Shown one piece after another: positions 1-58,469 of a DNA stretch of 58,469 bases. Position 1 is the stretch's first letter. The number at the start of each line of letters is the position of its first letter. A model generated the notes under the pieces. It did not search any database and was not told the DNA's origin. It saw only the letters and a program-made list of their open reading frames with translations. The translations under genes were made by a program, and so were the position numbers. The stretch is from Thermoanaerobaculia bacterium (lineage in GTDB: Bacteria; Acidobacteriota; Thermoanaerobaculia; Multivoradales; JAGPDF01): NCBI GenBank assembly GCA_018057705.1, contig JAGPDF010000024.1, positions 1 through 58,469 on the forward strand, read 5' to 3'.

Positions 1-1068
1 CGGATCCTCCGCCTTCATCCCCGGCGCGAGCTGGGAGACGTGCAGCAGCCCTTCGACTCCCGGCTGGAGCTCGATGAACCAGCCGAACTCGGACTTGCGC
101 ATCACCTTGCCGGTGAACTTGTTGCCGCCCGCGTACTGGGCCGCGATGCTCTCCCACGGATCGGGCTCGAGCGCCTTCATCGAGAGCGAAACGCGGTCGC
201 CGCCCTTGGGCAGCTTGATGATCTTCGCGGTGACCTCGTCACCGACCTTGAGCACTTCGTTCGGGTGGGTCACCCGGGTGCGCTTCAGCTCGGAGACGTG
301 GATCAGGCCTTCGATCCCGCCGAGATCGACGAAGGCGCCGAAGTCGGTGAGCGAGATCACCTTGCCGGTGACGGTCGAGCCGACGGTCAACGCAGCGCGG
401 GTTTCGGCGGTCTTGTGCGCGCGCTCGTCGCGCAGCACGGCGGCGTGCGAGACCACGAGCCGATGACCCTTCTCCTCGACGCGCAGGACGCGGAAGAGAA
501 AGCTCTGGTCGAGATACTGCGCCGGCTCCTTGGGAGCGCCCAGCTCCATCGAGGAGCGCGGACAGAAGGAGGTGATGCCGTCGACCACGACGTGGAAACC
601 GCCCTGGTTCCAGCCGATGACCTTGCCTTCGACATAGGCCTGGTTGGCGATCGCCGTCTGCACGATCTCGCTCGGGACGAGGGCGAGCTCCTCCGGAGTG
701 GGAGCGACGAACTCGTCGACCGATTTGCCGGCGGGACGATGGCGCTTCTCCCGCGGCTTGCGGTCCGCCTTGTCGCCCTTGGGCCGGGCTCCGGCCTTCT
801 TGGCGCGCGGCCCGGCCGCGGTCTTGGCCGGCGCATCCTCGGCGGCAGGGGCGGCAGTCGCTTCTGCGGCGGCGGCGCCGTCGGTCGAGCCCGTTTCCTG
901 GGCGCCGGCTTCCGCCGCAACCGGCTGCGAGTCGGCGGCGACGGCCTCGGGGGCTGCCTCTACGGCAACCTCGGGCGTGGACGGAGTCGCTTCCGCGGGG
1001 GTCTCCGGGGCATCGGATGCGTCAGGGGACGTTTCAGGCGTGACTTGGCTGTTCTCGAGCTCGGACAT
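1..1068 (-). CDS. S1-domain RNA-binding protein (30S ribosomal protein S1-like), C-terminus missing
   Basis: Open frame of 356 codons from ATG at 1068 running off the left edge. Residues 1 to about 110 are a low-complexity Ala/Pro/Glu then Lys/Arg-rich extension. At least three S1 (OB-fold) repeats follow; the second contains GKVISLTDFGAFVDLGG and GLIHVSEL, and the third GKVMRKSEFGWFIEL and GLLHVSQL. S1 repeats bind single-stranded RNA; in ribosomal protein S1 they bring mRNA to the 30S subunit. A GGAG Shine-Dalgarno precedes the ATG. The long acidic/basic N-terminal tail is unlike E. coli S1, so a non-ribosomal S1 protein cannot be excluded while the C-terminus is unseen. Confidence 0.87.
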   Translation of the reverse strand, partial: MSELENSQVTPETSPDASDAPETPAEATPSTPEVAVEAAPEAVAADSQPVAAEAGAQETGSTDGAAAAEATAAPAAEDAPAKTAAGPRAKKAGARPKGDKADRKPREKRHRPAGKSVDEFVAPTPEELALVPSEIVQTAIANQAYVEGKVIGWNQGGFHVVVDGITSFCPRSSMELGAPKEPAQYLDQSFLFRVLRVEEKGHRLVVSHAAVLRDERAHKTAETRAALTVGSTVTGKVISLTDFGAFVDLGGIEGLIHVSELKRTRVTHPNEVLKVGDEVTAKIIKLPKGGDRVSLSMKALEPDPWESIAAQYAGGNKFTGKVMRKSEFGWFIELQPGVEGLLHVSQLAPGMKAEDP

Positions 1069-1204
1069 GCGGGACTCCGTCATGCAAGTTTCGGGGCGAT
1101 TCCGGCGAAGGCCTCCGGGGAGGCACGGCTTGCCCGGAGAATAGCGCAAGAAGCGCGCGGAGCGAAGCCAGCCCGGGGAAGCCGCCCGGAGGGGCAGTGG
1201 AGGC

Positions 1205-1210
1205 TAGACT
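1205..1210 (+). promoter_or_regulatory. Putative leaderless -10 box TAGACT
   Basis: TAGACT lies 8 nt upstream of the GTG at 1219, with no Shine-Dalgarno in between. Confidence 0.4.
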
Positions 1211-1218
1211 GGGGGCCT

Positions 1219-2328
1219 GTGCAGGAGCCGACGCGATTCGCCTGGTTCGTCACGCCGCACGGGTTCGGCCACGCGGCGCGCACGGCGGCGATCGTGGAGG
1301 CGCTGGGGCGGCGCCTGCCGGAATGCAGGATCGACCTCTGGACTTCGGTTCCGGACTGGTTCTTCGAGGAATCGCTCACCGTTGCGTACCGCCGTCACGA
1401 GGTGGTGTGCGACGTCGGCCTGATCCAGAAGAGCCCGGTCGAGGAGGATCTGCCGGCCTCCCTTGCGATGCTCGCGGAGTTCTGGTCGGCCGCGGAGCGC
1501 GTCCGGATCCGCGCAGTGGCGGCGGCGGTCACCGCCTCCGGCGCCGCCTGCGTGGTCGCCGACATCGCGCCGTTCGGCCTCGCGGTCGCGCGCGCTGCCG
1601 GGCTCCCCGCGGTGCTGATCGAGAACTTCACCTGGGACTGGATCTACGAACCGCTGGCGGCGACCGATCCGCGGTTCTCCGACTGGGCGGCGAAGCTGGC
1701 GGCGATCTCTGCCGGGCCCGATCTCCATCTCCAGCTCGAGCCGTGCTGCCGGCCTGCCGCCGGAGCGCTCCTCGTGCCGCCCGTGGCGCGTGCGCCGCGG
1801 ACGAACCGGGAGGCGATTCAGGAGCGCCTCGCCATCCCGCCCGGGGATCGGATCGTGCTGGTGAGCTTCGGCGGCGTCGAGCACCGGCTGACGAGCCTCG
1901 GCCCTCTGGCCGGGCGCGAGCGAACGACGTTCGTGCTTCCGGGGGCGAGCCGGGAAGAGCGCTGGGAGGGCAACCTCCGCCTGTTGCCGCACCACACGCC
2001 GATCTACCATCCCGACCTCGTCGCCGCCGCCGACCTGGTGGTCGGCAAGCTCGGCTACTCGACCGTCGCCGAGGTCGTGACGGCGGGCGGCCGGATGCTC
2101 TACGTGCCGCGCAGCGGTTTTCGGGAATCGGCCGAGCTCGTGCGCTACCTGGAGGCTCGCCTGCCCGCCGAGCCGATCGCCATGGCCGAGCTCGAAAGCG
2201 GCGATTGGGTGGGCCGGCTGCCCGGGATCCTGGCGCGCGCCCCTTCCGCCGCGGTGGACGGGCAGGGTGCCGCGATGGCGGCGCAGCGTATCGCGCAGTG
2301 GTGGGCCGGTCGCCGCGCCGTCGACTAG
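1219..2328 (+). CDS. Glycosyltransferase-like protein (GT-B fold, MurG/teichuronic-type)
   Basis: 369 aa. The N-terminal HGFGHAAR glycine-rich loop and the C-terminal GKLGYSTVAEVVTAGG segment are the two landmarks of GT-B glycosyltransferases of the MurG/UGT-like superfamily, which carry a nucleotide-sugar site in the C-terminal half. No membrane segment is seen, so it is probably cytosolic. A longer open frame extends upstream, but that stretch is antisense to the S1 gene; I placed the start at GTG 1219 because homology-like sequence begins there (FAWFVTPHGFGH) and a TANNNT box sits just before it. Its stop overlaps the convergent oxidase gene by 4 bp. Donor and acceptor are unknown; an N-acetylglucosaminyl or L-arabinokinase-like N-domain relationship is possible. 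Confidence 0.72.
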   Translation: MQEPTRFAWFVTPHGFGHAARTAAIVEALGRRLPECRIDLWTSVPDWFFEESLTVAYRRHEVVCDVGLIQKSPVEEDLPASLAMLAEFWSAAERVRIRAVAAAVTASGAACVVADIAPFGLAVARAAGLPAVLIENFTWDWIYEPLAATDPRFSDWAAKLAAISAGPDLHLQLEPCCRPAAGALLVPPVARAPRTNREAIQERLAIPPGDRIVLVSFGGVEHRLTSLGPLAGRERTTFVLPGASREERWEGNLRLLPHHTPIYHPDLVAAADLVVGKLGYSTVAEVVTAGGRMLYVPRSGFRESAELVRYLEARLPAEPIAMAELESGDWVGRLPGILARAPSAAVDGQGAAMAAQRIAQWWAGRRAVD

Positions 2329-4043
2329 AGCCGGCCGGCCGTCTTCTGGCCCGGCTGGGGGCTGGCGGTGCCGGAATCGTCCGGATCGTCGGGTTCGCCC
2401 ACCGTCTCCGACCAGGCCGAGCTGGCGCCGCCTTCGAAGCCGTCGCGGAACAGGCCGCTGTCGAGGCGGATGACCCGACCTTGCGACGGCACGCCGTCGG
2501 CGGTGAGCGCGAACATCAGGTAGTGGCCGGGTGGGGCGAGGCGCGGGTCGGCCGGCGCGCTGACGGCGAGCCCCTGCGCCGCAGGTGTGACGGCGAGGCG
2601 CAGGAAGCGCTGGTTCATGTCGAAGCCGTGCGTGACCGAGCCGAGCCGCACCCAGGTGATCTCCGTGACCGCCGTCTCGGGCGCGAAGAGCGGCGCGAAG
2701 CGCTCGCCGTAGTGCACTGCGCCGGGGGCGCTGAGGATCGACGGGCGGGGCCCGCGGAAGAGGTAGGGCGGAGAAAAGAGCTGGCCGTCGAAATGGTTGG
2801 GGTCGTCGTGCTCGCTGTCGCGCGGATGGCCGCCGCCGGCGGCGAGGACGCGGCCGTCCGGGAGCAGCAGCGCCACCGAATGGTAGAGGCGCGGGACGGC
2901 CATCGCAGCGAGCGTGGTCCAGGTCTCGGTTGCGGGATCCCAGAGCTCGGGAGCGAGGACCGCTCCGGTCGAGTTGTTGAAGCCCGCCGCGGAGCTGCCG
3001 CCGGTCGCGAGCACCGTGCCGTCGGGGAGGAGCGTCAGATTCAGGTGGCGCCGTGCTGCCGCCATCGGCTGAAGCTCACGAAAGGCAGGCTGGGCCTGCG
3101 TCAGGTCGATTGCCTGCGCCGCGGCGGTCGGCGGATCGCCACCGCCGGCGAGCAGCACCTTTCCTGCGCCATAGATGACCGCCGAACCCTGCGAGCGGTA
3201 GCCGTGCCCGCTGCCGGCGAGTGGGCTCCAGTCGCCCTCCCCGACCGGGTCGAGCATCACGGCGTTCGGCGCCGGCCCGACGACGAAACCCCGGCCATCG
3301 GGGGCCTGGAAGACGAACGGGTAGTAGGGCAGAAGGCGCTCCGCCTCGGAGAGGTCGCGCCACTCGAGGCTGGCCGGGTGAAAGACCTGCGGTAGCCGGT
3401 TGGCTCCGGCCTGCTCATCCGAGCCCGCCATGACCAGGACGCTGCCATCGGCGAGGGTCGTGGCGGTCGGGTACCAGCGTCCGGCGTTCATCTCGGGCGC
3501 CATCGCCCAGGAGGGCTGGAACGGATCGTAGATGGCGACGAACGGTTGGCCGACCCCGTCGGCGAAGTGGCCGCCGGCGACGAACAGGCGGCCGTCGGCA
3601 AGCAGGGTGTGGCCGGAGCAGAAGAGGTCGTGCCCCGGCGGCGGAGCCGGAGCCTTGGAGAACAGACCGGTCGATGGGTCCCACAGACGTGGATGGCCGT
3701 CCCCACCGGGGAGGTCGTGGCGGTCCCAGAAGAGGACCTGTCCGGTCGGCAGGAGCGTGGCGTGGATCGGGATCGTCGGAAAGGCAATGGGCTCGGTCCA
3801 CTCCCCGGCGAGCGACCTCGAAGCGGGCGGGGCCGGATCCTCGACGGTGTCGGCGAGGGTCGGGCTCGGCGTGGGCACGGCGGACCCGGGTGCCCCTGGG
3901 GCGAGCGCCGCCCCTGCCGCCCAGGCTGCCAGTACGGCCGCCGACCGGAGAGACCGGAAGAGGCGGCGGAGGAACTGAACGCCGCGGCCTTCAGGCGTCG
4001 CCAGCGGCTGGCGCCGGGCACATCGCTTGCTGTCGTGAGCCAC
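2325..4043 (-). CDS. Secreted radical-copper oxidase (galactose/glyoxal oxidase family)
   Basis: 572 aa, GTG start. A signal-peptide-like hydrophobic stretch lies at about residues 33-55, followed by a kelch-type seven-bladed propeller and a C-terminal E-set (DUF1929) domain. The copper-radical ligands of glyoxal/galactose oxidase are all present in order: Cys142 (DLFCSGHTL) and Tyr191 (RWYPTATTL) for the Cys-Tyr crosslink, Tyr387-His388 (RLYHSVALL) and His472 (VTHGFDMNQRF). Family members oxidise primary alcohols or aldehydes to produce H2O2, usually on carbohydrates or small aldehydes; the substrate here is unknown. The protein ends with LFRDGFEGG....AW, a tail shared with the FG-GAP protein at 20773. 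The gene is monocistronic, with TAGAAT 6 nt before the start. Confidence 0.8.
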   Translation of the reverse strand: MAHDSKRCARRQPLATPEGRGVQFLRRLFRSLRSAAVLAAWAAGAALAPGAPGSAVPTPSPTLADTVEDPAPPASRSLAGEWTEPIAFPTIPIHATLLPTGQVLFWDRHDLPGGDGHPRLWDPSTGLFSKAPAPPPGHDLFCSGHTLLADGRLFVAGGHFADGVGQPFVAIYDPFQPSWAMAPEMNAGRWYPTATTLADGSVLVMAGSDEQAGANRLPQVFHPASLEWRDLSEAERLLPYYPFVFQAPDGRGFVVGPAPNAVMLDPVGEGDWSPLAGSGHGYRSQGSAVIYGAGKVLLAGGGDPPTAAAQAIDLTQAQPAFRELQPMAAARRHLNLTLLPDGTVLATGGSSAAGFNNSTGAVLAPELWDPATETWTTLAAMAVPRLYHSVALLLPDGRVLAAGGGHPRDSEHDDPNHFDGQLFSPPYLFRGPRPSILSAPGAVHYGERFAPLFAPETAVTEITWVRLGSVTHGFDMNQRFLRLAVTPAAQGLAVSAPADPRLAPPGHYLMFALTADGVPSQGRVIRLDSGLFRDGFEGGASSAWSETVGEPDDPDDSGTASPQPGQKTAGRL

Positions 4044-4049
4044 GGGCCG

Positions 4050-4055
4050 ATTCTA
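4050..4055 (-). promoter_or_regulatory. Putative leaderless -10 box TAGAAT
   Basis: TAGAAT on the minus strand, 6 nt upstream of the GTG of the radical-copper oxidase (4043). Confidence 0.5.
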
Positions 4056-4147
4056 TCTGTGCGCAGGTGGACTGCCGAGCGGTCGCGTCGGAAGCGAGTA
4101 CACTTGGCGGAGAAGGTCTGCAGCACCCATCCTGAAAGGAGACAATC

Positions 4148-5089
4148 ATGAATCGAACTCTCGTTCGTCTGCGGGCGATCTCCCTGGCTCTCGCCGGATT
4201 CTGTGGAATTTTGTTCGTGGCGGAGGGGGTCACGGCGCAGGAGTACCCGCGCCTCGCGGCACGCCACGCCGGCAGCGGCACCTATGAGATTCGGGGCGGC
4301 GGCGGCACCTGGGAGCTCGCCGACGCTCGCGTCGTCCTGGACGATCAGGGACGGGCTTCGATCGCCGTCTCGGGCCGCAAGATCCAGCTGGAGATGAGCG
4401 GCCGCATCGTCGGCTGGAACGGCCGCGAGCATGTCGACATCGTGCTCGACACGTTCGACGGCAAGGCCACGACCGCCAAGGGCTGGATCGCTCTCGACCG
4501 CCGCGGCGGCTTCGAGCGCATCGAGTTCGACGGCCAATCGCCGGTCCGGTTGGGGGTCACTTTCCGCTCGAAGGGGGCGAATCTCGAGCCCCCACCGCCT
4601 CCGGTGCGCCCCCCTTCGCCGCCGTCCGGGATGACTGAGGAACCCAATGTCAACCGGCGTGGGGCCGACTATCGCCACTTCACCTCCGAGACGCTCGGAC
4701 GCTGCCAGGGGACCTGCAAAGGGGACACGCGCTGCCGTGCCTACTCCTACAACCTCAACACCCGGATCTGCTATCTGAAGTCCCAGGTGCCGAGCCCGAG
4801 CAGCGACCGCGCGGTCATCTCGGGGGTCAAGGAGGGCTGGAACGGCGGTCCTGGAGGAGGCCACGAGGGCGGCGGGAGCTCGCTCACCGAAGAGCGGGGC
4901 CTGGACCGCCGCGGCAACGACTACAGCGATTTTCGCGTGCGTGACCTGCGCGAGTGCCAGGACTCGTGCCGACGCGACGACCGTTGCCGCGCCTACACCT
5001 ACGACACGATCGAACGCGTCTGCTGGCTCAAGGACCGGGTCAACTCCGAGCAGCGCAACCGCGACATGGTGACCGGCTACAAAGAGTAG
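4148..5089 (+). CDS. Secreted protein with two PAN/Apple domains
   Basis: 313 aa. Signal peptide at residues 1-30 (likely cleavage after VTA). Residues 31-140 form an uncharacterised beta-rich region. A proline-rich linker (148-160) leads to two PAN_4-like modules at about 170-228 and 252-312. Each module has four regularly spaced cysteines (186/190/196/208 and 270/274/280/292) and the RCRAYSY/RCRAYTY core. PAN modules bind proteins or carbohydrates and are disulfide-stabilised, which fits a periplasmic or surface role. A strong AAGGAG Shine-Dalgarno precedes the ATG, unlike many neighbours. It stands alone between the divergent oxidase gene and carB. No enzymatic domain is visible. Confidence 0.75.
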   Translation: MNRTLVRLRAISLALAGFCGILFVAEGVTAQEYPRLAARHAGSGTYEIRGGGGTWELADARVVLDDQGRASIAVSGRKIQLEMSGRIVGWNGREHVDIVLDTFDGKATTAKGWIALDRRGGFERIEFDGQSPVRLGVTFRSKGANLEPPPPPVRPPSPPSGMTEEPNVNRRGADYRHFTSETLGRCQGTCKGDTRCRAYSYNLNTRICYLKSQVPSPSSDRAVISGVKEGWNGGPGGGHEGGGSSLTEERGLDRRGNDYSDFRVRDLRECQDSCRRDDRCRAYTYDTIERVCWLKDRVNSEQRNRDMVTGYKE

Positions 5090-5165
5090 CGCGAGCGCTC
5101 GCTGGCGTCCTGCCGCCGCGGCCGGGGAAACTCCGGAGCTCCCGGAGACCCCGAGTCGCGGCTGA

Positions 5166-5171
5166 TAGGAT
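5166..5171 (+). promoter_or_regulatory. Putative leaderless -10 box TAGGAT
   Basis: TAGGAT, 8 nt before the carB ATG at 5180. Confidence 0.4.
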
Positions 5172-5179
5172 CGGATGGC

Positions 5180-8439
<3,260 letters not shown>

Positions 8440-8443
<4 letters not shown>

Positions 8444-8922
8444 CCGCCGGAGCTCCGGAGATCCGGATCTTCACCGACGGCGCCTGCAGCGGCAACCCGG
8501 GGCCGGGCGGCTACGGCGTCGTGCTGGTTTCCGGAGTGCATCGCAAGGAGCTCGCGAAGGGCTTCCGCAAGACGACCAACAACCGAATGGAGCTCCTCGC
8601 CGTCATCGACGGACTCAAGTCGCTCAAGAACCGCCGGCGAGTGGAGATCTGGAGCGACTCGAAGTACGTCGTCGAGGCGATCGAGAAGGGCTGGGCGCGC
8701 AAGTGGCGCGACAACGGATGGCGCAAGGCCGACAAGAAGCCGGCGCTCAATCCTGACCTCTGGCAGGAGCTCCTGGCGCTCCTCGACATGCACCAGGTCA
8801 AGTTCCTCTGGCTGCGCGGGCACGACGGGCATCCGGAAAACGAACGCGCCGATCAGCTCGCCGTGACCGCCCTGCGCGGACCGGAGCTCGCGATCGATCG
8901 TGTGTACGAGGCGGGCAAGTAG
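8440..8922 (+). CDS. rnhA: Ribonuclease HI
   Basis: 160 aa, the usual RNase HI length. It hydrolyses the RNA strand of RNA-DNA hybrids (R-loops, primers). The four catalytic carboxylates of the DEDD set are present: Asp13 ([11 protein letters not shown]), Glu51 (NRMELLAV), Asp73 (WSDSKYV) and Asp138 (ENERADQLA); His128 corresponds to E. coli His124. The start is GTG at 8440, overlapping the carB TGA; the longer upstream frame is only carB antiphase. It is followed 16 bp later by fumC. Confidence 0.95.
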
Positions 8923-8938
8923 GCAAAGGAGAAGTGAG

Positions 8939-10357
8939 ATGGCGGCGAGCCGAATGGAGAAGGACAGTCTGGGCGAGATCGAAGTCGCAGGAGAGGTCTA
9001 CTGGGGCGCGCAGACCGAGCGCGCGCGGCGCAACTTCCCGGTCTCCGGCCTGACGTTCCAGCGCCGCTTCATCGCCGCGCTGGGCCTGATCAAGGGCGAG
9101 TGCGCAGCCGTCAACGCCGAGATGGGCATCGTCGACCGCGACCTCGCGGAGGCGATCCAGAATGCGGCGCTCGAAGTCTACGAAGGGAAGCACGACGCTC
9201 ACTTTCCCCTCGACATCTTCCAGACCGGCTCGGGCACCTCGACCAACATGAACGCCAACGAAGTGATCTCGAACCGGGCGATCGAGATGCTCGGGGGGGT
9301 CGTCGGGTCGAAGAAGCCGGTGCATCCGAACGACCATGTCAACGCCGGACAATCGTCGAATGACGTCATTCCGACGGCCATTCACATCTCGGCCTACGCC
9401 GCGATCACCGAAGACCTGGAGCCCGCGCTCGTCCGGCTGCGCGCCGCCCTGGCGAGGAAGGCGGTCGAGTTCGACGACGTCGTGAAGATTGGCCGCACGC
9501 ACCTGCAGGACGCCGTCCCGATTCGCCTCGGTCAGGATTTTTCCGGTTTCGCGCAGCAGATCGGCAACGGCATCGAGCGCTTGCACGCGGTACGTCCACG
9601 GCTCGCCGAGCTCGCGCTCGGCGGCACGGCGGTCGGAACCGGTCTGAACGCGCCGCCGGGATTCGCCGACGCGGTCATCGGCCGCATGGCGGGGCGCACC
9701 GCGCACCCGTTCCTGCCGGCCCGCAACCGCTTCGAGGCGATGGCCGGCAAGGACGCCGCCGTCGAAACGAGCGGCGCCTTGAAGACGATCGCGGTCTCGC
9801 TCAACAAGATCGCCAACGACCTGCGTTGGCTGGCGTCGGGGCCGCGTTGCGGCATCGGGGAGATCTCGCTGCCGTCGCTGCAGCCGGGGAGCTCGATCAT
9901 GCCCGGCAAGGTCAATCCGGTGATTCCGGAGATGACGATCATGGTCGCGGCGCAGGTGGTCGGCAACGATGCGACGATCACCCTCGGCGGCATGAACGGC
10001 AACTTCGAGTTGAACGTCATGATGCCGGTGATCGCCTACAACCTGCTGCAGTCGGTCGAGCTTCTGACCTCGGCGGCGAACCTACTGGTCGACCGCTGCA
10101 TCTCGGGCATCACCGCCAACCGCGAGCGCTGCCTCGAGCTCGTCGAGCGCTCGCTCGCCATGGTGACCGCTCTCGCGCCGCGGATCGGCTACGACGCCGC
10201 CGCGGCGATCGCCAAGGAGTCGGTGGCCACGGGCAAGACCGTGCGCGAGCTCTGCGTCGAGAAGCAGATCCTCCCTCCCGACGAGCTCGCCGCCATCCTC
10301 GATCCCTACTCCCAGACCGTAGGCGGCATCGTCGAGGGGGCAAGCGCCGGCGGTTAG
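8939..10357 (+). CDS. fumC: Class II fumarate hydratase
   Basis: 472 aa. Reversibly hydrates fumarate to (S)-malate in the TCA cycle; iron-independent homotetramer in this class. The superfamily signature [12 protein letters not shown] is at about residues 319-330, and the N-terminal substrate loop [14 protein letters not shown] and [11 protein letters not shown] are intact. A good Shine-Dalgarno (AAGGAGAAG) precedes the ATG at 8939. Last gene of the carB-rnhA-fumC transcription unit. Confidence 0.97.
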
Positions 10358-10394
10358 CCGGCGGGTTCAGATCGCCGCCGGCGGATAACCGGCG
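10345..10394. terminator. Tandem GC-rich hairpins between convergent genes
   Basis: Two back-to-back stems: CGCCGGC/GCCGGCG with a 5-nt loop (10345-10363, spanning the fumC stop) and CGCCGG/CCGGCG with a 7-nt loop (10376-10394). Neither has a U-tract. They probably help end transcription from both sides, but intrinsic termination is not certain. Confidence 0.35.
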
Positions 10395-10416
10395 TGGTCG
10401 AAGTGACCTCCGGAAG

Positions 10417-10644
10417 CTAGAGCTGAAACGGCTCGGCGGGGCCGTCGTCGAAGGCGCGCATGCCGTGGCGCTTCACCCACTCGTCGGACCAGCGCGTCAC
10501 GAACTCGAGATACTCCGCGAACGGCATCGGGAAGGCGTAGCGGATGTCGTCGAGGGCGCGCACGTCCTCGGGCGTCACCGGTAGCGAGAACTCCAGCCGT
10601 TCAGGCGTCGAAGCCGAGGGCCCTTCGGTACTCCGCGAGCTCAT
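10417..10644 (-). CDS. Small protein downstream of nucleotidyltransferase, unknown function
   Basis: 75 aa, ending RAFDDGPAEPFQL. The ATG at 10644 lies inside the 3' end of the nucleotidyltransferase gene (44-bp overlap). It is preceded by TATCTT with 7-nt spacing, a leaderless-type promoter, which decides this start; GTG at about 10575 is an alternative. The protein is acidic and aromatic-rich with no recognised domain. Its position suggests a partner of the nucleotidyltransferase, as in MNT/HEPN-like pairs, but I cannot see a clear HEPN RxxxxxH motif. Confidence 0.5.
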   Translation of the reverse strand: MSSRSTEGPSASTPERLEFSLPVTPEDVRALDDIRYAFPMPFAEYLEFVTRWSDEWVKRHGMRAFDDGPAEPFQL

Positions 10645-11128
10645 ACCGATCAAGATAGTGGAGAACCGTCGGCCTGTCCACCAGGCCTTTGAGCAGAAGA
10701 GCCCGAACGTCCTCGAGGTCGATTCCCTGACGAGTAGGGTTCTGCTGGAGCGCAAAGAGCTTCATGGCGACCAGATGCTCTGGATCCACGATCGGAACGG
10801 ACTCGGAGTCGAAGAGGACCTGCGGTCTGGCGCGGGCGAAGAGAGCCTCGGCTGTTGGACCCGAGACGAAGAGCAGGTCGACGCGCTCAGCGGTTCCTGG
10901 TCGGGAGTGGTTCGAGAATCCCGCCGTTCTGCGAAACGTATCGAATCCTAGACTTTCCAGTGCCGCGACTGCCGCGTCGGCGTCGACGCTGCGGATGGCC
11001 AGGTCCAGGTCCTGCGTGCCGCGGACGACACCGTGGGCGGCGATGGCTACCCCTCCGACGACGATCGCGGGGACGTCGGACTCGCGAAGCGCCTTCAGGG
11101 TCTCGGCGAGGACCCTGCCGAAGTTCAT
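10601..11128 (-). CDS. Nucleotidyltransferase-fold protein (MNT/AbiEii-like)
   Basis: 175 aa. N-terminal VVGGVAIAAHGVVRGTQDLD gives the GG motif and the DLDL metal-binding aspartates of minimal nucleotidyltransferases. The C-terminal EHLVAMKLFALQQNPTRQ..DLEDV segment is typical of AbiEii/DUF6036-like members, which transfer nucleotides to tRNA or proteins in toxin-antitoxin and phage-defence settings. The target is unknown. It overlaps the 75-aa downstream gene. TATCTT lies 6 nt before the ATG. Confidence 0.7.
   Translation of the reverse strand: MNFGRVLAETLKALRESDVPAIVVGGVAIAAHGVVRGTQDLDLAIRSVDADAAVAALESLGFDTFRRTAGFSNHSRPGTAERVDLLFVSGPTAEALFARARPQVLFDSESVPIVDPEHLVAMKLFALQQNPTRQGIDLEDVRALLLKGLVDRPTVLHYLDRYELAEYRRALGFDA
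10652..10657 (-). promoter_or_regulatory. Putative intragenic leaderless -10 box TATCTT
   Basis: TATCTT inside the nucleotidyltransferase gene, 7 nt before the ATG of the 75-aa partner (10644). Confidence 0.4.
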
Positions 11129-11134
11129 GCGTCG

Positions 11135-11140
11135 AAGATA
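11135..11140 (-). promoter_or_regulatory. Putative leaderless -10 box TATCTT
   Basis: TATCTT, 6 nt before the nucleotidyltransferase ATG (11128). Confidence 0.4.
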
Positions 11141-11179
11141 GCGGTTCCAGCAGCGCGCGGCAATCTTCGCCGAGGGCGG

Positions 11180-11743
11180 CTAGTCGGTGTCCCACCGCCA
11201 GCCGAGGGCGACGGAGGCGGTGAAGTCGATGGTGTTGTCGCCGGCGTCGTAGGTGCGGCCGCGGATCTCGGGGCGCAGGTAGAGGTTCTCGCCGAACTCG
11301 GCGCGGTAGCCGATGCCGGCATGGATCGAGAGCGTCGACTTGGTGAGGTCGACGTCCGGATTGTTGACGTGCGCGTCGACGTCGAGGTTCGTAACGCCGA
11401 GACCGGAGAAGATCTCGAAGCCTTCGCCCCAGGGCAGGGCGACATAGGAGACCTCGAGCGAGTCGATCTGGGCGTCGACGTTGCCGGAGCGCCCATAGCC
11501 CTCGCCGTCGCTCTTCTCGTAGCGCTCGTAGCTAGCCATGAGCCCCCAGCCCTTCGACGGCATCCAGGTGCCGCGCAGGCCGTAAGAGACGTTCTCTTCG
11601 AGCTCCTCGGCGAAGTAGTAGCCGGCGAAGCCCTCGACCCGTCCCGAGCTCTGGGCCGAAAGAGTCGAAGGCGAAAGGGCCGCCGCCAACCAGAGCACTG
11701 CCGCGCCTGCCGCGAATCGGCCCTGAATCTTGGAACTCCGCAT
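11180..11743 (-). CDS. Outer-membrane beta-barrel protein
   Basis: 187 aa. Signal peptide at residues 1-29 (cleavage near LSAQS), then alternating amphipathic strands rich in Tyr/Gly (for example FAGYYFAEELEENVSYGL and YLRPEIRGRTYDAGDN) ending in an aromatic VALGWRWDTD, as in small OmpX/OMP_b-brl barrels. The ATG at 11743 has a near-perfect AAGGAGG Shine-Dalgarno; the longer upstream frame is antiphase to the selenoprotein gene. Function (porin, adhesin or structural) cannot be told from sequence. Confidence 0.75.
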   Translation of the reverse strand: MRSSKIQGRFAAGAAVLWLAAALSPSTLSAQSSGRVEGFAGYYFAEELEENVSYGLRGTWMPSKGWGLMASYERYEKSDGEGYGRSGNVDAQIDSLEVSYVALPWGEGFEIFSGLGVTNLDVDAHVNNPDVDLTKSTLSIHAGIGYRAEFGENLYLRPEIRGRTYDAGDNTIDFTASVALGWRWDTD

Positions 11744-11768
11744 GATCCCTCCTTGAAAGAGCAACGAG

Positions 11769-12095
11769 TCAGTCCGCGAGCTCTTCGACGCTCGCGGCGT
11801 GAAATCCGACCAGGAGCCGCCGGCCGCGGCGCAGCATCGGCGCGCGGAAATTGCCCGTCGGTCCCCGGAGGTCGTCCGGTTTCGCGGCTTCCGCCGCGAG
11901 CTTCTCCACCTTCTTGCCACGGGCGATCCAGACTTCGTCAACGCTGCCGAGGAGCTCCTTTACTTCCATCTCCGACAGGGCGTTGCGCGCGCTGCGCTCC
12001 TCCTTGACGGCGACCTTCCTGCTGAGGAGCACCTCCCGGGTGCTCTCGCAGCTCTTTCAGCTCGGGCGCGAGTAGAAGAAATCGACGGTGGACAT
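11769..12095 (-). CDS. ArsC/thioredoxin-fold selenoprotein, in-frame TGA = Sec13
   Basis: 108 aa if TGA at 12057-12059 is read as selenocysteine. The first codons read MSTVDFFYSRPS-U-KSCE, giving a U-x-x-C redox motif exactly where the ArsC-like thioredoxin fold has its catalytic Cys. The C-terminal half (GPTGNFRAPMLRRGRRLLVG) matches the ArsC/Spx-like signature with the cis-Pro region. This architecture is that of the known ArsC family (seleno)proteins, presumed redox enzymes of unknown substrate. A SECIS-like hairpin follows the TGA. Without recoding only an 87-aa N-truncated frame from 12032 would be called, lacking the active site. TAGCGT lies 7 nt before the ATG at 12095. I am confident of the reading; selA/B/C/D must be elsewhere. 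Confidence 0.85.
12021..12059 (-). promoter_or_regulatory. bSECIS-like hairpin after Sec TGA of ArsC-like gene
   Basis: Reading the minus strand: TGA, 11 nt, stem GAGCACC, loop CGGGA, stem GGTGCTC (7 perfect pairs), plus an outer GCTG/CAGC helix across a small internal loop. The loop starts 18 nt after the TGA and carries G at its second position, within the usual limits for bacterial SECIS elements (loop about 16-37 nt from UGA, G among the first two loop bases). Confidence 0.75.
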
Positions 12096-12102
12096 GGCGT
12101 GA

Positions 12103-12108
12103 ACGCTA
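12103..12108 (-). promoter_or_regulatory. Putative leaderless -10 box TAGCGT
   Basis: TAGCGT, 7 nt before the ATG of the ArsC-like selenoprotein (12095). Confidence 0.35.
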
Positions 12109-12212
12109 GCACGCGTGCCGCGTCAGTCGGAGCCCGAGCTCTCCCAGTCGTCCATCGAGCGGCGCTCCTTCTTGGTCGGCCGGCCGGCGCCCTAATCGCG
12201 GGCCACCGGCGG
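12109..12212. repeat. 104-bp direct repeat, copy A (remnant of S4 gene 3' end)
   Basis: Matches 13556-13659 at 101 of 104 positions. On the minus strand it encodes GRPTKKERRSMDDWESSGSD and the stop, i.e. the last residues of the Hsp15-like gene, but an in-frame TAG just upstream leaves it as a dead fragment. It flanks the histidine kinase gene. Confidence 0.9.
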
Positions 12213-12219
12213 CGGGGGG

Positions 12220-13350
12220 CTAGCTGGGAAGCGTCGCCTGCTTGTCGAGCCGACAGGCTGGGGCTTGGCTTCCCGAGGTGGCCCGGGTCGGGATCGTGAC
12301 GTGGAAGATGCTGCCGCCCGCCGTTGGACTCTCGACCCAGATGCGTCCGCCATGGGAGGAGACGATGCACTTCGCGATGTGGAGTCCCAGCCCGAGCCCT
12401 CGATTGTCGTTTTCGTCGACCTGCCAGAAGCGCTCGAAGATGAGATTCTGAATATGCACAGGGACTCCGACTCCCTCGTCGGCGACGCTGAAATGGAGCT
12501 CATCCTGTCCTCGCTCTCCGCGCACGACGATGCTCCCGCCGCGCGCGGTGAACTTGATCGCATTCGAGATGAGGTTGGCGAGCACCTGGAGCATCCGGCC
12601 GTGGTCATAGGAAGCCATCAGGGCGGACGGGTCGCCGCGAAGCTCGAGGGTCACTCCCTTGTCGGCCGCTGCCGGCGCGAACATGCCCTGAACTTCGGAG
12701 AGCAGGGTTCGGGCGTCTTCGAGCTTCGCCTGCAGTGCGAGTCTCCCGGAGTCGATGCTGACGACATCGATCAGATCTCCGACCAGGCGATTCATGCGCG
12801 CGACGTAGAGTTCCAGGCGATGGGCCGCTTCGATCGTCCTGTGGCCTTCCTCGGTATCTGTAGCTTCGTCGGCGAGAAGGTTGGACTCGAGCAGGACGCC
12901 GCAAAGCAGACCACGCAGATCGTGGCTGACCATGCTCAGGAAGTCATCGCGCTTCGCCAGCCGGGCGTCGGTGCGCGCCCTCTCCGTGAGCAGGTCGCGG
13001 TCGGTCCGCAGGCGCTCGAGCGGCATCAGGGCGGCGAGAAGTCGCTCGTGGCTGTCGCGTTCGGTGCGAATCAGCGCGTCCGCAGCCGAGCGCTCCGCAT
13101 CGACGACCTGGTCGGCGACGAGTCGCTGCTCGAGGATCGCCACCGACGGCGCTTCCGGCCCGACGTCGGCCGTTTCGCGGGCAGCCTCCAGCACAGAGTC
13201 CGCCACGACCCTTGCCTCGGCGATCAACTGATCGGCGTCGGTTTCCAGGCCGAGGCGGCGCTCGGCGATCGCCTCGTCGCTGCTCGCTCGTTCGGTCTGC
13301 AGACTCTGATCCGTCGTCTCGCGGTCGAGCCCAGGTCGAACCGAATTCAT
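12220..13350 (-). CDS. Cytosolic sensor histidine kinase
   Basis: 376 aa. No membrane segment; residues 1-125 form a charged coiled coil with recurring RAxxDxxIAxER-like units. HisKA follows with the H-box SMVSHDLRG (His143 as phospho-acceptor), then a HATPase_c domain with N-box NLISNAIKFT (Asn263), G1 DEGVGV, F-box FERFWQ and G2 GLGLGL. It autophosphorylates and passes phosphate to a response regulator, but none is adjacent, so it is an orphan kinase or feeds a hybrid network. It lies between two 104-bp direct repeats, and base composition looks slightly lower in GC than its neighbours, suggesting acquisition as a cassette. Confidence 0.88.
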   Translation of the reverse strand: MNSVRPGLDRETTDQSLQTERASSDEAIAERRLGLETDADQLIAEARVVADSVLEAARETADVGPEAPSVAILEQRLVADQVVDAERSAADALIRTERDSHERLLAALMPLERLRTDRDLLTERARTDARLAKRDDFLSMVSHDLRGLLCGVLLESNLLADEATDTEEGHRTIEAAHRLELYVARMNRLVGDLIDVVSIDSGRLALQAKLEDARTLLSEVQGMFAPAAADKGVTLELRGDPSALMASYDHGRMLQVLANLISNAIKFTARGGSIVVRGERGQDELHFSVADEGVGVPVHIQNLIFERFWQVDENDNRGLGLGLHIAKCIVSSHGGRIWVESPTAGGSIFHVTIPTRATSGSQAPACRLDKQATLPS

Positions 13351-13555
13351 CGCGTCGCCTCTCCGCTTCGAGGGCCGCTGCCGATCGGGCAGCAGAATCT
13401 CTCGGCCCGCTGAAGACGCCGACGCGCAAGGCGCGCCAGGATGTGTGCGGCGAGCCTACTCCCCGGCGCAGCCGCTCGCAACTCGGAGCGTTCTGCGGTC
13501 TTCCGCCTGGAGCGCGAGGAGAGAAATTGACCCAGGGGCATGGCCTGTGCGCCAT

Positions 13556-13659
13556 GCACGCGTGCCGCGTCAGTCGGAGCCCGAGCTCTCCCAGTCGTCC
13601 ATCGAGCGGCGCTCCTTCTTGGTCGGCCGGCCGGCGCCCTTCTCGCGCGCCACCGGCGG
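13556..13659. repeat. 104-bp direct repeat, copy B (functional 3' end of S4 gene)
   Basis: The intact copy, comprising the last about 30 codons of the Hsp15-like gene (13570-13659) and 14 bp beyond its stop. Copy A is at 12109-12212 in the same orientation; the 1.34 kb between them holds only the histidine kinase. Confidence 0.9.
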
Positions 13660-13956
13660 GCGGCGCATCAGGCGGAGGAGCGGATCGGCCGATGGGCGCG
13701 GCGGGGAGAGATCCTCGTAGAGCCTCCCGACTTCCGCCTTGGGGAGCGGCTTGTCGGCGATCTCCTGGACGATGAGGACGCGGGTCCAGTCGGAGGTGAC
13801 TTCGGCCTCGATGCGGTCGCCGACGACGAGATTGCGGTGCGGCTTGACCGCGATGCCGTTGACCCGCACCCGCGAGAGGTCGCAGGCGTGGGCGGAGAGG
13901 GTGCGGGTCTTGTAGACCCGGGCGATGGTCAGCCACTTGTCGAGGCGCGTGGACAT
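13570..13956 (-). CDS. hslR: S4-domain RNA-binding protein (heat-shock protein 15 family)
   Basis: 128 aa. An S4 fold occupies residues 1-65 (MSTRLDKWLTIARVYKTR, then VRVNGIAVKPHRNLVVGD), followed by a basic tail with GRPTKKERRSMDDW. Hsp15 binds 50S subunits that carry a nascent chain after premature dissociation and helps recycle them. The ATG at 13956 is supported by TAGAAT 7 nt upstream. Only 19 bp separate it from the divergent lipoprotein gene. Its 3' end was duplicated to 12109-12212. Confidence 0.85.
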   Translation of the reverse strand: MSTRLDKWLTIARVYKTRTLSAHACDLSRVRVNGIAVKPHRNLVVGDRIEAEVTSDWTRVLIVQEIADKPLPKAEVGRLYEDLSPPRPSADPLLRLMRRPPVAREKGAGRPTKKERRSMDDWESSGSD

Positions 13957-13963
13957 CGTCAAG

Positions 13964-13969
13964 ATTCTA
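13964..13969 (-). promoter_or_regulatory. Putative leaderless -10 box TAGAAT
   Basis: TAGAAT, 7 nt before the ATG of the S4/Hsp15 gene, in the 19-bp gap between divergent genes. Confidence 0.45.
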
Positions 13970-13975
13970 GGCCAC

Positions 13976-15157
13976 ATGCCCAAAGTCCGCCGCGCGACGC
14001 CGATCGTCCTGACACTCACCCTGGCCGCGCTCCTCGGCGGCTGCTTCGAGCCGCCGGTCGCGGAGCGGATGCTGCTCGAGTTCCTCTCCGACGGCGCGGC
14101 GCGGGCGACCCTGATGATCGACCTCGGGCGCGCCGAGGACTTCGAGTCGGCGGCCGTGCGCAAGCGGATCGCGACGGCCGAGCGTGAGTTGGTGGCGGGC
14201 ACCGACCCCTGGCTGGCGCGCTTCGAAAGTCTCACCCAGGGTTCCGACGGCACCAGTTTCCGGCGCACGCGCGGCGCCCTGCGCGAGTTCCGCCGCTGGG
14301 CGGAGCTCGACGACCCGGCGGCCTTCTCCGAGCTCTTCGCCGGCGATCCGGTCGACTACCAGTACTCGCGCAACGGCGACCGGGCGACGCTCGAGATCTC
14401 TGCGAGCGGCGCCAGCCGCGGGACCCGCAAGGAGCGCGAGCGCGTGCAGCGGGAGGTCGCCGAATGGAGCCTTGCCTTCTCCCACTACGTGGAACGGGTC
14501 TTCGAGCTCGAACAACTGTTGGTGGACCAGCCTGAAAAAAGAAGAGGCTGCTGGCAAAGGGTGTTCGGCGTGAAGGGCGACGGCGGCGTCGACGGCGTCG
14601 ACGGCGTCGATGGAGAGGGCCGGGACGCGGCGTCCGCAGTCGAGCTCACTCCTGCGGAAGCGGCGGTGGCGAAGGCGGTCGGCGACAGCCTCGCCGAGCT
14701 GCTCGGCGCCTTCGAAATCGACGCCCGCGAAGGCTTCTCTCTCGATGAGCGGGTGCGCAAGGTCTTTCACCCGCTCTCGGCACAGCTTTTCGTCAGCCTG
14801 CCGGCGCCGGCGAACGAGGTGGAGGGCTTCGAGGCGCCCAGCGCCGAGGAGCAGGCGGGCGAAGAGGATTTCGCCTACGCCTTCCCCGAGCGCAGCCTGA
14901 TCACGGCGCTCGACGCCCTCGAGGCCCGCTGGCTGGTGGCCGGACCGGCGCGCGCCCTGTTCGACCACCTGCGCATGAACCCGGACGGCGAGATGGACAT
15001 CGCCCGCTTCGTGGCCGGGCCGGTGCTCCAGGAGTCGGCGACGCCCCCCGGGCCCACTGAGGTTGCCGACCCTTTACTGGAGCTTTTGCGCCCCGAAGGG
15101 GCGTATCGTCTGGTCTGGCGTATTCCGAATCCGGAGCCAGACCCAGAACAACCATGA
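13976..15157 (+). CDS. Lipoprotein of unknown function
   Basis: 393 aa. Signal with lipobox LAALLGGC (lipidated Cys23), so it is membrane-anchored. The mature part is acidic, largely helical, with a Gly-Val-Asp repeat near residues 204-212 encoded by three 9-bp tandem units (14585-14611). No domain recognised. Its stop overlaps the ATG of the minimal-zincin gene (ATGA), so the two are translationally coupled and may act together. The ATG at 13976 is chosen because the signal peptide begins there. Confidence 0.7.
   Translation: MPKVRRATPIVLTLTLAALLGGCFEPPVAERMLLEFLSDGAARATLMIDLGRAEDFESAAVRKRIATAERELVAGTDPWLARFESLTQGSDGTSFRRTRGALREFRRWAELDDPAAFSELFAGDPVDYQYSRNGDRATLEISASGASRGTRKERERVQREVAEWSLAFSHYVERVFELEQLLVDQPEKRRGCWQRVFGVKGDGGVDGVDGVDGEGRDAASAVELTPAEAAVAKAVGDSLAELLGAFEIDAREGFSLDERVRKVFHPLSAQLFVSLPAPANEVEGFEAPSAEEQAGEEDFAYAFPERSLITALDALEARWLVAGPARALFDHLRMNPDGEMDIARFVAGPVLQESATPPGPTEVADPLLELLRPEGAYRLVWRIPNPEPDPEQP
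14585..14611 (+). repeat. Three tandem 9-bp units inside lipoprotein gene
   Basis: GGCGTCGAC twice and GGCGTCGAT once, in frame, coding Gly-Val-Asp repeats. Slippage-prone, but length changes keep the frame. Confidence 0.85.
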
Positions 15158-15525
15158 GAGTCCCCCCCGAAGAGTTCGAAGCGCTGGTCGAGCACGCCCT
15201 CGCCAACCTCCCTGAAGAGTTCAAGGCGGCGTTGGACAACGTCGCGGTGATGATCGCCGAAGAACCTTCGGACGAGGACCTCGAGGAGGTCGGCATCGAC
15301 CCCGACGATCCCGACCGCGACGAGCTCTTCGGCCTCTACCACGGTACGCCGCTCACCGAGCGCGACAGCTTCTACTCGGCGCTCCCGGACCGCGTGATGA
15401 TCTACCGCGGCCCGATCCTGCGCGAATGCACCAGTCGCCGCGAAGTCATGAAAGAGGTCCGCGAAACCGTCCAGCACGAGCTCGGCCACTACTTCGGCAT
15501 GGAAGAAGACGACCTGCCGTTCTGA
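15154..15525 (+). CDS. Minimal zincin metallopeptidase-like protein (PF06262-type)
   Basis: 123 aa, the normal small size for this family. The zinc site is QHELGHYFGMEEDD (His108, Glu109, His112, with Asp119/120 as candidate third ligand). The preceding GLYHGTPLTER and RVMIYRGPILR strands are family hallmarks. Family function is not established; a peptidase role is inferred from the motif. Coupled to the lipoprotein gene by a 4-bp overlap. Confidence 0.85.
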   Translation: MRVPPEEFEALVEHALANLPEEFKAALDNVAVMIAEEPSDEDLEEVGIDPDDPDRDELFGLYHGTPLTERDSFYSALPDRVMIYRGPILRECTSRREVMKEVRETVQHELGHYFGMEEDDLPF

Positions 15526-15541
15526 TGACTCGCGATTCGGT

Positions 15542-15859
15542 TTACTTTCCTTCGGCGGCGGCCTTGATGCGGTCGACCTTGGTGTCGCCGTCGCGGGTCA
15601 GAGTTTCGCGCTCGCGCTGGTAGAACTCCTCCTGCTCCATGCGTTTGACCGGGTCGGTGAGCTTGGCCATCTGGTCGCGGTGGAGGATCTCGAGCTCGGC
15701 GATCTTCGATTGGGTGAGCGCCCGGGCGTCGGCGATCGCCTGTTTGGTCTCGTCGGAGAGGGTGGTCGCGCTGGGGCGGTCGATGCCCTGGGCGTCCATC
15801 CGTTCGAGCGCCAGTTCGTACGCCGACTTCATTCCTTTTGCCTTGTCGTGGGAGGCCAT
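15542..15859 (-). CDS. Small charged coiled-coil protein, unknown
   Basis: 105 aa, rich in Lys/Glu/Arg, predicted almost entirely helical with a long heptad-like stretch (KQAIADARALTQSKIAELEI). No signal peptide and no known domain. The ATG at 15859 has GGGGAGA just upstream and TACAAT at 9 nt, so it could use either initiation mode. It is convergent to the zincin gene and divergent from the ABC operon. Confidence 0.65.
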   Translation of the reverse strand: MASHDKAKGMKSAYELALERMDAQGIDRPSATTLSDETKQAIADARALTQSKIAELEILHRDQMAKLTDPVKRMEQEEFYQRERETLTRDGDTKVDRIKAAAEGK

Positions 15860-15868
15860 GGTCTCCCC

Positions 15869-15874
15869 ATTGTA
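15869..15874 (-). promoter_or_regulatory. Putative -10 box TACAAT
   Basis: TACAAT, 9 nt before the ATG of the coiled-coil protein (15859). Confidence 0.4.
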
Positions 15875-15952
15875 GTCGGAGCCTGCCCCGGGGACGGAAC
15901 GAACGCGCCAAGCTGACGCCTTCGGCGGCCGTTTCGAAGGCATCGGATTTGC

Positions 15953-15958
15953 TAACCT
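15953..15958 (+). promoter_or_regulatory. Putative leaderless -10 box TAACCT
   Basis: TAACCT, 7 nt before the ATG of the Gld-like operon (15966). Confidence 0.35.
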
Positions 15959-15965
15959 GAGAGGC

Positions 15966-16951
<986 letters not shown>

Positions 16952-16955
<4 letters not shown>

Positions 16956-17692
16956 AGGGCGCGCTCGCCGTCTTCGGCCGCGAGCTCCGGGCCTACTTCT
17001 TCTCGCCGCTTGCCTACGTCATCCTGACCTTCTTCGTGCTCGTGCAGGGCTGGTATTTCGCGATGATCGTCGCCTTCCTCGCCGACCCGCGGGCGGGGGC
17101 GGGGCGGCCGCTCGAGCTCTTCTTCGGCCAGACAATCTTCACCTGGCTCGTGCTGATCTTCGCCGGCACCTTCCTCACCATGCGCCTGATCTCGGAGGAG
17201 CTGCGCAGCGGGACGATCGAGACCCTGTTGACCTCGCCGATCTCGGAGAGCCAGGTGGTCGCCGGCAAGTACCTGGCTGCCCTGACTTTCTACCTCTTCC
17301 TCTGGGCGCCGACGCTGGCCTATGTCGCCATCGTGCGCTGGTTCACGCCGGTGGACTGGGGGCCGATCGCCGCTTCGTACCTCGGAATCGCGGGCATCGG
17401 CGCGCTCTTCCTCGCGGTCGGCCTCTTCGCCTCGGCGACCTCCAAGAACCAGATGGTCGCCGCGGTCGTGACCTTCTTCTGCCTCCTGGTGCTCTTCAGT
17501 TGCGGCCTGCTCGAAAACCTCGTGAACGGCGAGACCGCCAAGAAAGTGCTCGGACAGATGAACCTCTGGCAGCACATGGACGACTTCAGCAAGGGCATCG
17601 TCGACACCCGGCGGCTGGTCTACTACGCGAGCGGCGTCGGCTTCTTTCTCTTCCTCACCAGCCGCTCCCTGGCGGCGAAGAAGTGGAGGTAG
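16952..17692 (+). CDS. ABC-2 type permease (GldF-like)
   Basis: 246 aa with six predicted membrane segments and the LISEELRSGTIETLLTSPIS loop that is diagnostic of ABC-2 permeases of this subgroup. Forms the membrane channel with the ATPase encoded immediately upstream. Four bases separate it from the GldG-like gene. Confidence 0.9.
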
Positions 17693-17696
17693 GGCG

Positions 17697-19220
17697 ATGA
17701 GCGGAACGGGAAGAACCGGTGGCCTCGCCCAGGCGTCGCTGCTCTCGGCCGGAGTGTTGCTGGTCGCGGCGCTGGTGGGCATCGTGAACTACCTCGGGAT
17801 GCGCTACTACCACCGCTTCGACTGGACCTCGTCGCAGATCTACTCGCTGTCGGAAAAGACCTTGTCGATCCTCGCCGGCCTCGACCGGGACATCGAGGTC
17901 ACGCTCTTCCTGCGTGAAGATTCGCCGCTCTACGAGTCGTCGAAGGAGCTCCTCGGGCGTTACGCGGCGAAGTCGCCGCGCGTCCGTTTCCGAACCGTCT
18001 CGGTGGACAAGAATCTCATCGAGGCCCAGCGCCTGGTCGACAAGTTCCAGCTCTCCGACCCGAACGTCGTGGTCTTCGAAAGCGGGGCCGACCGCCGCGT
18101 CGTCGAAGAGAGCTCTCTCGCCGACTTCGACTACTCGGCGCTCCAGTACGGCGGCCGTCCCGAGCTCACCGGATTCAAGGGCGAGGAGGCCTTCAGCGGC
18201 GCGATCCTCGAGCTCGTCGAAAGCAGGAAGCCCCGGGTCCTCTTGACCTCCGGGCACGGTGAAGCGTCTCTCGACGAGCCTGGCGCCGGCGGCCTCTCCG
18301 GCGTCGCCGGCCTGGTCGGCAAGGAGAATCTCGAGCTCACGAGCTGGGCTTCGCTGGGGCAGCCGGACGTGCCGGCGGGCACCGACCTGCTGGTCGTCGC
18401 CGGCGCCCGGGCGCGCTTCGCCGAGCCCGAGCTTCAGGCGTTCGGCAGGTTCCTGGATCGCGGCGGGCGGATGCTCGTGCTGCTCGATCCCGAGCTCGCG
18501 CCGGGCGGCGGACTCCTCGAAACCGGTCTCGAGGGCTGGCTCGACGCCTACGGCGTGCAGGTAGGCGCCAACATCGTCGTCGATCCGGGAGCGACCGTGC
18601 CGCTGCATGGCGCCGAGACGCTCTTTGCCGGCGCCTCCGGCGGGCACCCGATCGTCCGCAGCCTCGAACAGGCCGGGGTCGGCGTGATCGTGGCGCTGGC
18701 GCGCTCGGTGGCCGCCGGCCGCGCGCCCGAGGGCGCCCAGGCGCAGGTCCTCCTCGAGACCACCGCCGAAGGCTGGGGCGAGTCCGACCTGGGCAATCTG
18801 CGCGCTGTCGCGAAGGACGTCAAGGATCTTTCCGGCCCGGTGCCGCTCGCCGTCGCTGTCAGCGCCCCGTCGCAGGAGGCGCCGTTGGCGGGCATGGAGG
18901 AGGAAGAGCTCGCGGAGGCGTCCGCTCCGAAGCCGCCGGTGGGCGAAGGACCGGCCTGGCGCCTGGTGGTCGTCGGCGACTCCGACTTCGCGACCAACAG
19001 CCTGCTCGCGCTCTCGGGCAACCCGACGCTGCTCGCCAACTCCTTCAACTGGTTGCTCGACCGCCAGAAGCTCCTCGGGATCGGCCCCAAGAAACCCGAC
19101 CAGGTCCGCATGACGCTCACGCCGGGGCAGCTCTCGGGGGTGACCTGGCTGGTGCTCGCGGGGCTCCCGGCGCTGGCGATCGCCGCCGGCATCGCGGTGC
19201 ACTTCCGGCGCCGGAGGTAG
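17697..19220 (+). CDS. GldG family protein (ABC-associated substrate-binding-like)
   Basis: 507 aa. One N-terminal membrane anchor (about 12-33), a large extracytoplasmic domain, and a C-terminal anchor (about 482-502) followed by RRRR. DWTSSQIYSLSEKT near residue 40 is the family landmark (ABC_transp_aux). It is thought to work with the ATPase/permease as an accessory exporter subunit. Spacing of 4 bp on either side places it firmly in the operon. Confidence 0.88.
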   Translation: MSGTGRTGGLAQASLLSAGVLLVAALVGIVNYLGMRYYHRFDWTSSQIYSLSEKTLSILAGLDRDIEVTLFLREDSPLYESSKELLGRYAAKSPRVRFRTVSVDKNLIEAQRLVDKFQLSDPNVVVFESGADRRVVEESSLADFDYSALQYGGRPELTGFKGEEAFSGAILELVESRKPRVLLTSGHGEASLDEPGAGGLSGVAGLVGKENLELTSWASLGQPDVPAGTDLLVVAGARARFAEPELQAFGRFLDRGGRMLVLLDPELAPGGGLLETGLEGWLDAYGVQVGANIVVDPGATVPLHGAETLFAGASGGHPIVRSLEQAGVGVIVALARSVAAGRAPEGAQAQVLLETTAEGWGESDLGNLRAVAKDVKDLSGPVPLAVAVSAPSQEAPLAGMEEEELAEASAPKPPVGEGPAWRLVVVGDSDFATNSLLALSGNPTLLANSFNWLLDRQKLLGIGPKKPDQVRMTLTPGQLSGVTWLVLAGLPALAIAAGIAVHFRRRR

Positions 19221-19224
19221 AGGC

Positions 19225-20646
19225 ATGCGCCCCCGGAGCCTCCTCATTCTCGCCCTCGTCGTCGGCGTCTTGCTGGCACTCATCTACTACGCCGAAGACA
19301 GAGTGGCCGGCACCGACGAGCGCGCCGCCGCGGCCAGACGCCTCGTGGGCGCGACGCCGGAGGAGATCGTGGCGCTCGACTTCGAATGGCAGGGGAGCCG
19401 GGTGCGTCTCGAACGCGCCGCGAAGAGCCCGGAGTCGACCGGCGAGCTCCCCGGGGCGCGCCCGTGGCGAATCGTCGAGCCGTTCGTCCATCCCGCCGAC
19501 GAGGCTGCCGTCGCTCGGCTACTCGCCGGACTCGCGGGGCTCGAAGCGGTGCGCGTGCTGGATGGAGTGGCCCGTCGGGATGTCGGGCTCGAACCGCCGC
19601 GCGGCTCGGTGAGCTGGACGACGGCGACCGCCGCCGGGAAGCTCGAGGTCGGGGGCAGCGTGCCGGCGACCGAGGACGTGGTTGTGGCGGCGAGCGGAAG
19701 GGTCGCGCCGGCGGTCACCTCCGGAGCTTTCGTCGACGAGATCTCCCGTCCGGCCGGCGAGTGGCGAAGCCGGATGGTCGTGGCGGCCGCGCGCGACCGG
19801 ATCGAGCGCGTCGCGATCTCGCCGGTCGCCGGGGAGTCCGTCGTGCTCGCCCGCAGCGGCGAGACGCTGCGTCTCGAAAGCCCGGTTTCCGACCTGGCCG
19901 AGCGGGATCTCGCGGATCGTCTCCTTGCAGACCTCCTGGCGCTGCGGATCGAGACCTTCCTCGACCCGCCGCTCGCGGTCGAAGCCGAGGCGGCGCTCAG
20001 CGGGAGGGCCGCGGCGCAGGGAGCGTTGGGAACGATCGAGGTCACGATCCGCGGCGAGTCCGCGCCGCTGCGGATCGAGATCGGTGCCGAACGGGCACCC
20101 GGCCGGCGCGTCTGGCGCGCCGGCGGTCAGGCTTTCGAGAGCGTCTCGACGCTGGGCGACCTCCTGGCGCGCCCGGCGAGCGAATGGCGCAGCCGGAACT
20201 GGACCCGCTTCGAGAACTGGCGTATCGAGAAGGCGCGCTTCGAAGATCCGGCCGGCGCCTTCGAGCTCGCCCGCCGCGACGGCGAGTGGCTGCGCGACGG
20301 CAAGCGGATCCCGTTTACCGCCGCGAGCGATCTCCTCGCGGCGCTGACCGCAGCCCGGGCGGAGCGCCTCGCCGAGCTGCCGGCGGCAGCTGCGGGTGCG
20401 GCGCCGCCCGTCGCCCCCAGGCTCACCGTGACGATCTCCGACGCCGATGGCAACGAGGAGCTGCTGACGCTCTACGAGAGCCGCGATCCTGCTGCCGCGG
20501 TGGTTCCGGCGCGGACGCGGGGGCGCGAGGTGGAGATCCTGCTGGCGCGCGACCTCGTGACCGAACTCGAGCAGAAGGTCGCCGCTGTGCGCGCCGCCGA
20601 GCCGGTCGCCGAGGAGGCACCCGCGCCCGCGCCGCCGGCCATCTGA
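19225..20646 (+). CDS. DUF4340 domain protein, exporter operon
   Basis: 473 aa with a single N-terminal membrane segment (about 4-22) and an extracytoplasmic beta-rich region containing repeated DUF4340-like units (for example EWRSRNWTRFENW). DUF4340 proteins regularly follow gldG-like genes; their role is unknown. The C-terminus is an Ala/Pro/Glu-rich tail. It ends the operon; a GC hairpin follows. Confidence 0.85.
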   Translation: MRPRSLLILALVVGVLLALIYYAEDRVAGTDERAAAARRLVGATPEEIVALDFEWQGSRVRLERAAKSPESTGELPGARPWRIVEPFVHPADEAAVARLLAGLAGLEAVRVLDGVARRDVGLEPPRGSVSWTTATAAGKLEVGGSVPATEDVVVAASGRVAPAVTSGAFVDEISRPAGEWRSRMVVAAARDRIERVAISPVAGESVVLARSGETLRLESPVSDLAERDLADRLLADLLALRIETFLDPPLAVEAEAALSGRAAAQGALGTIEVTIRGESAPLRIEIGAERAPGRRVWRAGGQAFESVSTLGDLLARPASEWRSRNWTRFENWRIEKARFEDPAGAFELARRDGEWLRDGKRIPFTAASDLLAALTAARAERLAELPAAAAGAAPPVAPRLTVTISDADGNEELLTLYESRDPAAAVVPARTRGREVEILLARDLVTELEQKVAAVRAAEPVAEEAPAPAPPAI

Positions 20647-20676
20647 AGCGGAGCTCCGGCGACCACGTTGCGGCCC

Positions 20677-20710
20677 GACGCCTGCCCGCCGCTCCTCGCC
20701 GGCAGGCGTC
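20677..20710 (+). terminator. Hairpin after the Gld-like operon
   Basis: Perfect 10-bp stem GACGCCTGCC/GGCAGGCGTC with a 14-nt loop, 30 bp past the DUF4340 stop. No U-tract, so termination may need Rho or the hairpin may stabilise the 3' end. Confidence 0.45.
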
Positions 20711-20772
20711 GGCGGTCGTACCGCCCGGAAACAGGATGAGCCTTTTCGGCGACGGTCTGCGCGTACCCGGAC

Positions 20773-22428
20773 ATGAGATTCCCCACTGCCGCTCCAAGTC
20801 CTTCCTCCCGGCTCGTGAGGTCCGCCGCCTGCTTCGGCGCCCTGTTCGCGGTCGCCGCTGCGGTTGCGGCCATGCCCGGATATCTAGGCGTCTCGACCGT
20901 CCGCGGCCGCGCCTACGGCAACGAACCGCTGTTCTTCACGCCGCCGCAGGAGGGCGATCACTTCGCCTTCTCCCTGGCCACCGGGGATTTCAACGGCGAC
21001 GGCGCCGAGGACCTGGCGAGCGGAATTCCGGACGACGACGGCGTGGCCGGCTTCGAGGTGATCAACGCCGGCGCCTTCGTCGTGCGCTATGGAGTGCCCG
21101 GCGCCGGACTCGCTTCGCAGTCGACCCTGTTCAGCCAGTTCACGTCCGGCAGCCCGGATCCGCAGCGTGAAGACGACCAGTTCGGCTACGCCCTCGCCGC
21201 AGGCGACTTCAACGGCGATCAGATCGACGACCTCGCTGTCAGCGTCCCGGGGCATCGCGAGGGCTTCTTCGACTACACCTACGGAGCGGTCGCGATCCAC
21301 TACGGCACGCCTTCCGGGCTCGAGCCGGCCGCTTCCGAGTGGTTGGTACCCCACTTCACGGCCGGTATGGTGCCTGCGGCAGGCCGCGGACTCCGCATCT
21401 GCGGGCAGGACCTGGCGACCGGTGACTTCGATCACAACGGCTATGCCGACCTCGTCATCGGCTGTCCCTTCTCGTATATTTACTACCCCCCCGATTCGCT
21501 CCTCGAGGAGGCGGGCGCGGTGATCGTCCTGCTCGGCGCGCCAGGGGGGCTCTTGCCGTTCTTCGGATACATCTTCGATCAGGACTCGCCCGACATCCTC
21601 GGCGGCGCCGAGGACTATGACCATCTGGGAGCGGCTGTCGCCACCGGCGACTTCGATGGCGACAGCTTTGACGACCTCGCGATCGGCGCATCGGGAGAAG
21701 ACGACAAGGGCATCGTGCAGATCGTCTTCGGTAACGCCGGCGGGCTCGACCTGCCGAACAACGCGCTCTATTTCCAGCACCACACCGGCGGGGTCGACGA
21801 AGCCGGCGACCAGTTCGGCCAGGAGCTCGCTGCGGGCGATTTCGACGGCGACGGCTTCGACGATCTGGCGGTCGCCGCGCCGTTCGAGGACGAGACTTCC
21901 GGATTTCCCGACGCGCCCGACACCGGAGCGATCTCGATGATGTTCGGGTCGGCCGCCGGCATCCACCTGGCGCGCAGCAAGTACTTCCAGCAGAGCGACA
22001 TCCTGGGAGTGGGCGTCGTCGACCAGAGCGGCGACCGCTTCGGCTTCGCGCTCGCGGCAGGCGACCTCGACGGCGACGGTCGCGCGGATCTCGCGGTAGG
22101 GCATCCCGGCGAGGGCAACGGGGGTGCCGACCGCGGCGCGGTGACGCTCCTCATGGGTGGCCCCGGCGGCGTCCTCACCCGCTTCGGTAACCTCTTGGCC
22201 GGCACGGGCGGATATCCCGGCGAAGTGCAGGACAGCCAGGACTACGGCGCCTCCGCGGCGACCGGCGACTTCGACGGCGACGGTTTCGCCGACCTCGTCA
22301 TCGGCGCGCCCTATTTCAACGCGTTCCCGCTCGCCAATGTCGGCGCCGAGGTCGTGCTCTACGGTTCGCTGTTCTCGGACGGCTTCGCCAGCGGCGCGAT
22401 CGAAACCTGGTCGGCGTCGACGCCCTGA
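20773..22428 (+). CDS. Secreted FG-GAP (integrin-like) beta-propeller
   Basis: 551 aa. Signal peptide at about 1-37 (VAAAVAAMPG). Seven FG-GAP blades follow, each with a calcium loop of the DxDxDGxxD kind (GDFNGDGAEDLA, GDFDGDSFDDLA, GDLDGDGRADLA and others), enough to close a seven-bladed propeller. Such proteins are surface or secreted and bind ligands. It ends LFSDGFASGAIETWSASTP, the same kind of tail as the oxidase at 2325. The N-terminus has no clear Shine-Dalgarno or TANNNT box, so the start could differ slightly. The stop is 13 bp from the convergent mutase gene. Confidence 0.85.
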   Translation: MRFPTAAPSPSSRLVRSAACFGALFAVAAAVAAMPGYLGVSTVRGRAYGNEPLFFTPPQEGDHFAFSLATGDFNGDGAEDLASGIPDDDGVAGFEVINAGAFVVRYGVPGAGLASQSTLFSQFTSGSPDPQREDDQFGYALAAGDFNGDQIDDLAVSVPGHREGFFDYTYGAVAIHYGTPSGLEPAASEWLVPHFTAGMVPAAGRGLRICGQDLATGDFDHNGYADLVIGCPFSYIYYPPDSLLEEAGAVIVLLGAPGGLLPFFGYIFDQDSPDILGGAEDYDHLGAAVATGDFDGDSFDDLAIGASGEDDKGIVQIVFGNAGGLDLPNNALYFQHHTGGVDEAGDQFGQELAAGDFDGDGFDDLAVAAPFEDETSGFPDAPDTGAISMMFGSAAGIHLARSKYFQQSDILGVGVVDQSGDRFGFALAAGDLDGDGRADLAVGHPGEGNGGADRGAVTLLMGGPGGVLTRFGNLLAGTGGYPGEVQDSQDYGASAATGDFDGDGFADLVIGAPYFNAFPLANVGAEVVLYGSLFSDGFASGAIETWSASTP

Positions 22429-22441
22429 GAGCGCCCGGGGG

Positions 22442-24064
<1,623 letters not shown>

Positions 24065-24070
24065 GGCCTG

Positions 24071-24076
24071 ATTCTA
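24071..24076 (-). promoter_or_regulatory. Putative leaderless -10 box TAGAAT
   Basis: TAGAAT, 6 nt before the GTG of methylmalonyl-CoA mutase (24064). Confidence 0.5.
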
Positions 24077-24133
24077 GCGCCGCTGGAGGCCGGTTTTCGG
24101 GCCACCCGGTCGCTTTCCGGAGGCGAACTGGGG

Positions 24134-24179
24134 GACAATGGCTAGGGGCCGCCGCAGGCGGAGGCACAATATCTTGCGG
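24134..24179 (+). promoter_or_regulatory. Candidate tandem NrdR boxes upstream of nrdJ
   Basis: GACAATGGCTAGGGG at 24134 and CACAATATCTTGCGG at 24165 agree at 10 of 15 positions and start exactly 31 bp apart. NrdR boxes are known to occur as pairs about three helical turns apart, upstream of ribonucleotide reductase genes. The second site fits the ACAC-WATAT-type consensus better than the first. Confidence 0.5.
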
Positions 24180-24368
24180 AAACCCCTTGACAGAGTCGCA
24201 CGCTCTGCCGCACACTCTGGACCTCGGAAATTGCACAAGCCTTTGGGCAGGTAAGACGGGGTAGCTCGCTGGGTGTTGCGCGGAAGTCGGGAGCCTCAAG
24301 GCGGGTTGGGCGGCACGGCGGGCCCGAAACTGAAGTCACCCTGGGCAACAGGCGGTAACGGAGGAAGC

Positions 24369-27224
24369 ATGGCAACAGAATCGAAAATGAATCCCGAACT
24401 CACCCCCAACCTTTCCCGTCCGCCCGGCCTCCCGGGCGGCGTTTCCGAAGCCCGTGAAGCCGGCGCGGCATCTGCCGCCGCCGCCCCGGGCGCGACCCGC
24501 GCCGGACTCGAGTTCGAGCGCTACTTTTCGACCGCCGGAGTCGATCCGTTCGACGCCGTCGAATGGGAGACGCGGGACGCCCTGATCGGAAACGAGAAGG
24601 GCGAGAAGGTGTTCGAGCAGAAGGGCGTCGAGGTTCCCAAGTTCTGGTCGCAGACCGCCACCAACGTGGTGGTCTCGAAGTACTTCCGCGGCGAGCTCGG
24701 TACGCCGCAGCGTGAGACCTCGGTGCGTCAGTTGATCGGCCGGGTCGTGGACGCGATGACGCGATGGGGCCGGGACGGCGGCTACTTCGCCTCCGAAGCG
24801 AGCGCCGCGATCTTCCATGCCGAGCTCTCGCACATCCTGGTCAACCAGTACGCCTGCTTCAACTCGCCGGTCTGGTTCAATGTCGGAATCGAAGAGCATC
24901 CCCAGTGTTCGGCCTGCTTCATCAACTCGGTCGAGGACACGATGCAGTCGATTCTCGGCCTGGCGAAGACCGAAGGCATGCTCTTCAAGTACGGTTCGGG
25001 CACCGGTTCGAACCTGTCCTCGCTGCGTTCGTCCCGCGAGAGCCTCGCCGGCGGCGGCACGGCTTCGGGTCCGGTCTCCTTCATGAAGGGCTTCGACGCC
25101 TTCGCCGGCGTGATCAAGAGCGGCGGCAAGACGCGCCGCGCGGCGAAGATGGTGATCCTCAACGCCGAGCATCCGGACATCCTCGATTTCATCCGCTGCA
25201 AGGAGATCGAGGAGCGCAAGGCCTGGACGCTGATCGACGCCGGCTACCCGGGCGGTTTCAACGTCTCGGGCGGCGCCTACGACTCGATCGCCTACCAGAA
25301 CGCCAACCATTCGGTCCGCGTCACCGACGAGTTCATGAAGGCGGTCGTCGAGAACCGCGACTGGACGACACGCGCCGTGCGCGACGGCCGGCCCATGGAC
25401 AGCTACCCGGCCCGCGACCTCATGCACGCGATCGCCGAGTCGACCTGGGTGTGCGGCGATCCCGGGATGCAGTACGACAGCACGATCAACGACTGGCACA
25501 CCTGCCCCAACTCGGCGCGGATCAACGCCTCGAACCCGTGCTCCGAATACATGTTCCTCGACGACACGGCGTGCAATCTGGCGTCGCTCAACCTGCTCAA
25601 GTTCCACGACGCCGATCGCGGTTTCGATGTCGAGAGCTTCCGCCACGCCTGCGAAGTGGTGATCACCGCGCAGGAGATCGTGGTCGACTACGCGAGCTAC
25701 CCGACCAAGGCGATCGAGAAGAACTCGCACGACTATCGCCCGCTGGGGATCGGTTTCGCCAACCTCGGTGCGCTCCTGATGGCCCGCGGAATGGCCTACG
25801 ACTCCGACAGCGGCCGCGGCTACGCGGCGGCGATCACGGCGCTGATGACCGGCGCCTCGTATGCCCAGTCGGCGCGCATCGCCGAGAAGAAGGGGCCGTT
25901 CGCGGGCTACGCCAAGAATCGCGAGCCGATGCTCCGGGTCATGCGCAAGCATCGTGACGCGGTGAAGCGGATCGACGCCGCGCACGTTCCCCTGGAGCTC
26001 CTCCAGGCCGCCAAGCAATCGTGGGACGACGTCGTCGCCCTGGGCGAGAAGCACGGCCTCAAGAACAGCCAGATTTCGGTGCTGGCGCCGACCGGAACGA
26101 TCGCCTTCATGATGGACTGCGACACCACCGGCGTCGAGCCGGACATCGCGCTCGTCAAGTACAAGAAGCTGGTCGGCGGCGGGATGATCAAGATCGTCAA
26201 CCAGACGGTGCCGGTCGGGTTGAAGCGCCTCGGCTACGAGAAGGACGAAATCCGCGCCATCGTCGAGTTCATCGACGAGCACGACACGATCGAGGGCGCT
26301 CCGTTCCTCAAGCCCGAGCATCTCTCGGTCTTCGACTGCGCCTTCAAGCCGGCGCAGGGCAGCCGCTCGATCCACTACGCCGGGCACCTGAAGATGCTCG
26401 CCGCGGCGCAGCCGTTCATCTCCGGCGCGATCTCGAAGACGATCAACATGCCGGAGGAGTCGACGCCGGAGGAGATCGAACAGGCCTACATCGAGGGCTG
26501 GAAGTTGGGACTCAAAGCGGTGGCGATCTACCGCGACGGGTGCAAGCGCAGCCAGCCGCTGTCGACCCGCAAGGACGACGCCTCCGCGGCCGCTTCGAAC
26601 GCCGGGAGCCTGGCGCTCGCCGGCACTCTGGCCTCGACGGTTCCGATGCCCGGTCGCCGCAAGCTTCCGGACGAGCGGCGCTCGATCACCCACAAGTTCT
26701 CGATCAACGGCCACGAGGGCTACATCACGGTCGGCGTCTACGACGACGGGCAGCCAGGGGAGATCTTCCTGGTGATGGCCAAGGAGGGCTCGACCATCTC
26801 CGGGCTGATGGACGCCTTCGCCACGATGGTGTCGCTGTCGCTGCAGTACGGCGTGCCGCTCAAGGCGCTGGTGGACAAGTTCTCGCACACGCGTTTCGAG
26901 CCGTCCGGCTTCACGAAGAACCCGGAGATTCCGATCGCCAAGTCGATCACCGACTACATCTTCCGCTGGCTGGCCTCGAAGTTCCTGAGCCAGGAGGAGA
27001 AGCAGGCGGTCGGCGTCATCCTCCGCGAGCCGGCTCCGGCGGCCCAACCCGAGGCAGGCCCGGCGGCGGTGCGGCCGACGGCCCGGGAGGCCGAGGGCGG
27101 CTCGTTGCTGACCTTCGTCAACAATACCGATGCTCCGAGCTGCCATGAGTGCGGATCGATCATGGTGCGCAACGGTTCCTGCTACAAGTGCACGAATTGC
27201 GGCTCGACCAGCGGGTGCAGCTGA
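24369..27224 (+). CDS. nrdJ: B12-dependent (class II) ribonucleotide reductase
   Basis: 951 aa. Reduces ribonucleotides to deoxyribonucleotides using adenosylcobalamin, oxygen-independently. Visible: FNSPVWFNVGIEEHP near the N-terminus, NPCSEYMFLDDTACNLASLN with the active-site Asn-Cys-Glu, and a C-terminal zinc-ribbon-like CHECG..C.KCTNCG tail used for re-reduction. The ATG at 24369 follows GGAGGAAGC; the ORF extends further upstream without homology. Followed by a Lys-rich mini-gene and a strong terminator. Confidence 0.96.
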   Translation: MATESKMNPELTPNLSRPPGLPGGVSEAREAGAASAAAAPGATRAGLEFERYFSTAGVDPFDAVEWETRDALIGNEKGEKVFEQKGVEVPKFWSQTATNVVVSKYFRGELGTPQRETSVRQLIGRVVDAMTRWGRDGGYFASEASAAIFHAELSHILVNQYACFNSPVWFNVGIEEHPQCSACFINSVEDTMQSILGLAKTEGMLFKYGSGTGSNLSSLRSSRESLAGGGTASGPVSFMKGFDAFAGVIKSGGKTRRAAKMVILNAEHPDILDFIRCKEIEERKAWTLIDAGYPGGFNVSGGAYDSIAYQNANHSVRVTDEFMKAVVENRDWTTRAVRDGRPMDSYPARDLMHAIAESTWVCGDPGMQYDSTINDWHTCPNSARINASNPCSEYMFLDDTACNLASLNLLKFHDADRGFDVESFRHACEVVITAQEIVVDYASYPTKAIEKNSHDYRPLGIGFANLGALLMARGMAYDSDSGRGYAAAITALMTGASYAQSARIAEKKGPFAGYAKNREPMLRVMRKHRDAVKRIDAAHVPLELLQAAKQSWDDVVALGEKHGLKNSQISVLAPTGTIAFMMDCDTTGVEPDIALVKYKKLVGGGMIKIVNQTVPVGLKRLGYEKDEIRAIVEFIDEHDTIEGAPFLKPEHLSVFDCAFKPAQGSRSIHYAGHLKMLAAAQPFISGAISKTINMPEESTPEEIEQAYIEGWKLGLKAVAIYRDGCKRSQPLSTRKDDASAAASNAGSLALAGTLASTVPMPGRRKLPDERRSITHKFSINGHEGYITVGVYDDGQPGEIFLVMAKEGSTISGLMDAFATMVSLSLQYGVPLKALVDKFSHTRFEPSGFTKNPEIPIAKSITDYIFRWLASKFLSQEEKQAVGVILREPAPAAQPEAGPAAVRPTAREAEGGSLLTFVNNTDAPSCHECGSIMVRNGSCYKCTNCGSTSGCS

Positions 27225-27288
27225 AGTCGGAGTCTTTCCACGCATGCAACGGGCAATTCAGCCCGATGCCATAGAGGAGGCTATCCAC

Positions 27289-27360
27289 ATGGCCACCAAG
27301 AAGGCGGCGAAGAAGCCTGCCAAGAAGACTGCGAAGAAGACCGTCAAGAAGAAGAAGTAA
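27289..27360 (+). CDS. 23-residue Lys/Ala-rich peptide (histone H1-tail-like)
   Basis: Begins MATKKAAKKPAKKT and ends in KKKK; 13 of 23 residues are Lys. A clean GAGGAGG Shine-Dalgarno lies 8 nt before the ATG, so it looks translated; an in-frame ATG at 27244 would add 15 residues but lacks a good site. The composition resembles the basic tails of bacterial histone H1/AlgP-like proteins and suggests nucleic-acid binding. It lies between nrdJ and its terminator. Confidence 0.6.
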   Translation: MATKKAAKKPAKKTAKKTVKKKK

Positions 27361-27438
27361 CTTCGTCGGCGCTCCGGCGCCGGCCTTCGTTCTCCGGGCG
27401 CTTCGTCGCCTGGCAACTGTTTCTGGTATGTACCCCAT

Positions 27439-27471
27439 GAGCCCGGCCGTGAGGCCTCGGCTCTTTTTTTT
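27439..27471 (+). terminator. Rho-independent terminator
   Basis: GAGCC(C)GGCC, GTGA loop, GGCC(TC)GGCTC, then eight T (27464-27471). Ends the nrdJ/Lys-rich peptide transcript. Confidence 0.85.
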
Positions 27472-27564
27472 CGCCGGAGCCCCCGATGGCGAGCCAGAGA
27501 AGAATGTCCCGCCTCCGGAGCCGGGGCGCGGCCGTTGCCTATCCCGATTTGTGGCTGAACCGGT

Positions 27565-27570
27565 TATCGT
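27565..27570 (+). promoter_or_regulatory. Putative leaderless -10 box TATCGT
   Basis: TATCGT, 7 nt before the ATG of the TlpA-like lipoprotein (27578). Confidence 0.35.
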
Positions 27571-27577
27571 TCGGGGT

Positions 27578-28180
27578 ATGACGATTCTTCGTGCTTCGGG
27601 CGGCCTCGGCCGCGGAGTCCGGTCTCTGCTGGTCGGCGTCGCCGCGGCGGTTCTCCTCTTGGCGGCCGGGTGCGGTGGGGCCGGGGAACGAGCGGGTGCC
27701 GGCGGCGGGGCTGAGCTCGTGCCGATGCCGGAGTTCACTCTCGCTTCGCTCGGGGGGGAGAGTCTCGGCAAGGCGGACTTCGCGGGCAAGGTCGTGCTCT
27801 TCGACTTCTGGGCGACCTGGTGCGGGCCCTGCCATCTCCAGGCCGACATCCTCAAAGAGATCTACCCCGGCGCGGCGAAGCGCGGCGTCGAGTTCGTGGC
27901 GGTCTCGACGGGCGAGGAGGCCGAGACGGTGCGCAACTTCGTCGCGAGGCGTCCGTTCCCCTACGCGGTGCTGGTCGACCCGGAGGAGGTCCTGGGCACC
28001 GCGCTCGAGATCCTGGCCCTGCCGACCCTCGTGGTCATGGACGCCCGGGGGCAGATCGCCTATCGCCACACCGGTGTCGCCGACGCCGAGACGATCGAGG
28101 CCGCCCTGCGGGCTGCCGCCGGGGCAGCAGAGGCGACGGCGGCAGCGGTCGCGGTCGCCCCGGCGGCTTCAGGAAGCTGA
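27578..28180 (+). CDS. TlpA/ResA-like thioredoxin lipoprotein
   Basis: 200 aa. Lipobox LLLAAGC (lipidated Cys32) after a single hydrophobic segment; thioredoxin fold with FWATWCGPCHLQAD (redox Cys82 and Cys85) and the cis-Pro in LALPTLVV. Such proteins reduce disulfides in the periplasm, for example during cytochrome c maturation; no ccm genes are nearby. It ends in an Ala-rich tail. The start at 27578 is chosen for the signal sequence and the upstream TANNNT box; the longer frame would put the signal peptide 60 residues in. Seven bp separate it from the SprT-like gene. Confidence 0.85.
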   Translation: MTILRASGGLGRGVRSLLVGVAAAVLLLAAGCGGAGERAGAGGGAELVPMPEFTLASLGGESLGKADFAGKVVLFDFWATWCGPCHLQADILKEIYPGAAKRGVEFVAVSTGEEAETVRNFVARRPFPYAVLVDPEEVLGTALEILALPTLVVMDARGQIAYRHTGVADAETIEAALRAAAGAAEATAAAVAVAPAASGS

Positions 28181-28186
28181 CCGGCC

Positions 28187-28729
28187 TTGGAGCAACTCTC
28201 CCTCCTCGAGCTCTTCTCTCCGCCGCGCCGCGAGCGCCGGAAGAAGGTGCCTTCCACGCGCTCGACGGCGGCGCTCGAGCGTCTCGCCGCCGCGTATCTC
28301 GCGCCCTTGCGCAAGCTCCGCTGGCTCTGTCCGCGCCGGGTGCGGGTGATCTTCAACGCGCGCTTGCGCAGCACGCTGGGAAGGGCCGATTTCACGAACG
28401 TGACTGTGGAGCTGAATCCTCACCTGCTCGACCGCAATCCGCAGGAGCTCGTGCCGACCCTCGTTCACGAGCTCTGCCACCTGGCGGCCGGTCCGCGCGC
28501 CGGCCACGGACCGAAGTGGAAGAAGATGATGCAGGCCTGCGGCGCCAAACCGACGGTGTGCCACAGCCTCGACACCTCGCACCTCCGGCGCCGGCGACGG
28601 CTCTGGATCTGGCGCTGCAAGTCGTGCGGCGAGGGCTATCCGCGGCACCATCGCGGGGCGCGGCGCTACCGCTGCGCCGACTGCGGCGGGCGGCTCCTGG
28701 TGGTAGCGGATCCGGCGGCCGGAAAGTAG
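28187..28729 (+). CDS. SprT-like zinc metalloprotein
   Basis: 180 aa, TTG start. SprT-like zincin motif HELCH (His94, Glu95, His98) with a further His107 in AGHGPKW, and a C-terminal zinc ribbon (C144/C147, C163/C166). Related eukaryotic Spartan proteins cleave DNA-protein crosslinks; the role of bacterial SprT-like proteins is not settled. Basic N-terminal stretch RRERRKK. Probably cotranscribed with the TlpA-like gene. Confidence 0.85.
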   Translation: MEQLSLLELFSPPRRERRKKVPSTRSTAALERLAAAYLAPLRKLRWLCPRRVRVIFNARLRSTLGRADFTNVTVELNPHLLDRNPQELVPTLVHELCHLAAGPRAGHGPKWKKMMQACGAKPTVCHSLDTSHLRRRRRLWIWRCKSCGEGYPRHHRGARRYRCADCGGRLLVVADPAAGK

Positions 28730-28767
28730 AGGCCGGCCGGCGACCTCCGAAGCCGCGCAAGGAAAAC

Positions 28768-28865
28768 GTAGGATGTGTCGAGCGGAGCGAAACGCATCGG
28801 TCGCGTTCGGAATCCACTCCTTCGTCACGCGACCGATGCGGTGCGCTTCGCTTACCGCATCCTAC
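28768..28865. repeat. 98-bp palindromic GTAG-type interspersed repeat, copy 1
   Basis: Begins GTAGGATG and ends CATCCTAC; each arm is itself imperfectly palindromic (GAGCGGAGCG, GCGCTTCGCTTACC). Copy 2 (38371-38475) is the same element in the opposite orientation. The GTAG head resembles REP elements mobilised by REP-associated tyrosine transposases; none is encoded here. Confidence 0.8.
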
Positions 28866-28913
28866 GGAATGAAGAGTCCACGACTCGCCCACTCGATTTC
28901 CAGATGAGCCAAG

Positions 28914-28944
28914 AAAAAGGGCGGCTCCGCGGAGCCGCCCTTTT
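28914..28944. terminator. Bidirectional rho-independent terminator
   Basis: Perfect 11-bp palindrome GGGCGGCTCCG/CGGAGCCGCCC flanked by A5 on the left (T5 for the minus-strand OmpA gene) and T4 on the right. Ends the OmpA lipoprotein transcript. Confidence 0.88.
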
Positions 28945-28968
28945 CTATTCTCCGATGTCGGGAGGCGA

Positions 28969-29592
28969 CTACTGCAGGACGACCAGGACCACGCGGCGGT
29001 TCTGGGCGCGGCCCTCGCGCGTCTTGTTGTCGGCCACCGGCTCCGACTCGCCGTACGAGATCGACTCGATACGGAAGAGCGGGATGCCCTGCTTGGCGAG
29101 GTACTCCTCGACGGACTCGGCGCGCTGCTTGCCGAGCTTCTCGTTGTAGAGCTCGCCGCCGACGTTGTCGGTATGGCCCTGGACTTCGACGTAGACGTTG
29201 CGATTCTCGGTCTTCAGCTGCGCCGCGAAAGCGTCGAGTGCCGCCTTGGCCTCGGCCGAGAGCTCCGCCTTGTCGAAGCCGAACTTCACCTTGTCGTCGG
29301 AGAGCACGGTCTCGTAGAGGAGCTTGCCCTCGGCGAGGCGGCCGGCGGCGACGGCGCGGTCGAGCGCCTCCTTGGCGGTCTTGGACGCCGCGGCGGTGTC
29401 CTGCTCGTTCTTGCTGATACGGCCCTCGTGCACCTTGATCTTGGTCTGCGCATCCTCGACCTGGGTCTGCACACCGTCGACGCGCGTGCTGACCTGGCCC
29501 ACTTCGCCCGCCACGTACTTCTTGGTGGCGCATCCCCAGCCCGCCAACGCCGTGATCATCACTGCCGTCACCGCCAGATTCACTCTTTTCAT
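28969..29592 (-). CDS. OmpA-family peptidoglycan-associated lipoprotein
   Basis: 207 aa. Lipobox ending LAGWGC (Cys21). Residues about 27-75 form a coiled coil (TRVDGVQTQVEDAQTK). The OmpA C-terminal domain spans about 95-207 with VQGHTDNVGGELYNEKLGKQ and RAESVEEYL, which bind peptidoglycan diaminopimelate. It probably tethers the outer membrane to the wall. A GGAGG Shine-Dalgarno precedes the ATG at 29592. Confidence 0.92.
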   Translation of the reverse strand: MKRVNLAVTAVMITALAGWGCATKKYVAGEVGQVSTRVDGVQTQVEDAQTKIKVHEGRISKNEQDTAAASKTAKEALDRAVAAGRLAEGKLLYETVLSDDKVKFGFDKAELSAEAKAALDAFAAQLKTENRNVYVEVQGHTDNVGGELYNEKLGKQRAESVEEYLAKQGIPLFRIESISYGESEPVADNKTREGRAQNRRVVLVVLQ

Positions 29593-29664
29593 CTCATGTC
29601 CTCCATCCTGGGTTGATAAAGCCACTGCGGTCATGGGAATCGTCTCCACTCCCGTGGGCCGGTC

Positions 29665-30687
29665 TCACTTCGAGCCCGACGCGGGGGGGAGCCCCTGATA
29701 GCCTTTCCTCGAAAGAACCTGCCTTGCCTTCTTGGCGCGAACCTGAACCTGGATCGTCCGAAAAGCGTTCTTGCCCGTGCCCTGGGTCTCGAAGCCGAGA
29801 ACGTACTGGTAGCGCAGGTCCTCCGCCACCGACGCGCAGGCCTCCTTCATGTCGTCGGGACTGGCGATCGCGAAGTACCGTCCGCCGGTCATGTGGGCGA
29901 GCAGATTCAGCATGTCGGCATAACTGTAGACCCCGTCGGCGGAGGTCGGTGCGGCAAAGGGGTCGCCGGATTCGAGTCCGAACACGTAGACCGGGAGCTG
30001 CGCCTGGCGCACGATCTCCCGCGCCGCCGCCGCGGTCACCGTGCTGGCGTTGTCGACCCCATCGGTGATCAGGACGACGGCCCGCTTGACGTTCCGGCTG
30101 TCGCCCGAGATGCGCGGCAGGAGGGCCACCGCGTCGTGCAGCGCGGTCTTGCCGTAGCCCTCCCAGGAGGCGACCGATTCCCGCAGGGCTTCGAGATCCT
30201 CGGTGAACGGGACATCGATGTTGGTGTCCTCGCCCGCGAAGGTCGCCAGCGAGAACTCGTCTCCCGGCCGCGCTGCGTCGAGAAAATAGTCGATCGCTTC
30301 ATGACTCGCTTCGAGCCGTCCGCCGACCCCCATGCTCCCGGACAGATCCTGGAGGAAGACCAGGCTCCAGGGCGCCTCGCCGCGGGGCTCGAAGTCGGGG
30401 AAGCGGATCGAGCGACCGTCGACCTTGAGGTCGAAATCCTCCCTCTCCAGGCCGTTCAGGTAGCCACTCGGGCCCTTGACGATGACCGGCACGAGAATCC
30501 AGGCGACCTGGACCTCGTCGGAGAAGGTCGGTGTGGACTGTTCCGCAGGGACTTCGCCAGCGAGGCGCGCCGGAACGCCGAGCGCCAACTGCACCAGCGC
30601 CAAAACGGCGAGGGCGGCCAGGCGCCGGGCGGATCGCCGCCGCCGGGCTCTGGTAGCCTCGGCCGGGGGAGACCCGACGATGAACAT
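29665..30687 (-). CDS. Secreted VWFA-related Acidobacterial-domain protein
   Basis: 340 aa from ATG 30687 (in-frame ATGs at 30702 and 30714 are possible). A basic n-region RARRRRSARR and hydrophobic core give a signal peptide. A vWA domain follows with the metal-binding DLSGSM motif and later LITDGVDNAS. This arrangement matches the VWFA-related domain family (TIGR03436), which is strongly expanded in Acidobacteriota. A C-terminal basic region closes it. Function is probably adhesion or complex assembly. Its start overlaps that of the divergent 81-aa gene by 8 bp. Confidence 0.85.
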   Translation of the reverse strand: MFIVGSPPAEATRARRRRSARRLAALAVLALVQLALGVPARLAGEVPAEQSTPTFSDEVQVAWILVPVIVKGPSGYLNGLEREDFDLKVDGRSIRFPDFEPRGEAPWSLVFLQDLSGSMGVGGRLEASHEAIDYFLDAARPGDEFSLATFAGEDTNIDVPFTEDLEALRESVASWEGYGKTALHDAVALLPRISGDSRNVKRAVVLITDGVDNASTVTAAAAREIVRQAQLPVYVFGLESGDPFAAPTSADGVYSYADMLNLLAHMTGGRYFAIASPDDMKEACASVAEDLRYQYVLGFETQGTGKNAFRTIQVQVRAKKARQVLSRKGYQGLPPASGSK

Positions 30688-30925
30688 CCGCGACATCTCC
30701 ATCAAATGCGGCAATTGCGACTCCTATCAGACGCTCACCGGCTTCGCCCGCCGGGAGGAGTGGAACGTCTATACCTTCGAATGCGACCACGGCCGCTGCG
30801 ATCCGGCGGTGACCCGCACCCTGGTCGAGGTCCCGCGCCAGATCGACGACTTCGCCCGCCGCGACCCGGACTGGCGTGGAGGCGGAAAGCACGGCGAGTT
30901 CGGCGGCGGCTCCCAAGAAGAGTGA
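30680..30925 (+). CDS. Small Cys-rich protein, unknown
   Basis: 81 aa. Two Cys pairs, IKCGNCDS and FECDHGRCD, could hold a metal ion. No membrane segment. GGGGGAG is a weak Shine-Dalgarno for ATG 30680. Divergent from and overlapping the VWA gene start, so the two promoters must lie in each other's coding region. No family recognised. Confidence 0.55.
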   Translation: MNIRDISIKCGNCDSYQTLTGFARREEWNVYTFECDHGRCDPAVTRTLVEVPRQIDDFARRDPDWRGGGKHGEFGGGSQEE

Positions 30926-31037
30926 GCAAGCTCCGTGCCGATTCCTGACGTCGAGCGGGTTCTTGGCCTTATGTTACGCTTTCGGGCACAGTCTTGAGAA
31001 GGTACTCCAACCCATCCTGAGGCAGGCGGAGGCAGTC

Positions 31038-32105
31038 ATGAAGAAGACGGTCGTCCACGTCGTCGGAACGGGCACCATCGGTGAGCCCCTGATTGGCCTT
31101 TTCACCGATTTCCGAGAAAAAATGGGAATCGACGAGGTCACCTTCCACAAACGCTCGCCGCTGGCCGGCGACCGCTCCAAGATCAACCACCTCATGGCGC
31201 GGGGTGCCAGACTCGCAGCCGATTCCGACCAGAAGGACGCCTTCGAAAAGATCGGGCACACGGTCTCCTACGAGACCGAAGAGGCGCTGGCGCGCGCCAC
31301 CGTGGTCGTCGACTGCACCCCCGCCGGCAACGAGATGAAGGAGAAGTACTACAACCAGCTTTCCGGACCCAAGGGGTTTCTCGCCCAGGGCAGCGAGTTC
31401 GGTTTCGGCGTACCTTATGCGCGCGGCATCAACGACGAGGTTCTCGTGCCCGGGCGCGATCGTTTCATTCAGATCGTCTCCTGCAATACCCACAACATCA
31501 CGACCCTGATCAAGACGCTGTGCGACGATGGCGAAGGGCGCTACTCGCTCGAGCGCGGCACGTTCGTCTGCATGCGGCGGGCGAACGACATCTCGCAGAC
31601 CAAGGACTTCGCGCCGGCGCCCCAGGTGGGCAAGCACGACGACGCCGAGTTCGGCACCCATCATGCCCACGACGCTTTCCACGTCTTCGAGACCCTGAAT
31701 CAGAAGTTCGACCTGTTCTCGAGCGCGGTCAAGCTCAACACCCAGTACATGCACTCGATCTGGTTCAATCTCGCTTTCAAGCGCGACATCACCAAGGACG
31801 AGATGATCGAGCGCCTGAAAGGGAACCTCCGGGTGGCGGTCACCGACAAGCGCAACTGCAACGAGATCTTCAGCTTCGGTCGCGATCACGGCTATTACGG
31901 GCGCATCCTCTCGCAGACCGTGGTCGTGCTGCCGACGCTCGCGGTGCGCAGGAAGCGCGAGCTCTACGGCTTCTGCTTCACGCCCCAGGACGGCAACTCC
32001 CTGCTGTCCTCGGTCGCGGCCGCGCTCTGGCTGATCGAACCGGACCAGGAGAGTCTCTCCCGCCGGCTCGATCCGCTGCGGCGCTTCATGTATCAGGAGA
32101 TCTGA
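31038..32105 (+). CDS. Type II (archaeal-like) glyceraldehyde-3-phosphate dehydrogenase homologue
   Basis: 355 aa. Rossmann motif VVGTGTIGEPLIG (near residues 8-20), VVVDCTPAGN, and the catalytic region IVSCNTHN with Cys149. This organisation (SCNT-Cys after the dinucleotide domain, later HH..D and MH segments) is that of archaeal GAPDH (Gap II) rather than the bacterial Gap I. If active it would oxidise glyceraldehyde-3-phosphate with NAD(P). GGAGG lies 9 nt before the ATG. I am moderately sure of the family; substrate is not proven. No glycolytic neighbour. Confidence 0.65.
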   Translation: MKKTVVHVVGTGTIGEPLIGLFTDFREKMGIDEVTFHKRSPLAGDRSKINHLMARGARLAADSDQKDAFEKIGHTVSYETEEALARATVVVDCTPAGNEMKEKYYNQLSGPKGFLAQGSEFGFGVPYARGINDEVLVPGRDRFIQIVSCNTHNITTLIKTLCDDGEGRYSLERGTFVCMRRANDISQTKDFAPAPQVGKHDDAEFGTHHAHDAFHVFETLNQKFDLFSSAVKLNTQYMHSIWFNLAFKRDITKDEMIERLKGNLRVAVTDKRNCNEIFSFGRDHGYYGRILSQTVVVLPTLAVRRKRELYGFCFTPQDGNSLLSSVAAALWLIEPDQESLSRRLDPLRRFMYQEI

Positions 32106-32134
32106 CGACGGGCCGCTCCGCCACCGGCCCTGCC

Positions 32135-33004
32135 GTGCCTCTCGCTCCCGTCGCTGCCGCGATTCCTTCCGGCAGCTCCCGGCTTCAGTTGGGAGAGATG
32201 TCGATCGAGGGCTACTCGATAGCGGGAGAGGAGACCTGGTTCCGCATTCACCCGCCCGGCCTCGCGCTCGACGTCGGGCGGGGAGTCGCTACCCAGGCCG
32301 GCTCCCGGGACCTCTTCGTCAGCCACGGGCACCTCGACCATGCGCTCGGCGTTCCGTACGTGCTTTCGCAGCGCACGCTCCATCATCAGTCTCCCACCCG
32401 CGTCTTCTGTCCGCGTCCGGTGGCGGGTCTGTTGGGGGAGTTCATCGCCGCGGGGGAACGGCTCGAAGGCGTCGAGTACCACTACCAGGTCGTCGGGCTG
32501 GCGCCAGGCGACCGGGTCGAGGTCGGGCGCGACCTCGCGATGGAGGCCTTCGCGACCGATCACGTCGTGCCCAGCCTCGGGTTCCACCTGTGGCGCCGGC
32601 GCCGCAAGCTGCGCGAAGAGTTCCGGGAGCTCGCCGGCGCCGAGCTCGCCAGATTGCGCGCCGAAGGCGTCGCGATCGACCGTGAGAGCGAGGAGGTCTG
32701 GCTCTCGTACTGCGGCGACACCGGACCCGGGGTGTGGCAGCTCGCGCCCCGCCTTGCAGAAAGCCGGCTGCTGATGATCGAGTGCACGTTCCTGGGCGAG
32801 GCGGTGCGGCAGCACGGCAGTGCCTACAAGCACCTCCATTTCGACGATCTGGTGGAGCACGAGGCGGAGCTCGCCGCCCACGAAGCCATCGTGCTGCATC
32901 ACTTGAGCCGCAGGCACTCGCCGGCCGAGCTGCGACGCGAAGTCGAGACGAGACTGCCGCGACTCGCCCCGCTGATCCATCTCCTCGGCGAGCGGGCGAC
33001 GTGA
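32135..33004 (+). CDS. MBL-fold hydrolase (RNase Z-like)
   Basis: 289 aa from GTG 32135; ATG 32198 (268 aa) is the alternative and has a GGGAG upstream. I prefer the GTG because SRLQLGEMSIEGYSIAG looks like the first beta hairpin. Zinc motif SHGHLDHALG, a later YCGDTGPG and IVLHHLSRRH give the ligands of the RNase Z/arylsulfatase-like branch. These enzymes cleave phosphodiesters or related esters. It lies 29 bp after the GAPDH-like gene, possibly cotranscribed. Confidence 0.72.
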   Translation: MPLAPVAAAIPSGSSRLQLGEMSIEGYSIAGEETWFRIHPPGLALDVGRGVATQAGSRDLFVSHGHLDHALGVPYVLSQRTLHHQSPTRVFCPRPVAGLLGEFIAAGERLEGVEYHYQVVGLAPGDRVEVGRDLAMEAFATDHVVPSLGFHLWRRRRKLREEFRELAGAELARLRAEGVAIDRESEEVWLSYCGDTGPGVWQLAPRLAESRLLMIECTFLGEAVRQHGSAYKHLHFDDLVEHEAELAAHEAIVLHHLSRRHSPAELRREVETRLPRLAPLIHLLGERAT

Positions 33005-33071
33005 CGGCTATGCACTGCTTTCGGGATTTGCGCAGCGGCTGGAGACCGATGACCTCGGTCAGAGGAGTTTC

Positions 33072-34295
33072 ATGACCTACGAACGCCCGACCGCCGGCCT
33101 GCGACTCTCCGAGCTCGAGGAGCTCGAGCTCTCCATCGAAAAGCTCGTCGCGGGCGGCGACGGCCTCGGCCGTTTCGAGGGCATTCCGATCTTCGTGCCG
33201 CGTTCGGCGCCGGGCGACCGGGTGCGGGTGCGTCTCTTCGAGCGCAAACCGGACTACGGTCGCGCCGAGATCCTGGAGCTGCTCACCCCCGGGCCGGGGC
33301 GACGCCAGGCTCCCTGTCCCTACTTCGACCGCTGCGGCGGCTGCGACCTGCAGCACCTGGAAGAGGCGGTGCAACTCCGGCACAAGAGCGCGGCGCTGCT
33401 CGAGACGGTGCGGCGCATCTCCGGGGTCGCGGTGCCCGAACCGAGCGCCGTCGTTGCCGGCCAGGCCTGGGGCTATCGGTTGCGCACGCAGCTCCACACC
33501 CGGGCCGTCCATGGTGGCTACGAGGTGGGCTACTTTGCGCGCCGCAGCCGTGATCTCGTCGGCGTCGCCACCTGCGCGGTCCTGGTGCCGCAGCTCGAGG
33601 GTGAGCTCGCGACGCTCGCGCGGCGGCTGCCGGAACGGGCGCCGTCGCGGATCGATCTCGCGAGCGGGGATGGCGCCCTGGTCTCCTACTCGCCGCTCGT
33701 CGAAGGGCTGCCCCACGGCGAGCTGCGCCGCAGGATCGGCTCGTTCGAGTACCGGTTCGACGCCCGGTGCTTCTTCCAGGGCCATGCGGGACTGCTCGAG
33801 CAGCTGGTCGAGGTCGTCGTCGGGTCCGCGACCGGCGAGACCGCCGCGGACCTCTACGGCGGGGTCGGGCTCTTCGCGCTGCCGCTCGCGCGCCGCTATT
33901 CGCGGGTCCTGATGGTCGAGGGAGACCGGATCGCGACGCGTTTCGCGCGCAAGAACGCGCGGGCGAACTTTCCCGATCTCCCGGAAGACCTCTCCGGGGA
34001 ACGGGGCCTCGAGATCGTCGGCCAGGCGGTCGAAACCTGGGTCGGCGGCGGCCTCGCCGAGAACCTCGACCGGATCGTCGTCGACCCGCCGCGCGACGGG
34101 CTCTCGGCCGCTGTCCGGCGGCTGCTGGTGAGCCGGCCCCCCCGGCGGCTGACCTATGTCTCCTGTCATCCCGCGGCGCTGGGCAGGGACCTGCGCGAGC
34201 TCTCCGAAGTGATGGCGATCGAATCCCTGGTGCTGCTTGACCTCTTCCCGCAGACCGGGCACATGGAGGCCGTGTTGCAGCTCACCCGGCGCTGA
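33072..34295 (+). CDS. RNA m5U methyltransferase (RlmD/TrmA family)
   Basis: 407 aa. TRAM domain (about 20-75), a 4Fe-4S cluster motif CPYFDRCGGCDLQH with a further Cys near residue 178, then an SAM domain with DLYGGVGLFALPL, DPPRDG and the catalytic YVSCHPAALGRDL. It methylates uridine C5 in 23S rRNA or tRNA. The Fe-S cysteines favour an RlmC/D-type rRNA enzyme. AGAGGAG precedes the ATG. Confidence 0.9.
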   Translation: MTYERPTAGLRLSELEELELSIEKLVAGGDGLGRFEGIPIFVPRSAPGDRVRVRLFERKPDYGRAEILELLTPGPGRRQAPCPYFDRCGGCDLQHLEEAVQLRHKSAALLETVRRISGVAVPEPSAVVAGQAWGYRLRTQLHTRAVHGGYEVGYFARRSRDLVGVATCAVLVPQLEGELATLARRLPERAPSRIDLASGDGALVSYSPLVEGLPHGELRRRIGSFEYRFDARCFFQGHAGLLEQLVEVVVGSATGETAADLYGGVGLFALPLARRYSRVLMVEGDRIATRFARKNARANFPDLPEDLSGERGLEIVGQAVETWVGGGLAENLDRIVVDPPRDGLSAAVRRLLVSRPPRRLTYVSCHPAALGRDLRELSEVMAIESLVLLDLFPQTGHMEAVLQLTRR

Positions 34296-34380
34296 GACCC
34301 GCCGGATCCGGCGTGGATGCCCGGTTCCGCCCCCGCGGCTGCGCCGGCCGTCGATTGGAGTAGGATCCGCGCCAGCTCCG

Positions 34381-35298
34381 ATGTCCGACTCCGATCTCGA
34401 CAAGACTCCGCGCCTGCCTGTATCGGAGCTCCTCCGCCGCGAGGCAGAGGCGCTCCGCGCGCCGCTGCGCGTCGAGCTCGGCGCGCTCTCGCATCCCGGG
34501 AAGGTGCGCGCGCGCAACGAGGATCATCACCTCGCCCTTCGCCTGCACCGGTCGCTCGAGACCGTCGCCACCAACCTCCCGGAGGGGGACCTGCCCTTCC
34601 GCAGCGAGCAGCAGGGCTACGTGCTCGTGGTCGCGGACGGCATCGGGGGGCGGTCGGGCGGCCAACATGCGAGCCGGCGCGCGATCAGCGCGCTGGTCGA
34701 GATCGCGACCCGCATTCCGGACTGGATCCTGCGCCTCGACGACGCCCTGGCCGGAGAGCTCATGCAGCGCGCCGAGGCCTACTTCGGGAAGATCGACACC
34801 ATTCTCGAAGCCGAGGCCGCCGCGGATCCGGCGCTCACCGGCATGGGAACGACCATGACGATGGTCTATCTCCTCGATCATGATCTTCTCCTCGCGCATG
34901 TCGGTGACTCGCGGGCGTACCGGTTTCGCGACGACGCCCTCGTACGGCTGACCCAGGACCAGACGATGGCCCAGGCGCTCGCCGACGCCGGCGTGATCGC
35001 GGCCGAGGAAGTGAAATCGCATCGCCAGCGCCACATACTCACCGGCGCGCTGGGTGCCAAGTCGGGCGCGCCGCGGGTCGAGCTCGGGCGGCACGATCTG
35101 CGCGACGGCGACCGGATCCTCGTGGCGAGCGACGGGCTGACCGAGATGGTCTCCGATGAGGCGATCGCGCAGATTCTCCGCCGGGAGTCCGACCCCGCCG
35201 CGGCCGTCGCGGCCCTGGTCGCCGCGGCGCTCGACGCCGGCGGCGTCGACAACGTCACCGTGCTGGTCGCCGATTGCCGGATTCGCGCCGAAACCTGA
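34381..35298 (+). CDS. PP2C-family Ser/Thr protein phosphatase
   Basis: 305 aa. Metal motifs RARNEDHH, VVADGIGG, TGMGTTM, HVGDSRAYR, VASDGLTEMV and VDNVTVLV are all present. It removes phosphate from Ser/Thr with Mn/Mg; bacterial homologues oppose Hanks-type kinases, but none lies in the window. A TAGGAT box lies 15 nt upstream of the ATG at 34381. No membrane anchor. Confidence 0.9.
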   Translation: MSDSDLDKTPRLPVSELLRREAEALRAPLRVELGALSHPGKVRARNEDHHLALRLHRSLETVATNLPEGDLPFRSEQQGYVLVVADGIGGRSGGQHASRRAISALVEIATRIPDWILRLDDALAGELMQRAEAYFGKIDTILEAEAAADPALTGMGTTMTMVYLLDHDLLLAHVGDSRAYRFRDDALVRLTQDQTMAQALADAGVIAAEEVKSHRQRHILTGALGAKSGAPRVELGRHDLRDGDRILVASDGLTEMVSDEAIAQILRRESDPAAAVAALVAAALDAGGVDNVTVLVADCRIRAET

Positions 35299-35374
35299 AC
35301 CCTTCTGCAGCGCCGGCTCGAAGCGCTTCGGCTTGCGAAGCGGCGGGACCGGTCGCGCCACGAACGAGGACTGA

Positions 35375-36346
35375 ATGAGCGTCGAGCTGGAGCGTCACGA
35401 CTGGACGGTCGAGGAGATCCGCCGGATTCACGACCTGCCGCTGCCGGAGCTCGTCTTCCGCGCCCAGACGGTGCATCGCCGGCACCATGACCCCGACCGT
35501 GTCCAGATGTGCACGCTGCTGTCGATCAAGACCGGCGGCTGTCCGGAGGACTGCGCCTACTGCCCGCAGAGCGCCCATCACGAGACTGCGGTTGCCCGCC
35601 AGAAGCTCCTCGATCTGCCCGCCGTCCTCGCAGCGGCGGCCGCGGCGCGCGCCAACGGCTCGAGCCGTTTCTGCATGGGAGCGGCCTGGCGCGAAGTCCA
35701 CGACGGGCCGGATTTCGATCGCGTTCTGGAGATGGTGCGCGGCGTGGCGGAGCTCGGGCTGGAGGTTTGCTGCACCCTGGGGATGCTCAGCGCGTCCCAG
35801 GCCGAGCGCCTCGCCGATTCCGGCCTCACCGCCTACAACCACAATCTCGACAGCGGGCCCGAGTTCTACGACCGGATCGTGACGACTCGCACCTATGAGG
35901 ATCGCCTGGCGACGCTCGGCCGAGTGCGCGGCGCCGGAATCACGCTGTGCTGCGGCGGTATCGTCGGCATGGGCGAGTCGGTCGACGACCGGCTCGACAT
36001 GCTGCGCGTGCTCGCCGAGATGAACCCGCATCCCGAGTCCGTGCCGGTCAACGCCCTGGTCGCCGTCGCCGGCACGCCGCTCGCCGGACGGCCGGTGGTC
36101 GACGGCATCGAGATGGCGAGGATGATCGCGAGCGCCCGGATCGTCCTTCCCAGGAGCTTCGTGCGGCTCTCCGCCGGCCGTTCGGAGATGTCGGACGAGA
36201 CTCAGGCGCTCTGCCTGCTGGCCGGCGCGAACTCGATCTTCACCGGTGAGCAACTCCTGACGACGCCGAACCCGGGAGGAGACGCCGACGCCCGACTGTT
36301 TTCGAAACTCGGACTCGAGCCGCTCCCCCTGGCCTCCGGCACCTGA
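35375..36346 (+). CDS. bioB: Biotin synthase
   Basis: 323 aa. Radical-SAM enzyme inserting sulfur into dethiobiotin. The SAM cluster motif is CPEDCAYC (C-x3-C-x2-C); the auxiliary 2Fe-2S ligands are supplied by later Cys/Arg ([23 protein letters not shown]). First gene of bioB-bioF-bioD, with the biotin genes in pathway-related order. GAGGA precedes the ATG by 4 nt. No BirA operator could be recognised upstream. Confidence 0.97.
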
Positions 36347-36359
36347 GGCGGAAGAGCCG

Positions 36360-37595
36360 GTGAGCACTCTCGCAGACTGGCAGGACGGGCTGGCGCGCGG
36401 GCTCCGGCGGCTCGACGAGGAGGGGTTGCGCCGCCGCCCGAGCCTCGCCACTGGGATCGATTTCTGTTCGAACGACTATCTCGGATTCGGGCGCGACGGC
36501 GACCTCGCGCTCTCCCTCGCGCGGCGGATTCAGGCGGCCGCGACGGAGGCCCCGGAGGCCCTCTTTGCTCCGGCCTCGCGGCTGCTCAGCGGCGACACGG
36601 TGCTGCATCGCGAGATCGAGGCGCGGCTCGCCGGATTCAAGGGTACGGAGGCGGCGCTGCTCTTTCCGTCAGGCTACCAGGCGAACCTCGCGCTGCTGAC
36701 TTCGATCCTCGGTCCCGCCGATCGCGCCCTGTCCGACGAGCTCAATCACGCCAGCCTGATCGACGGACTGAAGCTCTCGGGCTGTCGCCGATGCGTGGTT
36801 CCGCATCTCGATCTCGCCGCCTACGAACGCCTCTTGGTTGAACCGTCGCACGGTGGCCGCACCGTCGTCGTCGTCGAGTCGCTTTTCAGCATGGACGGCG
36901 ACATGGCGCCGCTCGCGGCGCTCGAAGCACTCTGCGCGCGGCACGGCGCCTTGCTGATCGTCGACGACGCCCACGCCACCGGTCTCTACGGCGAAGATCG
37001 CGGATCGGGCCTGGTCGAGGCGCACCACCTCGAGCGCCGGGTGGCGGCGAGTGTGACGACCTTCGGCAAGGCGCTCGCGGTACAGGGGGCCTGCATCGCC
37101 GGTTCGCGTTCGCTCGTCGACTGGATCGTCAACCGCGCCAGGCCGTTCATCTTCTCGACCGCCGTCTCGCCGGTCCTTTTGCACGCCATCGCCGCGAGCC
37201 TCGACCGTCTCGCGGAGGTGCCCGGGCGCCGCGCTCCCGGAGAGGGGGCGGAAGGCGGCGTGCGCGGGCGTGCCGCCCGGTTGCGCCGGCGCCTGGCCGA
37301 GCAGGGCCTCGACGCCGGCGCCGGCGACAGCCCGATCGTTCCGGTCGTGCTCGGAAGCAACGCGCGGGCGTTGGCCGTGGCCGAGGCCGTGCGATCGGCG
37401 GGTTTCGACGTGCGGGCGGTGCGCCCGCCCACCGTGCCGGCAGGAACGGCCCGCCTGCGCCTGTCGGTGCACGCCGATCACAGCGAGGCCGAGATCGATG
37501 GACTGGCGGCGGCGATCGGGCGGGCGATCCGGCAGATGGGCGGGCCAGCAAACGGTCCATTGGGCGACCCACTCGGCGACCAGGTGCCGGCTTGA
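36360..37595 (+). CDS. bioF: 8-amino-7-oxononanoate synthase
   Basis: 411 aa, GTG start. PLP enzyme condensing pimeloyl-thioester with alanine. Pyridoxal lysine in TFGKALAVQG; IVDDAHATGLYG and the N-terminal FCSNDYLGFG are family motifs. A short Gly/Arg-rich insert (APGEGAEGGVRGR) sits near residue 290. It follows bioB by 13 bp; its stop overlaps the bioD TTG. Confidence 0.96.
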   Translation: MSTLADWQDGLARGLRRLDEEGLRRRPSLATGIDFCSNDYLGFGRDGDLALSLARRIQAAATEAPEALFAPASRLLSGDTVLHREIEARLAGFKGTEAALLFPSGYQANLALLTSILGPADRALSDELNHASLIDGLKLSGCRRCVVPHLDLAAYERLLVEPSHGGRTVVVVESLFSMDGDMAPLAALEALCARHGALLIVDDAHATGLYGEDRGSGLVEAHHLERRVAASVTTFGKALAVQGACIAGSRSLVDWIVNRARPFIFSTAVSPVLLHAIAASLDRLAEVPGRRAPGEGAEGGVRGRAARLRRRLAEQGLDAGAGDSPIVPVVLGSNARALAVAEAVRSAGFDVRAVRPPTVPAGTARLRLSVHADHSEAEIDGLAAAIGRAIRQMGGPANGPLGDPLGDQVPA

Positions 37596-38359
37596 GCCTC
37601 TTCGTCGCCGGCACCGACACGGGGGTGGGGAAGACGGTCGTCTCGGCCCTGCTTCTTTCGCGCTACGCCGCCGAGCTCGAGCTCGCGTACTGGAAGCCGA
37701 TCGCCAGCGGCGCGGGCGGACCGCAGCCGGAGCGCGATAGCTCGACGATCGCCAGCCTGGTGTCGCGCGCCGGTGTCGAAGTCGAGATCCGGCTCGAGAT
37801 GCACCTCCTGCGCGATCCGGTTTCACCCCATCTCGCCGCCCGCCGCGAGGGTGTCACCATCGACATCGACGAGATCGCTCGCGCCTGGGCGGACTGGCAG
37901 AGCGTCAGTCCCGAGCGCGGCGTCGTCATCGAGGGCGCCGGCGGCGTCATGGTTCCTCTGAACGAAAAGCAGAGGCTCGGCAGAGGGGGGGCAGTCTCGG
38001 GCGGCGGTGGCTACGCTGGTTCGCCCTTGGGGTCGGGACGGTCGGCTGGAGGGGAGCTGCTGATCGACCTCATGGCGCTGCTCGAGCTGCCGGTGCTGCT
38101 GGTCGCGCGCTCGACGCTGGGAACGATCAACCACACCCTGCTGACGCTCGACGCTCTGCACCGCCGCGGGATTCCGATCGCCGGCGTCGTCTTGAACGGC
38201 CCGGCCAACGACGAGAACCGGCAGGCGATCGAGTCCTACGGCGACGTCCAGGTGATCGCCACCGTCGAGCCGTTCGAGCTCACCTCCTCGAGCCTGTGCG
38301 CTGCCGCGGCCGCCTTCGACCCGGCCGGCGATCTGCGCCGCCATCTCCAGTATGCCTAG
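37592..38359 (+). CDS. bioD: Dethiobiotin synthetase
   Basis: 255 aa, TTG start overlapping the bioF stop. ATP-dependent ring closure of 7,8-diaminopelargonic acid. Walker A GTDTGVGKTVV, YWKPIASG, and EGAGGVMVPLNEK. Between that motif and LIDLMALLELPVLLVARS there is an insertion of about 25 Gly/Ser/Arg residues (about 131-155) not normal for BioD; it falls at a surface loop and is probably tolerated. Confidence 0.94.
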   Translation: MSLFVAGTDTGVGKTVVSALLLSRYAAELELAYWKPIASGAGGPQPERDSSTIASLVSRAGVEVEIRLEMHLLRDPVSPHLAARREGVTIDIDEIARAWADWQSVSPERGVVIEGAGGVMVPLNEKQRLGRGGAVSGGGGYAGSPLGSGRSAGGELLIDLMALLELPVLLVARSTLGTINHTLLTLDALHRRGIPIAGVVLNGPANDENRQAIESYGDVQVIATVEPFELTSSSLCAAAAAFDPAGDLRRHLQYA

Positions 38360-38370
38360 GCCGTAGCCGG

Positions 38371-38475
38371 GTAGGATGCGGTAAGCGAAGCGCACCGCAT
38401 CGGTCGCGTGACGTCGGAGGGGAGAGTGGATTCGGAACGCGATCGATGCGTTTCGCTGCGCTCAACGCATCCTAC
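38371..38475. repeat. 105-bp palindromic GTAG-type interspersed repeat, copy 2
   Basis: Begins GTAGGATGCGG and ends CGCATCCTAC. Reverse-complemented it lines up with copy 1 at 28768-28865 with a handful of substitutions and a 7-bp difference in the centre. Lies between bioD and bioA. Confidence 0.8.
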
Positions 38476-38577
38476 ATTTCCCTATTTTCTGGGAGAACGT
38501 GACAAGGTTCCAGGGATGTCCTTCGTGAGCCACATTTCGAGCCCAGCGGGCGCCGGCGCCGGCGATCATCGAGCGCG

Positions 38578-39924
38578 ATGAAGGCGCCAGGACCCTCGCC
38601 CGACTGGCTCGCCCTGGACCGGGCACACGTCTGGCATCCCTACACCCAGATGCAGACCGCTCCGCCGGCGCTGCCGGTGGTGCGTGCCGAAGGCGTCTGG
38701 CTGGAGCTCGCCGACGGCCGGCGCGTTCTCGACGGCATCTCGTCCTGGTGGGTCAATCTCTTCGGCCACAACCATCCCCGACTGAACGCGGCTCTGGCGG
38801 CTCAGGCGGCCGCGCTCGAACAGGTGATTTTCGCCGGTTTCACCCACGAGCCCGCCGCGCGCCTGGCCGCCGAGCTCGTCGCTCTCGCCCCTGCCGGCCT
38901 CTCGCGGGTCTTCTATTCCGATGACGGCTCGACAGCGGTCGAGGTCGCGATGAAGATGGCGATCCAGCAGTGGCGGCAGCGCGGCGAGGCGCGGCGCCGT
39001 ATCTTCGTCGGGCTCGACCACGCCTACCACGGTGATACTTTCGGCGCGATGGCCGCGGGCGGCGACCCGGTCTTCCACCGCGGCTTCGCGGACCTGCTGT
39101 GCGAGGTCCTGCGGGCGCCGGTGCCGGCCTGCGAGAGCGAAGTGGCCGCGGCGCTCGCGGCGCTCGACGTGCTTCTCGAGCGTGCAGGCGACGAGGTCGC
39201 CGCGGTCATCGTCGAGCCGATCGTGCAGGGGGCCGGCGGCATGCGGCTCCATCCCTCCTCTTTCCTGCGCGGCGTACGCGAAGCGACCCGGGCACGCGGA
39301 CTGCCGCTCATCGCCGACGAGATCTTCACCGGCTTCGGCCGCACGGGGAGGATGTTCGCCTGCGAGCACGCCGGCGTTGCCCCGGATCTGCTCTGTCTTT
39401 CGAAGGGGCTCACGGGCGGCTACCTGCCGCTCGCGGCGACGCTCGCCACCGAGGAGATCTACTCCGCCTTCCTCTCGGCCGAGCGCGGGCGCGCCTTCTT
39501 CCACGGCCATTCCTACACCGGAAACGCGCTCGCCTGCGCCGTGGCACGCGCCAGTCTCGCTCTCTTCGACGAGACGAACTGCCTCCACCGTGTCGCCGAG
39601 CTGCAGCGTCTGTTCTCGCGGCGTCTGGCGGTCATCCAGGCGCTCCCCGGCGTGGCGCGGGTCCGCGGCCTCGGCGCGCTGGCGGTGGTCGAGCTCGAGG
39701 CGCCCGCGGCCGACCGCGAGTCCGGCTATCTCGACGCCCGGGGGCCGCGACTCGCGCAGGAGTTCCTCGACCGCGGGGTGCTCCTGCGACCGCTCGGCAA
39801 CGTGATCTATTTCCTGCCGCCCTACGCGATCACCGACGACGAGTGCCACCTCGTCTTCGATGTCGTGGAGGAGACCCTGCTCGGCTCCCGCCTGCCTGGC
39901 TCCCGTAGAATGACCGCGCGATGA
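38578..39924 (+). CDS. bioA: Adenosylmethionine-8-amino-7-oxononanoate aminotransferase
   Basis: 448 aa. PLP enzyme giving 7,8-diaminopelargonate with SAM as amino donor. HVWHPYTQM at the N-terminus is the BioA hallmark; the pyridoxal lysine is in CLSKGLTGGYLP. ISSWWVNLFGHNHP is conserved. Separated from bioD by 218 bp containing a repeat, so it may have its own promoter. The stop overlaps the PTPS start (ATGA). Confidence 0.95.
   Translation: MKAPGPSPDWLALDRAHVWHPYTQMQTAPPALPVVRAEGVWLELADGRRVLDGISSWWVNLFGHNHPRLNAALAAQAAALEQVIFAGFTHEPAARLAAELVALAPAGLSRVFYSDDGSTAVEVAMKMAIQQWRQRGEARRRIFVGLDHAYHGDTFGAMAAGGDPVFHRGFADLLCEVLRAPVPACESEVAAALAALDVLLERAGDEVAAVIVEPIVQGAGGMRLHPSSFLRGVREATRARGLPLIADEIFTGFGRTGRMFACEHAGVAPDLLCLSKGLTGGYLPLAATLATEEIYSAFLSAERGRAFFHGHSYTGNALACAVARASLALFDETNCLHRVAELQRLFSRRLAVIQALPGVARVRGLGALAVVELEAPAADRESGYLDARGPRLAQEFLDRGVLLRPLGNVIYFLPPYAITDDECHLVFDVVEETLLGSRLPGSRRMTAR
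39906..39911 (+). promoter_or_regulatory. Putative intragenic leaderless -10 box TAGAAT
   Basis: TAGAAT in the 3' end of bioA, 9 nt before the PTPS ATG (39921); could give an independent PTPS transcript. Confidence 0.35.
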
Positions 39925-40454
39925 CCCCGACCTTCTCGATCCGCCTCGCCAAGGAGGACTTCAAGTTCTCCGTCGCGCACTTCACGATCTTCGGACCCGG
40001 GCACGCCGAGCCGTTGCACGGCCACAACTACCGCCTCGCTCTCGAAGTGGAGGGCGAGGCCGTCGACGAGCTCGGCCTGCTGGCCGACTGCGCGCGGCTG
40101 AAGCGCGCCGCCCGCGCCGCTTGCGCCGCGCTCGACGACCGGCTGCTGCTTCCCGAATCGAGTCCGCATCTGGCCATCGGCAGATCGGGTGGAGAGACCT
40201 CCGGCAAGCCAGGCGGCACGATCGCGGTCCGTTTCGCCGAGCGTGAGTATCGCTTCCCGGCGGACGAGGTGCTCCTCCTGCCGCTCGCCAACGTCACGAT
40301 GGAGCTCCTGGCCCGGTGGGCCTGGGAGCGCCTGGCGAAAGTCGCCAGGGGCGGCGCGGTCCGCAGCCTGATGATCGAGATCGAGGAGACCCCCGGACAG
40401 CTCTGTCGCTACCGCGCCGCGCTCGCGGCCCCCCGCCGAGCCGCCGGCTCCTAG
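39921..40454 (+). CDS. 6-pyruvoyl-tetrahydropterin synthase family protein, PTPS-III-like
   Basis: 177 aa. Zinc ligands His20, His33 and His35 (FSVAHF and PLHGHNY) are present. The catalytic Cys usually four residues before HGH is absent: the sequence is HAEPLHGH, with Glu30 three residues before. Glu in that position characterises PTPS-III enzymes, which convert dihydroneopterin triphosphate to 6-hydroxymethyldihydropterin and can replace FolB in folate synthesis. folE lies 2.8 kb downstream. Coupled to bioA by a 4-bp overlap. Substrate is inferred, not shown. Confidence 0.75.
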   Translation: MTPTFSIRLAKEDFKFSVAHFTIFGPGHAEPLHGHNYRLALEVEGEAVDELGLLADCARLKRAARAACAALDDRLLLPESSPHLAIGRSGGETSGKPGGTIAVRFAEREYRFPADEVLLLPLANVTMELLARWAWERLAKVARGGAVRSLMIEIEETPGQLCRYRAALAAPRRAAGS

Positions 40455-40460
40455 TTCTGC

Positions 40461-41585
40461 CTATCTCTGGATCCGAATCTCCCGACCCCGCCACGAAGCC
40501 GCCTTGCCGCGAAAGCGATCGAGCGTCGCGAGCCCAAGGGTTGCAGCGAGCAAGAGAACATCGAGAGGGAAAAAGGCTCCAGTAAAGGGATTGGTGCCGG
40601 AGCTCTTGCGAGTCGCTGCGGATGCGGCGGTACCTCCCAGCCAGCAGACCGCCAGGGCCGGAACATCGCGCCGCGCCATGGCGGCGACGAGAAGGGCGAG
40701 GGTGGCGAGCGGCAGGGCGATGGCGGCCGCCGCCGCGGCCGGGCGCGCGGCCACGAAGAGGGCGAAGTTCCTTCGCCAGCCGCGAAATGTCGCCCTGGCA
40801 CCGCTGTACATACGGACAGTCAGGGCGTCTCCAGCGCGGCGAAAGCCGACTTTGAATCCTTGGGCGTGCAGTTGGCGCGCCAGCGCCACATCGTCGAGCG
40901 CGTCGCCGGCGATCGCCGCGAAGCCTCCGATCGCCCGCAGGGCTTCGGTCCTGAGCAGGAAGTACTGGCCGTTGGCGATCGGCGTCGGGCCGAGGCCTCT
41001 GGCGTAAGGCCGCCAGTCGCCGAGCATCCGGTCGAGCAGCGCGTAGGCCGCCGGGGTGAGCAGGGACTCGCCGAGGCCGTCCGTCGCTTGCCTACCGGAG
41101 AGCGATAGGGCGTCGAGGCGATGCTCGGCGGCAGCGGCGTGCGCCCGGGCGAGGAGCTCCGGCTGGTGGCGCGTATCGGCGTCGGTGAGCAGGATCCAGG
41201 GGGTGGCGACACCCTCCAGGCCGGTCGAGAGAGCGTTGACCTTGCCGCCCCATCCGGTGGCGAGCGGCCGCGCGCGGAGCGCCGTCAGGCGGGGCTCGCG
41301 GCCGGCCAGTCCGGCAAGGATCTCCGGGGTGCGGTCGGTCGATCCGTCGTCGATGATGCGCAGGGCGGGGGCTCCCTGCTGGGCGAGGAGGGTCGCCGCG
41401 CACTCGGCCAGGTTCGCCTGCTCGTCGCGCACCGGCAGCAGGACGGTCGTCGCGGGGAGCTCGGCGAGGGGCGGAGGGAGCGGAGGGGCTCGCCGCCGGT
41501 CGCGCACCACTCGCAGCGCGAGGACGACCCAGGCCGCCGCGAGCGCCGCGCCGAGGAGCGTGCCCCCGTGGCTCGCGAGGCTCAA
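40461..41585 (-). CDS. Family 2 glycosyltransferase, membrane-anchored
   Basis: 374 aa, TTG start overlapping the SelW stop. N-terminal membrane helix (about 9-27), GT-A catalytic domain with IIDDGSTDRTPEIL, LTDADTRH and DALDDVALARQL, then three C-terminal hydrophobic segments. The layout resembles hopanoid- or carotenoid-associated GT2 proteins (HpnB/CrtQ-like); the acceptor is unknown. Third gene of the methyltransferase-SelW-GT2 operon. Confidence 0.82.
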   Translation of the reverse strand: MSLASHGGTLLGAALAAAWVVLALRVVRDRRRAPPLPPPLAELPATTVLLPVRDEQANLAECAATLLAQQGAPALRIIDDGSTDRTPEILAGLAGREPRLTALRARPLATGWGGKVNALSTGLEGVATPWILLTDADTRHQPELLARAHAAAAEHRLDALSLSGRQATDGLGESLLTPAAYALLDRMLGDWRPYARGLGPTPIANGQYFLLRTEALRAIGGFAAIAGDALDDVALARQLHAQGFKVGFRRAGDALTVRMYSGARATFRGWRRNFALFVAARPAAAAAAIALPLATLALLVAAMARRDVPALAVCWLGGTAASAATRKSSGTNPFTGAFFPLDVLLLAATLGLATLDRFRGKAASWRGREIRIQR

Positions 41586-41821
41586 CCGGCTGGGGGCAGG
41601 CGGGCGGCGAGCAGGTCGGCGACTTCAGCGGTCGAGGGGAAGCGCCCGGCCTCCTTCTTCGAGAACAGCAGCTCGCCGTCGAGGGAAACTTCGAAGACGC
41701 CGCCGCGGCTCTTGATCAGGGTCGGCTGCAGGCCGAACTGCGCTTCGATGTCAGCCGCCAGACCGGCGGCTCGAGGGGCGTAGTTTCAAACCACGCAATA
41801 TTCGATGGTGATCGTGGACAT
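41582..41821 (-). CDS. SelW-like (Rdx family) selenoprotein, in-frame TGA = Sec12
   Basis: 79 aa when TGA at 41786-41788 is read as selenocysteine. The N-terminus MSTITIEYCVV-U-NYAPRA gives the C-x-x-U redox motif (Cys9, Sec12) right after the first beta strand, as in the SelW/SelT/SelH thioredoxin-like family; the remainder (LIKSRGGVFEVSLDGELLFS, FPSTAEV) is the Rdx core. Cys-containing relatives have YCxxC here. A strong SECIS-like hairpin follows. The ATG abuts the methyltransferase stop with no gap and the TGA stop overlaps the GT2 TTG, so the gene is embedded in an operon. SelW proteins are thiol-dependent antioxidants or redox partners; the partner here is unknown. Confidence 0.88.
41753..41788 (-). 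promoter_or_regulatory. bSECIS-like hairpin after Sec TGA of SelW gene
   Basis: TGA, 14 nt, stem AGCCGCC, loop GGTCT, stem GGCGGCT: seven perfect pairs, a 5-nt loop with G at positions 1 and 2, loop starting 21 nt after the TGA. This matches bacterial SECIS geometry closely. Confidence 0.8.
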
Positions 41822-43042
41822 TCAGGCTCCTGGACTCGGAATCGGCCGCTCGGCCGGAGGACGGCGGGCGCAGAGGGCGCCGGAGAAGAATCGCGGGTAG
41901 TGCTCACGGATGCGGGCCAGATCGGGCACTTCTGCGAGCGCCGCGAAACCGGTCGCGGCCAGCGCCTGGCGCCACTCCTCCGGGGTGAGGAAACCGTGCG
42001 AGCTGCGCACGTCCCGGTCGAGCTTCACCTGGGTGAAGCTCGCGAGCTGCTCGAAGATCAGCTCGATCGGAATCGTCTGCCGCGGGAAGAGTCGCTGGCA
42101 CTCGCCGGCGACGAGCCAGCCGCCCGGGACGAGCAGCGAGCGCAACCAGGCGAGGCTGGCGCCCAGGTCCTGGGCGATGTGCAGGACGTTGACCGCGAAG
42201 ACGAGGTCGAAGCCCGCTTGCGGAAGACCCTGGGCGGAGGGGTCCTGATCGATGTCGTAGGCCTGGTCGACGAGCGCGAGCCCCGGATAGCGGGCGGCCA
42301 GGGCACGGCTCGCGCGCCGCCGCAGCATCGGGTTCGGCTCGGTCAGCCGGTACTCGGCGACCTCGCCGATGCGGCCGCGCTCCCGGAGCTCGTCGAGCAG
42401 AGCCTCGGCGGCGCTGCCGGCACCGGCACCGATCTCGAGAATCCGGACCGGACCGCCCGCAGGCAGGCGATTCGCGGCAGCGATCGCCGCCAGCCTGTTG
42501 TTCAGGGCGTAGATCGGATTGGCGTTGTGGAAGTACTGGGTCCACAGCTGCATGCTGGCGCCGGTGAAGAGAGCCTGCTCGCCGGTCAGGGCACCTGCCA
42601 GGACTCGGGGAAAAGCCTCGCCTGCGGTGTCGAGGATCGCCAGCGTCGGCGCGATGGCCGGGTCGATGGCGAGCCCAAGGGCGCGCAGCTCGCCGAGCTC
42701 GGGGGTGGGCAGGGGCCGCCGCAGCCGGTAGGCCGGGCCGGGCTCTTCCGGGGAGCGTTCGAGGTGGCCGGCTTCGGCGAGACGGGCGAGCAGCCAGTCG
42801 AGCGCAGGGCTCTCGTCCTCCGGGTAGCTGCGGGAGCGGAGGATCGCCTGCGCCGTCGTCCCTTGTGCGAGGTCCGGCTCGAGCTCGAGCCGCTGCGCGA
42901 TGGCGATGGCCAGGTCGGAGACGTAGCGTTCGACGAGCTCGCAGGCCTGGTAGAGCCGCTCGGAGAAGAGCTCGCGTGGCACCTCGCCGAGCAGGTCGTC
43001 CACCGCGGGGTTGCGCGGCGGGGGGAGGAAGGGCACGAGCAC
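41822..43042 (-). CDS. Class I SAM-dependent methyltransferase (PKS-MT-like)
   Basis: 406 aa from GTG 43042; ATG 43051 (409 aa) is the other choice but overlaps the TAGAAT box itself, whereas GTG 43042 lies 7 nt after it. Residues about 40-115 form a helical/winged-helix-like N-domain; the SAM domain has VRILEIGAGAGSAAEALL, VAEYRLTEPNP, FDLVFAVNVLHIAQD. The GASMQLWTQYFHNANPIYALNN segment resembles methyltransferase domains of polyketide synthases. Substrate unknown. First gene of the operon with SelW and GT2, joined without intergenic space. Confidence 0.82.
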   Translation of the reverse strand: MLVPFLPPPRNPAVDDLLGEVPRELFSERLYQACELVERYVSDLAIAIAQRLELEPDLAQGTTAQAILRSRSYPEDESPALDWLLARLAEAGHLERSPEEPGPAYRLRRPLPTPELGELRALGLAIDPAIAPTLAILDTAGEAFPRVLAGALTGEQALFTGASMQLWTQYFHNANPIYALNNRLAAIAAANRLPAGGPVRILEIGAGAGSAAEALLDELRERGRIGEVAEYRLTEPNPMLRRRASRALAARYPGLALVDQAYDIDQDPSAQGLPQAGFDLVFAVNVLHIAQDLGASLAWLRSLLVPGGWLVAGECQRLFPRQTIPIELIFEQLASFTQVKLDRDVRSSHGFLTPEEWRQALAATGFAALAEVPDLARIREHYPRFFSGALCARRPPAERPIPSPGA

Positions 43043-43049
43043 GCGCAGC

Positions 43050-43055
43050 ATTCTA
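43050..43055 (-). promoter_or_regulatory. Putative leaderless -10 box TAGAAT
   Basis: TAGAAT, 7 nt before GTG 43042; drives the methyltransferase-SelW-GT2 operon. Confidence 0.45.
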
Positions 43056-43103
43056 TCGCGCGGATTCCGGGTCCGGGCCCTTCCCACGGCGCCGCAGTGG
43101 GGT

Positions 43104-43184
43104 GGCGCTCCGGCACTCGGGATCCAAAGCGGGCTCCTGTTTGAGGCGTGGTCGCCCACTTTGGATCCCGAGCGCCGGAGCGCC
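43104..43184. repeat. 81-bp imperfect palindrome
   Basis: Arms 43104-43135 and 43153-43184 pair at 29 of 32 positions around a 17-nt loop, each containing CTCGGGATCCAAAG or its complement. It sits between the divergent methyltransferase and folE genes. Could be a dispersed element or a long hairpin. Confidence 0.85.
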
Positions 43185-43233
43185 CCTGGGGAACGGGAGC
43201 TGCGCCGAATCGATTCGGGCCGGCGCGCTGGGT

Positions 43234-43239
43234 TAGGAT
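43234..43239 (+). promoter_or_regulatory. Putative leaderless -10 box TAGGAT
   Basis: TAGGAT, 7 nt before the folE ATG (43247). Confidence 0.4.
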
Positions 43240-43246
43240 CCCGGGG

Positions 43247-43858
43247 ATGAGCGAGAAGAAGCCGCAAGAGAGTGCCGCCGCGACCGCGGACCTCGCCGAG
43301 GATGCCCGGGTCGGGCGCATTGCACACCATGTGCGCGGGATGTTGGCCGAGCTCGGTCTCGATCTCACGGACCACAATCTGCGCGACACCGACCGCCGCG
43401 TCGCCAAGATGTATCTCGAGATGTTCCGCGGGCTCGAGGAGGGCGCCGAACCCAAGGTCACGACCTTCCCCAACGACGAGCATTACAGCGCGATGGTCAT
43501 GGAGAAGCAGATCCCGTTCTACTCCATGTGCGCCCATCACCTCGTGCCGTTCTACGGTCACGCCCATCTAGCCTACATCCCGAACGACACCATCCTCGGG
43601 CTCTCGAAGTTCGCCCGGATTCTCGAGTTCTACGCCAAGCGGCCGCAGCTTCAGGAGCGGCTGACCGAGCAGGTGGCCAACTACCTCGAGACCCGACTGA
43701 AGCCGCAGGGCGTCATGGTCGTCATCGAGGCCCGGCATCTCTGCGTCGAGATGCGCGGCGTCAAGAAGCCGGGAGCGATGACTGTGACCTCGGCGATCCG
43801 CGGCACGTTCTACCAGAAGCCGGTCCGGGAGGAGTTCCTCGACCTGCTTCGGCACTGA
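43247..43858 (+). CDS. folE: GTP cyclohydrolase I
   Basis: 203 aa. Converts GTP to 7,8-dihydroneopterin triphosphate, the first step of folate/pterin synthesis. Zinc ligands in FYSMCAHHLVPF and IEARHLCVEMRG, catalytic His in CAHH. The ATG at 43247 is supported by TAGGAT 7 nt upstream; the longer frame runs into the palindrome. It probably supplies the PTPS-III-like enzyme at 39921. Confidence 0.96.
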   Translation: MSEKKPQESAAATADLAEDARVGRIAHHVRGMLAELGLDLTDHNLRDTDRRVAKMYLEMFRGLEEGAEPKVTTFPNDEHYSAMVMEKQIPFYSMCAHHLVPFYGHAHLAYIPNDTILGLSKFARILEFYAKRPQLQERLTEQVANYLETRLKPQGVMVVIEARHLCVEMRGVKKPGAMTVTSAIRGTFYQKPVREEFLDLLRH

Positions 43859-43941
43859 CCCGCGCTCACCGGCTGCCGGAGAGCGATCATCGGGCGCGAC
43901 GTCGCCACCGTACCAGGACCGACTGAGGCCAGGAGACGAAC

Positions 43942-45015
43942 ATGAGCCAGGTACGCGCCCGCTTCGCCGGTAGCGGAATCGCCGTTCCGCCGCGGGTCGT
44001 CGACAACACGACCCTGTCGCGGGTCATGGAGACCAACGACGACTGGATCCGGGAGCGCAGCGGGGTCGTCGAGCGGCGCTACGTCGAGTCGGGCGTCGCC
44101 TCGTCCGACCTCGGGGCCGAGGCCGCGCGGGCGGCGCTCGCCGACGCGGGGATGGCGGCGGACGAAGTCGACTACATCGTCTGCGCCACGATGACCCCGG
44201 ACCACTTCTTCCCCGGCTGCGGAACGCTCCTGCAGCAGAAGCTGGGCATCCGGCCGATCCCGGCGCTCGACATCCGCCAACAGTGCGCCGGCTTCGCCTA
44301 TGGCCTGCAGATGGTGGACGCCCTCATCCGCTCGGGGATCGCCAGGAACGTCCTGCTCGTCGGCACCGATGTGCATACTTCCCTCATGCCGTTCTCCGAC
44401 CACACCTGGGCGGTCCTCGACGGTCGCGCAGAGGGGCCGCTCGCCGCCGAGGATCTAGCCTGGAACTCGCGTTTCCGGCATCTGCTCGTGCTCTTCGGGG
44501 ACGGCGCCGGCGCGATGGTCTTCCGGGCGTCGGAGGAGGACGACGGCCGCGGAATTCTCGGCGCGCGGCTCTTCGGCGACGGCAACCACCAGGACATCCT
44601 GACAGTGCCCGGTCTGGGCTCTTCCCGGCGGCCGTTCGTCACCGCCGAGCAGATCGCCGCCGGCGAGACCGTCCCGGTGATGGACGGCCGGAAGGTCTTC
44701 AAGCTCGCCGTGACACTCATGCCGCAGGCTGCGACCGGCCTCCTCGCGGAGCATGGCTTCACGATCGCCGACCTCGACCTGCTGGTGATGCACCAGGCCA
44801 ATCTGCGCATCAACGAAGCGGCCCAGAAAGCGCTCGGTCTGCCCGACGCGAAGGTGCACAACAACATTCAGAAATACGGCAACACCACCTCGGCGACGTT
44901 GCCGCTGTGCTTCCACGAGGCGCGCATGGCGGGCAAGGCCCCCGAGGGCGCGCTGGTCGGATTCGCCGCCCTCGGCGCCGGGCTGCATTGGGGCGCCGTG
45001 CTGCTGCGCGTCTGA
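43942..45015 (+). CDS. fabH: Beta-ketoacyl-ACP synthase III-like
   Basis: 357 aa. Catalytic triad Cys115 (DIRQQCAGFAYG), His284 (MHQANLRI) and Asn314 (KYGNTTSATLPL). FabH starts fatty acid elongation by condensing acyl-CoA with malonyl-ACP. There is an inserted region (about 148-180, SLMPFSDHTWAVLDGRAEGP) relative to E. coli FabH, as in FabH-like enzymes with other primers, so a specialised KAS III is possible. GGAGA precedes the ATG. Convergent with the TPR gene. Confidence 0.9.
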   Translation: MSQVRARFAGSGIAVPPRVVDNTTLSRVMETNDDWIRERSGVVERRYVESGVASSDLGAEAARAALADAGMAADEVDYIVCATMTPDHFFPGCGTLLQQKLGIRPIPALDIRQQCAGFAYGLQMVDALIRSGIARNVLLVGTDVHTSLMPFSDHTWAVLDGRAEGPLAAEDLAWNSRFRHLLVLFGDGAGAMVFRASEEDDGRGILGARLFGDGNHQDILTVPGLGSSRRPFVTAEQIAAGETVPVMDGRKVFKLAVTLMPQAATGLLAEHGFTIADLDLLVMHQANLRINEAAQKALGLPDAKVHNNIQKYGNTTSATLPLCFHEARMAGKAPEGALVGFAALGAGLHWGAVLLRV

Positions 45016-45023
45016 GAGCCCCG

Positions 45024-46055
45024 TCAGGGCCTGCCGAGGCCGCTGCGCCCGAGCTTGAGGAGCTCGCGCTCGATGCTCTCGTAGAGCTCCCGGCTCCGGC
45101 GGTCCCACGCCTCGGCGGAGAATTTCCCGGGCGCAGCCGAGAGCTCGACCGCGGTCTCCTGGTCGGAGCGCCGCGCGATCTTGATCCGCACGTCGCTCCA
45201 CAGCAGGGCCCAGTCGTCGGTCACTTCGACCTTCGGATCCATCGGCGTACCGGCGATCTGCAGGGCATTCAACACCGCCACCAGCAGGGGGCTGTCGGCG
45301 CCCTTGTAGGGGCTGCGGTACATGCGGCTCGCCGAGGCGCTGCCGGCGGGCGGTACGAAGGTGTCGCTGGTGAGCAGAACCTGGAACGGCCGGGTCGAGG
45401 CGAGCTCGGCGAAGTTGGCGTCGCTCCTCGCGCGCACCCGCGAGCGCTCGTCGAGCTCGATCGCGCGCCCGAGGTTCTGCGCGGCGAAGGCCGAGTAGCC
45501 GGCGAGGGCGAAGTTCGTGGCGACCAGATAGTAGGCGTCGGCGGAACGCGCGTTGGCGACGAGGTGGCGTTCGAACTCGCGGCTCGCGGGTTCGAGCTTG
45601 CCCTGGAGCAGATAGACCGCGCCGAGATTGATGGCGTTGTCACTCGCCCCGGGGTCGAGTCTTTCGGCCTGGGTGAGCGCGGCGATGGCGTCGTCGTAGC
45701 GCTTGTCCGCGATCGCCAGACCAGCGCGGTTCAGCCAGCCCTGGCGAAGCGTCGGATCGAGCTCGAGCGCCCGGTCGAGGTCTTCGCGGCAGAGGTCGAG
45801 CTCGCCGCCGATACATCGCGCCGTCGAGCGCAGCAGGAGCGCCGCGGCGTTCTTCGGCTCGCGCTTGAGGAGCGGGGCAAGAAGGGCGAGCGCGCGCTCG
45901 CTGTCGCCGGCATCGAGCGCCAGCTGGGCGGCAGAGAGCGGGTCGCCGGCGGACGGCGCTCCGGCGACGGCCTGGCTGGCGAAGACCGGGCTGCCGAACG
46001 GCGCGAAGGCCAGCCCGGCGGCACATAGGAGGGGGAGAAGGCGGCGGAAGACCAT
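45024..46055 (-). CDS. Secreted TPR-repeat protein
   Basis: 343 aa. Signal peptide 1-27 (PVFASQ). About four to five TPR helices pairs from 40 to 205 (ALLLRSTARCIGGELDLCRE, GWLNRAGLAIADKRYDDAIA). The C-terminal 130 residues are beta-rich and unassigned. TPRs scaffold protein complexes in the periplasm. TAGATT 6 nt before the ATG suggests leaderless initiation. Divergent from the ClpX-like gene across 60 bp. Confidence 0.78.
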   Translation of the reverse strand: MVFRRLLPLLCAAGLAFAPFGSPVFASQAVAGAPSAGDPLSAAQLALDAGDSERALALLAPLLKREPKNAAALLLRSTARCIGGELDLCREDLDRALELDPTLRQGWLNRAGLAIADKRYDDAIAALTQAERLDPGASDNAINLGAVYLLQGKLEPASREFERHLVANARSADAYYLVATNFALAGYSAFAAQNLGRAIELDERSRVRARSDANFAELASTRPFQVLLTSDTFVPPAGSASASRMYRSPYKGADSPLLVAVLNALQIAGTPMDPKVEVTDDWALLWSDVRIKIARRSDQETAVELSAAPGKFSAEAWDRRSRELYESIERELLKLGRSGLGRP

Positions 46056-46061
46056 TCCTGG

Positions 46062-46067
46062 AATCTA
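46062..46067 (-). promoter_or_regulatory. Putative leaderless -10 box TAGATT
   Basis: TAGATT, 6 nt before the TPR protein ATG (46055). Confidence 0.45.
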
Positions 46068-46103
46068 TCCGACCGCGCCGGCGCCGCCAATGCGGGACGC
46101 CAT

Positions 46104-46109
46104 TAGAAT
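46104..46109 (+). promoter_or_regulatory. Putative leaderless -10 box TAGAAT
   Basis: TAGAAT, 6 nt before the ClpX-like ATG (46116). Together with 46062-46067 it makes a compact divergent promoter pair in a 60-bp gap. Confidence 0.5.
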
Positions 46110-46115
46110 GGAGAA

Positions 46116-47192
46116 ATGAGCCCTGCACTCCCAGCCCCGCCACCGAACGAGATCGCCGCCGCCTTGGGCAAGCGCGTCATCGGGCAGTCCGGCGCGGTGA
46201 AGGAGATGGCGATCGCCCTCTCGAAGAAGCTCGCCGGCCTCGGCGTCGGCAATATCCTCATGATCGGCTCGTCGGGGACCGGCAAGACGACCCTGATGCG
46301 CGCGGTGGAGAAGTTCCTCGCCGCCGACCCGGCGCTCGCTTCGCGCTCGGCCGTGGTTCGCATTCACGCCAACGTCCTCGGCGAGGAGGCGCAGGCCGGC
46401 CGGCCTGGCGAGGCGGTGATGCGCCGCCTGCTGGAGCGCGCCCGCGAGCAGCTGGGCGACGGTGCGGGCACCGCGGCGATCGTCTCCCGCGCCGCTCAAG
46501 GCCTCGTCTTCGTCGACGAGGTGGACAAGATCCGCAGCCACGTCGGGGGGACGGTGAACGTTGCCGGCATCCGCGCCCAGGAAGCCCTCCTCACCCTGAT
46601 CGAGAACGAGGCCGTGCCGGTGGTGCTGCCCGAGTGGCTGGGCGGCGGCGCGACGACGGTCGACTCGTCGGGGCTGCTGTTCGTCTGCGCCGGCGCCTTC
46701 GAGGGGCTCTACGACGCGGTCTACGACCGGGTCACGATCGGCGCCGACAAGGGCGCGCTGCAGCCGGTGACGGTCGTCGAGGGCGGCAAGGTGCGCGAGG
46801 AGCTCCGTTTCGAGCTCCGCGACTGGCTCCGGAACGAGGACCTCTTCGACTACGGCATGAGCCCGCAGTTCCTGTCGCGCTTCGACGCCGTGGTGATGCT
46901 CGAGGATCTGGGCGAGGACGAGCTCCTGAAGATCTTCCTCGAGGGCCCGGACTCGGGCTTCATCCAGACCCGAGCCTTCTTCGAGAGCCGCGGCGTCAAG
47001 CTCGCCATCTCCCCCAACGCCGCCCGCGCCATCGCCCAGGCGGCGCGAAGGCAGCCCCGCCTCGGCGCCCGGGCGCTCAAGGAGGTCTTCCGCCGCGTCA
47101 TCCGCGACTTCGAGTTCGCCCCCGAAAAACACGCCGGCGGCGGCGTCCTCCTCATCGACCAGCCCCAGGTCGCCGCCGCGCTCGGAGAGTGA
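46116..47192 (+). CDS. ClpX/HslU-type AAA+ ATPase lacking the zinc-binding domain
   Basis: 358 aa. Walker A GSSGTGKTT, Walker B GLVFVDEVDKI, sensor-2-like LGARALKEVFRRVIRD, and a C-terminal small domain like ClpX (GMSPQFLSRFDAVVMLEDLGE). The N-terminal C4 zinc domain of ClpX is missing, and the ClpP-docking IGF-type loop could not be found, so it is probably not a ClpXP unfoldase but a stand-alone remodeller. Monocistronic. Confidence 0.82.
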   Translation: MSPALPAPPPNEIAAALGKRVIGQSGAVKEMAIALSKKLAGLGVGNILMIGSSGTGKTTLMRAVEKFLAADPALASRSAVVRIHANVLGEEAQAGRPGEAVMRRLLERAREQLGDGAGTAAIVSRAAQGLVFVDEVDKIRSHVGGTVNVAGIRAQEALLTLIENEAVPVVLPEWLGGGATTVDSSGLLFVCAGAFEGLYDAVYDRVTIGADKGALQPVTVVEGGKVREELRFELRDWLRNEDLFDYGMSPQFLSRFDAVVMLEDLGEDELLKIFLEGPDSGFIQTRAFFESRGVKLAISPNAARAIAQAARRQPRLGARALKEVFRRVIRDFEFAPEKHAGGGVLLIDQPQVAAALGE

Positions 47193-47222
47193 TCTCCGCG
47201 TAGCTCGGCCGCCGCGCTTCAA

Positions 47223-47519
47223 TCAGGGTGCGTCGGGAGTGTCGCCTCGCCAGAGCGCGGCGAGATCCCGCGCGCCATGCACGATGGCGAGGACTTCGAC
47301 GCGGTTCTGCAGAATTCGATAGACGAGCCGGTAGCTGCCGACGAAGACCTCCCGGATCGCGGCGTCGCGCAGCTCCGGGACGATTCAGCCGCGTTCGGCG
47401 AAGCGGTCGAGCGAACGAGCGGTATCGCGGGCTTGCGCGAGGAGGGTGGCGGCGTAGTTCGGTGAGTCTTGCGCGATGTAGTCAGCGGCCTGCTCGAGAT
47501 CGGACCATCCGCGATGCGT
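47223..47519 (-). pseudogene. Degenerate RelE/ParE-type toxin gene
   Basis: The frame reads WSDLEQAADYIAQDSPNYAA, ARSLDRFAERG-stop-IVPELRD, REVFVGSYRLVYRIL, IVHGARDL, matching the ParE/RelE fold throughout. Two or three lesions are visible: no usable start (a TAG lies just before ACG CAT; the expected MRRIAWSD-like start looks disrupted by ATG to ATT and a 2-bp insertion), and a TGA at 47385-47387 where homologues have the Arg of GRxVPE, explained by CGA to TGA. Its antitoxin (47525) is intact upstream. Confidence 0.8.
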
Positions 47520-47524
47520 CTAAT

Positions 47525-47716
47525 CTACCGATCGGGCCACTTGGCGATCCGGCGCTCGACTTCCTCCTGGCTCAAGAGGCGACCTTCTTCGGCGTCGCGC
47601 AAACCCGCTTCGATCTTCTGCACGACGTAGAGGTGGTATTGGATCTGCTCGAGCGAAGCGTCGTCGGGAAGGGCGTCGAGGATTCTCTGCGCTTCCTGCT
47701 TGGCGGTGGCGTTCAT
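47525..47716 (-). CDS. Antitoxin-like protein paired with decayed ParE
   Basis: 63 aa, helical: AKQEAQRILDALPDDASLEQ, then LSQEEVERRIAKWPDR. The size and position directly upstream of a ParE-family toxin identify it as the antitoxin of that module, with an N-terminal dimer/DNA-binding part and a C-terminal toxin-binding helix. TAGAAT lies 9 nt before the ATG at 47716. With the toxin dead it may persist only as a regulator. Confidence 0.72.
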   Translation of the reverse strand: MNATAKQEAQRILDALPDDASLEQIQYHLYVVQKIEAGLRDAEEGRLLSQEEVERRIAKWPDR

Positions 47717-47725
47717 GACGGGTCG

Positions 47726-47731
47726 ATTCTA
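47726..47731 (-). promoter_or_regulatory. Putative -10 box TAGAAT
   Basis: TAGAAT, 9 nt before the antitoxin ATG (47716). Confidence 0.4.
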
Positions 47732-48061
47732 CCGCCGCAGGACCTCGGCGGCGAAGATCTCCGCCAGGGCGGTCGCGTTCTGGGTGAGGCCTTCGAGGTT
47801 CTCCTGCCCCTTGTTCATTATCACCGAGATCACCAGGCCGAACTCGGGCAGGGCGGCGAAGTAGGAGGTGCTGCCGACGGCCGTGCCGTGGTGGCTGAGT
47901 ATCGAGGTCGTCGGGCTCTCCTTGAAGAGCTTCTCTCTGCTCCAGACGAGAACGGGCTCGAAGAGACGAAAGCCCAGCCAGGCGAGGCCGATCGGAATCG
48001 CCCAGAAGAGTATGCGTCGAGGGGAGCTGCGCTTGCGGGTGACGGGCTTCGGGCTGCTCAT
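47729..48061 (-). pseudogene. Beta-lactamase-family remnant with large internal deletion
   Basis: 110 aa from ATG 48061. The N-terminal basic stretch and membrane helix (RRILFWAIPIGLAWLGFRL) look like the start of a serine hydrolase. The C-terminal part (SHHGTAVGSTSYFAALPEFG then LVISVIMNKGQENLEG) is the last portion of the class C beta-lactamase/esterase fold. The central 200-plus residues with the SxxK active site are missing. It may instead be a small real membrane protein. Confidence 0.5.
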
Positions 48062-48108
48062 CGAGGATTCCCCGGGGAGTACGCGTGGAAGGGTGGAGAG
48101 GTGGAGGG

Positions 48109-48345
48109 CTATCGGGCAGCTGGCGAAGAGGGCACTTCCCGCCAGTAGAAGATGTCGTCGACGCGCCGGCCGAAGACGAGCGCGAGACGCATGGCGAGCT
48201 CCAGGGACGGCGCGTAGTGCCCGCCCTCCAGGGCGACGATGGTTTGCCGGGTAATACCCGCGGCGCGCGCCAGCGAGTCCTGCGACATCTCGCCGTGCTC
48301 GAAGCGCAGTCGCCGCAGGTGATTGGCGATCGGCGTTCCGCTCAC
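48109..48345 (-). CDS. XRE-family transcriptional regulator
   Basis: 78 aa. Helix-turn-helix with SQDSLARAAGITRQTIVALEGG and SLELAMRLALVFGRRVDDIF, typical of YozG-like compact XRE proteins. GTG start at 48345 overlaps the stop of the membrane protein gene (GTGA), so the two are coupled; such pairs usually regulate themselves. Confidence 0.88.
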   Translation of the reverse strand: MSGTPIANHLRRLRFEHGEMSQDSLARAAGITRQTIVALEGGHYAPSLELAMRLALVFGRRVDDIFYWREVPSSPAAR

Positions 48346-48956
48346 GGGGTTGCCCGCAGCGCTCGACGGGCGGCGTCGTACAGCGCAAGCTGCACGGCGC
48401 AACGCACGAGCGAGGCGATCATCAGGCAGACAATCAGGACGTGCGCGATCAGCGGTTGCGAGAATGCCGGCAGCTCGAGCTCGGCGCCGAAGCCCAGGAC
48501 CAGGATTGCGACGCAGAGCTCGGCGATCAGGGTCCCATAGGCGCCACGAGTTGCGCGCGCCGCGAACAGGGTGTCGCGTTCATCGCTGCGCGGCTCCGGG
48601 TCGCGCGCGATGCGAAAACTCAGGATGGCGCCGAGGACGAGAGTCCAGGTGTCGACCGCCATGGCGTGCGCGGCCACGCTGTGCAAGGCCATCCCCGGCC
48701 CCGCCAGCCAGAGGCTCGCGACCAGCTGGCCGGCGATGAGCGCCGTGGTCGCCAAGCCGTGCCACAGCGCCCGCTCCGGCGAGCCTGGGCCTGCGTCCGC
48801 GTCGAGTCTTCGCCAGTGGCTGCGGGCGACAGTTGCGCTCACCAGCATCAGCGCGACACCCAGGTAGCCGGGCCGCACGGGAAGTTCCCCCTGCAACAAC
48901 GCGAGAGCGCTACCGACGGTCAGCGATACCAGCAGGACCAGCCCAATTCTTCCCAT
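48342..48956 (-). CDS. Multi-pass membrane protein paired with XRE regulator
   Basis: 204 aa with about five to six hydrophobic segments (starting GLVLLVSLTVGSALALL), no conserved catalytic motif. Genes of this kind lie next to small XRE regulators in many bacteria; function is unknown. An operator-like palindrome lies just upstream. Confidence 0.7.
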   Translation of the reverse strand: MGRIGLVLLVSLTVGSALALLQGELPVRPGYLGVALMLVSATVARSHWRRLDADAGPGSPERALWHGLATTALIAGQLVASLWLAGPGMALHSVAAHAMAVDTWTLVLGAILSFRIARDPEPRSDERDTLFAARATRGAYGTLIAELCVAILVLGFGAELELPAFSQPLIAHVLIVCLMIASLVRCAVQLALYDAARRALRATP

Positions 48957-48965
48957 GGAATGTAC

Positions 48966-48992
48966 GGTATACCAGACAGAACGTCCTGTAAA
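48966..48992 (-). promoter_or_regulatory. Promoter with operator-like palindrome for membrane protein/XRE genes
   Basis: On the minus strand TTTACA, then TATACC 15 nt later and 9 nt before ATG 48956. The stretch ACAGGACGTTCTGT (48976-48989) in the spacer is palindromic at 12 of 14 positions, a candidate autoregulatory site for the XRE protein. Confidence 0.4.
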
Positions 48993-49040
48993 GCCGACAT
49001 CGCGTGACGCGCAGGCGGTGCGCGGGGTTCTGGCCCAGGC

Positions 49041-49799
49041 TCAGCGGTCGACGGGGCCGCGGCGCAGAGGGCGGGCGGCGCGTTCGGCGCGGAGGCGCTT
49101 GAGCTTGCGTTTGCGCAGGCGGCGGCGCAGGCCGATGGGGAAGAAGACGATGAGGGCGGCGGTGATCGAGACCATGAGGGCCTGGCGGACGATGCCGGCG
49201 CGGTCGCCGGTCGCGGCCTGGAGGAGGGCGGCGGAGAAGTAGGTGATGATGGCGATCGGCGGCAGGAGGCCGATCGCCGAGGCGAGGAGGAACTTGGGAA
49301 GTTTGACGCCGACGACCGCGGCAGCGGCGTTCACCAGGGTGAACGGCACCGGCAGGAAGCGGATGGCGATGAGCGGCAGGAAGCCGCGCCGGTGGAGGAG
49401 CTTTTCGGCCTTCTGGAGCTTGCTGCCGCCGATGCGCTCGACGAACTCGCGGCCGAGGAGCCTCGCGAGCAGAAAGCCGGTCAGCGAGGAGAGAAAGATC
49501 CCCACCCAGTTCCACAGCGTGCCCCAGAGGGCGCCGAAGATCGCCGCACCGGCGACGATGAAGGGCGTCGCGGGCAGGCCGAGCGAGCCGAGCACGATGA
49601 TGGTCCCGACGAGGGCGAGCGGTGCCCACCACAGCCCGCGGACCTGGTCGAGATAGCCCTCGATCCTCTCGAGCTTCAGATACTCGGCTAGCGGGGTATA
49701 GCGGGCGGCGAGGAAGCCACCGACGACGAGGACGAGCAGGATGCCGAACTTGACCGCCGGGCCGCGCAGCGAGCGCGGCGCCTCGGGGACGATCTTCAC
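49041..49799 (-). CDS. TVP38/TMEM64 (DedA-like) membrane protein
   Basis: 252 aa, GTG start overlapping the upstream stop. Multiple helices with the family core LPATPFIVAGAAIFGALWGT and RFLPVPFTLVNAAAAVVGV. Ends in a highly basic tail (RRRLRKRKLKRLRAERAA). Members of the superfamily are linked to lipid scrambling; direct function is not shown here. Confidence 0.88.
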   Translation of the reverse strand: MKIVPEAPRSLRGPAVKFGILLVLVVGGFLAARYTPLAEYLKLERIEGYLDQVRGLWWAPLALVGTIIVLGSLGLPATPFIVAGAAIFGALWGTLWNWVGIFLSSLTGFLLARLLGREFVERIGGSKLQKAEKLLHRRGFLPLIAIRFLPVPFTLVNAAAAVVGVKLPKFLLASAIGLLPPIAIITYFSAALLQAATGDRAGIVRQALMVSITAALIVFFPIGLRRRLRKRKLKRLRAERAARPLRRGPVDR

Positions 49800-50068
49800 C
49801 GCACTCCAGGCGCCGCGGGTTGGTCGAAACCCAGGAACTCGCGCATGTGCGCGGTGAGGATCTCCTGCGAGGTCGGCTCCATGAAGTTCAACTTGAGCTC
49901 GTTGATGACCATCACTTCGGCGCGCTTCCACTCGTCCCAGCACGGCGGGCAGACCCGGCGCTGGATCTCCTCGCCGAGAGCGCCGCGAAACGGCGGGCGC
50001 GAGAGCCCGGCGGGCCGGGTGGAGCAGCGCGGACACAGTTGCGGGACGGACTGGGGCGTCTTCTCCAT
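49796..50068 (-). CDS. Fe(II)-trafficking/oxidative-damage protein (YggX-like)
   Basis: 90 aa. CPRCSTR and RRVCPPCWDEWK give two Cys pairs; the C-terminal VMVINELKLNFMEPTSQEIL is a recognisable YggX-type helix pair. YggX proteins protect Fe-S clusters and buffer iron. The extra Cys pairs differ from E. coli YggX and may bind metal. Its stop overlaps the TVP38 start. Confidence 0.78.
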   Translation of the reverse strand: MEKTPQSVPQLCPRCSTRPAGLSRPPFRGALGEEIQRRVCPPCWDEWKRAEVMVINELKLNFMEPTSQEILTAHMREFLGFDQPAAPGVR

Positions 50069-50103
50069 CGCGGTCTCCGGAAGGGCGAAAGGGCGAAAGC
50101 GGT

Positions 50104-51048
50104 CTACGCCGTCACCGGCAGGATCGACCGGAAATAGTCGATCGTGCGACCGAGGCCGAGATCGAGCTCGACCTTGGGCTCCCAGCCCAGAATCCGCCGG
50201 GCCTTGGTGATGTCGGGCTGCCGGGTCTTGGGATCGTCTTCCGGCAGCGGGCGGAAGTCGATCGGCGAGGCCGAGCCGACGAGCGCGCGGATCCGTTCGG
50301 CAAACTGCAGGATCGTCATCTCGTGCGGGTTGCCGATGTTGGTCGGCAGGACTTCGTCCGACATGAGGAGGCGGAAGATGCCCTCGATGAGGTCGTCGAC
50401 GTAGCAGAACGAACGCGTCTGGCTGCCGTCGCCGAAGACCGTGAGCGGCTCGCCGAGAAGCGACTGCTGGATGAATGCCGGGACGACCCGTCCGTCACGC
50501 GGGCGCATGCGCGGGCCGTAGGTGTTGAAGATCCGTACGATGCGGGTCTCGAGACCGTGGTAGCGGTGGTAGGCCATGGTCATCGCCTCGGCGAAGCGCT
50601 TGGCCTCGTCGTAGACGCCGCGCGGGCCGACCGGGTTGACGTTTCCCCAGTAGGTCTCGGGCTGCGGATGGACCAGCGGATCGCCGTAGGTCTCCGAAGT
50701 GGAGGCGAGCAGGTAGCGCGCCCCTTTCGCCTTGGCGAGTCCGAGCGAGTTGTGCGTGCCGAGAGAGCCGACCTTGAGCGTCTGGATCGGCAGCTCGAGG
50801 TAGTCGATCGGCGAGGCCGGCGAGGCGAAGTGCAGCACGTAGTCGATCGGCCCCGCGATCTCGAACGGATTCGAGACGTCCTTCTGGACGAGCTCGAAAT
50901 CGCTGCGCGGGAGCAGGTGGGCGACGTTTTCGCGCTTGCCGGTGATCAGGTTGTCGACCGCGACGACCGACATCCCCTCCGCGAGGAGGCGCTCGCAGAG
51001 GTGGGATCCGAGGAATCCGGCGCCGCCGGTGACCAGCGCTCGCTTCAT
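50104..51048 (-). CDS. UDP-glucuronate decarboxylase (UDP-xylose synthase) family
   Basis: 314 aa short-chain dehydrogenase. NAD motif [10 protein letters not shown], catalytic YDEAK with the Ser/Thr in [27 protein letters not shown] and the ending [12 protein letters not shown] are typical of UXS. Converts UDP-glucuronate to UDP-xylose. Its start overlaps the ugd stop (ATGA), so product and substrate enzymes are coupled. Confidence 0.9.
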
Positions 51049-52370
51049 GCTCCGGTCCCGCTTCCCGACGAGGGGCGGCCGACGGAGTGGTAGGCGAAGC
51101 CCTCGGCGGCGACCCGATCCGGCTGATAGAGATTGCGCAGATCGACCATGAGCGGCGCCGCGAGCCGCGACTTGAGCTCGGTGAAGTCGAGAGCGCGGAA
51201 CTGATTCCACTCGGTCGCGATGACGATCCCGTCGGCGCCCTGGGCGGCTTCGTAGGCGTCGCGACAGAAGGTGACCGGCGGCAGGAGCGGCTTCGCCGCG
51301 GTCATCGCCGCGGGGTCGAAGGCGCGGATCTTCGCGCCGCGTTCGATGAGGCCCTCGATGACCGGGATCGCGGGCGACTCGCGCATGTCGTCGGTGTCGC
51401 CCTTGAAGGCCAGGCCGAGCACGGCGACGGTCTTGCCGGCGAGGCTCCCGAACGCCTGCTCGATCTTGCCGATCATGCGGCGCTTGACGCGCTCGTTGGC
51501 CGACAGCACTCCTTCGATGATCTCGAAGCGCAGGCCATGCTCCTCGGCGATCTGCGCCACCGCCCGGGTGTCCTTCGGGAAGCAGGAGCCGCCGTAGCCG
51601 GGACCCGGATGCAGGAACTTCGGCCCGATCCGGTGGTCGAGGCCCATGCCACGGGCGACGACGTCGACCTCGGCGCCCACCGCCTCGCAGATCTCCGCGA
51701 CCTCGTTGATGAAGGTGATCTTGGTGGCCAGGAAGCCGTTGGAGGCGTACTTGATCATCTCGGCCGATTCGACGTTGGCGACCACGAACGGCACGCCGGC
51801 GGCCTTCAACGGGGCGTAGATGTCGAGCATGACCTCGATGGCACGCTGGGTGCGCGCGCCGATGACCACGCGGTCGGGCCGCAGAAAGTCCTCGATCGCC
51901 GAGCCTTCACGCAGGAACTCGGGGTTCGAGACGACGGCGAACTCCTGCTTGCCGCCCGAGTGCTCGCGCACCGCCTTCTCGACCATCTGCCCGGTGCCCA
52001 CCGGCACGGTCGACTTGGTGACGATGACCTTGTAGCCGTTCAGGTTGTCGCCGATCGACTCCGCGACCTGGCGGACGAAGGAGAGGTCGGCGCGCCCGTC
52101 GGGCAGTGGCGGCGTGCCCACGGCGATGAAGACCGCGCGCGCCTCGCGGATCGCCGGCGCGAGGTCGGTGGTGAACTTGAGCCGGCCGGCGCGGACGTTC
52201 TTTTCGACGACCTCTTCGAGCCCGGGCTCGTAGATCGGAATCTCGCCGCGCAGGAGCGCCTCGATCTTGGCTGCATCCTTGTCCACGCCGGTGACGGTCA
52301 TTCCGAAGTCGGCGAGGCAGGCTCCCGTCACCAGGCCGACGTATCCACTTCCGACGACACAGATTTTCAT
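51045..52370 (-). CDS. ugd: UDP-glucose 6-dehydrogenase
   Basis: 441 aa. Oxidises UDP-glucose to UDP-glucuronate with 2 NAD. Rossmann [14 protein letters not shown], catalytic Cys in [11 protein letters not shown]. Upstream of the UXS gene and 1.1 kb from the UDP-glucuronate 4-epimerase, so the three convert UDP-glucose to UDP-glucuronate, UDP-xylose and UDP-galacturonate for surface polysaccharides. GGGAG precedes the ATG. Confidence 0.96.
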
Positions 52371-52598
52371 GAGGCTCCCTTCAGGTTCTAGCGTCTGGAG
52401 CTCGAGTCGACTCAGGAGGTCCGGGCTCGACCGGGGCGGCGGGCGATCCCTGCGGGCGAATCCCCAGCCGCGGCCCCTGCTTCGAGCTCGAACAGTCTAT
52501 CGCGGCGGAGGCGGGAGCCGGTAGCTGCCTTCTGTCCCACCGGAGGGCTCTTTGGCGTTTCCATCAGCAGGCCGGATCTGCCCGCGAAAGGATCGTCC

Positions 52599-53477
52599 AT
52601 GCACCGAAATCCCACCCGGAAGCGTGTTGCCTGTCTGCCCCTGCTCGTCGCTTCTGTGCTGCTCGCCGCGCAGCCGCCCGGACCTGTGCAAGCGGCCGAG
52701 CCGGCGGAGACTCGCCAGGCAGAGGGCACGGTTTCCAGCCGGAGCTGGGAGTGGCAGGCCTTCGGGGCCTACGCCTTCCCCGCGGAGGTCGGCATCGACG
52801 ACGAGCCCGGGATCAAAGTCGCGATCTCGAACAGCGGCTTCGCCACCACCGTTCTCGATCGCGACTTCGACCGCGAGCACATGATCAACACCTTCTTGCG
52901 CGACGACGAGACGCTGGTCGCCTACTTCCACTTCTCGAAGAGCGGTGCCTACGAGGGCCTCTCCTACTATTTCAGCTCCGGCGACGGCTGCGGCTTCTGC
53001 TACGACAGCAAAGTCCAGTCGACCGTCAAAGTGGAGAAGGGGCGGATCCACGGCAGCCTGAAACGCGTCAGCGAACCCGACGACATCCAGTTCGACCTCG
53101 CGTTCGACGTGCCGGTGGCCCCGGCCGACTATGGCGATCCCCTGCCGGCGGGCGGGGGCGAGCCCGGAAAGGCCTACGCCGCGCTCCACACCGCCCTCTT
53201 GGCCTGGGACTATGCGGGAGCGCGGCCGTACTTCACCGAGAAGGTCCAGGCGGACTACGCCGAGAAATCCGAGGCGATCGTGCAGTCGTTCCGCAAGGAC
53301 CATCCCGACACGAGCTTCAGGATCGTGCGCGGCTACGGGCGCGGCGATCGCGCCCTGCTCCTGGTCGAGGGTGAGACCTCCTGGGCGAAGGTCAAGACCG
53401 AGGTGCAGATGCTCCGCGAGAAAGGCTCGTGGCGTCTCGAATCCGAGGTGCTCCAGGTCCGCCTGGGAGAGGACTGA
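52599..53477 (+). CDS. Secreted two-domain protein, unknown
   Basis: 292 aa. Signal peptide 1-32 (PGPVQAAE). Residues about 45-190 form a beta-rich domain with a C-x2-C pair (GDGCGFCYD); residues about 200-292 look like an NTF2-like/DUF4878-type fold (ALLAWDYAGARPYFTEKVQ). No catalytic motif. AAAGGA precedes the ATG. It lies between the divergent ugd operon and the convergent epimerase gene. Confidence 0.68.
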   Translation: MHRNPTRKRVACLPLLVASVLLAAQPPGPVQAAEPAETRQAEGTVSSRSWEWQAFGAYAFPAEVGIDDEPGIKVAISNSGFATTVLDRDFDREHMINTFLRDDETLVAYFHFSKSGAYEGLSYYFSSGDGCGFCYDSKVQSTVKVEKGRIHGSLKRVSEPDDIQFDLAFDVPVAPADYGDPLPAGGGEPGKAYAALHTALLAWDYAGARPYFTEKVQADYAEKSEAIVQSFRKDHPDTSFRIVRGYGRGDRALLLVEGETSWAKVKTEVQMLREKGSWRLESEVLQVRLGED

Positions 53478-53486
53478 CCGCGGGCC

Positions 53487-54455
53487 TCAGGGCGCGCCGG
53501 CCGCCGGCCGGCTGCGGTACCAGGCGGCGACGCGGCGCAGACCCTCGCGGATCGGCACCTTGGGCGAGTACCCCAGCATCCGGGCGGCCTTCGAGACGTC
53601 GGCGAAGGTGATCGGGACGTCGCCGGGCTGATCGGGGAGCATTTCGACGCGGGCGGGGACCTCGAGAGCCTCGGCAATCCAGTGCACGAGGTCGATGAGC
53701 GTCGTCGTCTGTGAGCCGCCGAGGTTGAAGATCTCGAAGCCCGGGGCGAGGTCGAGCGCCGCGAGGACCCCGTCCACGATGTCATCGATGTAGGTGTAGT
53801 CGCGCCGTGTCTGGCCGGTGCCGTAGAGCGGGACGGCCTTGCCGCGCGCCAGGAGGTCGGTGAACTTGGCGATCGCCATCTCGGGCCGCTGGGACGGACC
53901 GTAGACGGTGAAGAAGCGCAGGCACGAGGTCCGCAGTCCATAGAGGTGGTGGTAGTTGAAGCACAGGAGCTCGCCGGCCCGCTTGGTCGTGGCGTAGGGC
54001 GAGATCGGCTGATCGACGGCGTCGTCCTCGGCGAACGGGACTTTCTTGTTGATGCCGTAGACCGAGGAGGAGGAGGCGAAGACGAAGTTCGCCGGCCCGT
54101 GGTGGCGCGCCGCCTCGAGCAGCCGCAGCGTCCCGATGCAGTTGACCTCCTCGTAGAGAATCGGCTCGGCCAGACTCGGCCGGACACCGGCCCGCGCGGC
54201 GAGGTGGATCACGGCGTCGAAGCGCCCGTCGGCGAACAGGCGGTCGACCAGCGCCGCGTCGCGAATGTCGCCTTCGACCAGCCGCCAGTCGTCGCGCCCG
54301 GCGAACTCGGCGGCGTTGGCGCGCTTCAGGGACGGGTCGTAGAAGTCGTTGAAGTCGTCGAGCACGGTCACGCGGTCGCCACGGCCCAAGAGCTTGCGGG
54401 TGACGTGAGTGCCGATGAATCCGGCGCCGCCGGTGACGAGGATGTGGTGACGCAT
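53487..54455 (-). CDS. UDP-glucuronate 4-epimerase-like protein
   Basis: 322 aa. TGGAGFIGTH, FNDFYDPSLKRAN (the FNDYYD hallmark of this class), SSSSVYG and YATTK. Interconverts UDP-glucuronate and UDP-galacturonate. AAAGGA precedes the ATG at 54455. Complements ugd at 51045. Confidence 0.9.
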   Translation of the reverse strand: MRHHILVTGGAGFIGTHVTRKLLGRGDRVTVLDDFNDFYDPSLKRANAAEFAGRDDWRLVEGDIRDAALVDRLFADGRFDAVIHLAARAGVRPSLAEPILYEEVNCIGTLRLLEAARHHGPANFVFASSSSVYGINKKVPFAEDDAVDQPISPYATTKRAGELLCFNYHHLYGLRTSCLRFFTVYGPSQRPEMAIAKFTDLLARGKAVPLYGTGQTRRDYTYIDDIVDGVLAALDLAPGFEIFNLGGSQTTTLIDLVHWIAEALEVPARVEMLPDQPGDVPITFADVSKAARMLGYSPKVPIREGLRRVAAWYRSRPAAGAP

Positions 54456-54507
54456 ACGTTCCTTTCGAAGCCTATCGCAGCTCGAAGTGCGGCTGCGGGA
54501 GGTGCGC

Positions 54508-55680
54508 TCAGGGGTTCTTCGCCGGTGGCGGTGGCTCCGGCTCCGCTGGCTGTGCAGAGTCGAGCTGCTTTTCGAGGCGCACCTCGACGCCCTTCTTCTG
54601 GCGGTTGCGAATCAGGCGCCGGAGAATGGCCGACTCGTCGATCCCGGTGACGATGTCTTTCACCGCCTGGTAGATCGCCGGATCGTTGATCAGCTGCGCC
54701 GCCGAGCCCGTGCCGTGGTCGAGCTTCCCGGCCACCCGGTTCAGGTTCTCGAGCAGCGACTGGAGCTCGGACGAGAGCTTGTCGCCGTAGGCCTCGTCGC
54801 CCAGGAGCTTGGGCAGCAGCGCACGCTCCTCCTGGAGCGAGAGGGAGGCCGCTTCGAGGTTCGCGGCCGTGCGCTCGATGCTCGCGATCGACCGTTCCAG
54901 CCGTTCTCTCTGCTGCTCGTCCGAGAGCAGCATGCCGATCGTGCCGCCGCCGGACTCGGTTTTGGCGAGCAGGGAATCGAGCCGGTCGACGGTGCCTTCG
55001 AGCTTCTCGCCCATGGCCCTGTCGTTGAGCAGCCGGGGAATCGGGCCGTCGCCGGCGCGCAGATCGTCGAACAGGCCGCGGATCGAATCGAGGGTCGTCA
55101 TCAGCTCACTGGTGACCTTGCGGTTGGGATCGACGTCCCGGGTGAGCTCGCCGAGGATCCCTTCGCCGCGCTCCATGCGTCCCAGGATGACGGTCAGTTG
55201 CTCGGTGATCCGGGTGACGTTGTTCACCAGATCCTCGCCGGAGGCGCGCAGCCGATCGACGTCGGCCACCGGTGCGTTGCCGATGGTGCCGCCCTCGGGG
55301 ATCTCGGGGAACTTCGGCGAACCCGAGGAGATCTCGATGTACTTGTCGCCGAGCAGCCCGAGCGTGCGGATCCGTGCCATCGAGTCCTCGCGGATCCGGG
55401 CCGCGAAGCGGGCCTCGACGCGAATGCCGACGACGATCTGGTTCTGCTCGACCTCTTCGGAGAGGTCGATCGCGGAGACCGAGCCGACGCCGACACCGTC
55501 GAGCTGCACGTCGCTCCCGGCCGAGAGCCCCGGCACCGAGTCGAAGCGGATCGAGTATTCGTTCTTCCGCGAGAACAGATTGCGGCGCTCGCCGACGAGA
55601 AAGATCGCCGCCATGCCGAGGGCGAGCGCGACCAGCAACAGGAGTCCGACCTTACGGGCGGACGACGGGTGGGTAGACAT
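54508..55680 (-). CDS. MlaD-like MCE-domain protein
   Basis: 390 aa. One N-terminal anchor (about 10-30), a single MCE domain (about 40-115, VPGLSAGSDVQLDGVGVG and LGLLGDKYIEISSG), then a long alpha-helical/coiled tail (MERGEGILGELTRD, ANLEAASLSLQEERALL) far longer than E. coli MlaD, and a Pro-rich end. It forms the periplasmic lipid tunnel with MlaE/F. The start overlaps the ATPase gene by 29 bp. Confidence 0.9.
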   Translation of the reverse strand: MSTHPSSARKVGLLLLVALALGMAAIFLVGERRNLFSRKNEYSIRFDSVPGLSAGSDVQLDGVGVGSVSAIDLSEEVEQNQIVVGIRVEARFAARIREDSMARIRTLGLLGDKYIEISSGSPKFPEIPEGGTIGNAPVADVDRLRASGEDLVNNVTRITEQLTVILGRMERGEGILGELTRDVDPNRKVTSELMTTLDSIRGLFDDLRAGDGPIPRLLNDRAMGEKLEGTVDRLDSLLAKTESGGGTIGMLLSDEQQRERLERSIASIERTAANLEAASLSLQEERALLPKLLGDEAYGDKLSSELQSLLENLNRVAGKLDHGTGSAAQLINDPAIYQAVKDIVTGIDESAILRRLIRNRQKKGVEVRLEKQLDSAQPAEPEPPPPAKNP

Positions 55681-56431
55681 CGGCGTCTTCCTCTCTGCCG
55701 GCCAGGAAGGCGGCCAGCAAGGGGTCGGTGGTGGCGGCCGCTTCGGCGAGAGTGCCCTGGAACCGGAAGCGGCCCTCGTCGAGAAAGGCGATCCGGTCGG
55801 CGACACTGTGCGCGAGAGCGAGGTCGTGCGTCACGACGATCACGGTCGTCTTCAGGCGTTCTCGGGTCTCGCGGATGAGGCGTGCGATCGAGGCTCCGGT
55901 CATGGGGTCTAGCCCGGTCGTCGGCTCGTCGAAGAGCAGCGTCTCGGGCTCGAGCGCCAGGGCGCGAGCGAGAGCGACCCGCTTCTTCATGCCGCCCGAG
56001 AGATCGGAGGGAAGTTTCGCTTCGATCCCCGGCAGGCGGACGAGGTCGAGGAGCTCGGCGACGCGCCGCGCCAGAGCCGGCTCGTCGGTCGCGCGATGCT
56101 CGCGCAGTGGGAAGGCGAGGTTGTCGAAGACGTTCATCGAGTCGAACAGGGCGCCGCTCTGGAAGAGCATCGCGACCCGCCGGCGGACCGGCAGGAGGTC
56201 GCTCTCCGAGAGGCCCACGAGCTCGCGGCCGTCGTACCGGATCGATCCCCCGTCCGGCGGGTCGAGACCGATGAGCAGCCGCAGCGTCACGCTCTTGCCC
56301 GAACCGGAGCGGCCGAGAATGACCAGGCACTCGCCGCGCGCGACGTCGAAGTCGAGGCCGGCGAGAACAGCGCGCGCGCCGTAGCTCTTGCGCAGGTCGC
56401 GAATCTCGAACAGGGCGGCTGGCTGGGGCAT
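55652..56431 (-). CDS. MlaF-like ABC transporter ATPase
   Basis: 259 aa. Walker A GRSGSGKSVT, signature LSGGMKKRVALARA, Walker B LLFDEPTTGLDP, H-switch VTHDL. FQSGALFDSMNVFDN is typical of MlaF. Powers phospholipid transport between membranes. Operon mlaE-F-D without mlaC or mlaB nearby. Confidence 0.95.
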   Translation of the reverse strand: MPQPAALFEIRDLRKSYGARAVLAGLDFDVARGECLVILGRSGSGKSVTLRLLIGLDPPDGGSIRYDGRELVGLSESDLLPVRRRVAMLFQSGALFDSMNVFDNLAFPLREHRATDEPALARRVAELLDLVRLPGIEAKLPSDLSGGMKKRVALARALALEPETLLFDEPTTGLDPMTGASIARLIRETRERLKTTVIVVTHDLALAHSVADRIAFLDEGRFRFQGTLAEAAATTDPLLAAFLAGREEDADVYPPVVRP

Positions 56432-56447
56432 CGGTCGGGGCCGCGGG

Positions 56448-57245
56448 TCAGAGGAAGGAGAAGAACTTGGTGAGGAAGAAGTCCGAGACCAGGATCAGGA
56501 TGGACGCCAGAACGACCGTATTCGTCGTCGCTCGTCCCACGCCGTCGGCTCCTCCCTTGGCGGTCAGGCCGTTGTGGCAGGCGACGATGGTGATGAAGAA
56601 GGCGAAGAAGAACGACTTCCCGAGGCCGCTGGCGAAGTCGTTGAGGGTGAGGGCCTGAAGCACGTCGTTCCAGTAGAAAGAGGCGGTGAGCTGCAGCTGA
56701 AGGACCGCGATCACCAGGCCGCCGAGGACTCCGAGCACGTCGCCGATCAGGGTCAGCGCCGGCAGCATGACGAGCGTGGCCGCGAGCTTCGGAACGACGA
56801 GCTTGCGCACCGGGTCGGCCGCCATGGCGCGCATGGCGTCGACCTGCTCGGTCACTTTCATCGTGCCGATCTCGGCGGTCATGCCGGAGCCGATCCGCCC
56901 GCCGACGATGAGGGCTACCAGCACGGGCACCAGCTCGCGCACGGTCGATTTCGAGACCACCGTGCCGATGTAGTACTTGACCCCCAGGCCGGGAAGGGCG
57001 AGCGCCGTCTGCAGGGCCAGCACCATGCCGGTGAAGATCGTGGTGATGGCGGCGACCCCGAGGGAGCGCACGCCGATCTGCTCCATCTGCGCCAGCCAGG
57101 CCGCGCGCTCCCAGGGCGGGGTGACCAGGGCGCGCAGCGACCGCGCCGCGAGATAGGCGAGGTCGCCGGCCCCTTCGGCAATTCTGCTGCCCGTTGCGCC
57201 GGCGCTGCGCCCGAGGCTCTCGAGGCCCTTCGAGAGGGGACTCAT
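56448..57245 (-). CDS. MlaE-like permease
   Basis: 265 aa. MlaE family core ELVPVLVALIVGGRIGSGMT then AEIGTMKVTEQVDAMR, and five to six membrane segments. Forms the channel with MlaF and MlaD. Follows the small membrane protein by 10 bp. Confidence 0.95.
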   Translation of the reverse strand: MSPLSKGLESLGRSAGATGSRIAEGAGDLAYLAARSLRALVTPPWERAAWLAQMEQIGVRSLGVAAITTIFTGMVLALQTALALPGLGVKYYIGTVVSKSTVRELVPVLVALIVGGRIGSGMTAEIGTMKVTEQVDAMRAMAADPVRKLVVPKLAATLVMLPALTLIGDVLGVLGGLVIAVLQLQLTASFYWNDVLQALTLNDFASGLGKSFFFAFFITIVACHNGLTAKGGADGVGRATTNTVVLASILILVSDFFLTKFFSFL

Positions 57246-57255
57246 GGTGGGCTCG

Positions 57256-57672
57256 TCACCGGGCGCCCGGGTCGGACGGCGCCGTGGCAGGCAGCGCCCG
57301 CGCGAAGGCGAGGTGGGCGAGCCCGAAGGCCAGGTCGCCTGAAGCGATGCCGTAGAGGCTCCCGAGGTCGGGCCGGCCGACCGCGGCGGCGGCGATGACC
57401 ACGGCGCCCAGCAGACGAATGGCGATCGCCAGCCGGACGAAATCGGGATGGCGGCCGGGATTGCGGGCGAGGAGGACGTAGAAGCCCGCCAGGCTGAGCA
57501 GGAAGACGGCGATGAGCCAGAGGTAGAATCGCTCGCCGGGCAGCGGCAGGCGGAATGTGCCGCTGATCTCTGCCGGAAAAGCGACGAGCAGCAGGGCGAA
57601 GACGGCGTCGTATGCCGCGCCGGCCCGAAGAGACCAGGAAAGCGCCGATGGCGAGGGCCTCCGCGGGGGCAT
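57256..57672 (-). CDS. Small membrane protein at head of mla operon
   Basis: 138 aa with about four membrane segments (YDAVFALLLVAFPAEI, FYLWLIAVFLLSLAGFYVLL). No known domain. ATG 57672 is preferred over ATG 57678 because TAGAAT lies 8 nt upstream of it. Ten bp before mlaE, so presumably cotranscribed. Confidence 0.62.
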   Translation of the reverse strand: MPPRRPSPSALSWSLRAGAAYDAVFALLLVAFPAEISGTFRLPLPGERFYLWLIAVFLLSLAGFYVLLARNPGRHPDFVRLAIAIRLLGAVVIAAAAVGRPDLGSLYGIASGDLAFGLAHLAFARALPATAPSDPGAR

Positions 57673-57680
57673 GAGCATCA

Positions 57681-57686
57681 ATTCTA
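57681..57686 (-). promoter_or_regulatory. Putative leaderless -10 box TAGAAT
   Basis: TAGAAT, 8 nt before ATG 57672; likely promoter of the mla operon. Confidence 0.45.
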
Positions 57687-57718
57687 ACAGGCAGTTGCGA
57701 GAGAGCCGGGTGAGATCT

Positions 57719-58469
57719 GTGAGTGGAGTGACCCGCGATACCCCTGCGACGCCCGACCGCTCCCGTGATGATGCCGGGAAGGGTGTGGGCGGCGCCCATG
57801 CGCTCCCGGTTCTCGAGCGGCCGTCGGCGCTGCGGATCCTGGTGGCGACGATCACGGGGAACCTCTATCTGCTCTTCGGCACGGCCTTTTTCTCGATCGT
57901 ATCGATCCTCGTGGCGCCGATTCCGCCGCGCGGCAACTGGACGAATCGCGCCGCGCGCCTGTGGGCGCGGGGTCTCCTCTGGTCGAGCTGGATCCGGCTC
58001 GAGGTCCGGAGCCCGGAGACCGGCCCCGGGCAGGCGGGCGATTCTTCCGCCGGCGACCGCTTCGTCATCATGGCGAACCACCAGAGCCTGTTCGACATCC
58101 CGGCCCTGCTGGCGGCGATTCCGGGCCAGAGCCGCTTCATCGCCAAGCGCAGCCTCTTCAAGATTCCGATCTTCGGCTGGGCGATGGCCGCCGGGGGGTT
58201 CATCCCGGTCGACCGCAAGGATCGCTCGACGGCGAAGGACAGCTTCGGTTCGGCGCTCGACAAGCTGGCGCGCGGCGCGTCGATCGTGGTCTTTCCGGAG
58301 GAGGTCCGGTCGCTCGGCGGCAAGGTCCTGCCTTTCCGGCGCGGCGGGTTCCTGATGGCGTTGAAGAGCGGGCTGCCGGTCGTGCCGGTGGGCCTCCACG
58401 GCACCCTGGCCGTGCAGTCGCGGCACAGCTTCCTGATCCGGCCGCAGACCGTCACGGTGCAGTTCGGCG
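57719..58469 (+). CDS. 1-acylglycerol-3-phosphate acyltransferase-like (PlsC), C-terminus missing
   Basis: 250 codons to the right edge. Membrane helix (about 50-75), acyltransferase motif I NHQSLFD, then FIPVDRKDRSTA and FPEEVRS. The last stands where PlsC enzymes have FPEGTRS, so the Gly-Thr is replaced by Glu-Val; substrate phosphate binding may be altered. GTG 57719 has GGGTGAG upstream; in-frame GTG 57710 and ATG 57671 are possible. PlsC makes phosphatidic acid, fitting the neighbouring lipid-transport genes. Confidence 0.82.
   Translation, partial: MSGVTRDTPATPDRSRDDAGKGVGGAHALPVLERPSALRILVATITGNLYLLFGTAFFSIVSILVAPIPPRGNWTNRAARLWARGLLWSSWIRLEVRSPETGPGQAGDSSAGDRFVIMANHQSLFDIPALLAAIPGQSRFIAKRSLFKIPIFGWAMAAGGFIPVDRKDRSTAKDSFGSALDKLARGASIVVFPEEVRSLGGKVLPFRRGGFLMALKSGLPVVPVGLHGTLAVQSRHSFLIRPQTVTVQFG

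Follow-up and report, generated by a model that had tools for sequence, protein, structure and literature searches.

What does the in-frame TGA at codon 12 of a short acidobacterial reading frame stand for? The window, that is, the whole stretch of 58,469 nucleotides analysed here (contig JAGPDF010000024.1 of a Thermoanaerobaculia bacterium), contains a small minus-strand frame whose predicted product reads MSTITIEYCVVUNYAPRAAGLAADIEAQFGLQPTLIKSRGGVFEVSLDGELLFSKKEAGRFPSTAEVADLLAARLPPAG. An earlier note, made from the letters alone and giving no strand, took it for a hidden SelW-like selenoprotein gene, and on re-reading the frame its coordinates, its 79 codons and the positions of Cys9 and Sec12 are correct (Table 1). 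We propose, with a probability of about 0.96, that the window gene truly encodes a selenoprotein, one of the bacterial SelW-like (Rdx) family, the internal UGA being almost certainly read as selenocysteine. Gene calling that goes by stop codons would lose this gene, which the analysis confirms.

Table 1. Positions of the selW-like gene, its elements and neighbours in the window, and of fdhA elsewhere in the genome.
Feature	Position	Strand	Basis
PTPS-family gene, convergent neighbour of the selW operon	39921..40454	+	Pfam PTPS, 78.9 bits
GT2 glycosyltransferase gene, downstream of selW	40461..41585	-	Pfam Glycos_transf_2
selW-like gene, 79 codons and stop	41582..41821	-	Pfam, NCBIfam, AlphaFold2, Foldseek
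selW terminal stop, likewise TGA	41584-41582	-	
bSECIS hairpin, 7-bp stem, loop GGUCU	41753..41771	-	folding, covariation, likeness to fdhA
Codon 12, putative Sec codon UGA, for the later redox residue of CxxU	41786..41788	-	
Cys9 codon TGC, other redox residue of CxxU	41795..41797	-	
selW start ATG	41821-41819	-	
SAM-dependent methyltransferase-like gene, upstream of selW	41822..43051	-	Pfam Methyltransf_12/23
folE (GTP cyclohydrolase I), next to the selW operon and divergent from it	43229..43855	+	TIGR00063, 227 bits, above cut-off
fdhA, formate dehydrogenase alpha	L085:850-2829, genome contig C138	-	TIGR01591

The frame was said to be coupled to its flanking genes, and this is what we find on both sides. 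The TGA of the methyltransferase gene (41824-41822) touches the selW ATG with zero gap, and the glycosyltransferase frame has a possible TTG start at 41585, the letters TTGA being common to it and to the selW stop; we infer that translation of the glycosyltransferase begins at this TTG. In a sister species (78% identity) the methyltransferase-selW-glycosyltransferase arrangement and its junctions are identical in kind, and the glycosyltransferase adjoins selW elsewhere in the same genus, as well as in loci of two families, f1 and f6. Since no ORF of at least 60 aa is listed in the selW frame, an ordinary gene caller would miss the gene. To that extent the statement that no ordinary gene call finds it holds, but the NCBIfam model NF041051 exists, and with curated models and a published family the gene is not beyond current annotation knowledge.

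Alignment with PF10262, which the earlier note had proposed as a check, gives a full-length Rdx match above the curated cut-off (72.7 bits against 22.6, E=2.9e-20, profile positions 1-72 of 74). The protein also scores 57.9 bits with TIGR02174 (cut-off 34.2) and passes the Campylobacter-named NF041051 with 90 bits (cut-off 88). The best Foldseek matches of its AlphaFold2 model (mean pLDDT 90.4) are the SelW-family structures 2fa8, 2obk and 3dex, with TM about 0.9. In this model the segment C9-V-V-U12 is predicted to follow a strand (residues 4-9) and to precede a helix (residues 15-29), as expected for the CxxU or CxxC of a thioredoxin-like protein, so that profile match and predicted structure together confirm the placement of CxxU as in the Rdx/SelW fold. 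Cys9 is invariant in the protein alignment. Chance falls far short of explaining an Rdx match whose UGA coincides exactly with the active-site residue.

Is the internal UGA followed by an RNA signal for its decoding? Starting at the 15th nucleotide past the UGA is the hairpin AGCCGCC-GGUCU-GGCGGCU, which folds alone with -13.2 kcal/mol. Its 7-bp stem, its 5-nt loop starting with GG and the 21 nt between UGA and loop are all seen as first described, and they agree with the published bSECIS model (loop of 3-9 nt, stem of 4-16 bp, G in the first two loop positions, UGA 16-37 nt away, MFE of -7.5 or lower; PMC13188914). Nevertheless, the hairpin had been overrated as strong support, for by itself it is weak evidence in GC-rich DNA: against dinucleotide shuffles its z is -1.09, at least 7 bp form at the site in 8.8% of synonymous recodings, and 10.7% of the 1017 TGAs of the window pass a bSECIS-like rule at 7 bp (45% at 5 bp). 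Therefore, the bSECIS criteria are not specific. When a GGUCU or AGUYU loop is required, no site of the window other than selW reaches 5 bp. No Rfam family matches the hairpin, and a genome scan for SCCGGTCTGGS returned 60 matches, no excess over a reversed control (78). Thirty of the 60 were examined as loci, a set outside which the fdhA match (contig C138) falls, and among them only selW had a correctly spaced TGA and an open frame beyond.

Since the single-sequence and recoding nulls left the hairpin non-significant, a comparative test was used. Among 46 aligned relatives, 83.5% of the cells are paired against 78.6% after shuffling, and five of the seven pairs have changed on both sides against 2.0 in the shuffles; the aligned structure outdoes the shuffles on all measures (0/500 equal it), and the pairing becomes far poorer when slid by 1-3 columns. 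The codons of the loop are likewise constrained, Gly being written GGU in 25 of 26 cases against 54/288 (19%) elsewhere in the same genes (Fisher p=8e-16), and Ser being written AGU in 18 of 18 against 12/151 (8%; p=1e-16), although these p-values, like those for covariation, are inflated by the pooling of related sequences. In a wider set, GGU or AGU is the loop codon in 76 of 85 sequences; in about ten of these 85 the inner stem has a mismatch, for the most part in the form GCCUCC-AGUCU-GGCGGC. The support for the hairpin as a putative decoding signal comes from this comparative evidence; one sequence proves little.

A second selenoprotein gene of the same genome, fdhA, points in the same direction. 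The fdhA product finds in TIGR01591 (Fdh-alpha) its best model by far, with 608.8 bits, under the cut-off of 666. The gene has one in-frame TGA, at 2544-2542 of L085, in the motif CNRTUHAPSVAGLA, followed by the hairpin CGUCGCC-GGUCU-GGCGACG, with a 7-bp stem and 18 nt between UGA and loop. Thus, selW and fdhA have equal stem lengths and the identical GGUCU loop, and both write this loop via Ala-Gly-Leu (GCC GGU CUG). That two unrelated proteins have stem length and loop in common suggests that the RNA requirement of SelB may shape the protein sequence of both SelW and FdhA. Beside fdhA, judged by eye, lies a divergent FdhD-like frame.

Could the selW hairpin nevertheless be a by-product of a PRAAGLAA peptide written in GC-rich codons, with no role in decoding? 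GCC and GGC codons do pair easily, and the share of synonymous recodings that reach at least 7 bp speaks for such an origin. However, the U-ending loop codons are nearly fixed, yet not common in the rest of these genes; the pairs covary, as in GCAGCUAGUUUAGCUGC of relative L055 and CGCGAGUCUCGCG of relative L029; and the loop recurs unchanged in the unrelated fdhA. We therefore regard a by-product as very improbable.

Slightly less probable still is that the UGA is read not as selenocysteine but as an ordinary residue (Trp, Cys or Gly), by a reassigned code or by near-cognate suppression. UGA is the normal stop of selW itself and of the gene just upstream, a conserved and covarying hairpin lies 3′ of the internal UGA, and the genome has the genes for selenocysteine. 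Its draft assembly (5.08 Mb in 177 contigs, 96% complete) contains all that a bacterial selenoprotein requires, namely selA (441 bits), selB (326.9 bits combined), selD (337.2 bits) and a tRNA-Sec with anticodon UCA (68.4 bits); absence of selB or of tRNA-Sec had been named in advance as fatal to the selenoprotein reading, and all four genes sought are in the same genome. In related genomes, selA was detected in 114 of 119. Several of these (G074, G077, G083, G086, G089 and others) keep selA with no Rdx detected, so that in those genomes the Sec trait is maintained by something other than SelW.

How constant is the UGA itself? By profile search, an Rdx gene is present in 105 of the 119 related genomes, and each site-spanning copy has one in-frame TGA, with one match at a contig end holding a TAG besides; the lone match without a TGA is a fragment beginning past the site. 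Those copies of the relatives that were read as sequence all have the TGA at the CxxU position. In a sample of the phylum, Rdx occurs in 116 of 396 genomes, and those full-length forms without TGA that were read are of a distinct CTQCRWLLRAAW type. A homologue with neither Cys nor Sec at this site would have spoken against the earlier note, and the homologues examined all have one or the other. As judged from the codon at this site, wherever window-type SelW occurs among the genomes sampled from the acidobacterial class, it is of the Sec form. The idea that the TGA is a sequencing error, or a disabling change that turned an otherwise standard CxxC-type Rdx frame into a pseudogene, is the least probable of all and refuted already by comparative data, as the TGA stands at the same codon in well over 50 independent genomes, the protein is conserved before and after that codon, and among the 119 relatives this SelW subfamily was never seen in a Cys form.

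Second, more divergent Rdx copies occur in G013, G019, G021, G032, G034, G042, G067 and G082; they too have one in-frame TGA, and most span longer, 228-246 bp. Relatives were also looked for in plasmids, where the 22 records found are each below 60% identity, and in phages, where there were none.

We return, then, to selenocysteine as the reading of codon 12, to which the frame, the family, the predicted fold, the machinery genes, the conserved UGA and the covarying hairpin all point; what the earlier note had proposed about decoding is supported. On this reading, ribosomes would arrive at the UGA of codon 12, where SelB with Sec-tRNA-Sec would bind the hairpin, its GGUCU loop lying 21 nt downstream; Sec would be inserted, and translation would run on until the second UGA terminates it. 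The product would be a 79-residue thioredoxin-like protein, with Cys9-x-x-Sec12 as its probable thiol/selenol redox centre.

The family to which this protein belongs is not new. SelW-like selenoproteins of bacteria have been in the literature from 2005 onwards, when no other selenoprotein family was as abundant in the Sargasso Sea set (PMC1088965), and they appear in reviews of 2022 (PMC9312934) and 2026 (PMC13188914). Few or no Cys homologues of SelW-like proteins were reported in Sec-using organisms (Zhang et al. 2006, PMC1794560). The window protein has the fold, the CxxU and the length of this family (Rdx, PF10262; TIGR02174; NF041051), its gene has a SECIS downstream of the UGA as the family does, and nothing in it breaks the definition. 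What we did not find described in the SelW-like literature cited here is the acidobacterial host and the selW neighbourhood. An experimental parallel is Campylobacter jejuni SelW (CJnc60), likewise of about 80 aa, whose UGA is decoded as Sec and whose full-length read-through has been confirmed by Ribo-seq and mass spectrometry (PMC11955535); its translation is proven, where that of the window SelW is predicted, and its genomic context is another. Cys-type Rdx proteins (PDB 2fa8, 2obk, 3dex and 2p0g, and L059-L066 from the same phylum) have the same fold, but with CxxC, in L059-L066 within the CTQCRWLLRAAW motif, and no UGA, and constitute a separate subfamily. Vertebrate SELENOW also carries CxxU, and the eukaryotic SECIS sits in the 3′ UTR. 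Mouse SelW (PDB 2npb) belongs to the same superfamily, with lower similarity to the window protein (Foldseek TM 0.66).

What might such a protein do? The gene order of the window is bioB-bioF-bioD-bioA-PTPS, convergent with glycosyltransferase-selW-methyltransferase, which is followed by the divergent folE and a FabH-like gene. Of 36 loci from the host's order, 24 have a divergent folE within 2 kb of selW and 17 have a PTPS gene near selW; neither was seen near selW in 20 loci from other orders of the class. The position of the PTPS gene varies by family, being convergent downstream, codirectional downstream or upstream of selW, though always close by, and the window's PTPS-family protein scores under the QueD and 6PTHBS cut-offs. 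It is tempting to propose that SelW works with tetrahydropterin metabolism in the host's order, where it might protect or reduce the folE or PTPS enzymes or a pterin product, and this link, if true, would give bacterial SelW its first pathway; we consider it unlikely. The FabH-like and GWxTD genes past folE are also conserved (17 and 21 loci), and therefore part of the arrangement is an old syntenic block and a functional link is only a lead. The proximity of folE and PTPS to selW may, accordingly, be passive synteny. Nonetheless, the folE/PTPS neighbourhood offers a testable lead on the function of bacterial SelW. The PTPS-family gene is itself the end of a packed biotin set of Pfam-named genes, bioB, bioF, bioD and bioA, at window positions 35375-40454.
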